Below are positions 1 to 36,636 of a stretch of DNA of 36,636 bases, one piece after another (position 1 is the first letter of the stretch; the number at the start of each line of letters is the position of its first letter). A program made the position numbers and the translations under genes. The notes beneath the pieces are model-generated. The model did no database searches, was not told the origin of the DNA, and was given only the letters and a program-made list of their open reading frames with translations. The DNA comes from an uncultured bacterium. GTDB taxonomy: Bacteria; Actinomycetota; Actinomycetes; S36-B12; CAIKAW01. The DNA lies in NCBI GenBank assembly GCA_903825575.1, contig CAIKAW010000009.1, forward strand, positions 1 through 36,636. The letters run 5' to 3'.

Positions 1-177
1 CGCCACACGTTCGCCAGCCTGCTCCTGGCCGACGGCGAGAGCGTGCGAACGGTCGCCGACCTTATGGGCCATGCCAAGACCAGCACAACTTGGGACACGT
101 ATGGGCACGTCGCAGCAGAGACTCGTAGGTCGGCTACGGACCGACTTGCACGACTCATGAGCAAAGAATGGCTGTAA
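1..177 (+). CDS. Tyrosine recombinase (phage-type integrase), C-terminal part only
   Basis: The reading frame is open from the first base to a TAA at 175-177, so the N-terminus lies outside the window. The 58 visible residues start at the second catalytic box, RHTFASLLL. They continue through LMGHAKTS (the LGH box) to TTWDTYGH, which carries the nucleophilic Tyr. This is the normal end of a phage-type integrase that cuts and rejoins DNA at attachment sites. The gene ends 76 bp from the 3' end of a tRNA-Met gene, the usual position for an integrase at one edge of an element inserted in a tRNA gene. Family membership is clear. Whether the full gene is intact, and whether it belongs to a prophage, an integrative conjugative element or a small island, cannot be seen here. 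Confidence 0.9.
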   Translation, partial: RHTFASLLLADGESVRTVADLMGHAKTSTTWDTYGHVAAETRRSATDRLARLMSKEWL

Positions 178-201
178 GGCTGTAACTTCGGCTGTAACTT
201 C
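170..201 (+). repeat. Short tandem repeat at the integrase stop codon
   Basis: A 12-base unit (ggctgtaacttc) occurs twice in tandem at 178-189 and 190-201. Its first eight bases also appear just before, at 170-177, where they include the integrase stop codon. The repeat lies between the recombinase gene and the tRNA 3' end. It could be a recombinase arm-binding direct repeat or simple slippage. Confidence 0.6.
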
Positions 202-253
202 GGCGTCACCCTCACTGCGCGAGCTAGAATCCCTTACGTACCAAGGACTTTCG

Positions 254-328
254 TGGGGCGGGTGGGGTTCGAACCCACGACCTGTCGGGTTATGAGCCCG
301 CCGCTCTGACCAGCTGAGCTACCGCCCC
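254..328 (-). tRNA. tRNA-Met (anticodon CAT)
   Basis: Read on the minus strand, the 7-bp acceptor stem (GGGGCGG, 328-322) pairs with CCGCCCC (261-255). The D arm begins GCTCAGCTGG, the anticodon loop reads CTCATAA and the T arm is GTGGG-TTCGAAC-CCCAC. The discriminator is A at 254 and CCA is not encoded. The anticodon CAT fits elongator tRNA-Met; a tRNA-Ile2 carrying lysidine cannot be fully excluded. Its 3' end faces the integrase gene, so this half of the gene is the likely attachment core. Confidence 0.93.
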
Positions 329-360
329 GCCGGGAACCTTACCGACCGACCGATCCAGCG

Positions 361-436
361 TGGCTCCCGCACTTGGACTCGAACCAAGAACCTGCCGGTT
401 AACAGCCGGCTGCTCTGCCAATTGAGCTATGCGGGA
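361..436 (-). tRNA. tRNA-Asn (anticodon GTT)
   Basis: On the minus strand the acceptor TCCCGCA (436-430) pairs with TGCGGGA (371-365). The anticodon loop has GTT (403-401), the T loop has the TTCGAGT form, and the gene encodes discriminator G followed by CCA (363-361). It lies 32 bp upstream of tRNA-Met on the same strand, so the two are probably co-transcribed. Confidence 0.96.
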
Positions 437-475
437 CTACTCATCACGATCTCTGAAGCGGCCCTGAGAATAACA

Positions 476-507
476 GCCTGACGGCCAGCCAGGACCGGCG
501 GTCAGGC
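476..507 (-). terminator. Probable Rho-independent terminator after the dnaG operon
   Basis: The arms gcctgac (476-482) and gtcaggc (501-507) pair perfectly. After one mismatch three further pairs continue inward, leaving a loop of about 10 nt. On the minus strand the hairpin is followed by TGTTATTCTC, which is moderately U-rich. The right arm overlaps the stop codon of the preceding gene (504-502). Its position between the protein genes and the tRNA genes fits a terminator. Confidence 0.6.
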
Positions 508-1008
508 CCCCAGTAGCGAGCGCAAGGTCGCCAACTCGGACTCGGCCCGGGCCCGCAGCCCCGGATCGCTTGGATCTAGCCCGGCATCAAAGACCACTGC
601 CCAGCGAAGTTCTGGCGAACCGTAGGTGCGGCGGGCAATCAGGCGAGCCCCGCCTTGGTCTGTCAACTCCACGTATGTCGAATGGACGATGTTGGCAGTC
701 ACGCGATCGCGGATCGCCTCGGGAACTCGGCCGGGCACTGGGAGTGTGATCGAACGTCTGATTGAGGGGCCGCCTGGTACTGGCTGGACGACCAAGTCCG
801 CAACCGGTTCGTCCCAGGACGCACGCACGACCGAGTCCCAAGGAATCACAGTCGGGTCCGCGTCGGGTTTGATCAGGTGGAGCGCTCGGGCTGTCGCCAC
901 TGCATAACCAGACTCGACCCGTGAAGCCTGCCAGTGGCCCCAGGCCAAGACCTTCTCGCCACCCAAGAACGAGCGAATCTGCGCTGGCAGTCGTTCCCAC
1001 CGGGCCAT
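502..1008 (-). CDS. Conserved hypothetical protein downstream of dnaG
   Basis: This 168-residue protein begins MARWERLP at the ATG at 1008, one base after the dnaG stop codon (1012-1010), so it is almost certainly translated with dnaG. The frame stays open further upstream inside dnaG, but that part is out-of-frame dnaG sequence and I exclude it. The protein is soluble with no signal peptide or membrane segment. The stretch VLAWGHWQASRV...IPWDSVVRASWDEP resembles the strand pattern and Trp-Asp motif of bacterial PH-like domains; this is a weak inference. The C-terminal end (GLRARAESELATLRSLL) is predicted helical. Hypothetical proteins of this kind occur beside dnaG in actinobacteria, but I do not know a function. 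Confidence 0.85.
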   Translation of the reverse strand: MARWERLPAQIRSFLGGEKVLAWGHWQASRVESGYAVATARALHLIKPDADPTVIPWDSVVRASWDEPVADLVVQPVPGGPSIRRSITLPVPGRVPEAIRDRVTANIVHSTYVELTDQGGARLIARRTYGSPELRWAVVFDAGLDPSDPGLRARAESELATLRSLLGA

Positions 1009-1009
1009 G

Positions 1010-2887
1010 TCAGATCTCGCCCAACCCTTGATCGCGCACGTTGCGCCGGTACTGCTCGAGCGCCAGTAGGTCGGCGAAAGCGCGGGCTGAGGCTTCCGGC
1101 TCCGCCTCGGCATCGATGCGCTGCAGCCTCGACTTCAAATCCGTAATTCGACGACTTACATCGCGTTCAAGCAGTCGCGCCAAAAACGAGCGGGCATAAC
1201 GTTCATCGGGCGCCCCGGTGGTAGGGATCGGCTCAACCGTCAGTTCGGTTACGAGTGCGCGGACCTCATCGTCAGGACACTGTGCCAACACGGCTTCAAC
1301 CCACTCGCGATCGCGAATTCCGGCGGCCGGACCACCCGCGGCTGCTGCCGCGGCGCGCACCGCAACGTAACCAGGATGACTGAAGGCGGACTCTTCAACT
1401 GCGTCGAACCACTCGCCCACCAACTCCGGAATCTGCAGGACGCACTTAAGCGCTTCGCGTTCGACGCGCAACCGAGGCTCGACGGGGTTCGGGCGCGAGA
1501 ACGTCGTCGACTCCTCGCTTGCGACCACCGCGACACTTGGGTCGGCTGCGCGCTGGTTGCCAGTTCGCGCCGCTACCCGCACAGCCTCGCGCACAACGTC
1601 AGGGTTCAGCCCAAGCCAGCCTGCAAGAAGTCGCGCATACTCAGGCCGCAAAGATTCGTCGCGGATGCGCGCAACGACCGGAGCGGATTCGCGAAGCCCA
1701 GCGATCCGGCCCTCTGCAGTATTAAGGTCGTGATTCGCAAGGGATGAACGGACAGCAAATTCAAATAGCGGCACCGGGCGAGAGACCAGATCCAGCACCG
1801 CCTGATCGCCCTTGGACTGCCGCAACTCGCACGGATCCATCCCTCCAGACTCGATTGCCACAAAGGTCTGGGACACAAATCGTTGGTCCTCACCGAATGC
1901 GCGCAATGCGGCCTTCTGGCCCGCAGCATCACCATCGAAGGTGAACACGACCTCACCCTGGAACTCGTTCTGGTCCATGAGTAGTCGGCGCAACACTCGA
2001 ATGTGTTCGGTACCAAATGCAGTGCCGCAGGTGGCGATGGCAACGGGAACGCCAGCTAGGTGACACGCCATGACGTCGGTGTAACCCTCGACGATGACCG
2101 CGCGCTGGGTCTTAGCGATTTCCTTGCGGGCCAGATCAATTCCGTAAAGCACCTGACTCTTCTTGTACAGCGGGGTTTCTGGCGTGTTCAGATACTTCGG
2201 GCCTTCGTCGTCGTCGTACAACTTGCGGGCGCCGAACCCAATAACGTCCGCAGAAAGATCGCGGATCGGCCACACCAGTCGGCCCCGGAATCGGTCATAC
2301 GCACCGGTGTTTCCTTGCGCGAGCAATCCGGCGGTTAGTAGCTCGGTATCGCTGAAGCTCTTCGCGCGCATGTGGTCGCGCAGCCCACCCCAACCCTTGG
2401 GCGCATAGCCAACACCGAAGTGTTCAGCGTCGGCCGGCTCGAACCCGCGGTCGCGCAAGAACTTGCGTCCGGTCTCAGCCTCCGGGCTGGCCAATTGCGC
2501 GACGTAGTACGCGGCCGCAACTCGATTAGCTTCAACCAATCGGGTGCGCTGACCTTGCGGCCTGGTCGTCGCCGCGCCACCTTCTTCGTAGCGGAGCTGG
2601 ACTCCGAAACGTCCCGCCAACTTCTCAACAGCCTCCGTGAATGTCAGGTGCTCCAACTTCTGAACGAAGGTGATGACATCCCCACCCTCTTGACAGCCGA
2701 AGCAGTGGTAGAAGCCCTTGGCTGGGGTGACGTGGAACGAAGGGGAACGCTCTTCATGGAAGGGACACAGGCCCTTCAGGCTGCCTCCCCCGGCAGGTCG
2801 TAGCGAGACGTGCTCGCGCACAACGTCATCAATCCGGGCACGCTCACGGACCGACACCACATCGTCGTCGCGAATCCGTCCGGCCAT
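1010..2887 (-). CDS. dnaG: DNA primase
   Basis: DnaG makes the RNA primers for leading and lagging strand DNA synthesis at the replication fork. The 625-residue length fits the family. The N-terminal CHC2 zinc ribbon is complete, with C41, H44, C62 and C65 (CPFHEERSPSF, then HCFGCQEGGD). The catalytic core follows, with the TOPRIM motif VIVEGYTDVMA near residue 265 and the metal-binding FDGDAAGQKAA further on. The last 150 residues correspond to the helicase-binding region. The ATG at 2887 has an AGGA-type ribosome site about 7 bases upstream. It follows dgt on the same strand with a 387-bp gap, and the next gene starts one base after its stop codon. An inverted repeat of 7-bp arms (2905-2911 and 2915-2921) lies in the leader. 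Confidence 0.98.
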   Translation of the reverse strand: MAGRIRDDDVVSVRERARIDDVVREHVSLRPAGGGSLKGLCPFHEERSPSFHVTPAKGFYHCFGCQEGGDVITFVQKLEHLTFTEAVEKLAGRFGVQLRYEEGGAATTRPQGQRTRLVEANRVAAAYYVAQLASPEAETGRKFLRDRGFEPADAEHFGVGYAPKGWGGLRDHMRAKSFSDTELLTAGLLAQGNTGAYDRFRGRLVWPIRDLSADVIGFGARKLYDDDEGPKYLNTPETPLYKKSQVLYGIDLARKEIAKTQRAVIVEGYTDVMACHLAGVPVAIATCGTAFGTEHIRVLRRLLMDQNEFQGEVVFTFDGDAAGQKAALRAFGEDQRFVSQTFVAIESGGMDPCELRQSKGDQAVLDLVSRPVPLFEFAVRSSLANHDLNTAEGRIAGLRESAPVVARIRDESLRPEYARLLAGWLGLNPDVVREAVRVAARTGNQRAADPSVAVVASEESTTFSRPNPVEPRLRVEREALKCVLQIPELVGEWFDAVEESAFSHPGYVAVRAAAAAAGGPAAGIRDREWVEAVLAQCPDDEVRALVTELTVEPIPTTGAPDERYARSFLARLLERDVSRRITDLKSRLQRIDAEAEPEASARAFADLLALEQYRRNVRDQGLGEI

Positions 2888-2904
2888 GTCCGGATCCTAG
2901 GCCG

Positions 2905-2921
2905 GAGCCCTTAAAGGGCTC
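2905..2921. repeat. Inverted repeat just upstream of dnaG
   Basis: gagccct (2905-2911) and agggctc (2915-2921) form a 7-bp stem with a 3-base loop, 17 bases before the dnaG start codon. No U-run follows on either strand, so it is not a typical terminator. It could be an operator or a leader hairpin that affects dnaG translation. Confidence 0.4.
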
Positions 2922-2949
2922 GGTGCGGCCACATAACAAGCAGCCGATG

Positions 2950-3123
2950 TCACAAGAGCTCGCTGCGGTCGATGAACCCCACCACTGGCCGGACCACGGT
3001 TAATTCCTCCCAGAGGATCAACCACTGCGTACCTTGCATGACCCGACGAATCGCCCGGATGCCATTGCTGAACTGGATTCGACGGGCTCGAACGTCGACG
3101 GGATCGGACTCAATCCAAGCCAA
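2950..3123 (-). CDS. Candidate small protein between dgt and dnaG
   Basis: The 387-bp gap between dgt and dnaG holds an open minus-strand frame that looks coding in its second half. I place the start at a TTG at 3123 because GAGG (3133-3130) lies exactly six bases upstream, giving 57 residues. The product is basic and Trp/Ile/Val-rich, with IRAIRRVMQGTQWLILWEEL followed by VVRPVVGFIDRSELL. Most codons end in G or C, as in the neighbouring genes. The frame stays open to a GTG at 3258 (102 residues), but that part looks less protein-like. I recognise no family and there is no membrane segment. It could be a chance ORF or the remnant of a longer gene. Confidence 0.4.
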   Translation of the reverse strand: MAWIESDPVDVRARRIQFSNGIRAIRRVMQGTQWLILWEELTVVRPVVGFIDRSELL

Positions 3124-3274
3124 TACATTCCTCGACAAGCCAAGCGGTGCGGGGATCCGATTCGTGCATGGAATCGAGTCGAGCGGCCGGGATTGGATCG
3201 AGGAAGAGCCGTCTGAGGGTCGTGGTACGGATTGTGCCCTAATCGGGCAATGTGGCACTGCCCTTTATCCACGG

Positions 3275-4525
3275 CTAGCGGCAGAGCCGCCGGTGCCAGT
3301 GAACGATTGACCGGTCGGTCAATGAAGCCACCTGGTCGATCACGACGCGCAACCGCTCGGCATCGGTTGCCGCATCCCGCCACGAGGTCTGGAAGGCCGG
3401 ATCCAAAGCGGCTGGGGCCCCGACCACCAGTGCGTACACCAGTTCGCGCACAAGCTCGCGTTGCTGGGAGTAGAAGGCGTCCGCGCCAGCTCGCTGCATG
3501 ACGTAGCGATTGGCGACCGCCTTTAGTACGGCCACTTCGTGCCGCGGCGCATCAGGAATGATCAAGTCGGCCTGGTAGCGAGTTAGCGGACCCCGGCCGT
3601 ACTGCTCTCGAGTCGCGGTCTCGGCCGCAGAACAGAACCGCCCGATCAATTGACTTGTCAGATTCTTCAGGCCCGCCAAAGACTTCAGCGTGCCGTCATA
3701 GGTCGTCGGCCAGTAATCCAGCGCAAGGAGTCGATCGAGTGCCGCACCGAGGGTCGCAGCGCTGGCGTCGGGGGCGTACCAAGATGACGCCAATTCGAGC
3801 AAGTTATAGCGATCATCGCTGCGCAGGTCACGCAATTGCAGGTGGCCGGCCTGCACCGCATCTTCGAGGTCATGGACCGAATATGCAACATCATCCGACC
3901 AATCCATGACCTGTGCTTCGAAGCATTTGCGATCGCCATCGGCACCGATGCGGAGCCATTCGAAAACCGGCAGATCGTCTTGGTACACGCCAAACTTCGT
4001 GCCGCTTGGGTCGCCTTCGGTCGACCTCGTCCACGGATACTTCGTGGAGGCATCTAGCGCCGCCCGGGTCAGGTTCAGACCAACACTGCGGCCGTCATGG
4101 AAAGTCTTAGCTTCCAGCCTGGTCAGCACCCGAAGGCTCTGAGCGTTGCCTTCAAATCCGCCAATCGCGGCAGCGGCTTCATCCAGTGCTGCTTCACCGT
4201 TGTGACCGAACGGCGGGTGGCCAAGATCGTGGGATAGGCAGGCGACCTCAACCAAGTCAGGATCACAACCAAGGGCCGCTCCGAGCTCGCGCCCCACTTG
4301 AGCGCACTCCAACGAATGCGTGAGCCGGGTCCGCGGGAAGTCCGACTCCTCGGGTGACATCACCTGAGTCTTGGCAGCCAACCGGCGCAGCGCGGCCGAA
4401 TGCAGTAGCCGGGCTCGATCGCGGGCGAACGCCGTACGCCCAGCCCGCTTCGGCGGCTCAGCGACAAAACGTGCTTCATCGCCGAGCTCGTAGCCCGGGC
4501 TTAGCCGATCATCGTCGACGCTCAC
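3275..4525 (-). CDS. dgt: Deoxyguanosinetriphosphate triphosphohydrolase-like protein
   Basis: Members of this HD-domain family remove triphosphate from dNTPs and so help set nucleotide pools. The 416 residues carry the metal ligands in order: H70 in [10 protein letters not shown]99-D100 in [14 protein letters not shown], and a later Asp in [16 protein letters not shown]. Length and layout match the actinobacterial Dgt type 2 subfamily. Translation starts at a GTG (4525). The ppdK stop codon is 21 bases upstream, so the two genes form an operon. Gene order with dnaG downstream is typical for the phylum. The exact preferred nucleotide of this subfamily cannot be told from sequence. Confidence 0.96.
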
Positions 4526-4546
4526 GCCTTCGACGATACCGACAGA

Positions 4547-7243
4547 TCAGCGCGTGTCACTCCCAGCCGCCCCAGAAGATGAGCGTCCGGCCTCAAGTCG
4601 AGCCACTGGAACGCGGAACGGTGAACAAGACACGTAGTCAAGCCCGACCGAATCGAAGAAGTGAACCGACTCTGGGTCGCCGCCGTGCTCGCCGCAGACC
4701 CCGAAGTGCAGGCTCGGGCGAGCCTTGCGGCCCTCCTCGACTGCAATCCGCACCAGCCGGCCCACGCCTTCGCGGTCCAGCGACTCAAAGGGCGAGACCC
4801 CGAAGATTCCCTTGTCCAGGTATTCGCTGAAGAAGCCACCCTCGACGTCGTCACGCGAGAAGCCCCAGGTCGTCTGCGTCAGGTCGTTGGTGCCGAAGGA
4901 GAAGAACTCCGCGGCCTCAGCGATCAGCCCAGCTGTTAGCGCGGCACGTGGCAACTCGATCATCGTGCCGATCGGGAACTCCAAGGTGGTACCGGCAGCG
5001 GCCTGAACCTCGGCCAGTACCGAGACGGCCTCATCGCGAACGAGCTCGAGTTCCTGCACAGCGCCCACCAGCGGAATCATGATTTCGGGACGCGGGTCGC
5101 CACCGGCCTTAGCCCGAGCCACAGTCGCTTCTGCTATAGCGCGAACCTGCAAAGCGAACAGGCCTGGGATCACCAAGCCAAGGCGTACCCCACGCAGGCC
5201 GAGCATCGGGTTGGACTCGTGTAGTCGGTTGACCGCCTGCAGCAGACGGGCATCGGCCGCATCGACCTCGCCCTTGGCCTCGGCGAGCGCAACCTTGACT
5301 GCAAGTTCGGTGCGGTCGGGAAGGAACTCGTGCAGCGGCGGGTCCAGCAAGCGAATCGTGACAGGCAGCCCGTCCATCGCTTCAAGGATCTCTTCGAAAT
5401 CCTTACGCTGCAACGGAAGTAGCGCACTTAGCGCCGTAGCGATCTCGTCGTTAGTCTCCGCGAGGATCAACCGCTCAACGTGAATACGGCGCTCGCCCAG
5501 GAACATGTGCTCGGTACGACAAAGCCCGATGCCCTGCGCACCCATCCGACGGGCGCGAGCTGCGTCCTCCGGAGTGTCAGCATTCGCGCGCACCTTCATG
5601 CGACGCTCGATGTCTGCCTGCTGCATCAAACGGTGCACCGCGGCGACCAAGTCATCGGCCGCAACTTCATCAGGACTGAGTTCGCCTTCGAAGTACTGCA
5701 CCACCGGCGAAGGAACTACCGGCACCTCGCCGAGGTAGATCGCACCGGAGGAACCGTCGATCGAGATGACGTCACCTTCGCTGACGACCGTGCCGTTCGG
5801 CGTAGTGAAACGTCGAGCCTTCGTGTCCACTTCGAGATCCTCAGCACCGCACACAGCGGTCTTGCCCATTCCGCGGGCAACGACTGCAGCGTGCGATGTC
5901 TTGCCCCCGCGACTGGTCAGGATGCCCACTGCAGCAACCATTCCCTCAAGGTCATCTGGGTTGGTCTCGCGACGAACCAGAATCACCGAATGGCCCTCGG
6001 CCGCCCACTTGACTGCAGACTTTGAGTCGAACACCACTTGGCCCACCGAAGCACCTGGCGATGCGTTCATGCCCCTAGCCAGCAACGTCGGCTTACCCGT
6101 TGAATCGAAGCGCGGGAACATCAACTGGGCAAGCTGAGCGCCATTAACTCGCTGCAATGCTTCATCGGCCGTGATCAAGCCTTCGTCAACAAGTTGCGTG
6201 GCAATGCGGAAGGCAGCACCAGCAGTGCGCTTGCCGACCCGAGTCTGCAACATCCAAAGCTTGCCGCGTTCAATCGTGAACTCGATGTCGCACAGATCGC
6301 GGTAGTGGGTCTCAAGCACATTCATGATGCGCAGCAACTCCGCGTACGAAGTTGGGTCGAGTTCGCCTAGTTGCTCGAGCGGCAAGGTGTTGCGGATACC
6401 AGCGACGACGTCTTCGCCCTGCGCGTTCTGCAGGTAATCGCCGTAGCTTCCCGTTGCGCCGCTACCCGGGTCGCGCGTGAAGGCCACGCCAGTGCCTGAA
6501 TCCATCCCGAGGTTTCCGTAGACCATGGTGACGATGTTGACCGCGGTGCCGAGGTCGTGGGGAATGCGTTCCTGACGACGGTACAACTTGGCGCGATCGG
6601 TATTCCAAGAGTGGAAGACGGCGTACACAGCCAGATCGAGTTGCTCACGCGGGTCCTGCGGGAACGCCTTGCCTGACTCGTGCTCGACGATGGCCTTGAA
6701 GGTCGCGACAAGTTCACGCAGATCATCAGCGGTCAGGTCGACGTCTTGGGTGACGCCACGTTCGGCCTTCTTAGCTTCGAGAGCGGATTCGAAGTGGTGC
6801 CCTTCGATATCCAGCACGGTCTTACCGAACATCTGAATCAACCGGCGGTAAGAGTCAGTCGCAAATCGGTCATCGCCACTGATGGCGGCAAGGCCAACAA
6901 CCGAAGCGTCGTTCAGCCCAATATTCAGGACGGTTTCCATCATTCCGGGCATCGAGAATTTGGCACCTGAACGAACCGAAACCAGAAGCGGGTCAGAAGC
7001 GTCGCCAAGAGTGCGGCCGATGGCCAACTCGAGGCGATGTAGGTGGGCGGTGATTTCGTCGGCCAGCGTCTCCGGCTCGTGGCCGGTGTGAAGGAACTCG
7101 CGGCAGGCTTCAGTTGAAATCGTGAAGCCTGGAGGCACGGGCAGACCAATCCGGGTCATCTCGGCGAGGTTTGCACCCTTGCCCCCGAGAAGGTCCTTCT
7201 GATCCTTGTTGCCCTCGCTGAAATCGTAAACGTACGTGACCAT
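4547..7243 (-). CDS. ppdK: Pyruvate, phosphate dikinase
   Basis: PPDK interconverts pyruvate, ATP and phosphate with phosphoenolpyruvate, AMP and pyrophosphate, in glycolysis or gluconeogenesis. The 898-residue protein shows all three parts. The N-terminal ATP-grasp domain begins with GGKGANLAEM. The swivelling domain has the phosphorylated His near residue 450 in GGKTSHAAVVARGMGK. The C-terminal PEP/pyruvate barrel has GLCRTEHMF and the catalytic Cys near residue 849 in GVCGEHGGD. I start it at the ATG at 7243 (MVTYVYDFSEG), which has an AGCGAGG ribosome site upstream; the frame is open 16 codons further but without family similarity. It is followed by dgt after 21 bases. Confidence 0.97.
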   Translation of the reverse strand: MVTYVYDFSEGNKDQKDLLGGKGANLAEMTRIGLPVPPGFTISTEACREFLHTGHEPETLADEITAHLHRLELAIGRTLGDASDPLLVSVRSGAKFSMPGMMETVLNIGLNDASVVGLAAISGDDRFATDSYRRLIQMFGKTVLDIEGHHFESALEAKKAERGVTQDVDLTADDLRELVATFKAIVEHESGKAFPQDPREQLDLAVYAVFHSWNTDRAKLYRRQERIPHDLGTAVNIVTMVYGNLGMDSGTGVAFTRDPGSGATGSYGDYLQNAQGEDVVAGIRNTLPLEQLGELDPTSYAELLRIMNVLETHYRDLCDIEFTIERGKLWMLQTRVGKRTAGAAFRIATQLVDEGLITADEALQRVNGAQLAQLMFPRFDSTGKPTLLARGMNASPGASVGQVVFDSKSAVKWAAEGHSVILVRRETNPDDLEGMVAAVGILTSRGGKTSHAAVVARGMGKTAVCGAEDLEVDTKARRFTTPNGTVVSEGDVISIDGSSGAIYLGEVPVVPSPVVQYFEGELSPDEVAADDLVAAVHRLMQQADIERRMKVRANADTPEDAARARRMGAQGIGLCRTEHMFLGERRIHVERLILAETNDEIATALSALLPLQRKDFEEILEAMDGLPVTIRLLDPPLHEFLPDRTELAVKVALAEAKGEVDAADARLLQAVNRLHESNPMLGLRGVRLGLVIPGLFALQVRAIAEATVARAKAGGDPRPEIMIPLVGAVQELELVRDEAVSVLAEVQAAAGTTLEFPIGTMIELPRAALTAGLIAEAAEFFSFGTNDLTQTTWGFSRDDVEGGFFSEYLDKGIFGVSPFESLDREGVGRLVRIAVEEGRKARPSLHFGVCGEHGGDPESVHFFDSVGLDYVSCSPFRVPVARLEAGRSSSGAAGSDTR

Positions 7244-7265
7244 TCGCTGACCTCGCTGTCGATCT

Positions 7266-7308
7266 GCCCCGAGTTGAGCACCAACCGCCAAACCTAGTGG
7301 CTCGGGGC
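7266..7308. repeat. Inverted repeat in front of ppdK
   Basis: The arms gccccgag (7266-7273) and ctcggggc (7301-7308) are perfect 8-bp complements around a 27-base loop. They lie between the stop codon of the glycosyltransferase gene and the ppdK start. No U-run follows on the minus strand, so a simple terminator is unlikely. A leader hairpin or protein-binding site for ppdK is possible. Confidence 0.45.
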
Positions 7309-8600
7309 TACGAGCGGCCGGTGACCCTCGTCACAAGGTCCGCTGCCCGACGAACGCCGTCACGGGCGCGGATGTCCTCCCCACGCCGGACTGCTGCCGC
7401 CCGCAGTTCATCGTCGCCAAGGAGTCGATCCAACGCCGCTGTCAGTTCTTCGGGCGCGAATCCGTAGGTGTCGAGCCGGACCCCGAAGCCCAACTCGTCC
7501 ATCCGTTGGGCGTTGTCGTATTGGTCCCAGAACAGTGGCAGCAAGATCATCGGCTTGCCAAAGTGCAAGGCCTCAGTGGTCGTGTTGTTCCCGCCGTGGG
7601 TGATGACTAGGTCCACCAAAGGAAGGATGCGCGTCTGTGGCAGGAACTCGGCACCGAACATGTTGGGTGCCAAATCGATCTCGGCGTGCAGCGGGCCCTT
7701 GGACACGATGTAGCGATAAGGCGTCGTGGCAAGAATCGAAACGATGCGACGCATGAGTTCAACGTCGGCACTTCCGAGCGAACCGAGACTGAAGTAGACA
7801 AGCGGTACGGAACCATCCAAGAACTCGGTCGGAAGTTCCGGCGCACCATCGGTCTCGCGAACCGAAGAGTCGATGCGATGCCAGTTGTCGCCCAACGGAC
7901 GGACATCCGTGTAGTCGGCTTCTTCCGGGAAGATGTACAGGTTCAGATCACCCTCGGGCATGAACTCAAGGTCCGGCAGCGACGGCGCTCCCTGCGCGAT
8001 CACCCAGTTGTTGTAGTCAGTCCACATTTCTCGATGCGTCCGGTCGTACTCGGCATTGAATGCGTCCCACTGGCTGCGGTCGGTCGCTGAGTAGCCAGAG
8101 AACACTGGGGCAATGTTCGGCCCATGAATCTCGAGCGGATTACATGACACGATGCGGACGAACGGGACGCCGGCTGTCACCAGCGCTGGGAACAACAACA
8201 CGTTGTCCTCGATGATCACGTCTGGCTGAACGCGGGCAATGATCTCGCGCAACTGGGGTTCGCAAAACTTCGCTCCATCGATGAGTTGCTGCCATACCGG
8301 CTTCACCCAGGTGTCGAGCTGCTCGATCGTGGGCTTGCGAAACTCCGGTGCCGTCTCGCGAACAAAGTCCTTCCAGAACTGGCCGGCATCAGTCTCGACG
8401 CCGGTGTCCTCAGGCGGTGGGGCAAGGTCGACCAACTCCTCCTCAAACCCAAGCGGCGCCAGTTTCCCGCGCCAAGAGGATTCAGCCGCAAAGACCACCC
8501 GGTGGCCCTGCTGCAAGAGAACATTGCCGATGCCGATGCAATTGTTCGTCGGCCCGAAAGCCGACTCTGGCATGAACAAGAAGGTCCGTCTGGCGCTCAT
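7308..8600 (-). CDS. Family 1 glycosyltransferase (UDP-glycosyltransferase/MGT type)
   Basis: The 430-residue protein has the GT-B two-domain layout of GT1 enzymes, which move a sugar from a nucleotide donor to a lipid, sterol, macrolide or other small acceptor. The N-terminal domain starts FLFMPESAFGPTNNCIGIGN, the acceptor-side glycine-rich strand. The C-terminal domain has VPLVYFSLGSLG and the donor signature LVITHGGNNTTTEALHFGKP followed by WDQYDNAQRM. The acceptor cannot be predicted. The ATG at 8600 has GGTGGAG six bases upstream; the open frame continues about 98 codons further as Arg-rich noise and is excluded. It diverges from the kinase gene with 164 bp between them, and ppdK lies downstream on the same strand. 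Confidence 0.93.
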   Translation of the reverse strand: MSARRTFLFMPESAFGPTNNCIGIGNVLLQQGHRVVFAAESSWRGKLAPLGFEEELVDLAPPPEDTGVETDAGQFWKDFVRETAPEFRKPTIEQLDTWVKPVWQQLIDGAKFCEPQLREIIARVQPDVIIEDNVLLFPALVTAGVPFVRIVSCNPLEIHGPNIAPVFSGYSATDRSQWDAFNAEYDRTHREMWTDYNNWVIAQGAPSLPDLEFMPEGDLNLYIFPEEADYTDVRPLGDNWHRIDSSVRETDGAPELPTEFLDGSVPLVYFSLGSLGSADVELMRRIVSILATTPYRYIVSKGPLHAEIDLAPNMFGAEFLPQTRILPLVDLVITHGGNNTTTEALHFGKPMILLPLFWDQYDNAQRMDELGFGVRLDTYGFAPEELTAALDRLLGDDELRAAAVRRGEDIRARDGVRRAADLVTRVTGRS

Positions 8601-8764
8601 GTTTGCTCCACCCATCCCATCGGGTGACGTTGACCCGGCGGCGCCGATCAAACCACCTGGGCGGGCCTGACCGCCACTCCGGGTAGAAAGCCCTGGTTGC
8701 CCGCCTCTTTCTCGGCTCGATTCCGTAGGCCGGCCATAGACTCGCCGCGGCTGAAAGGAGCGTG

Positions 8765-9862
8765 ATGGGACAGCCACCACGGGCCACCGACGACGATCGC
8801 ATCGCCGCCGCCTGCGCCCAAGTGCAATCCGGCGGCGCCCCCCTCGCAGGAGCGTCCTCCGCCTTAGTGCGCGAGCTGGGATTGTCCGCATCACCGGACG
8901 GCGCGTCCGAACGGGCGATCACAGACGACCAGACCAACGTGTCCGTCGTAGTTGGCGAACAGTTCATCGTGAAGTGGTTCCGGCGGCCCGCTTCGCCGGA
9001 TCGTGGTTCGCAACTGGTCGAACACCTAGCCGCCGTCGGATTCACCGCTACCCCCGCACTGCTTGGGCGCCGAGTCAGCTCGGCCGGGACGCTGGCCAGC
9101 GTCCACCGGTTCTTGCCGGACACGCAGGACGGCTGGACGTGGTGCATCGATGAAACACTCGCTGATCTCGACTCAGCGGGTGCCTCCACCTGGCCGGCAG
9201 CAGTGGGTCGGCTAGCCGGCGAACTGGCAGTCGGACTTGCCACACCGTCCACGATCGACTTGCAGCCACTTCGTGGCACTACCTCAGGGGAAGTGGTACG
9301 AGACGCAGCTTTGCTTGAGATCGCCGCAGCGGCCACGCTGCCGCAATTGCCAACGCTGCACGGTCGGGTCAGCGATGGACGTCAACTCACACTGTTGTTA
9401 AGGCAAATCGACCTGCCTGTCGTTGAACTCCTCACCAATGTGCCGACTGCGCTAATCCACGCGGACCTTCATGTCGGTCAGATCCTGCGCTGGGCCAACG
9501 GATTGGCCGTAGTTGATTTTGATGGAGATCCGGCTCGCCCCGATGAGGCAGCGAGCCCGTTGCCGTTCGACCGGGATCTTGCGCACCTGCTGGTCAGCGT
9601 CGAACTTGTGGGAAGTGCGGCGGCCAAGCGGCGCGATTCTGACGAGGGAACAGCGGACTGGACGCGTAAAGCGCGCAGCGCACTGCTGGAGTCGTACCGA
9701 GCGACCCTAAACAGTGCTGGCCTAGGGCGCCTTCATTATCCGGAACTACTAGCACTCTTAGAATTGAGCCAACTCGCACGCGAGTACTCGTATGCGGTCA
9801 ACTTCTTGCCCAGATTCGCGTATGCGTCGGCCGAAGCAGTACGTCGTCGACTGAACCAGTAA
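8765..9862 (+). CDS. Maltokinase-like sugar kinase (possible glucosamine kinase)
   Basis: This 365-residue protein has the aminoglycoside-phosphotransferase/maltokinase fold. A candidate ATP-site Lys lies near residue 69 (VVGEQFIVKWFRR). The catalytic segment near residues 230-255 reads ALIHADLHVGQILRW and then VVDFDGDPARP. This is very close to the HGDLHLGQ...DFEGEPARP pattern of actinobacterial maltokinase (Mak). From memory, actinobacteria also carry Mak-like kinases that phosphorylate glucosamine, and no trehalose synthase or GlgE gene lies nearby to support a maltose role. The ATG at 8765 follows AAAGGAG with four bases between; a GTG at 8762 is too close to the ribosome site. An SIS-domain gene follows after 37 bases. 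Fold assignment is firm; substrate is inference. Confidence 0.85.
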   Translation: MGQPPRATDDDRIAAACAQVQSGGAPLAGASSALVRELGLSASPDGASERAITDDQTNVSVVVGEQFIVKWFRRPASPDRGSQLVEHLAAVGFTATPALLGRRVSSAGTLASVHRFLPDTQDGWTWCIDETLADLDSAGASTWPAAVGRLAGELAVGLATPSTIDLQPLRGTTSGEVVRDAALLEIAAAATLPQLPTLHGRVSDGRQLTLLLRQIDLPVVELLTNVPTALIHADLHVGQILRWANGLAVVDFDGDPARPDEAASPLPFDRDLAHLLVSVELVGSAAAKRRDSDEGTADWTRKARSALLESYRATLNSAGLGRLHYPELLALLELSQLAREYSYAVNFLPRFAYASAEAVRRRLNQ

Positions 9863-9899
9863 CGTCGCGACGTCGGCAGAAGTTCGAACGAGGAGTCAC

Positions 9900-10850
9900 A
9901 TGGATCCCAACGGCTTTGGCGCCGACATCGCGCAACGACCAGAGACGTATCGCGCGCTTGCCACTTCGTTGAGTGCTGGGTCATTCGATCTGACCCGACC
10001 CGATGGACCCGTCGTTCTGCTGGGCATGGGAAGTTCGCGATATGCGGCAGGCATAGCAGCTCGATACTTGCGCGGAGCCGGAATCGGCGCATATGCCGAG
10101 TACTCAACAGCCGAACTCGGATCGGCACCCGGGCGTGATGTCTGCGTGCTTGCAGTGTCCGCTGGCGGAGGAAGCGCCGAGACGAATGCGGCCATACAGC
10201 CACACATCGGAATCTCCAGAGTCGTCGCTGTAACGAACGACACGGGCACCGAATTCGCAGCGTCGTGCGATCAGGTGATCGATGTGTTGGCCGGTCCTGA
10301 GATTGGCGGAGTTGCCTGCCGAAGTTACAGCCACACCTTGGCCGTACTTCTGCAACTTGCATCGCAGTGGGGCGCTGCTGATATCAACATCCCGGCTGCA
10401 CTTCAAACCGCGGCGACAGCTTGTGAACACTTGCTGGCGACTGCCGATGAATGGTTGCCCGATGTGGCAGCGGCCTTGCACGGACCAAACGGCACCTGGG
10501 TCTTAGCGCCAGCCGACCGACTCGGATCGGCGGAACAGTCGGCGTTGATGCTGCGTGAAGGTCCACGACGCCCGGCCGACGCCTGCGAAACCGGTGACTG
10601 GTCCCACGTCGACGTCTACCTGACGAAGACCTTGGACTACCGAGCTTTGCTTTACACCGGGTCGCGCTGGGACGGCCCAGCATTGGAATGGATGCGCCAA
10701 CGCGAATCAACGTGGGTTGCCGTCGGTGCCGATGTGGCCGGTAGCGCATTTGTCGTTCGATACCCGGGAGACGACGACCCGATTGTCGCGATGCTTACCG
10801 AAACGATCGTCGCGGAACTAGTAGCGCAACGATGGTGGGCCGGGGCCTAA
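9900..10850 (+). CDS. SIS-domain sugar-phosphate isomerase/deaminase-like protein
   Basis: The 316 residues form two SIS domains like the isomerase half of GlmS. Domain one has VVLLGMGSSRYAAGIAARYL and the phosphate-binding loop SAGGGSAETNAA. Domain two has the segment SALMLREGPRRPADACETGD followed by WSHVDVY, which aligns with the GlmS region holding the catalytic Glu (KEI) and His (ELKHGP); an acidic residue and a His are retained. There is no glutaminase domain, so it may deaminate or isomerise an amino-sugar phosphate rather than make one. AGGAG (9891-9895) lies four bases before the ATG. It follows the kinase gene closely, which fits successive steps. Its stop codon overlaps that of dusB on the other strand. 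Confidence 0.88.
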   Translation: MDPNGFGADIAQRPETYRALATSLSAGSFDLTRPDGPVVLLGMGSSRYAAGIAARYLRGAGIGAYAEYSTAELGSAPGRDVCVLAVSAGGGSAETNAAIQPHIGISRVVAVTNDTGTEFAASCDQVIDVLAGPEIGGVACRSYSHTLAVLLQLASQWGAADINIPAALQTAATACEHLLATADEWLPDVAAALHGPNGTWVLAPADRLGSAEQSALMLREGPRRPADACETGDWSHVDVYLTKTLDYRALLYTGSRWDGPALEWMRQRESTWVAVGADVAGSAFVVRYPGDDDPIVAMLTETIVAELVAQRWWAGA

Positions 10851-12010
10851 CCGCCGCTGACTCCAACTTCAGCCAAGGCCAGCAGCTCCGCCGATAAGCC
10901 GACATCGTCCCTCGAATCCAGCCAGCCCGCTGGCAACGACATGCGGCGCCCCGCGGTCGTCCGGCCGCGTGGCATCGAAATGATCTCTAACGTGGGACGT
11001 TGATCCAACTCGAGTTCGGACAACAAATCGTCGAGTTGACCAAGACTCTCGACCATACCAAGCCGGTGGCGTAGGTCCCCGCCAACTCGAAATCCCTTTA
11101 GGTACCAAGCAATGTGCTTACGAATCTCGCGCGAGCCCTTGTACTCACCGAATGCATCTGCAAGCAACTGTGCGTGTAGACGCAACACGTCGGCAACTCC
11201 GGCAAGATCTAACTCGGCCGGTGTAGGCAGCCCCCCAAACTCGGCGGCCAACTGGCCAAAAAGCCAAGGTCGGCCGAGGCAACCGCGACCGACGACTACC
11301 CCGTCGCAACCCGTCTGATCGACCATGCGACGAGCGTCGGCCGCTGTCCAAATGTCCCCATTACCCAGAACGGGTGTTCCAAATTCGCCCAATGCTTCTT
11401 TGAGCCGGGCGATGGAACTCCAATCTGCGGCACCGCCATACATCTGCGCACCTGTGCGCGCATGCAGTGCAACCCAGGCAGCACCTTCTTGCGCGGCTGT
11501 GCGACCTGCGTCCAGATACGTGAGGTGATCGTCGTCGATCCCAAGCCGAAGTTTGACGGTCACCGGGACGCGACCGTCGGCAGCGCGCACCGCTTCGCGC
11601 ACGATGTCGCGAAACAGCAGCCGCTTCCACGGCAAGGCACTGCCACCGCCCTTGCGGGTGACCTTCGCGACTGGGCAGCCGAAGTTGAGGTCGATGTGGT
11701 CAGCGCGGTCCTCATCGACGAGGAGGCGAACTGCTTTTGCGATGATGCCGGCGTCGACGCCGTAGAGCTGGATGCTGCGCGGCTGCTCGTCTGGTTCGCA
11801 CGCGATCATGCCCATCGTTTCGGCGTCTCGTTCGACCAGCGCCCGCGAGGTGATCATCTCGGTGACATAGATACCCGGGTGGGCTGGGTCAACCGCAGCC
11901 GCGAACTCCCGACACAGCCGGCGGAACGCCCGATTCGTGACCCCCGCCATCGGCGCCAGCACCACGACCGGCCGCCCCCCATCCGGGAGGAAAGTGCCGT
12001 GGGTGCGCAT
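10847..12010 (-). CDS. dusB: tRNA-dihydrouridine synthase
   Basis: This FMN enzyme reduces uridine to dihydrouridine in tRNA D-loops. The visible hallmarks are VVVLAPMAGVTNRAFR at the N-terminus of the barrel, the active-site Cys in LNFGCPVAKVTRKGGGSAL, LHARTGAQMYGGAADW, and the FMN-phosphate segment VLGNGDIWTAADARRM with VVVGRGCLGRPWLF. I use the ATG at 12010 (MRTHGTFLPD), giving 387 residues. The frame is open another 90 codons, but that part overlaps the divergent gene and has no family similarity. No strong ribosome site is visible. It converges with the SIS gene with stop codons overlapping. Confidence 0.95.
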   Translation of the reverse strand: MRTHGTFLPDGGRPVVVLAPMAGVTNRAFRRLCREFAAAVDPAHPGIYVTEMITSRALVERDAETMGMIACEPDEQPRSIQLYGVDAGIIAKAVRLLVDEDRADHIDLNFGCPVAKVTRKGGGSALPWKRLLFRDIVREAVRAADGRVPVTVKLRLGIDDDHLTYLDAGRTAAQEGAAWVALHARTGAQMYGGAADWSSIARLKEALGEFGTPVLGNGDIWTAADARRMVDQTGCDGVVVGRGCLGRPWLFGQLAAEFGGLPTPAELDLAGVADVLRLHAQLLADAFGEYKGSREIRKHIAWYLKGFRVGGDLRHRLGMVESLGQLDDLLSELELDQRPTLEIISMPRGRTTAGRRMSLPAGWLDSRDDVGLSAELLALAEVGVSGG

Positions 12011-12112
12011 AGGCGGGACAGAAGTCACATCCACATTGTCCACATAGTTCGCAGTATCCAGAATTCGCAACGTAACCGGTCGGGAACCCGCCCTCAGTGC
12101 CACCCTCGTCGC

Positions 12113-13135
12113 ATGCCCACCAGAGCTCAGTTCGATCAAGTAGTGTCCGACGTCGCAACCCTTCAAGATGGCCTCATCACGGCCGCTCAACTTGCCGAGA
12201 TCGGCGTCTCGAGATCGACGATCCACCGACGCAACCAACTCGGCGGTCTGTGGAACCGCGTTCTCCCCGGTGTCCACCAAGTGACCGGGTCGCTCGGCGA
12301 ACAGGAACGCCGGCGCGCGGCCGTCCTGTACTGCGGACCCGAATGCGCGATCACGGGGTTGGCGGCGCTGCGTCCCCTCGGAATCAAATCCATGAGATCA
12401 GCCTCCGAGCACGACGACATCCACGTGCTGATCCCCGTCGAACGTCGTCGCCTCAGTAGTGGATTCGTCGTCGTTGAACGCACAATCCGAATGCCCCGCG
12501 TGATCACTTTGGCTGGCCTGCCATTCGCCCCGCCCGCCCGGGCAATAGTTGACGCTGCCCACCGATGCGTGAAGCGATCGGACGTATTCGCGCTGGTTAC
12601 GGAAGGGGTAGCGCGCGGCCTCGTCGATATCGCGGCGCTCGACCACGAGCTTGCGTGCGGCAGTCGGCGCGGTACTCGAATGCTGCGCGAAGCGATAGAA
12701 CACGCCGGGCAAGGCGCGTGGTCGGGCTCCGAAGCACAACTTCGTAGCGGTCTGCTTCGCAGTTCACTTCCAGAACCGACGTGGAACGTTGCCCTGCATA
12801 CGGCCTGCGGCGATCTATTGGCGATCGTCGACGGCTATTACGACGACGTCGCGCTTGCTCTAGAGGTCGACTCCCGCGAGCACCATTCGATCGGGAACGA
12901 CTGGGAACACACGTTGAATCGGTCCGCGATGTTGACGGCCCACGGTGTCGTGGTCATGCATTTCACTCCGGCCCGAATCTGGCGCGACATGGACTCAATT
13001 ATCACCGAGATTCGTTCGGCGCGTGGTCGCCTGATCGGACGTCCGTTGCCCGCACTGGTCAGCACGAAATCAGCCGTCCCCGGTTCTTGGGTCAGCTTGA
13101 AGAAGGGTGACGTGGAACAACGCGCACATTCGTAG
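12113..13135 (+). CDS. AbiEi-antitoxin-like / DUF559-type protein
   Basis: The 340-residue protein has two recognisable parts. The N-terminal 60 residues (LITAAQLAEIGVSRSTIHRR, then LWNRVLPGVHQV) resemble the winged-helix of AbiEi-type antitoxins and related regulators. The C-terminal part (LLAIVDGYYDDVALALEVDS followed by REHH, then LTAHGVVVMHFTPARIW) resembles the Vsr/DUF559 nuclease-like fold, with Asp and Glu-Val-Asp at expected positions. Such fused proteins are common and numerous in actinobacteria, and their function is generally unproven. No AbiEii-like toxin gene lies beside it. The ATG at 12113 lacks a clear ribosome site, so leaderless translation is possible. The much longer open frame upstream overlaps dusB and is not used. 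Confidence 0.85.
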   Translation: MPTRAQFDQVVSDVATLQDGLITAAQLAEIGVSRSTIHRRNQLGGLWNRVLPGVHQVTGSLGEQERRRAAVLYCGPECAITGLAALRPLGIKSMRSASEHDDIHVLIPVERRRLSSGFVVVERTIRMPRVITLAGLPFAPPARAIVDAAHRCVKRSDVFALVTEGVARGLVDIAALDHELACGSRRGTRMLREAIEHAGQGAWSGSEAQLRSGLLRSSLPEPTWNVALHTACGDLLAIVDGYYDDVALALEVDSREHHSIGNDWEHTLNRSAMLTAHGVVVMHFTPARIWRDMDSIITEIRSARGRLIGRPLPALVSTKSAVPGSWVSLKKGDVEQRAHS

Positions 13136-13136
13136 T

Positions 13137-13173
13137 AGTGCCGTGCGTGCCGCCTAGGCGCACGCACGGCACT
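13137..13173. terminator. Bidirectional hairpin terminator between the AbiEi-like gene and glyS
   Basis: agtgccgtgcgtgc (13137-13150) and gcacgcacggcact (13160-13173) are perfect 14-bp complements. The 9-base loop contains the palindrome gcctaggc. The hairpin begins one base after one stop codon and ends five bases before the other, so it can serve both convergent genes. The U-tract is short (TTT on the plus strand). Confidence 0.8.
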
Positions 13174-13178
13174 TTCAT

Positions 13179-14552
13179 CTACAAGCGGGCGGCGAGCCAG
13201 GCGCCCACTCCGGCCAACGGAACGCGGGTTTGGGCCATGGAATCGCGCTCGCGGATCGTTACGGCGTCGTCCTCGAGCGTTTCGAAGTCCACTGTGACGC
13301 AGAAGGGCGTGCCAATCTCGTCCTGACGTCGGTAGCGTCGACCAATCGCCCCCGCATCATCAAAGTCCACGTGCCAGCGGCGCCGCAACTCGGCCGCTAG
13401 ATCGCGAGCCTTGGGCGACAAGTCGGTATTGCGCGACAAAGGCAACACCGCGACCTTCACCGGCGCCAACCTTGGGTCCAAGCGCAGCACTGTGCGCTTG
13501 TCGATGCCGCCTTTCGAGTTCGGCGCCTCGTCCTCGTCGTAGGCGTCGAGCAGGAATGCAAGGACCGCCCGAGTCAGACCGGCAGCCGGTTCGATCACGT
13601 ACGGGAACCAACGTTCTCCAGAATCCTGATCGAAGTACGACAAATCGATCCCGGAATGTTCGGTATGTGTCTTGAGGTCGAAGTCGGTTCGGTTCGCGAT
13701 TCCCTCTAGCTCAGCCCATTCGCTGCCACCAAACTTGAAGCGGTACTCAATGTCGACAGTCCGCTTGGAGTAGTGCGACAACTTCTCTTTCGGATGTTCG
13801 AAACGACGCAAGTTAGCCGGATCGATACCGAGGTCGGTGTACCAATTCCAGCGCTGGTCCAACCAGTACTCATGCCACTCCTCGTCGGTACCGGGCACGA
13901 CGAAGAACTCCATCTCCATCTGCTCGAACTCGCGCGTCCGGAAGATGAAGTTTCCTGGGGTGATCTCGTTTCGGAACGACTTGCCGGTCTGCGCGATCCC
14001 GAACGGAGGCTTACGGCGCGAGGTTGTCATCACGTTCATGAAGTTGACGAAGATGCCTTGGGCGGTCTCTGGACGCAAGTAGTGGACAGATCCGGCGTCC
14101 TCGACTGGTCCGATCGCCGTGCGAAGCATCCCGTTGAAGTCACGCGGCTCGGTGAATTGACCCTTAACGCCACAGCTTGAGCAGGCGATGTCGGCCAGGC
14201 CATTGGCAGGCGGGTTCCCGTGCTTTTCTTGATAGGCGTCAAGGAGTTGATCTGCCCGCCAACGCTTGTGGCAGTTGCGGCATTCGGTGAGCGGATCGAC
14301 GAACGCGGTTATGTGTCCGGACGCTTCCCAAACTTGCGGCGCCAGAATGACTGCAGAGTCCAAGCCAACGATGTCGTCGCGGCCTTGAACCATCGCCATC
14401 CACCACTGGCGACGAATGTTCTCTTTAAGTTCGACGCCAAGCGGACCGTAGTCCCAAGCCGAACGGGTTCCCCCATAAATCTCGCTACAGGGGTATACAA
14501 ATCCCCTGCGCTTGCTGAGGTTGACGATTGCATCAATACGATCGGCTGCCAC
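13179..14552 (-). CDS. glyS: Glycine--tRNA ligase (dimeric type)
   Basis: It attaches glycine to tRNA-Gly. This is the single-chain alpha2 type usual in actinobacteria, not the alpha/beta tetramer. Class II features are visible: [18 protein letters not shown] at the start, motif 2 in [17 protein letters not shown] and [20 protein letters not shown], and motif 3 in [20 protein letters not shown]. Cys pairs in CRNCHKRW and CSSCGVKG suggest a zinc site. I start at the GTG at 14552 (457 residues) because GGAG lies four bases upstream; an earlier GTG at 14591 would add 13 unrelated residues. The gene upstream on the same strand ends 97 bp away. Confidence 0.95.
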
Positions 14553-14649
14553 GGTGCTCCATCCGGCTGGTTGTCGGCGAAGCGCCAACACTAACGTCGT
14601 GGCTGAATGCAGCGCCCGTCAGGGATCGGTAAGCGAGCACCCACGAGCG

Positions 14650-15210
14650 CTACGGCTGCACCTTTCCTTCCGAACCGGCCTCTTGCGAACGATTGGCAAT
14701 GACCGCGGCCTGCGCAGTCGCAAGAGGTTCAGGGGCGTACGTCTCAAAGTGCCAGATTGCCGAACGACGTCCCAGCGGGCGCACCAAAGCAACTATCTGA
14801 TCGAACAGCGGACGCAGGCTAACTTCTGAATCACGTGGCACGACACCTGCTAGCAACGTGAGAGTTCCGGCTCCGCGCGCACGTAGTTCGTTTGCAATCA
14901 CGCGGGCCGCTTGACCCGTTTCGACTGCAGCTACCACCACGAAGACAGCCGCTCCAGCAAGATCCGCCGGCAGGTCATCTAGAACGACAGCCAAGCCACT
15001 CCTGGCAAGCTCGCCTTCGGCGGCTTCGGTGACGGCGACCCATCGAAGCGGTGCCCTCAAACGATTTGCGACCGCTATTCCAGGCGCAGATCCCGCTGGC
15101 AAGAGCGCTACGACGATTGGAGCGATCAGGTGCGAGCCAACTAGTTCATCGGGGACCGCGGCTGCCAACTTCTCGGCCAACGCAGTTAGATCAGCGAACT
15201 TGCCAATCAC
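14650..15210 (-). CDS. Phosphoribosyltransferase-like protein with altered active site
   Basis: This 186-residue protein appears to have the type I PRTase fold but is not a standard enzyme. PIVVALLPAGSAPGIAVANRL matches the early strand-loop-helix of PRTases. FVVVAAVETGQAARVIANEL followed by RARGA sits where the PRPP-binding motif (VDDxxxTG) is expected, but the two Asp residues are replaced by Ala-Ala. That suggests loss of phosphoribosyl transfer or a regulatory or binding role. The start is a GTG at 15210 overlapping the stop of the upstream gene (GTGA), so translation is coupled. A short charged tail (SQEAGSEGKVQP) ends the protein. I know no assigned function. Confidence 0.75.
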   Translation of the reverse strand: MIGKFADLTALAEKLAAAVPDELVGSHLIAPIVVALLPAGSAPGIAVANRLRAPLRWVAVTEAAEGELARSGLAVVLDDLPADLAGAAVFVVVAAVETGQAARVIANELRARGAGTLTLLAGVVPRDSEVSLRPLFDQIVALVRPLGRRSAIWHFETYAPEPLATAQAAVIANRSQEAGSEGKVQP

Positions 15211-15578
15211 GCTTGGGCATTGACGTCGGCGGTTGCTTCAAATTCTTCCCGGCCAAGTTCGGCGCGGTCAGGCAACCGGTCGATGATGCTGTGGTCCGCG
15301 TTTACTCCATAGACCACCTCAAACACCGAGTCCTCTCCGGACGCGGAGTTGTAAAGCGGCAGGACTCGGACCCGGATGTCCACGGGCGACAAGGACCTTC
15401 GATATGACCCGGCATCGGCCCATTCAATGCTGACCAGGAAGGTGGTTGGATCCTCAGCTGATCGGCCCAGGCGCGCAGACCTAAAACCTGGACGTCCGGC
15501 AAGAGCATCAAACGCATCATGGGCAAGGCCGATGAAGAACTCGACGTCGGCAGGACGGTGCCGCGTTACGACGATCAA
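15207..15578 (-). CDS. Small ABM-like (antibiotic biosynthesis monooxygenase fold) protein
   Basis: The 123 residues begin MIVVTRHRPADVEFFIGLAH (TTG start). The pattern of a short strand, a long helix, then GFRSARLGRSAEDPTTFLVSIEWADAGSYRRSL fits a dimeric alpha-beta barrel of the ABM type, found in small monooxygenases and haem- or quinone-binding proteins. This is inference from pattern, and no catalytic residues are diagnostic. The TTG at 15578 is supported by GGAGG five to six bases upstream. The next gene starts inside its stop codon. It is divergent from the membrane protein gene at 15660, with 81 bp between. Confidence 0.7.
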   Translation of the reverse strand: MIVVTRHRPADVEFFIGLAHDAFDALAGRPGFRSARLGRSAEDPTTFLVSIEWADAGSYRRSLSPVDIRVRVLPLYNSASGEDSVFEVVYGVNADHSIIDRLPDRAELGREEFEATADVNAQA

Positions 15579-15659
15579 GTTGCCCTCCGACCGACACCGC
15601 TACCTTGCGATGTTGGGCACACGCTAGCCTGAATCGATCCTCAGCGAAGCGGAGACCCG

Positions 15660-16187
15660 ATGGCTCGAAACCGGAATACCCCAACGGCACGCACGCGCGC
15701 GAACGCTGGACGTCCCGCCGCGGGTTCGGCCGGGTCTCGTGCGGCCGGCGCAAAGCGGACCTCGCCGACCGGGACCGGCAAGAACCAAGCCGCCAAGGCG
15801 GGGACCCGGCGACCCTCCGGCGGCCGCGGATCTCGACCCAAAGTTGCTCGCGGTCTGACCAACGGAAAGCAGCCGGCATTAAGTACCAGTCGGGCACGCC
15901 GCCGACTCGAACGCGCTAGCGCGCCGGTCTTGATACGCCTGAACCGAGCGCCCCGCTGGGTACCTACGGCAGTAATGCTGGTGTTGCTCCTGATCGGCCT
16001 GTTCACTCCTGGCTCGGTATCGGCCGCGCTCCTGGCCGCGGTAGCTCTGATCTTGGCGTGGTTGCTGGCGTTGGCATGGCCAACCCTGGCAGCGCAGGGA
16101 CGATTCGCTCGAATCCTCGTGATCGGACTAGTGCTCTTTTCCGCACTCGTGCGACTATCCGGGCTAAATGTCGTCCGGAAGCACTAA
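15660..16187 (+). CDS. Small basic membrane protein (DUF6703-like)
   Basis: The first 90 of 175 residues are low-complexity and rich in Arg, Ala, Gly, Thr and Pro, so probably disordered in the cytoplasm. The rest holds hydrophobic segments near residues 101-118 (WVPTAVMLVLLLIGLF), 121-142 (AALLAAVALILAWLLALAW) and 150-165. Proteins of this shape near glyS and uppS in other actinobacteria are annotated DUF6703; I give that name from memory. GGAG ends five bases before the ATG at 15660. The gene converges on the TIGR03943 gene with only 31 bp between, and no clear terminator hairpin is visible there. Function unknown. Confidence 0.8.
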   Translation: MARNRNTPTARTRANAGRPAAGSAGSRAAGAKRTSPTGTGKNQAAKAGTRRPSGGRGSRPKVARGLTNGKQPALSTSRARRRLERASAPVLIRLNRAPRWVPTAVMLVLLLIGLFTPGSVSAALLAAVALILAWLLALAWPTLAAQGRFARILVIGLVLFSALVRLSGLNVVRKH

Positions 16188-16218
16188 ATCGATCTTGGCG
16201 CTCCTACCAAAAGGACTT

Positions 16219-16920
16219 CTATTCGTACGGGTTCTTGGGCGCCGCAATCCGCACGATTGACGTCACCTGAATCCACGGGATTGCCGACTCGCTGTTTAGC
16301 CCACCGCCCGGAACCCAGTGCCCGATGACGGTCACCCAGGTGTCGGCCGGTAGTGCAGTAACTCCCAGTGGCTTGATTCGAGTGGGGATCGCATCGGCCG
16401 CGCAGCAGGTAAGCGTCAGCCGCGTTAGATCCCAACCGGTGCCGCTTGGGGTCACAAACCCAGTCATTTCCACGTTCCGATTCACCAACGACTGGCCAGC
16501 GTCCCAAACTGCTCGCGCCGCGTAGTCATTTAGAGCAACCACGACTGGATCGCCTGCTGGCAGCGCAGGCGCGGCGGATGCGGGAGGTGTTACGACTGCC
16601 GGCGTGCGTTCGGCGGCGAAAGCCCCCAATGCGGGTGGTGCAATCACGAACACTGCCATTACCGGAAGCAATAACAACCAAGCGATTCGCGGTGAATTGT
16701 GTGTGTGCGGCTGCGAGTCCTCATCGGCCGAACCATCACCGTGTGAACGTAACTCATCGACGAGCGCCCAGGCGCCCAACACGACGAGCAACGCTGATGT
16801 GAGCAACAGCCACGGAAGCAGCGAAGGTTTGACGTATCGCAAATAGGTTCCGCTCAACCCCAAACGACCCAGCGTGCCGCCAAGAAGGAGCAACACAACA
16901 CCTTGGACGCTGCGGTTCAC
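16219..16920 (-). CDS. TIGR03943-family membrane protein (permease partner)
   Basis: The 233-residue protein has two membrane segments, about residues 27-48 (LPWLLLTSALLVVLGAWALV) and 75-95 (IAWLLLLPVMAVFVIAPPAL). A His-rich loop between them (DSQPHTHNS) could touch metal. The extracytoplasmic domain contains the family motif region VEMTGFVTPSGTGWDLTRLT followed by LTCCAADA. The start is a GTG at 16920 that overlaps the permease stop codon as GTGA. The open frame continues far upstream inside the permease gene and is not used. The family nearly always pairs with DUF318 permeases; a role with metal or another small solute is suspected but not shown. Confidence 0.9.
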   Translation of the reverse strand: MNRSVQGVVLLLLGGTLGRLGLSGTYLRYVKPSLLPWLLLTSALLVVLGAWALVDELRSHGDGSADEDSQPHTHNSPRIAWLLLLPVMAVFVIAPPALGAFAAERTPAVVTPPASAAPALPAGDPVVVALNDYAARAVWDAGQSLVNRNVEMTGFVTPSGTGWDLTRLTLTCCAADAIPTRIKPLGVTALPADTWVTVIGHWVPGGGLNSESAIPWIQVTSIVRIAAPKNPYE

Positions 16921-17921
16921 AACAACCACCAACCGACGAGGACGCTTGCGATCGTTGCTACCACAAACGTGGTCGGTGCAAAGCGCACAGCAAAGCTGCG
17001 GCCGAACGTGCCAGATTGCATTGCAACCAGTTTGACGTCGACCATCGGCCCAACAACAAGGAATGCCAACCGAGCCGTGTAGGAAAAGCCTGTCAGGCTG
17101 GCTGCCACAAACGCATCGGCTTCCGAACAAACCGCGAGCACGACTGCCAGCAGAGCCAAGGCGAGAACCTCTACACCAGGCACGCTCGCCACGGTGTGAA
17201 TCCATGACCGCGGAATCGCAACGTTCAAGATTGCGGCAGTAATTCCACCGATGACGAGGAATCCGCCAGCGTGCAGGAAGTCGTGCGTGGCCGTGAGCCG
17301 GAAGGTTTGCCACACGTTCGCCCCGAGCAAGTGCTCGCGACTTGGGATTCGCAACCAATGTGGCCGACCGAATCGCAGCCAAAGCCAGCCCATGCCGACA
17401 CTGGTGACCAGCGATGCCAAGAACCTTGCCAGCACCATTTCTGGTCGGTGAGGAAAGGCCACTGCAGTAGCCGCCAAGACAACCGGGTTGATCGCTGGGG
17501 CCGAAAGCAAGAACGCCAAGGCTGCCGATGGCGGAACTCCTCGTGCCATTAGCCCACCAGAAACGGGCACAGATGCGCATTCACAACCAGGCAGGATTGC
17601 GCCGGCTAAGCCTGCGACCGGTACCGCAAGGGCAGGACGACTAGGAAGTACGCGCTGCCAAAACGTGGCAGGAACAAAGGCTGCGATGGCACCGGAAAGG
17701 ACGACTCCCAAAGCAAGGAATGGCGCAGCCTGAACGATGATGGCAAGGAAGACAGTGCCAGCCATGCGGATGGCCGCCCCACCGAGTTGGTGGGAAGCCC
17801 AACGCTGCAGCAGCAAAGTCAGCAGCAGCACTGCCGCAAGAAACTCGACTGACCCGGGACGGTAGCGCTCGTGCGGAGCGCCCACTCCTGATCCGGGTAT
17901 CGCCGCCGCGCCGGCGCTCAT
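16917..17921 (-). CDS. DUF318 (COG0701, YraQ-like) permease
   Basis: This 334-residue integral membrane protein has about eight hydrophobic segments. It shows the family signature [19 protein letters not shown] and then [20 protein letters not shown], followed in the second half by [13 protein letters not shown]. The two halves look like an internal repeat, each with a conserved Cys near a charged residue, suggesting a substrate path. Substrates are not established for the family. Its ATG at 17921 overlaps the uppS stop codon (ATGA), and its own stop overlaps the TIGR03943 start. The three genes are therefore translated as a coupled series. Confidence 0.92.
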
Positions 17922-18694
17922 GGGGTCGGCTCAGCCCCGCCGTAGCGGCGATCGCGGGCGGCGTAGATCTCGCACGCCCGCCACAAGTCACGACGGTCAA
18001 AATCGGGCCACAAAGTGTCTACGAATACCAACTCGGCGTAGGCCGACTGCCACAACATGAAGTTCGAGATTCGTTGTTCGCCGCTGGAGCGAACGAATAG
18101 GTCGACGTCTGGAAGTTCAGGTTCATCCAAGTAGCGCGCCAATATTCGCTCGTCGATGCGAGCCGGATCTAACCGGCCAGCCACAGCCTCGCGAGCCATC
18201 GCCGCCGCCGCATCAGCAATTTCGGCACGTCCGCCGTAGTTGACACACATCGTCAACGTCAACGTCTTGTTTCGGCGAGTCAGCTCCTCAGCTGTTTCTA
18301 GTTCGGTAATTACGCTCTTCCAAAGTCGTGGCCGCCTACCTGCCCAACGGATTCTTACGCCAAGTTCGTGCATCTCATCACGCCGACGGCGAATGACATC
18401 GCGATTGAATCCCATAAGAAACCTCACCTCGTCGGGTGAGCGGCGCCAGTTCTCGGTGGAGAACGCATAGGCCGAAAGATGCGTGATGCCAAGTTCAATC
18501 GCGCCATGAACGCAATCGAGCAGCGCCGCTTCGCCGGCTTCATGACCCTTGGTGCGTGGTAGCCCCTGCGCCTTCGCCCAGCGCCCATTGCCGTCCATCA
18601 CGATCGCTACGTGGCGCGGCACGAATTGAGGAGGCAAGTCTGGGGGGACGGCACCGGAGGAATGGGCCGGTGGTCGATTGGGCGTTCGAGCCAC
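17918..18694 (-). CDS. uppS: Isoprenyl transferase (cis-polyprenyl diphosphate synthase)
   Basis: It builds the long-chain cis-polyprenyl diphosphate that carries cell-wall precursors. The 258 residues contain the catalytic-Asp motif [17 protein letters not shown], then [28 protein letters not shown], and the C-terminal [20 protein letters not shown] with YAELVF. The usual RTSGE has a Ser for Thr change (RSSGE). Product length (C50 decaprenyl as in mycobacteria, or C55) cannot be told. The GTG start at 18694 lies four bases after the recO stop codon. A GGGGG tract about nine bases upstream may serve the ribosome. The permease gene overlaps its end. Confidence 0.96.
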
Positions 18695-18698
18695 TAGA

Positions 18699-19439
18699 TC
18701 AGCCCCCCGTCGTTCGATCGACTAGACGCAGCGATCGCAATCCATGCTCCAAATGCCAGTGCAGGAAAGCTGCGACCATCCCTGAGGCGGGATCATGGAA
18801 GCTGGCATCGATGCTGCCGACAGTTGCCCAATCTCCGGTAAGCAGCGACGCCAACAGTTCGACAACTTCGGACGCCGGACTAAGAGATCCTGGTGGTCTG
18901 CAATCGCCACAAACAGATCCGCCGCTGCTGACATGGAACGCATTGTGCGGTCCGGGTGCCCCGCAGCGGGCGCAGTCGGAAAACGTTGGCGCCCAACCAG
19001 CGACACTCAAAGCCCGCAGAAGGTATGAGTCAAGAATCAACCGCGGCAAATACTTGCGTTCTTCAAGGGCGCGGAGCCCGGCCACGAGAAGCAGAAACTG
19101 TTGCACCTCGGGCTCGCGTTCTTCGGAGGTTAGTTGTTCGGCGGTCTCAAGCATCGCCGTCCCGGCGGTATATGCCGGGTAGTCGCCCACGATCGAAGCG
19201 CCGTACGAATGCAGCGATTCAACCTGATTGACGACGTCCAGCGACCGACCCGTGTAGAGCTGAATGTCCACATGTGTAAAGGGCTCCAATCGCGCACCAA
19301 ACCGACTGGTCGTGCGACGAACTCCCTTGCCGACGCAACGGATTCGACCTTGAGACTTGGTCAGCAATGTGACGATGCGATCGGACTCGCCGAGCTTTTG
19401 GGTCCGAAGGACCACAGCTTCGTCACGGTAAAGAGGCAC
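18699..19439 (-). CDS. recO: DNA repair protein RecO
   Basis: RecO loads RecA on single-stranded DNA in the RecFOR pathway. The 246 residues start with the typical [20 protein letters not shown] and the OB-fold ([20 protein letters not shown]). A Cys4 zinc site follows, [13 protein letters not shown]...GGSVCGDC. The GTG at 19439 matches the family N-terminus. A TTG at 19562 would overlap the era stop codon but adds 41 unlikely residues. The ribosome site is weak (CAGG directly adjacent). It sits between era and uppS, the standard actinobacterial order, but with an unusual 119-bp gap after era. Confidence 0.95.
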
Positions 19440-19558
19440 CCTGCATTGTCTCTCGGTTGGCCGGTGGCTTGGGACCCCTCTGCCCGCGTGTCTCGAGGGT
19501 AGGGACTGCTGGGTGCTCGAAGCGCTACAGCCGAGCGGATTCCAGGGGGTTTGGTGAC

Positions 19559-20476
19559 TCAAAAACCCAAGCGCCGCAGCTGTTTGGGGTCACGCTGCCA
19601 ATCCTTGGCAACCTTCACTCGTACGTCGAGATAGATCGGGGTACCGAGCAAGGCTTCGATTTGCTTGCGCGCTTGGGTGCCCACGGCCTGCAACCGCTGG
19701 CCACCCGGGCCAATGACAATTGCCTTCTGGCTATCGCGCTCCACGTAGATGTTGACTCGGACATCGAGTAGGGGTCGATCCGCTGGGCGGTCTTCGCGGG
19801 GGGTTATTTCCTCGACGACAACCGCGATTGAATGTGGGAGTTCGTCATAGACGCCCTCAAGGGCTGCCTCCCGAACGAGTTCGGCGACGAGGATTAGCTC
19901 CGGCTCATCGGTGAGTTCACCGTCCGGGTAGAGCGCCGGTCCCGGCGGAAGTTGGGCAACCAACAGGTCGGCCAGTAGGTCAACCTGACTTCCGTCGACG
20001 GCCGAAACGGGCACGATGTCGGTCCAAGCGATGCCTTCGTCCTCACCGAGTTTGGCTAATTGCATCAATCGCTCAGCGACCACGTCGCGGGTCACCTTGT
20101 CGACCTTCGTCAGTATCGCCAGCATTGGTTTACGCCGCGAGGTAGCTATCTGCTTCGCGATGAAATGATCGCCCGGCCCGATAATCTCGTCGGCTGGCAC
20201 GCACATCGCAATCACGTCTACCTCGGCCCAGGTTTCGCGCACCACGGCATTTAGGCGTTCACCTAGGAGCGTGCGGGGTCGGTGAACCCCGGGGGTATCC
20301 ACAAGCACGAGCTGAGCATCTGCGCGATGCACGATCCCGCGGATGGCATGTCGGGTGGTCTGTGGCCGACTGGAAGTAATTGCAATCTTCTCCCCGACCA
20401 AGGCGTTGGTCAGCGTGCTCTTGCCGGTGTTGGGCCGCCCAACGAAGCACGCAAAGCCCGATCGGTGTTCACTCAT
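19559..20476 (-). CDS. era: GTPase Era
   Basis: Era binds the 3' end of 16S rRNA and guides 30S subunit maturation. The 305 residues have the GTPase motifs G1 GRPNTGKST (13-21), G3 DTPG (VLVDTPGVHRPRTLL) and G4 TKVD. A C-terminal KH domain follows (VNIYVERDSQKAIVIGPGG, then QRLQAVGTQARKQIEALLG). The ATG at 20476 overlaps the stop codon of the EamA gene (ATGA), so translation is coupled to a transporter gene. ybeY, which also acts on 16S rRNA, lies in the same run. Confidence 0.98.
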   Translation of the reverse strand: MSEHRSGFACFVGRPNTGKSTLTNALVGEKIAITSSRPQTTRHAIRGIVHRADAQLVLVDTPGVHRPRTLLGERLNAVVRETWAEVDVIAMCVPADEIIGPGDHFIAKQIATSRRKPMLAILTKVDKVTRDVVAERLMQLAKLGEDEGIAWTDIVPVSAVDGSQVDLLADLLVAQLPPGPALYPDGELTDEPELILVAELVREAALEGVYDELPHSIAVVVEEITPREDRPADRPLLDVRVNIYVERDSQKAIVIGPGGQRLQAVGTQARKQIEALLGTPIYLDVRVKVAKDWQRDPKQLRRLGF

Positions 20477-21393
20477 GCGAGCGATTCTCCTCTATCGGGA
20501 AATGATTGCGACCAGCCCTGCACTCCGACCCCGGCGCAGACGAGGAGCAGTCCAAAGACTTGCCAAAAGGCCAGCCGCTCTCCGAGGACCGTAACACCGA
20601 GCATGGTGGCAACGATCGGCTCAGTTAGGACGAGGGTGGTAACGGGACCCGCCGGAATCTTTGTAAGGCCGCGACCGAACAGCAGGTAGGCAGCCGTAGT
20701 AGTGGCAAAACCCAGCCAAAGCGCAGCGGCCAGACCATGCACCGAGTTCAACCACTCGTTGGAGCTCAGTACTAGTACAGGGAGCAACGCTAGGCCGCCA
20801 AGCGAAAACGCACTCGCAATCAGAGTCGTAGCCGACTCGCCGCCGATCACTGCCCGGCGAATCAAAACCGTGTAGAGCGAGTAACACAGTCCCGCCCCCA
20901 AAGCCGCAAGAAGGCCATCGGTGCCAAAGTGGCCGACCGGCCCCACAAGCAGACCGAGCCCCACGACAGCAACGAGGGTGGATAACAACCAAGGTCGGCT
21001 GATCGGCTCGCGCAACATAATTCGCGCGAAACATCCGGCGAAGATCGGACCACTGCCGATCGTGACCAACGTTCCGACGGCGACGCCAGCATGCGCAACC
21101 CCGAAGAAGAACAGGATTTGGAATGACGCGGTCAGCAGACCACACAGGAGTCCCGGCCAAGTTCGCCAGAGGCGAAGCGCTCGGCGCCGGTCGCCACCTG
21201 CAATTGGCGCTACAACAAGCAGCCCAACGCCGCCGAGCACTAACCTTGCTGCCCCGACAGATGCAGGAGCGGCTGAAGTTGGCGCAAGCGCTTGAACCGT
21301 CCCAGCTGTGCCAAATAGCGCGGCAGCGGCAACCACCTGAGCCACACCAACAATCGATTTGGTGCGCGGTGGTGACACAACAGTGGTGCTCAC
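20473..21393 (-). CDS. EamA/DMT-family transporter
   Basis: The 306-residue protein has about ten hydrophobic segments arranged as two EamA repeats. The first is AAAALFGTAGTVQALAP through LREPISRPWLLSTLVAVVGL. The second is GAGLCYSLYTVLIRRAV through VTTLVLTEPIVATMLGVTVL followed by GERLAFWQVFGLLLVC. Such proteins export or import amino acids, nucleobases or other metabolites across the cytoplasmic membrane; the solute cannot be read from sequence. It starts with GTG at 21393, 45 bases after the CNNM gene, and its stop overlaps the era start. Its place between the CNNM gene and era is not the usual layout. Confidence 0.92.
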   Translation of the reverse strand: MSTTVVSPPRTKSIVGVAQVVAAAALFGTAGTVQALAPTSAAPASVGAARLVLGGVGLLVVAPIAGGDRRRALRLWRTWPGLLCGLLTASFQILFFFGVAHAGVAVGTLVTIGSGPIFAGCFARIMLREPISRPWLLSTLVAVVGLGLLVGPVGHFGTDGLLAALGAGLCYSLYTVLIRRAVIGGESATTLIASAFSLGGLALLPVLVLSSNEWLNSVHGLAAALWLGFATTTAAYLLFGRGLTKIPAGPVTTLVLTEPIVATMLGVTVLGERLAFWQVFGLLLVCAGVGVQGWSQSFPDRGESLA

Positions 21394-21438
21394 CCGGCCG
21401 CGCTGTCCAAAAGCGGACTAATCGGCGAAGTCAGACCG

Positions 21439-22743
21439 TCAGTCGGCCTCGTCACTGGCTGCCTCGCTTGGCTCGACCGCACTCACAAGCACGGTCCCGA
21501 TTCGATTGCGACGACCTTCTGCTCGCTCAGCAGTTAACTGGAATCCCCCGACTGCGACTGTCGATCCTGGAAGCGGCACCCGGCCAAGGCGTTTGGCCAA
21601 GAGCCCGCCCACGGTATCTACTCCCTCTTCGTCGGAGTCCAGATGAATCCCAACAAGCTCAGCGAAATCTTCGACATGCATCCGTGCATGAACTCGATAA
21701 TTGCCATCGGCAAGCGCTTCGACCTCCGGGGCGGCAACGTCATATTCATCAGTGATTTCCCCGACGATCTCTTCGAGAATGTCCTCAATTGTGACAAGGC
21801 CAGCGGTGCCACCGTACTCGTCGACAACGATCGCCAAGTGCACGCGGGCAGCCTGCATCTCGCGCAGTAGTTCATCCGCATTCTTGCTGTCAGGAACAAA
21901 ATACGGCGGACGCATCAAGGACTCGACGCGCTCGGCAGACTCAGCCTCGTGGTGCTCGTAAGTGCGTCGAGTGATGTCCTTCAGGTAGACGATCCCAACA
22001 ATGTCATCGAAATTCTCACCAATAACAGGGATCCGGGAGTACCCCGATCGCAGTCCAAGGGAGATCGCCTGACGCAGCGTTTTGGTCCCTTCAATCACGA
22101 TCATGTCCATTCGCGGAACCATCACCTCACGAGCGATGGTGTCGCCGAGTTCGAAGACCGAGTGAATCATCTGGCGCTCATCGTCTTCGATCACGTCGTC
22201 AGCTTCGGCGAGGTCGACGAGTTCGCGAAGTTCGGCTTGCGTGGCGAACGGACCCTCGCGATATCCCTTTCCCGGAGTCAACATATTCCCTAGCAGAATC
22301 AACGCGTTTGCAACAGGACCGAGGATGACTCCAAGTACTCGCGCAGGAGCCGCAAACGCTAACGCGATCGGTTCTGCATGTTGCCGCCCAAGTGTGCGCG
22401 GGGCGACTCCCAGTACAACGAAACTTACAAAGGTCATAACGCCGGCGGCGAGCACGACGGCCCAAGGGCGCGAGGCGGGAACCACATCCAACGCCACGAT
22501 CGTTGCAATAACCAATGCGACAGCAGTTGTCGCAAGTTGCGCGAGCAATAGGACGTTTACGTATCGGGCCCGATTATCGAGCAACTTGACCAAGGCGGTT
22601 GCTCGGCGCGATCCATCGCGGCGTAGTTCGTCGACTCGTGATCGAGACACCCGACCAATGGCAACTTCCCCCGCAACTAGCAGTGCCGAGATCGCGACGA
22701 GTACCGCCACCACTGTGATGTCGAAGCCATCCACCGCGGTCAT
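21439..22743 (-). CDS. CNNM/CorC-HlyC family transporter (DUF21-CBS-CBS-CorC)
   Basis: The 434 residues run in the standard order. A DUF21 membrane domain with about four segments fills residues 8-150. A CBS pair follows (VPRMDMIVIEGTKTLRQAIS; SGYSRIPVIGENFDDIVGIV; then VHLAIVVDEYGGTAGLVTIE and DILEEIVGEITDEYD). The CorC/HlyC domain (YRVHARMHVEDFAELVGIHL, then VDTVGGLLAKRLGRVPLPGS) ends the protein. The family is linked to magnesium or cobalt efflux and often misnamed hemolysin. Its ATG at 22743 overlaps the ybeY stop codon (ATGA), as is common for this pair. Confidence 0.95.
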   Translation of the reverse strand: MTAVDGFDITVVAVLVAISALLVAGEVAIGRVSRSRVDELRRDGSRRATALVKLLDNRARYVNVLLLAQLATTAVALVIATIVALDVVPASRPWAVVLAAGVMTFVSFVVLGVAPRTLGRQHAEPIALAFAAPARVLGVILGPVANALILLGNMLTPGKGYREGPFATQAELRELVDLAEADDVIEDDERQMIHSVFELGDTIAREVMVPRMDMIVIEGTKTLRQAISLGLRSGYSRIPVIGENFDDIVGIVYLKDITRRTYEHHEAESAERVESLMRPPYFVPDSKNADELLREMQAARVHLAIVVDEYGGTAGLVTIEDILEEIVGEITDEYDVAAPEVEALADGNYRVHARMHVEDFAELVGIHLDSDEEGVDTVGGLLAKRLGRVPLPGSTVAVGGFQLTAERAEGRRNRIGTVLVSAVEPSEAASDEAD

Positions 22744-23201
22744 GACTGTCCTAGCTGCGATGCGGTCTGCCAGGCCGCGAGAAGTTCTGCTTGCAACCCA
22801 AACATTTCGGCGTGCTCCTCGGGTTCGGCGTGGTCGTGACCCAGCAGGTGCAGCAGGCCGTGGGTCAGCAGCAACTCAAGTTCGGCCTGAGCGCTATGCC
22901 CTGCAGCGGCTCCCTGTGCGGCGGCGATGGCCGGACAAATCGCGATGTCCCCGAGAACCCAACCGCCCTGCGGATCATCCGGGTCAGGACCATCGTCCAT
23001 CGGGAAAGACAGCACGTCCGTCGGACCGGCTAGGTCCATGAATTGGACGTGAAGGCGCGTCATCTCGGTTTCATCAACGAGTCGAATCGCCAAGTCGGCA
23101 ATCGGGTCGATTTCGAGGCGCTGCCAAAGGAACTCGGCCAACATCAGGAGTCTTGGTTCCTCGACTTCAGTCGCACTATCGTTCACTAAGTCAAGGCTCA
23201 T
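22740..23201 (-). CDS. ybeY: Endoribonuclease YbeY (16S rRNA maturation)
   Basis: YbeY is a zinc-dependent RNase needed for 16S rRNA 3'-end processing and 70S quality control. The 153 residues have the three-His zinc motif in HGLLHLLGHDH followed by AEPEEHAEMF, and the preceding strand TDVLSFPMDD. The ATG at 23201 overlaps the phoH stop codon as ATGA, and the CNNM gene overlaps its own end. phoH-ybeY-CNNM is a widely conserved trio. Confidence 0.97.
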   Translation of the reverse strand: MSLDLVNDSATEVEEPRLLMLAEFLWQRLEIDPIADLAIRLVDETEMTRLHVQFMDLAGPTDVLSFPMDDGPDPDDPQGGWVLGDIAICPAIAAAQGAAAGHSAQAELELLLTHGLLHLLGHDHAEPEEHAEMFGLQAELLAAWQTASQLGQS

Positions 23202-24199
23202 GACTTAGGTCCGGCCACTGGCGGAAGCGCAATTGCCGACCGCTCGTCGTAGCGGCCATACGCCTCGACAATCTCCCCGACCAACTTATGGCGGACCACG
23301 TCCTCAGCAGTTAGACGACAGAATCCGACATCTCCCACGCCAGCAAGAATGTCCTGAACTACTCGCAGGCCCGACGCTGTTCCAGACGGCAGGTCAATCT
23401 GCGTGACATCACCGGTTACCACCATCCGAGAGCCAAAACCAAGACGCGTCAGGAACATCTTCATCTGCTCCGGAGAAGTGTTTTGGGCCTCGTCAAGAAT
23501 GATGAAAGCATCGTTGAGCGTCCGCCCTCGCATGTATGCCAATGGCGCCACTTCGATCGTGCCACTGGTCATGAGTCGTGGAATCGAATCGGGATCGATC
23601 ATGTCGTGGAGGGCGTCGTAGAGCGGACGCAAATACGGATCGATCTTCTCGGCCAACGTTCCAGGCAGGAAGCCCAGACGCTCTCCTGCTTCCACAGCCG
23701 GACGAGTCAAGACGATGCGGCTGACCTGACGAGCCTGCAAGGCTTGTACTGCTTTGGCCACCGCAAGATAGGTCTTACCAGTTCCTGCCGGTCCGATACC
23801 GAACACAATCGTGTTCTCGTCGATCGCATCGACGTATCGCTTCTGATTCATCGTCTTCGCGCGGATCGTGCGGCCACGGTTCGACAAGATGTTGGCCGTT
23901 AGAACGTCCGCCGGACGGACCCCCACCGACGAACGCATAATCGCGATGGCTCGTTCGACCGACTCGGCCGTGAGACCCTGCCCGGTTCGTAGCACTGCCA
24001 ACAACTCGGCAACCAGCAACTCGATTTGGTGTACGTCCTCGCCAGGACCGGTGAGGTTGATCTCGTTGCCGCGCGAATGCACGTCGACACTGGGGTAGGC
24101 GCGCTCGATAACTCTAAGGAATTCGTCTCCGCTGCCAAGCAGACTGACCATCTGATGGGCTACCGGCACCACGATCTTTGCCTGAGTCTGGGATGTCAT
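23198..24199 (-). CDS. phoH: PhoH-like ATPase
   Basis: The 333-residue protein has the Walker A motif GPAGTGKTYLAVAKAVQAL, the family segment GFLPGTLAEKIDPYLRPLYD, and Walker B IILDEAQNTSPEQMKMFL with VVTGDVTQIDLP. PhoH proteins are RNA-helicase-like ATPases that work with YbeY in RNA metabolism. The N-terminal 110 residues carry a KH-like region. I use the ATG at 24199 (MTSQTQAK); a TTG two codons earlier is possible. The HIT gene stop is seven bases upstream. Confidence 0.96.
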   Translation of the reverse strand: MTSQTQAKIVVPVAHQMVSLLGSGDEFLRVIERAYPSVDVHSRGNEINLTGPGEDVHQIELLVAELLAVLRTGQGLTAESVERAIAIMRSSVGVRPADVLTANILSNRGRTIRAKTMNQKRYVDAIDENTIVFGIGPAGTGKTYLAVAKAVQALQARQVSRIVLTRPAVEAGERLGFLPGTLAEKIDPYLRPLYDALHDMIDPDSIPRLMTSGTIEVAPLAYMRGRTLNDAFIILDEAQNTSPEQMKMFLTRLGFGSRMVVTGDVTQIDLPSGTASGLRVVQDILAGVGDVGFCRLTAEDVVRHKLVGEIVEAYGRYDERSAIALPPVAGPKS

Positions 24200-24205
24200 A
24201 TGCAA

Positions 24206-24550
24206 TCAGCCTGGCGGCCAAGACATTCCGCGCCCTCCAAGGAGGTGCGCGTGGACGTGCCCGACAGTCTGACCACCGTCGGTTCCGGTGTTGAACACGA
24301 TTCGGTGTCCGGATCCGGCTACGCCTTCTGCCTCGGCAACCGCGGCAACATCGGCAAGGAACCGTCCTGCCAACGCCGGGTCGGCGCTGGCCAACGCAGC
24401 CGCATCTTGGTGGTGCGCGCGGGGCACGACAAGGACATGTACTGGTGCTTGCGGGGATATATCGCGGAAGGCAACGGTGTCTCGCGTTTCGGCCACGATG
24501 GCGGCCGGAATGTCGCCGGCGACAATCGCACAGAACAGGCAGTCAGACAT
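24206..24550 (-). CDS. HIT-family hydrolase (histidine triad nucleotide-binding)
   Basis: This 114-residue protein of the Hint branch begins MSDCLFCAIVAGDIPAAIV and ends with the active-site triad QTVGHVHAHLLGGRGMSWPP. Such enzymes cleave purine nucleoside phosphoramidates and acyl-AMPs. An N-terminal CxxC (CLFC) is partly kept but the full Cys2His2 zinc site is not evident. The frame also opens at a GTG at 24574 (eight residues longer); neither start has a clear ribosome site, and I chose the ATG because it gives the common family N-terminus. It lies between rsmE and phoH in the same operon. Confidence 0.93.
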   Translation of the reverse strand: MSDCLFCAIVAGDIPAAIVAETRDTVAFRDISPQAPVHVLVVPRAHHQDAAALASADPALAGRFLADVAAVAEAEGVAGSGHRIVFNTGTDGGQTVGHVHAHLLGGRGMSWPPG

Positions 24551-24580
24551 GGGTTGATCGTAGACGGGGTCCACGCCGGT

Positions 24581-25315
24581 TCAGGACCAACGCGGCGTAG
24601 CGGCTAGGAGCACGCTGGCCGCCACGACACCCGCGGTCGAAGTGCGCAGGACAGAGGGCCCCAACTGGACCGCCACGGCGCCCACTGCTTCGAACGCCAT
24701 GACCTCTTCGTCGGTCAGCCCTCCTTCGGGACCAACCACGACTACGACATCCCCGAACTCTGGCACGGGGATTCCGGCTAGCGGCTCGGCTGAACTCTCG
24801 TGCAGGACCACGCCCAGGGCGCCCTGCGCGAGCAGTTCGACTACTGCCGCCGTATCGGCTAGGTCAGAAACCACCGGCAACCGCGGGCGACGGGATTGTT
24901 TGCCAGCCTCCGTCGCGGTGCTACGCCACTTGGTAACCCCTCTCTCGGCCTTTGCCGCATCCCAGCGCACGATGCAACGTTGGGCCGACCACGGGACGAT
25001 GACGTCAACGCCAACTTCGGTTAATACCGAGACGGCTAGATCCGCCCGATCGCCTTTTGGCAGGGCTTGGACCACGACCAGCCGTGGCTGGGGCGGCGGC
25101 ATATGGCTGATGTGTTGCACCTGAACAGTGAGGCGGTTCGGAGCCGTCGCTGCCACTAGGCCCTTGGCAACCGCGCCGCGGCCGTCGGAGATGGCCACAA
25201 CTTCGCCGACCGACAGCCGTCGTACGGCTACTGCGTGGTGAGCTTCGGAACCCTCGATGACAATCTCTTTGGCGGCCGCGTCGATGGCGGCCACATAGAA
25301 AAGGGGCGCGGTCAC
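24581..25315 (-). CDS. rsmE: 16S rRNA (uracil-1498-N3)-methyltransferase
   Basis: RsmE methylates U1498 of 16S rRNA using S-adenosylmethionine. The 244 residues have an N-terminal PUA-like domain (HHAVAVRRLSVGEVVAISDG) and a SPOUT knot domain with VVQALPKGDRADLAV, VVVVGPEGGLTDEEV and LGPSVLRTSTAGVVA. The usual ILRxETA reads VLRTSTA here, with Ser in place of Glu. The GTG at 25315 overlaps the dnaJ stop codon (GTGA). The gene pair dnaJ-rsmE is widely conserved. Confidence 0.96.
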   Translation of the reverse strand: MTAPLFYVAAIDAAAKEIVIEGSEAHHAVAVRRLSVGEVVAISDGRGAVAKGLVAATAPNRLTVQVQHISHMPPPQPRLVVVQALPKGDRADLAVSVLTEVGVDVIVPWSAQRCIVRWDAAKAERGVTKWRSTATEAGKQSRRPRLPVVSDLADTAAVVELLAQGALGVVLHESSAEPLAGIPVPEFGDVVVVVGPEGGLTDEEVMAFEAVGAVAVQLGPSVLRTSTAGVVAASVLLAATPRWS

Positions 25316-26433
25316 CGGCCGTTGAACGCTTCGCGTACTCGCGTGAAGAATCCGGCCGGCTCCTCGTGTCCGCTTGCGATCTCGGCGTGCTCTTCTGAAC
25401 GCAGTCGTGACAATTCACGCAGGAGTTCTTCTTGCCTCGCATCAAGTTTCGTCGGGGTCTGAACGTCAAGGTGGACGTGCAAGTGGCCACGGCCCCCACC
25501 GCGTAGTCGGGGAACGCCCTTACCCCGCAGGTTGATCACATCACCCGATTGAGCCCCCGGGCTGACCTCGATAGTTTCGGCGCCATCAAAGGTTTCAAGT
25601 TCGACGCTCGTACCCAATGCGGCCGCCGTCATCGGCAACGTGAGGCTGCAATGCAGATTGTCGCCTTCGCGCCTGAAGATCGGATGTGGCGCAACAACGA
25701 TTTCCACATAGAGGTCGCCAGCCGGGCCGCCGCCAGGTCCAATTTCGCCCTCGCCGGTTAGTTGCATTCGATTCCCGTCATCGACGCCGGCCGGGATGTT
25801 GACGGTTACGGTGCGACGAGTGCGCACTCGACCATCGGCACCACATTCAGTACACGGATGGGAAATCACGGTGCCGAAACCTTGGCACTGCGGACAGGGC
25901 CGAGACGTCATTACCTGGCCCAAGAATGACTTCTGTACCTGCTGGATATCGCCGCGCCCCTGGCACATCGGACACGTGGACGGTGAAGAGTCACCGGCAG
26001 TACCAGCACCGTGACAAGTTGGACAAGAAACAGCGGTGTCCACGGTGATATCACGCGAGACTCCATGTACGGCGTCGGCTAGGTCGATCCGCACTCGGAT
26101 CATGGCATCCTGGCCCCGGCGAACTCGCGACCTTGGACCACGCGACTGCCCACCAAAGAAGGCGTCCATGATGTCGCCGAAACCGAAATTAGCGAAGCCC
26201 GGCTGACCACCCGACGCACTTAGCGGATCGCCGCCAAGATCGAACATGCGCCGCTTCTCAGGATCGGACAACACCTCGTAGGCGCCGGTGACCAACTTGA
26301 ATCGGTCCTGTGTTTCAGGGTCGGGATTCACATCAGGATGCAGTTCACGGGCGAGCCGACGGTAAGACCGCTTGATCTCCTCCGGGCTTGCGTCACGTGC
26401 GACGCCCAGTACGGCGTAGTAGTCGGTTGCCAC
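25312..26433 (-). CDS. dnaJ: Chaperone protein DnaJ
   Basis: DnaJ delivers substrates to DnaK and stimulates its ATPase. The 373 residues contain the J domain with HPD at 32-34, a short Gly/Phe linker (GFANFGFGDIMDAFFGG), and the zinc region CPTCHGAG, CPMCQGRG, CPQCQGFG and a degenerate fourth repeat, CTECGADG. The C-terminal substrate-binding domains follow. It is the hrcA-linked paralogue usual in actinobacteria (DnaJ2). The start is a GTG at 26433, 18 bases after the hrcA stop codon. As part of the hrcA operon it should be repressed by HrcA at the CIRCE site. Confidence 0.97.
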   Translation of the reverse strand: MATDYYAVLGVARDASPEEIKRSYRRLARELHPDVNPDPETQDRFKLVTGAYEVLSDPEKRRMFDLGGDPLSASGGQPGFANFGFGDIMDAFFGGQSRGPRSRVRRGQDAMIRVRIDLADAVHGVSRDITVDTAVSCPTCHGAGTAGDSSPSTCPMCQGRGDIQQVQKSFLGQVMTSRPCPQCQGFGTVISHPCTECGADGRVRTRRTVTVNIPAGVDDGNRMQLTGEGEIGPGGGPAGDLYVEIVVAPHPIFRREGDNLHCSLTLPMTAAALGTSVELETFDGAETIEVSPGAQSGDVINLRGKGVPRLRGGGRGHLHVHLDVQTPTKLDARQEELLRELSRLRSEEHAEIASGHEEPAGFFTRVREAFNGR

Positions 26434-26451
26434 TGGCTAGCTCATCTCAGA

Positions 26452-27477
26452 TCAGGCGTCGTGTTCGACGAGAATGCGGCCTAGGTAGCGAGCAACGGCA
26501 CGTACCGCCCCCATTGTCCCGGGGTAGTCCATGCGGGTTGGACCCAGGATTCCCAGCGTTGCGATGGAACGGTCCTTGGACCCATAGCCCACTGAGACGA
26601 CCGAAGCGGAGTGCAGTCCATCGACGGTGTTTTCAGCCCCAATTCGCACCGAAATGCTGTCGGGGTCCTGGGTCTCTCCAAGCAGCCGCAGCAGGACGAC
26701 TTGTTCTTCCAGCGCCTCTAGTACCGGCTGCACGGTGTTGGGGAAGTCCGCGCCGAAGCGCGTGAGATTGGCTGTGCCACCAAGCACGATGCGCTCGTCG
26801 TGCCGTTCGACCACGGTCTCGAGTAGGGATGCGACGACGGCGCGCGCCGCAGGTCGATCATCCACAGGCATGCTCTCGGCCAGCGTCGTGACTTGCTCAG
26901 CTACTTCCACGAATGGCAGACCAACGACTCGCTCGTTCAGCTTGGCCCGCATTTCGGCAATGGCCGCATCTGTGACTGGTCCTGGCAGGTCAACGCTGCG
27001 CTGCTCTACCCGCCCTGTCTCAGCAATCACTACCAACAAGATCCGCGTCGTCGAAAGCCCGACTAGCTCGACGTGTCGAACTTTCGATCGGCTTATCGAC
27101 GGGTATTGAACCAAGGCAACTTGCCGCGTCAACTGGGCAAGCAACCTGACGGTCGCTCCCATCACTTCGTCCAAGTCCACAGCACCATCAAGAAACGAAT
27201 GGATAGCACGTCGTTCGGCGGTCGACATTGGCTTGACTCCGGCCAACTTGTCGACAAAGAGTCGGTAGCCCTTGTCGGTTGGCACCCGACCGGCGCTGGT
27301 GTGTGGTTGAGCGATGTAGCCCTCGTCCTCAAGGGCGGACATGTCGTTGCGGATCGTCGCGGGCGATACCCCGAGGTGGTGGCGATCCACTAGAGCCTTG
27401 GAGCCAACCGGTTCGCTGGTTGCCACGAAGTCCTCGACGATCGCACGCAGCACGGACAGGCGTCGGTCGTCGATCAT
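26452..27477 (-). CDS. hrcA: Heat-inducible transcription repressor HrcA
   Basis: HrcA represses class I heat-shock genes by binding CIRCE. The 341 residues begin [20 protein letters not shown] with the winged helix ([20 protein letters not shown] followed by [12 protein letters not shown], then [17 protein letters not shown]), and the dimerisation/GAF-like part ends SYGS...[15 protein letters not shown]. The ATG at 27477 has GGAGG five bases upstream. The longer open frame (14 codons earlier) runs into the CIRCE operator and is not used. It heads a long minus-strand run beginning with dnaJ and rsmE. Confidence 0.97.
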
Positions 27478-27492
27478 CGCCACCTCCGCCAT

Positions 27493-27519
27493 TTGGCACT
27501 CATCCCCAACGAGTGCCAA
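27493..27519. promoter_or_regulatory. CIRCE operator of hrcA
   Basis: TTGGCACTC (27493-27501), nine bases, then GAGTGCCAA (27511-27519) form a perfect 9-bp inverted repeat. It matches the CIRCE consensus TTAGCACTC-N9-GAGTGCTAA with one symmetric change. It lies 15 bases upstream of the hrcA start codon and immediately beside the -10-like hexamer, so HrcA bound here would block transcription initiation. Confidence 0.96.
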
Positions 27520-27524
27520 GTGTA
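27519..27524 (-). promoter_or_regulatory. Probable -10 hexamer of the hrcA promoter
   Basis: TACACT on the minus strand abuts the CIRCE operator and would place the start of transcription inside it. No convincing -35 hexamer is visible 16-18 bases upstream. The upstream region is very GC-rich and overlaps the end of hemW. Confidence 0.45.
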
Positions 27525-27547
27525 GGCGGGCGGGCGGCTTCCTGCGA

Positions 27548-28756
27548 TCAGTCGATCAGGTCTCGCACCAGCGCGTCGGCCAGCAGTCGCCCCGAAAGGG
27601 TCAAGACTGCCCGGCCCCGTGCGAGCGATCCCGGGTCGAGCAGCCCGTCATTGACAGCTGCCGCGGCCGCCGCCCGCCCAGCTGCCCGAAGGACGCTCAG
27701 ATCCAGCCCCACGGACAACCGCAATTGCAGCAGGATCGACTCAACCCGCTGGTCTTCGGGCGTTAGCAGCTCACGCGCTTGCGCTGGGGATTTCCCAGCG
27801 GCCAAAAGGGTCGAGTATTCGCTGGGATGACGAACGTTCCACCAGCGCACCCCACCGACATGGGAATGGGCCCCAGGCCCAATGCCCCACCAGTCCGCTC
27901 CCCGCCAGTAACTCAAGTTATGTCGGCACTGACCACCGTCCCGCGACCAGTTGGAAACCTCGTACCAGTCCATTCCCGCGCCAGCCAAAGCCTGGTCCAC
28001 CAGCAGATAGCGATCGGCCGCCACGTCGTCGTCGGTTGGAATTACATCGCCGCGGCGAACTTGGCTTGCTAGCCGCGTTCCATCCTCGACGATCAACGAA
28101 TATGCCGACACGTGATCCACGCCAGAATCGATAACGGCTTCGAGCGTTTCTACAAGCTCTGCGTCAGATTCACCCGGAATGGCATAAATCACGTCCGCGT
28201 TCACGTGATCGAATCCAGCGGCTCTGGCTTGTTCGATCGCGGCCACCGCGCGACCCGGAGTATGCGTGCGCTCGAGCACCGCAAGTGCTCGCTGCGACGT
28301 GCTTTGCAGACCGAAAGACATGCGCGTGAATCCGGCCGAGCGCAGAGCAGCCAGACTCTCCGGGCTGACGCTGTCGGGGTTTGCTTCGCAGGTCACTTCG
28401 ACGTCCGTCGCAAGTCCAAACTCGTCCGACATTTGGTTAAGGATTCCGCAGAGTTCGTGGGCCGCAAGCAAGGTTGGTGTGCCACCACCGAAGAAGACCG
28501 TCGAGATTGGGCGATCGGCGTCACCCAGAACGTTGCGGGCTAATTGCAATTCATGTCGGACTGCCGTCAAATACGAATCCGTCGAGCCATCGCTGCCAAG
28601 TTCCGCCGCCGTGTACGTATTGAAATCGCAGTACCCGCAGCGCGTTGCGCAAAACGGCACATGGACATAGATCCCGAAGTCGCGAACTCCCAGCGATGCG
28701 GCCGGCAATCGGCCGTCACTCGGAGCCGGCTCACCGCCCGGCGGTTGCGCAGCCAC
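27548..28756 (-). CDS. hemW: HemW-like radical SAM protein
   Basis: The 402-residue protein has the radical SAM cluster motif [14 protein letters not shown] and the glycine-rich SAM strand [11 protein letters not shown]. It continues with [30 protein letters not shown] and [14 protein letters not shown]. HemW proteins are haem chaperones related to coproporphyrinogen dehydrogenase (HemN) and are often annotated as HemN. The GTG start at 28756 lies three bases after the MOSC gene stop. It ends 28 bp before the CIRCE operator of hrcA. lepA-hemW-hrcA-dnaJ is the common order, here with an extra gene inserted. Confidence 0.95.
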
Positions 28757-28759
28757 CGC

Positions 28760-29440
28760 TTAGTCCAGCGCACTTCCAGCGTCGACAGCCGCAACGATTG
28801 CGGCAATCTTCTCGCGCGACTTGGCCGTTAGATCCGGACACGCAGCCACGCGGGCCAGTCGCTCACGGTCACCCGAGAGCACAGCGAACAGGTCCGCGAT
28901 CGTCACGTCGTGATCTGGACGGTGAACTACCTCAATTCGATCGCCGGCCTGAATTTCGCCAGGAACCGCAACCGAAAGATAGGCGCCTGGCCAGCCCTTG
29001 ACGGTGAAGCGCTTAACCCACTGCGGCTCGTCTAGGAAGCCCTGAAAAGTTCGGCAAGGAACCCGGGGCGCAGTGACGCTGAGCACGACAGTTCCAATCG
29101 CCCAGCGTTCCCCGATCAGAGCACCGGTCACGTCAATTCCTTCGGTGCTCAGGTTCTCTCCGAAGCAACCGTAGGAAAGGTCTCGGTCCAGTTCGCGGGC
29201 CCAGACCGAAAGGTCTTCGGTGGCATAGGCATAGACGGCTTGGTCAGTTCCACCGTGGAAGCGGGTGTCGACCTGCTGATCGCCAACCAGACCCAGAGTG
29301 TCGACGACGATGGCACCCGGCTGTGGTCGTTTGTCGATGGCGGTGAAGTCCAGATCGCCCCAATGGTCGGGGATTAGTTCATTCACAACGCAGGCAGCAA
29401 CCAACCGGCCACCGCTCGACGCATCCCCCGCAGAACTCAC
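28760..29440 (-). CDS. MOSC-domain protein (YiiM-like)
   Basis: The 226 residues contain the MOSC signature: [51 protein letters not shown], and the probable sulfur-carrying Cys in [11 protein letters not shown]. The family moves sulfur or binds molybdenum cofactor, as in YiiM or the C-terminal domain of molybdenum cofactor sulfurase. Substrate is unknown. A C-terminal helical extension ([19 protein letters not shown]) follows, as in the YiiM group. Its GTG at 29440 overlaps the lepA stop codon (GTGA), so it is translated with lepA, and hemW follows three bases after. Confidence 0.93.
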
Positions 29441-31272
29441 TTTGCCCCCTTCGTGTCGTCGGTCGAAAGTGCAGCGATGAAGGCCTCCTGCGGAATCTCC
29501 ACCCGACCCACTACCTTCATCCGCTTCTTGCCTTCCTTCTGCTTCTCAAGCAGCTTGCGCTTACGGGTGATGTCCCCTCCGTAGCACTTAGCCAACACGT
29601 CCTTGCGGATTGCCCGGACGTTTTCCCTGGCAATCACGCGGGCGCCGATCGCGGCCTGAATCGGAACCTCGAACTGCTGCCGCGGAATGAGCGCCTTGAG
29701 TTTCGCAGCCATCAGAACGCCATAGGCGTAAGACTTGTCACGGTGCACAATCGAACTGAAAGCATCCACCGGTTCGCCGTGAAGCAGGATGTCGACCTTC
29801 ACGAGGTCGGCTTCCTGTTCGCCCTTGGGCTCATAGTCCAGCGACGCGTAGCCGCGAGTTCGAGACTTGAGGGCGTCGAAGAAATCGAAAACGATTTCTG
29901 CCAGCGGCAATGTGTAACGCAGTTCGACTCGGTCTGAGGACAAGTAGTCCATCCCCAGCAGCACGCCGCGTCGCTGCTGACACAACTCCATGATGGTGCC
30001 GACATATTCGCTGGGCGAAAGAACTGTCGCCCGAACAATCGGTTCGCTCACGGCGGCGACCTTGCCGTTGGGGAACTCGCTGGGATTCGTGACGACCTGC
30101 TCCTTGCCGTCATCCATTCGCACCCGGTAGACAACGGTCGGCGCTGTCGAAATCAGGTCAAGCCCAGACTCACGCTCCAGCCGCTCGCGCACGATTTCCA
30201 TGTGAAGCAATCCAAGGAAGCCACAACGGAAACCAAAACCGAGCGCAACCGAAGTCTCCGGTTCGTAGACCATCGACGCATCGTTAAGTTTGAGTTTGTC
30301 TAGGGCATCACGCAGATCCGGATAGTCGGATCCATCCATCGGATACAGCCCGGAGAAGACCATGGGCTTGGGATCGAGGTAACCGGCGAGGGCGTCCTCG
30401 GCGGGCTGGTGCAAGGTGGTCACGGTGTCCCCGACCCGCGACTGGCGCACATCCTTGACGCCGGTGATCAAGTAGCCAACTTCGCCTACCCCAAGTGCCG
30501 CAGCGGGTAGTGGGTCCGGAGAAATTACCCCAACCTCGAGCAACTCGTGCTGCGCTTTGGTGGACATCATCAGCACTCGCTCACGAGTCGACAGTTGTCC
30601 GTCAATCACCCGGATATAGGTGACTACACCTCGATAGGTGTCGTAGACCGAGTCGAAGATCAAGGCGCGGGCTGGGGCTGATGCGTCGCCAACGGGTGCA
30701 GGAACGGTCGCAACCACATGCTCGAGAAGTTCACGAACTCCGTGTCCGGTCTTTGCTGACACCCGCAGCACTTCGTCGGCATCGCAACCGATGATGTGAG
30801 CCAGCTCGGCTGCGAACTTCTCGGGTTGCGCGGCTGGAAGATCAATCTTGTTGAGGACCGGAATGATCGTCATGTCATTCTCAAGTGCCAGGTAAAGATT
30901 CGCCAAGGTCTGAGCTTCGATCCCTTGGGCAGCGTCAACCAGAAGCACCGCGCCTTCGCAGGCGGCCAGTGACCGGCTCACTTCATACGTGAAGTCCACG
31001 TGACCTGGAGTGTCGATCAGGTTCAGGATGTAAGTCGTGCCGTCACCGGATTCGAACGGCAGTCGCACGGCCTGAGACTTGATTGTGATTCCGCGCTCGC
31101 GCTCGATATCCATCCGGTCGAGGTACTGCGCGCGCATATGCCGAGCGTCCACTACTCCGGTCAACTGCAGCATGCGATCTGCCAAGGTCGACTTGCCATG
31201 GTCGATGTGGGCGATGATGCAGAAGTTGCGGATTAGGGCCGGATCGGTGCGGCCGGGCTCGGGCGCGGTCAC
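29437..31272 (-). CDS. lepA: Elongation factor 4 (LepA)
   Basis: LepA is a ribosome-associated GTPase affecting 30S assembly and translation under stress. The 611 residues show G1 [15 protein letters not shown]2/switch RGITIK, G3 DTPGHVDF and G4 NKIDLP, and the EF4-specific C-terminal domain with [20 protein letters not shown]. The GTG at 31272 has GAGGA six bases upstream. It is divergent from rpsT with 170 bp between, and the MOSC gene overlaps its end. Confidence 0.98.
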
Positions 31273-31358
31273 TCAGGTCCTCAGGGTCGGTCGACGGGGC
31301 TATATCGTCCCATGAGCCCGGGGCGGATTCGTCCATCCGGCGTCTGCGGGGGCCCAGA

Positions 31359-31389
31359 TTGGCCCGAGAGACCCCCGGCGAGGTATTCT
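31359..31389 (+). promoter_or_regulatory. Possible promoter of rpsT
   Basis: TTGGCC (31359-31364) and TATTCT (31384-31389) are separated by 19 bases, slightly longer than ideal. They lie 53 bases upstream of the rpsT start codon in the divergent lepA-rpsT gap (31273-31442). Recognition is by similarity to vegetative promoters only. Confidence 0.3.
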
Positions 31390-31442
31390 GCAGGGCCGTC
31401 CTAAAGTTCGGGGCGCCATGACGACGAGACGAAGGCCAGGCA

Positions 31443-31706
31443 GTGGCGAATATCAAGAGCCAGATCAAGCGGAACAAGACCAACGAGCGCGCTCACGAGC
31501 GCAACAAGGCGGTCAGGTCCTCGCTGAAGACTGCCGTGCGCCGGGTCCAAGAGGCAGTTGCCTCCGGAGACAGTGTCAAGGCTGAGGCAGCCGCTCGCGA
31601 CGCCGCTCGCAAGCTCGACAAGGCAGCCAGCAAGGGCGTCATCCACAAGAACCAGGCCGCCAACCGCAAGTCAGCGCTCGCGAAGGCCACGAGCACCAAG
31701 GCCTGA
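31443..31706 (+). CDS. rpsT: 30S ribosomal protein S20
   Basis: S20 is a primary binder of 16S rRNA. The 87 residues are typical: [20 protein letters not shown] then basic helices through [20 protein letters not shown] followed by SALAKA. The start is a GTG at 31443. It is monocistronic, transcribed away from lepA and towards holA, with only eight bases to the holA stop codon and no terminator hairpin apparent in that gap. lepA next to rpsT is a widely conserved arrangement. Confidence 0.98.
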
Positions 31707-31714
31707 CCGACCCG

Positions 31715-32716
31715 CTATTCCTCGATTGGCACGCCGCGTGCGATCGAAAGCAAAGCCCGTTCTAGCGCAAGGTGCTTCTGCGCGGCGTCCAACTGTTCCC
31801 CCTCGCGCAAGCCGCCCTTAGCGGCTGCATCTGCCTGTGCAAGCACAGTCACAGCCCGGGCCAACTGCTCCGGATGCCAGCGCTTGAGCTGGTCTCGCAA
31901 GACTCGAATCTTCCACGGCGGGACGCCAGCTTCCCTGGCCGCGTCCAATTCCGACGCATTTCGGCCAACTCCTGAGTAGCGCACAAGTGAGCGCAATCCA
32001 CTGGCAACCGCAGCCACCGTCGCCGGTCCGACGCGTCGCTCATCACTGACTGACGCCCAGCGCAACGCCAGCAGGGCCTCTACCGCCGCGCGACCAAGCA
32101 CGGCGTCGGCGATCTCAAACCCACTGACTTCAGCGATGCCGCCGAAGTAGGCCCGTACGGCCGTTTCATCAATCGGATCTGCCTCAATGTCGGAGGCCAA
32201 CTGACTCACGGCCGCCGCCAACGCGCGCAGATCCGCCCCAATCGCTTGGAGCAACACATCCATTGCCCCTGACGTGGCTACCCGACCGGCCCGGCGAAAT
32301 TCGCCGGTCAGCCAATCTTGGGTGCCACGCCCACGTTTTGGCGCGACGCATGCGACCTCCGTGGCACCCGCCTTGCGCAACTGGTCTAGGAATTTGCGCC
32401 CCTTGACTCCCCCAGCGTGAATGGCAACGAACCAAACTCCATCCGACCCGCCCGCAGCCTTAGCAAGTTCGGCAACGACCGCCTCCTCGGCTGCTTCAAG
32501 GGAATCCACGACCACGACTGCTGCTTCGCCAAAGAGCGAAGGTGACGCGGCCTCGTTCAGCGCGGCCGCTGCATCGGCAGAAGCGGCATCGACATCCCGA
32601 CGCTCGGCGGTGGGGTCCACCCGCCGCACCGCAGCCAGCAGGTCCTTTATGGCCCGTTCAATGAGCAGATCTTCAGCACCAACCGCCAGTGTGAGGATCG
32701 GCGGGGGTGTTGGCAT
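31715..32716 (-). CDS. holA: DNA polymerase III subunit delta
   Basis: Delta opens the sliding clamp as part of the clamp loader. The 333 residues follow the family pattern: LTLAVGAEDLLIERAIKDLL, then LFGEAAVVVVDSLEAAEEAV, the QDWLTGEFRRAG segment and ADLRALAAAVSQLASDI, with a C-terminal helical collar (VPPWKIRVLRDQLKRWHPEQ). I start at the ATG at 32716 (MPTPPPILTLAV); the frame is open 31 codons further without family similarity. No clear ribosome site is visible. It follows the SHOCT gene by 55 bases, in the comEA-comEC-holA order usual in this phylum. Confidence 0.95.
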   Translation of the reverse strand: MPTPPPILTLAVGAEDLLIERAIKDLLAAVRRVDPTAERRDVDAASADAAAALNEAASPSLFGEAAVVVVDSLEAAEEAVVAELAKAAGGSDGVWFVAIHAGGVKGRKFLDQLRKAGATEVACVAPKRGRGTQDWLTGEFRRAGRVATSGAMDVLLQAIGADLRALAAAVSQLASDIEADPIDETAVRAYFGGIAEVSGFEIADAVLGRAAVEALLALRWASVSDERRVGPATVAAVASGLRSLVRYSGVGRNASELDAAREAGVPPWKIRVLRDQLKRWHPEQLARAVTVLAQADAAAKGGLREGEQLDAAQKHLALERALLSIARGVPIEE

Positions 32717-32771
32717 GGAGCCAGCATGCCAGCCCGTCGAGTTTGCTGGGCCACCCGCGGCCCAAAGTTGG

Positions 32772-33116
32772 CTACAGCCCGGCGATGATCCGAGCCCGGG
32801 CCTCGGCATGCTCGGCCTCGCTCAAAGTCCCAGCAGCAAGCAATGCATCGAGTTCGGCCAATCGGGAAGCCACAGCTGCCCCCGCTTGAGCGCTACTTGC
32901 GGCCACGTCTGGGCTCGCCGGTGCCAGCATCGCCGAACGATTCACAGTCCCCATCAACTGAATGTCGCCTGCCAACGGGTCAAATCCCTGAGCCTTGGCG
33001 ACCTTCCAGCGGCGAACGGCCACAAAGACCATGAAGCCCATTACACCCAAGATCAGCAAGCCACAAAACACAAAGAAGAGTACGAACCCGACGCCAAAGC
33101 CGGTCATCAACGTCAT
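32772..33116 (-). CDS. SHOCT-domain single-pass membrane protein
   Basis: The 114-residue protein has one long hydrophobic segment at residues 6-33 (GFGVGFVLFFVFCGLLILGV) followed by a basic VRRWK stop-transfer. It ends with the short helical SHOCT motif LAELDALLAAGTLSEAEHAE then ARARIIAGL. SHOCT domains are short C-terminal oligomerisation modules of unclear function. The ATG at 33116 has GGGAGG eight bases upstream. The longer open frame upstream is not used. It sits between comEC and holA with 79 bp after comEC. Confidence 0.88.
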   Translation of the reverse strand: MTLMTGFGVGFVLFFVFCGLLILGVMGFMVFVAVRRWKVAKAQGFDPLAGDIQLMGTVNRSAMLAPASPDVAASSAQAGAAVASRLAELDALLAAGTLSEAEHAEARARIIAGL

Positions 33117-33195
33117 CTTGCGAACCTCCCCGAGAGTGGGCCGCCATCCCAACGGGTCGTCATCCCTCTGCCAGTCAAGCACGAAAGTCCGGACC

Positions 33196-35559
33196 TCAGT
33201 GACGCGTCGCGTACGAAACCTTCCCGGCTTGATCCACGCACACCACAAGGTCGCCCGACTCGTCGGTTCGCAAGACAACCGCCCCGGCACCTTGATAGGC
33301 AGCGACAGTTACCGCGGCCGGATGGCCATAGGAATTGCCGGCGCCAACTGAAATTAGCGCCAACGGCGGGTGCAGCCAGCGAGCAAAGCCGGGTGCCTGA
33401 TAGGCCGAACCGTGATGAGCAACTTGGATCACACTGACACCTTGCGCCGAGGCTGCGCGTTCGATCTCGACTTGAGGCGCAAGCCCGGCATCGGCCATCA
33501 GGAGTAGCCGGACCGAACCGAATTCGACCAAAAGCACAACGCTGTCGTCATTCGGACCCATGCCGATGTCGGACGGTCCGGTCGGTGCCGGCGGCCAGAT
33601 CACGTGAATCGTCGCGTTCGAGAAACTCATCGAAGTCCCGCGATGGAGCGAAGTGGCAGTCAACCCGACCTGAGCCAGAGTTCGGCGCACAATGTCCGCT
33701 TCGCCAGCTGGATCTGGATACGGCGATGCGTAAGCCACGTCCACTTTTCGCCCGTGCAGCACCCCAGCCAGTCCGGCTACGTGATCAGCGTGGAAGTGAG
33801 TCAGCACAACAGCTCTGACCCTGGAGATTCCTAAATGTTTGAGACAACCGTCAACCAGTTTCGGATCCGGACCAGCGTCGACTACCACAGCCTCAATTGG
33901 ACCAGCGCGGATTACGAGGGCGTCGCCTTGTCCAACATCGCAAGCCACCAATACCCAATTCGCGGGCGGCCAAGGGGAAGCTCCTATCCGCTGTACAACA
34001 GTTTGCCCGACGAGCAGCCCCGCTACCAGCAACAGGATTGGCAGCCACGTCAGTCGGCGTTTGAATTTGGCCAGGGCAACTACGAAACCAAGCGCAGCAA
34101 AGATCGCCAAGCCACCAGCTATTCCCGACGGCCAAGGCAGCACCGCCCAACTGCGACCGGCGAAATAGTGCGCGACCATCGCGATCCATGCAGTCGGAAT
34201 CGCAGCGAGGTGAACGAGGAGGACAGCGACCGGGTGCGACGCCGGAGCAACCACCGTGGCCAGCACACCAAGAACCGTTGCCGGACCGACAGCCGGAGCT
34301 GCCAGGACATTCGCCGGCAATGACACGACACTCACGTAACCGCACAACGACGCGAGCAAGGGAGCCGCCGCAAGTTGAGCCGCCAGCGAAACTGACACCG
34401 CAACGAGCAATGGTTCCGGACACCACGGCAGCCCCCGTACCAATCGGTCGCGCACGAACGGCGCCACCAATACCAAACCGGCCGTCGCACAAGTGGAAAG
34501 AGCAAAGCCGTATGACACGGCCAACCACGGATCGATCAGCACGAGTGACAACACTGCGGCACAAAGCGCTGGTAGGGCTCGCCGGCGCCCACCAACCACT
34601 AGTGCAAGCACAGCGATCAGGCCCATCACGGCGGCTCGACTCACGCTCGGTTGCGGCCGAACTAGCAGGATGAATCCGCCGAGACCGGCCAAAGCCAGTC
34701 CCACTCGCAGCCACCGCTTTAGGCGAAGCGCAGCACAAAGAGCCAAGAGCGCCGTCAAGACCAACGCGGTATTCGTGCCCGAAACAGCGACCAAGTGAGT
34801 TAGCCCCGAGACTTTCATGTCCGCAATCAAGTCTGAAGGAACTGCACTTACGTCTCCGATCGAAAGTCCTGGCAGCAATCCGCGGACATCGGGCGAGAGG
34901 CCAGCACACGCTGTGCGCAATTGGCCCCGAAGTCCGGTTGTAGCCGACCAAATGACAGGAGCCGGGCGCACCACCCGAACCGGATCACGCAGCGACACCA
35001 CGCCAGCAATCCCAATTCGGTAGCCAACGGGGCGGAACACTCCAGCCACGGCCAAGGTGGTCCCCGGCGCCAGCCCCACTAAGTCTGCGCCGCCAGTGAC
35101 AACCACTGGCACGCGCAATGTCAGCGTCCGTCCGCGCGCCGTAAGCCGAACTAAGTTCGCGGGAACGGAAGTCACGGCCAGTCCTCGCCGGTCACCGACA
35201 ACGCGTGCCGGTTGCTGCACCGGATCACCGGTAAGCACTACTTCACCACGCAGTGCGGCGCCGGCACTGACGAGTTGCGGTATTGGGGGCGCGACCAAAG
35301 GAAGCAGCCGAAGCGCAGCCGAGCCGAGGCCAACTGCTAGCGCTGCCAGGCCAACGCCAACTACAACGAAGCGATCCTGATCGCATGACCCGCGCGTCGA
35401 AGATCGTCGCCACACCGCTATCGCGGCCAGCAGCAGCGTTGTAACGGCCGCGATCAGCGTCGCCCGCAACTGAACCGCACCAAGAAGTAGTCCGAGCGTG
35501 GCCCCCAGCCAAGCCGCAATGGCCGCAGTCAGCAGGCGGACATCGAGTTCGGCAATCAC
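33196..35559 (-). CDS. comEC: ComEC/Rec2 DNA-uptake channel protein
   Basis: ComEC brings single-stranded DNA through the membrane during natural transformation. The 787 residues have an N-terminal hydrophobic region with an OB-like DUF4131 part, then a Competence domain (GLLPGLSIGDVSAVPSDLIA, LTHLVAVSGTNTALVLTALL) with many membrane segments. A C-terminal metallo-beta-lactamase-like domain follows (ACDVGQGDALVIRAGPIEAV, VVLTHFHADHVAGLAGVLHG, VIQVAHHGSAYQ). The metal-binding HxHxDH is intact. The GTG at 35559 overlaps the comEA stop codon (GTGA), so both are translated together. Confidence 0.96.
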   Translation of the reverse strand: MIAELDVRLLTAAIAAWLGATLGLLLGAVQLRATLIAAVTTLLLAAIAVWRRSSTRGSCDQDRFVVVGVGLAALAVGLGSAALRLLPLVAPPIPQLVSAGAALRGEVVLTGDPVQQPARVVGDRRGLAVTSVPANLVRLTARGRTLTLRVPVVVTGGADLVGLAPGTTLAVAGVFRPVGYRIGIAGVVSLRDPVRVVRPAPVIWSATTGLRGQLRTACAGLSPDVRGLLPGLSIGDVSAVPSDLIADMKVSGLTHLVAVSGTNTALVLTALLALCAALRLKRWLRVGLALAGLGGFILLVRPQPSVSRAAVMGLIAVLALVVGGRRRALPALCAAVLSLVLIDPWLAVSYGFALSTCATAGLVLVAPFVRDRLVRGLPWCPEPLLVAVSVSLAAQLAAAPLLASLCGYVSVVSLPANVLAAPAVGPATVLGVLATVVAPASHPVAVLLVHLAAIPTAWIAMVAHYFAGRSWAVLPWPSGIAGGLAIFAALGFVVALAKFKRRLTWLPILLLVAGLLVGQTVVQRIGASPWPPANWVLVACDVGQGDALVIRAGPIEAVVVDAGPDPKLVDGCLKHLGISRVRAVVLTHFHADHVAGLAGVLHGRKVDVAYASPYPDPAGEADIVRRTLAQVGLTATSLHRGTSMSFSNATIHVIWPPAPTGPSDIGMGPNDDSVVLLVEFGSVRLLLMADAGLAPQVEIERAASAQGVSVIQVAHHGSAYQAPGFARWLHPPLALISVGAGNSYGHPAAVTVAAYQGAGAVVLRTDESGDLVVCVDQAGKVSYATRH

Positions 35560-36413
35560 ACGCGCACCAACCGGCTAAGCGCCGCAAAAGTTAACGAGCC
35601 GATGCCGGTAATTTCTCGCAGTTCGTCGACCGACGCGAATCGTCCGTGGCTGGTGCGCCAGTCGATGATGCGCTGAGCCATGACCGGCCCAACTCGGGGC
35701 AAGGTGTCTAGTTCGGCAAGCGTTGCAGTGTTCAGGTCAATCGGGCCGGCCGGCGCCCCATTAGGGGACGCACTAGAACTGGTCCCTCCCACCACAGCGG
35801 CGGCTTGTGGCCCAACGATCAGTTGCTCACCATCGACAACCCTGCGCGCGAGGTTCACACTTCCGGGGCTTACTCCCTTGCGCATGCCACCAGCAGCCCG
35901 AATGGCATCAACTACGCGGGCTCCCTCTGGCAGACGCACGATGCCTGGATGAACGACGGGACCAACCACCTGCACAACCAATTGCGGGTTCGGCTGAGTC
36001 GATGTTGACGGCCCTGGCAACGACGACACGGGCACCACCGGAATTGTCACTTCGGCCGCGCGCGGAACCGAGCGCCAAGCAAGCCAGCCACCACCGATCA
36101 GCACCGCGACAAAGAGGAGCACTAGGCCGCGTGCTGCCGGCCCCGCCAATTGCCACCGAAGGAGCGGATCGAGTTCCCGGATTGCGCGGGTCAATTGCTG
36201 CACGCTTGGCCGCAGGTGCAGCCCGCGATCGGAAGCCTCGTTGGAGGCCTCGTTGGAGGCCTCGACTTCAGATTCCTGAGGCGAGACAACCAAAATCGGA
36301 GCTGCCGGCGTCGCCGCACGGTCGGAGTCAAAAGCCGTAGCTCTGAGTCGGGCAACGAAGCTAGCGACGTCGACGGCAGAGTGGCTGCCTGCTGGCGGTC
36401 GCACCCGGGTCAC
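35556..36413 (-). CDS. comEA: ComEA-family DNA receptor
   Basis: This protein binds incoming DNA outside the membrane and passes it to ComEC. The 285 residues hold a cytoplasmic N-terminal region with an EASN repeat, one membrane segment near residues 95-113 (GLVLLFVAVLIGGGWLAW), an SLBB domain (VVQVVGPVVHPGIVRLPEGA), and a helix-hairpin-helix pair (IDLNTATLAELDTLPRVGPV and ELREITGIGSLTFAAL). The GTG at 36413 starts it, 83 bp after the DegV-family gene. The long N-terminal cytoplasmic part is typical of actinobacterial ComEA. Confidence 0.95.
   Translation of the reverse strand: MTRVRPPAGSHSAVDVASFVARLRATAFDSDRAATPAAPILVVSPQESEVEASNEASNEASDRGLHLRPSVQQLTRAIRELDPLLRWQLAGPAARGLVLLFVAVLIGGGWLAWRSVPRAAEVTIPVVPVSSLPGPSTSTQPNPQLVVQVVGPVVHPGIVRLPEGARVVDAIRAAGGMRKGVSPGSVNLARRVVDGEQLIVGPQAAAVVGGTSSSASPNGAPAGPIDLNTATLAELDTLPRVGPVMAQRIIDWRTSHGRFASVDELREITGIGSLTFAALSRLVRV
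36231..36266 (-). repeat. Three 12-bp tandem repeats inside comEA
   Basis: Three copies of a near-identical 12-base unit (ggaggcctcgtt form) lie at 36231-36242, 36243-36254 and 36255-36266. They encode EASNEASNEAS in the disordered N-terminal part of ComEA. Because 12 is a multiple of three, copy number changes keep the frame. Confidence 0.85.
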
Positions 36414-36496
36414 GCAGCGACGCTAGGTCGGCCGGCGGCCTACTCCTGCAGAGTCAATCGATCTGTGTACAAGGCCCGGCTGTGGGCGAGCCTTTC

Positions 36497-36636
36497 TCAC
36501 GCAATGACGACCGCAACCATCCCAGGACCAACGTGAGCGCCAACGACGGCACCGACTTCAATAACTCGGATCCGAGCACCGGGCAATCGTGCCTGCAACC
36601 GACCCGCTAACTCCACTGCCCGAGCACTGGCATCCA
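36497..36636 (-). CDS. DegV family protein, C-terminal end
   Basis: Reading from the window edge the frame gives 46 codons ending at TGA (36499-36497). The last residues VIEVGAVVGAHVGPGMVAVV followed by IA match the C-terminal signature of DegV (fatty-acid binding) proteins, which present acyl chains to FakA-type kinases in Gram-positive bacteria. The N-terminal part and start codon lie outside the window. DegV next to comEA is common in actinobacteria. Confidence 0.88.
   Translation of the reverse strand, partial: DASARAVELAGRLQARLPGARIRVIEVGAVVGAHVGPGMVAVVIA

Follow-up and report, generated by a model that had tools for sequence, protein, structure and literature searches.

The left edge of the DNA analysed here, a stretch of 36,636 bases referred to below as the window, is very likely (probability of about 0.8) the junction at which the integrase end of an inserted mobile element meets its target, the 3′ part of a tRNA-Met(CAT) gene. 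The window carries the tail of an integrase that converges with the tRNA gene, core chromosome lies on the opposite side, and the same tRNA-Met is used by other elements in the order. The candidate kinds of element are a prophage, an integrative conjugative or mobilizable element, or a genomic island. The original prediction of an integrase-proximal attachment-site layout is supported, as the same tRNA-Met hosts integrases and repeats of the tRNA 3′ part in other genomes of the order. The junction itself is ordinary: the mechanism is known and this is one more case of a well-known pattern. The element-edge reading offers a reason for the starting point of the contig, and it marks a place of foreign-DNA uptake. 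The lead worth keeping is the recurrent insertion at tRNA-Met in the relatives, where some cassettes come without an integrase. Such recurrent use could help to map accessory genes and to finish assemblies at this place.

The features of the edge and of the adjoining chromosome are the following:

1–177, plus strand: final 58 codons of the gene for a phage-type tyrosine recombinase (integrase), truncated where the contig ends; identified from the open frame, Pfam PF00589 and PHROGs
170–177, 178–185 and 190–197 (within 170–197), plus strand: three direct copies of GGCTGTAA, spanning the integrase stop codon
178–252, no strand: spacer of 75 bp from the integrase stop to the tRNA 3′ end, from the frame and ARAGORN positions
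253–328, minus strand: tRNA-Met(CAT), presumed target gene, with its 3′ end facing the integrase (ARAGORN)
253–296, minus strand: predicted attachment core, from the tRNA 3′ end to the anticodon loop, deduced from 3′-fragment copies in genomes G006, G019, G039, G111, G082 and G046
361–436, minus strand: tRNA-Asn(GTT) (ARAGORN)
1010–2887, minus strand: dnaG, DNA primase (above the NCBIfam cut-off)
3275–4525, minus strand: dGTP triphosphohydrolase (dGTPase) gene (above the NCBIfam cut-off)
4547–7246, minus strand: pyruvate, phosphate dikinase gene (ppdK), above the NCBIfam cut-off for the start used in the comparison; the frame stays open up to 7291

Integrase tail and tRNA-Met gene

The integrase frame is open from base 1 and ends with a stop codon at 175–177, which leaves 58 amino acids. 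This tail aligns to profile positions 133–170 of 172 of the Pfam Phage_integrase model (PF00589) with 29.4 bits, for a cut-off of 27.1. It also matches the PHROG integrase families phrog_1, 7685 and 216, with a best E-value of 7.4e-14. Twelve other integrases, 10 from public contigs and two from the order (G006 and G070), were aligned, and their invariant R-H, G-H and Y residues have counterparts in the tail at codons 1–2, 23–24 and 34, respectively. The 58 visible codons are free of stops and the residues of the catalytic region are kept. The three direct copies of GGCTGTAA have no further counterpart on the plus strand of the 36,636-base window and a single one on the minus strand. They could be arm-type binding sites of the integrase within the attachment region of the supposed element.

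The integrase stop is followed by 75 bases and then by the 3′ end of the tRNA on the other strand, so that the integrase and tRNA-Met genes converge. The proximity of the recombinase C-terminus to the 3′ end of tRNA-Met(CAT) had been predicted with a gap of 76 bp; the proximity is confirmed and the gap is corrected to 75 bp (178–252). The spacer would be derived from the element, if the element reading is right. The Met identity is the ARAGORN call, and tRNAs with a CAT anticodon comprise the elongator Met, initiator and isoleucine types. Core chromosome had been expected beyond the tRNA, and this expectation is borne out by dnaG, the dGTPase gene and ppdK, each scoring above its NCBIfam cut-off. 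The frame 502–1009 on the minus strand, between tRNA-Asn and dnaG, has no NCBIfam match. No break in base composition was found at the tRNA, with 59.6% GC in 1–250 and 57.6–65.6% in the steps covering 251–4000.

It is well documented that tyrosine integrases insert elements into the 3′ part of tRNA genes, that a displaced tRNA fragment then marks the far end, and that the site is commonly centred on the anticodon (PMC4383910). In Table 1 of that work, the most frequent form of the Islander class has a 3′ tDNA fragment (3760 of 3919 islands), and an anticodon-centred site is seen in 2083 of 3919. Two traits by which this class is recognised were found at the window edge: a tyrosine integrase gene on the tRNA side of the element, present as a partial gene cut by the contig end, and an intact target tRNA at one end, with its 3′ end toward the element. 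As described for these islands, the window has an integrase beside a tRNA whose 3′ end faces the element; the islands carry a fragment at the far end, whereas the contig of the window ends before any such end (PMC4383910). Integrative and conjugative elements of actinomycetes (AICEs) are likewise described as inserting at tRNA genes, in one case tRNA-Met (PMC3218068). Unlike in AICEs, no transfer or replication gene is visible in the 252 bp of the supposed element that the window holds.

Relatives of the tail in public contigs were gathered from 80 of 204 viral loci and 80 of at least 279 genome loci. Together they yielded 148 integrase ORFs, of which 79 are viral and 69 lie on genome contigs. 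A tRNA gene was found within 400 bp of 23 ORFs (22 of 69 in genome contigs and 1 of 79 in viral ones), in a count that is blind to a tRNA where the ORF abuts a contig end or its flanks were trimmed. The tRNA is located only after the stop in 10 instances, overlaps the ORF in 9, and precedes the start in 4. The 3′ end of the tRNA faces the integrase in 23 of 23; this one-sided orientation serves as the count's internal check. Four of the 23 ORFs adjoin tRNA-Met(CAT) (L118, L126, L127 and L130). The exact 29-base end of the tRNA gave no match in viral contigs. The integrase tail was matched in 39 phage records, all with less than 60% identity, which is not informative about the target.

tRNA-Met places in the order

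Genomes of the same order were searched for the tRNA, and 117 of 119 had a match. Among the matches listed, 74 tRNA-Met or near-match places in 69 genomes were surveyed, with two places each in G066, G083, G111, G022 and G070. A few near matches, in G037, contig C111 of G022 and contig C218 of G070, are probably not the tRNA-Met in question. The 3′ flank is short at many places, below 1 kb at 21 of 74 and below 4 kb at 36 of 74, so that an integrase would be undetectable at some of them.

A long integrase frame with the same convergent layout was found at three of the 74 places, 25 bp from the tRNA in G070, 34 bp in G006 and 103 bp in G076. Partial or decayed integrases occur at two more, in G007 (at a contig end, 80 bp from the tRNA) and in G003 (running into the tRNA). 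At best, 16–19 of 55–57 positions are common with the window tail, and 12 of 55 in G003, which indicates that the integrases at the tRNA-Met of the relatives differ from that of the window. None of the 74 surveyed places carries a close relative of the window recombinase. When the tail itself was searched in the 119 genomes, matches were obtained in 118, as expected for a domain common to Xer proteins. The best 12 matches listed are 38–52% identical and are located at none of the surveyed tRNA-Met places. A weaker listed match (37%) is a fragment of the tail in G105, 2.5 kb from its tRNA-Met.

The two sides of the tRNA were compared in a control set of 25 genomes whose contigs extend at least 4 kb from it in either direction. 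Integrase matches were found three times on the 3′ side and once on the 5′ side (G017). A homologous ORF is common to 6 of 300 genome pairs on the 3′ side versus 23 of 300 on the 5′ side, uncorrected for kinship. The 3′ side of tRNA-Met is less conserved than the 5′ side. In the window, the 3′ side, of which 252 bases are available, has no ORF in common with any of the 25 genomes, and the 5′ side shares ORFs, including dnaG, with five of them. Among the 74 places, no cluster of ORFs on the 3′ side spans more than four genomes. On the 3′ side, 12 of the 74 places have a contig end no more than 100 bp from the tRNA, versus 4 of 74 on the 5′ side, again uncorrected for kinship, and the contig of the window also breaks on the 3′ side of tRNA-Met. 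The position of the best listed matches away from tRNA-Met places, together with the lack of any ORF shared between the 3′ side of the window and the 25 genomes, gives no sign that the recombinase is a core gene in the order. Its presence there as a core gene in relatives had been named in advance as an observation contrary to an element; it was not seen at the 74 surveyed places of the order, among 119 relatives that include no genome of the same family. As no same-family genome was returned, no true empty site was available for comparison.

Contig edge and alternative readings

The first base of the window is also the first base of contig C9, a point on which the original prediction was silent. 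The draft genome consists of 2,214,721 bases in 108 contigs and is 95.42% complete. With this start of the contig in a 108-contig draft, the sequence of the element to the left is unreadable in the assembly. All that the window holds of the supposed element is the integrase tail and the spacer (252 bp).

The remainder of the element was sought in the rest of the draft. A search of the 2.2-Mb draft for 254–300 or 254–276 with up to three mismatches returned only the copy of the window, the contig ending inside the integrase. There was no second copy of the spacer 178–252 in the genome. Window positions 1–252 gave only chance-level matches of 18–22 bases with the ends of other contigs. A profile of 12 proteins, used to find the other half of the gene on another contig, matched only the XerD gene, the XerC-like gene and the window tail. 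Because the contig begins inside the integrase, the missing second tRNA copy, integrase half and contig overlap are not strong evidence against an element. No TrwC relaxase was found in the draft, which is without an assembled element body. A helix-turn-helix (excisionase-like) family occurs at six places; the flanks fetched for them contain no integrase match, so that no tie to the window could be made.

Two other tyrosine recombinases are encoded in the genome. One is XerD, above the cut-off of its model, on contig C18. The other, on contig C62, is XerC-like: its best model is XerC, with 307.2 bits, below the cut-off of 335.15. The window tail was considered as the XerC or XerD of the genome itself and this assignment was judged very unlikely, since XerD is on C18, the XerC-like protein on C62, and the tail fits phage integrase families. 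The tail is thus the only one of integrase type that was found.

Other explanations of the edge can be weighed against this background. As only the tail and the spacer are present, a lone decayed integrase would give the same picture. The element could have been lost or have decayed, leaving an integrase relic beside the tRNA and no far repeat. A small chance is given to such a remnant; it would agree with an assembly lacking a second copy of the tRNA end, with the decayed or partial integrases at the same place in G003 and G007, and with the tail fragment near the tRNA in G105. The absence of stops in the visible codons and the preserved residues of the catalytic region argue against it. It is very improbable that the tail belongs to a host-encoded, Xer-like core recombinase that adjoins the tRNA by chance. 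The tail is short, it covers a region common to tyrosine recombinases, and Xer-type proteins match it too, but XerD and an XerC-like protein are already accounted for on other contigs, phage integrase families give the best fit, and no surveyed relative has a recombinase at tRNA-Met as a shared gene.

Short-read assemblies often err at tRNA repeats, and the contig starts exactly at window base 1. An artefact of assembly or binning, in which the contig end fuses foreign integrase sequence to the tRNA, nevertheless appears extremely improbable, given that the arrangement of integrase, spacer and tRNA recurs in independent genomes. The junction of a mobile element at tRNA-Met remains the preferred reading.

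Copies of the tRNA 3′ part and serial cassettes

In G006 (L276, L277), the last 36 bp of the tRNA 3′ end recur without mismatch 20,637 bp away, beyond the integrase. None of 2,000 random 30-mers drawn from the 59.7-kb stretch recurs in it. Apart from the integrase, the scan covered 12 of the interval's 19 frames of at least 80 amino acids, and Pfam recognises seven of them: a TrwC-type relaxase, a helix-turn-helix protein, an ArsA-type ATPase, an SBF-family transporter, a MIP-family channel, a TauE-type exporter and a pyridine nucleotide-disulphide oxidoreductase. From this gene content, the 20.6-kb interval looks like an integrative, probably mobilizable, element. The interval carries arsenic-type transport genes.

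Copies in series were found in four other genomes. G019 (L282, 11326–19674) has three extra copies of 36–47 bp, 1.9, 7.6 and 8.3 kb away, on which a second tool agrees. G039 (L284) has four copies of 31–49 bp at 1.8, 2.8, 10.1 and 10.8 kb, and a weaker fifth one. There are two copies of the tRNA 3′ part in G111, and four in G082 (L290), 44–46 bp long and 91–100% identical to its own tRNA, at 6.6, 9.9, 11.8 and 15.1 kb. These serial copies begin at the tRNA 3′ end or a few bases from it and extend no further than the anticodon region. Random 30-mers also recur in G019 (21 of 2,000) and G039 (7 of 2,000), owing to other repeats in the islands, so that the case for the tRNA copies rests on their position and ends, not on rarity alone. 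The genes between or near the copies in G019 and G039 encode an MFS transporter, OmpA-type and leucine-rich-repeat proteins, and two-component regulators. An integrase was looked for in 39.8 kb of G019, 16.3 kb of G039 and 19.9 kb of G082, with none found.

Leaving aside G030 and G061, where the tRNA is cut off, 72 of the 74 places could be compared within 4 kb. Copies of the tRNA 3′ part were present at 3 of 72 (G019, G039 and G111), and neither the 5′ half of the tRNA nor a reversed control had a copy within 4 kb at any of the 72. The copies in G006, G046 and G082 lie beyond that distance. No copy that begins at the 3′ end of the tRNA was found in about 10–20 kb of G002, G034, G025, G077, G090, G059, G069, G051 and G112, or in 60 kb of G003. 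The same was observed in shorter stretches of G049 (9.7 kb), G105 (3.6 kb), G070 (2.4 kb), G110 (1.1 kb) and G007 (0.4 kb). In G076, with its adjacent integrase, no 3′ fragment was found in the 9.3 kb up to the contig end.

A repeat of the tRNA 3′ part had been predicted to cover about 254–300. The nature of the repeat is borne out in the relatives, and its extent is slightly different: it starts at or near the equivalent of window position 253 and is about 30–49 bases long. The integrase, if active, would recombine the chromosomal gene with a copy of the tRNA 3′ part brought in by the element, with the crossover somewhere from the tRNA 3′ end to the anticodon loop. At the integrase junction the target tRNA would stay whole, and the displaced 3′ fragment would mark the far end; the copy in the window would lie at the end of a complete or recent element.

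Taken with the integrases, these copies suggest that the tRNA-Met near tRNA-Asn and dnaG is a recurrent insertion point across the order. A literature search of titles and abstract openings did not find a tRNA-Met site described in this order, which is no proof of its being unreported. In the additive flexible islands described for Ca. Actinomarinales (streamlined marine Actinobacteria), inserted cassettes end with repeats of tRNA fragments (PMC7771536). G019, G039, G111 and G082 resemble these islands in having a tRNA as repeated insertion point and a partial tRNA at the cassette end; the islands differ in belonging to another order and in the tRNAs named in that description, and the window itself shows no such array (PMC7771536). 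A tentative and rather unlikely extension is that tRNA-Met serves as a standing site for several integrases and also for serial cassettes without integrase (G019, G039) that would use the integrases of other elements, in which case the window may be the edge of a multi-cassette island.

Two contigs carry further parts of tRNA-Met. In G046 (L198, 7571–7614 of the reversed locus), a 44-bp 3′ fragment of tRNA-Met matches window 253–296 at 97.7%. A degenerate tRNA-like copy is located 6.3 kb from this fragment, and ARAGORN finds no tRNA on that contig. In G076 (L285, 1–58), the first bases of the contig belong to a second copy of the tRNA-Met 5′ part, which shows no difference over 58 bases and is 9.3 kb from the first. 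This arrangement may reflect two tRNA copies, or a circular or repeated arrangement.
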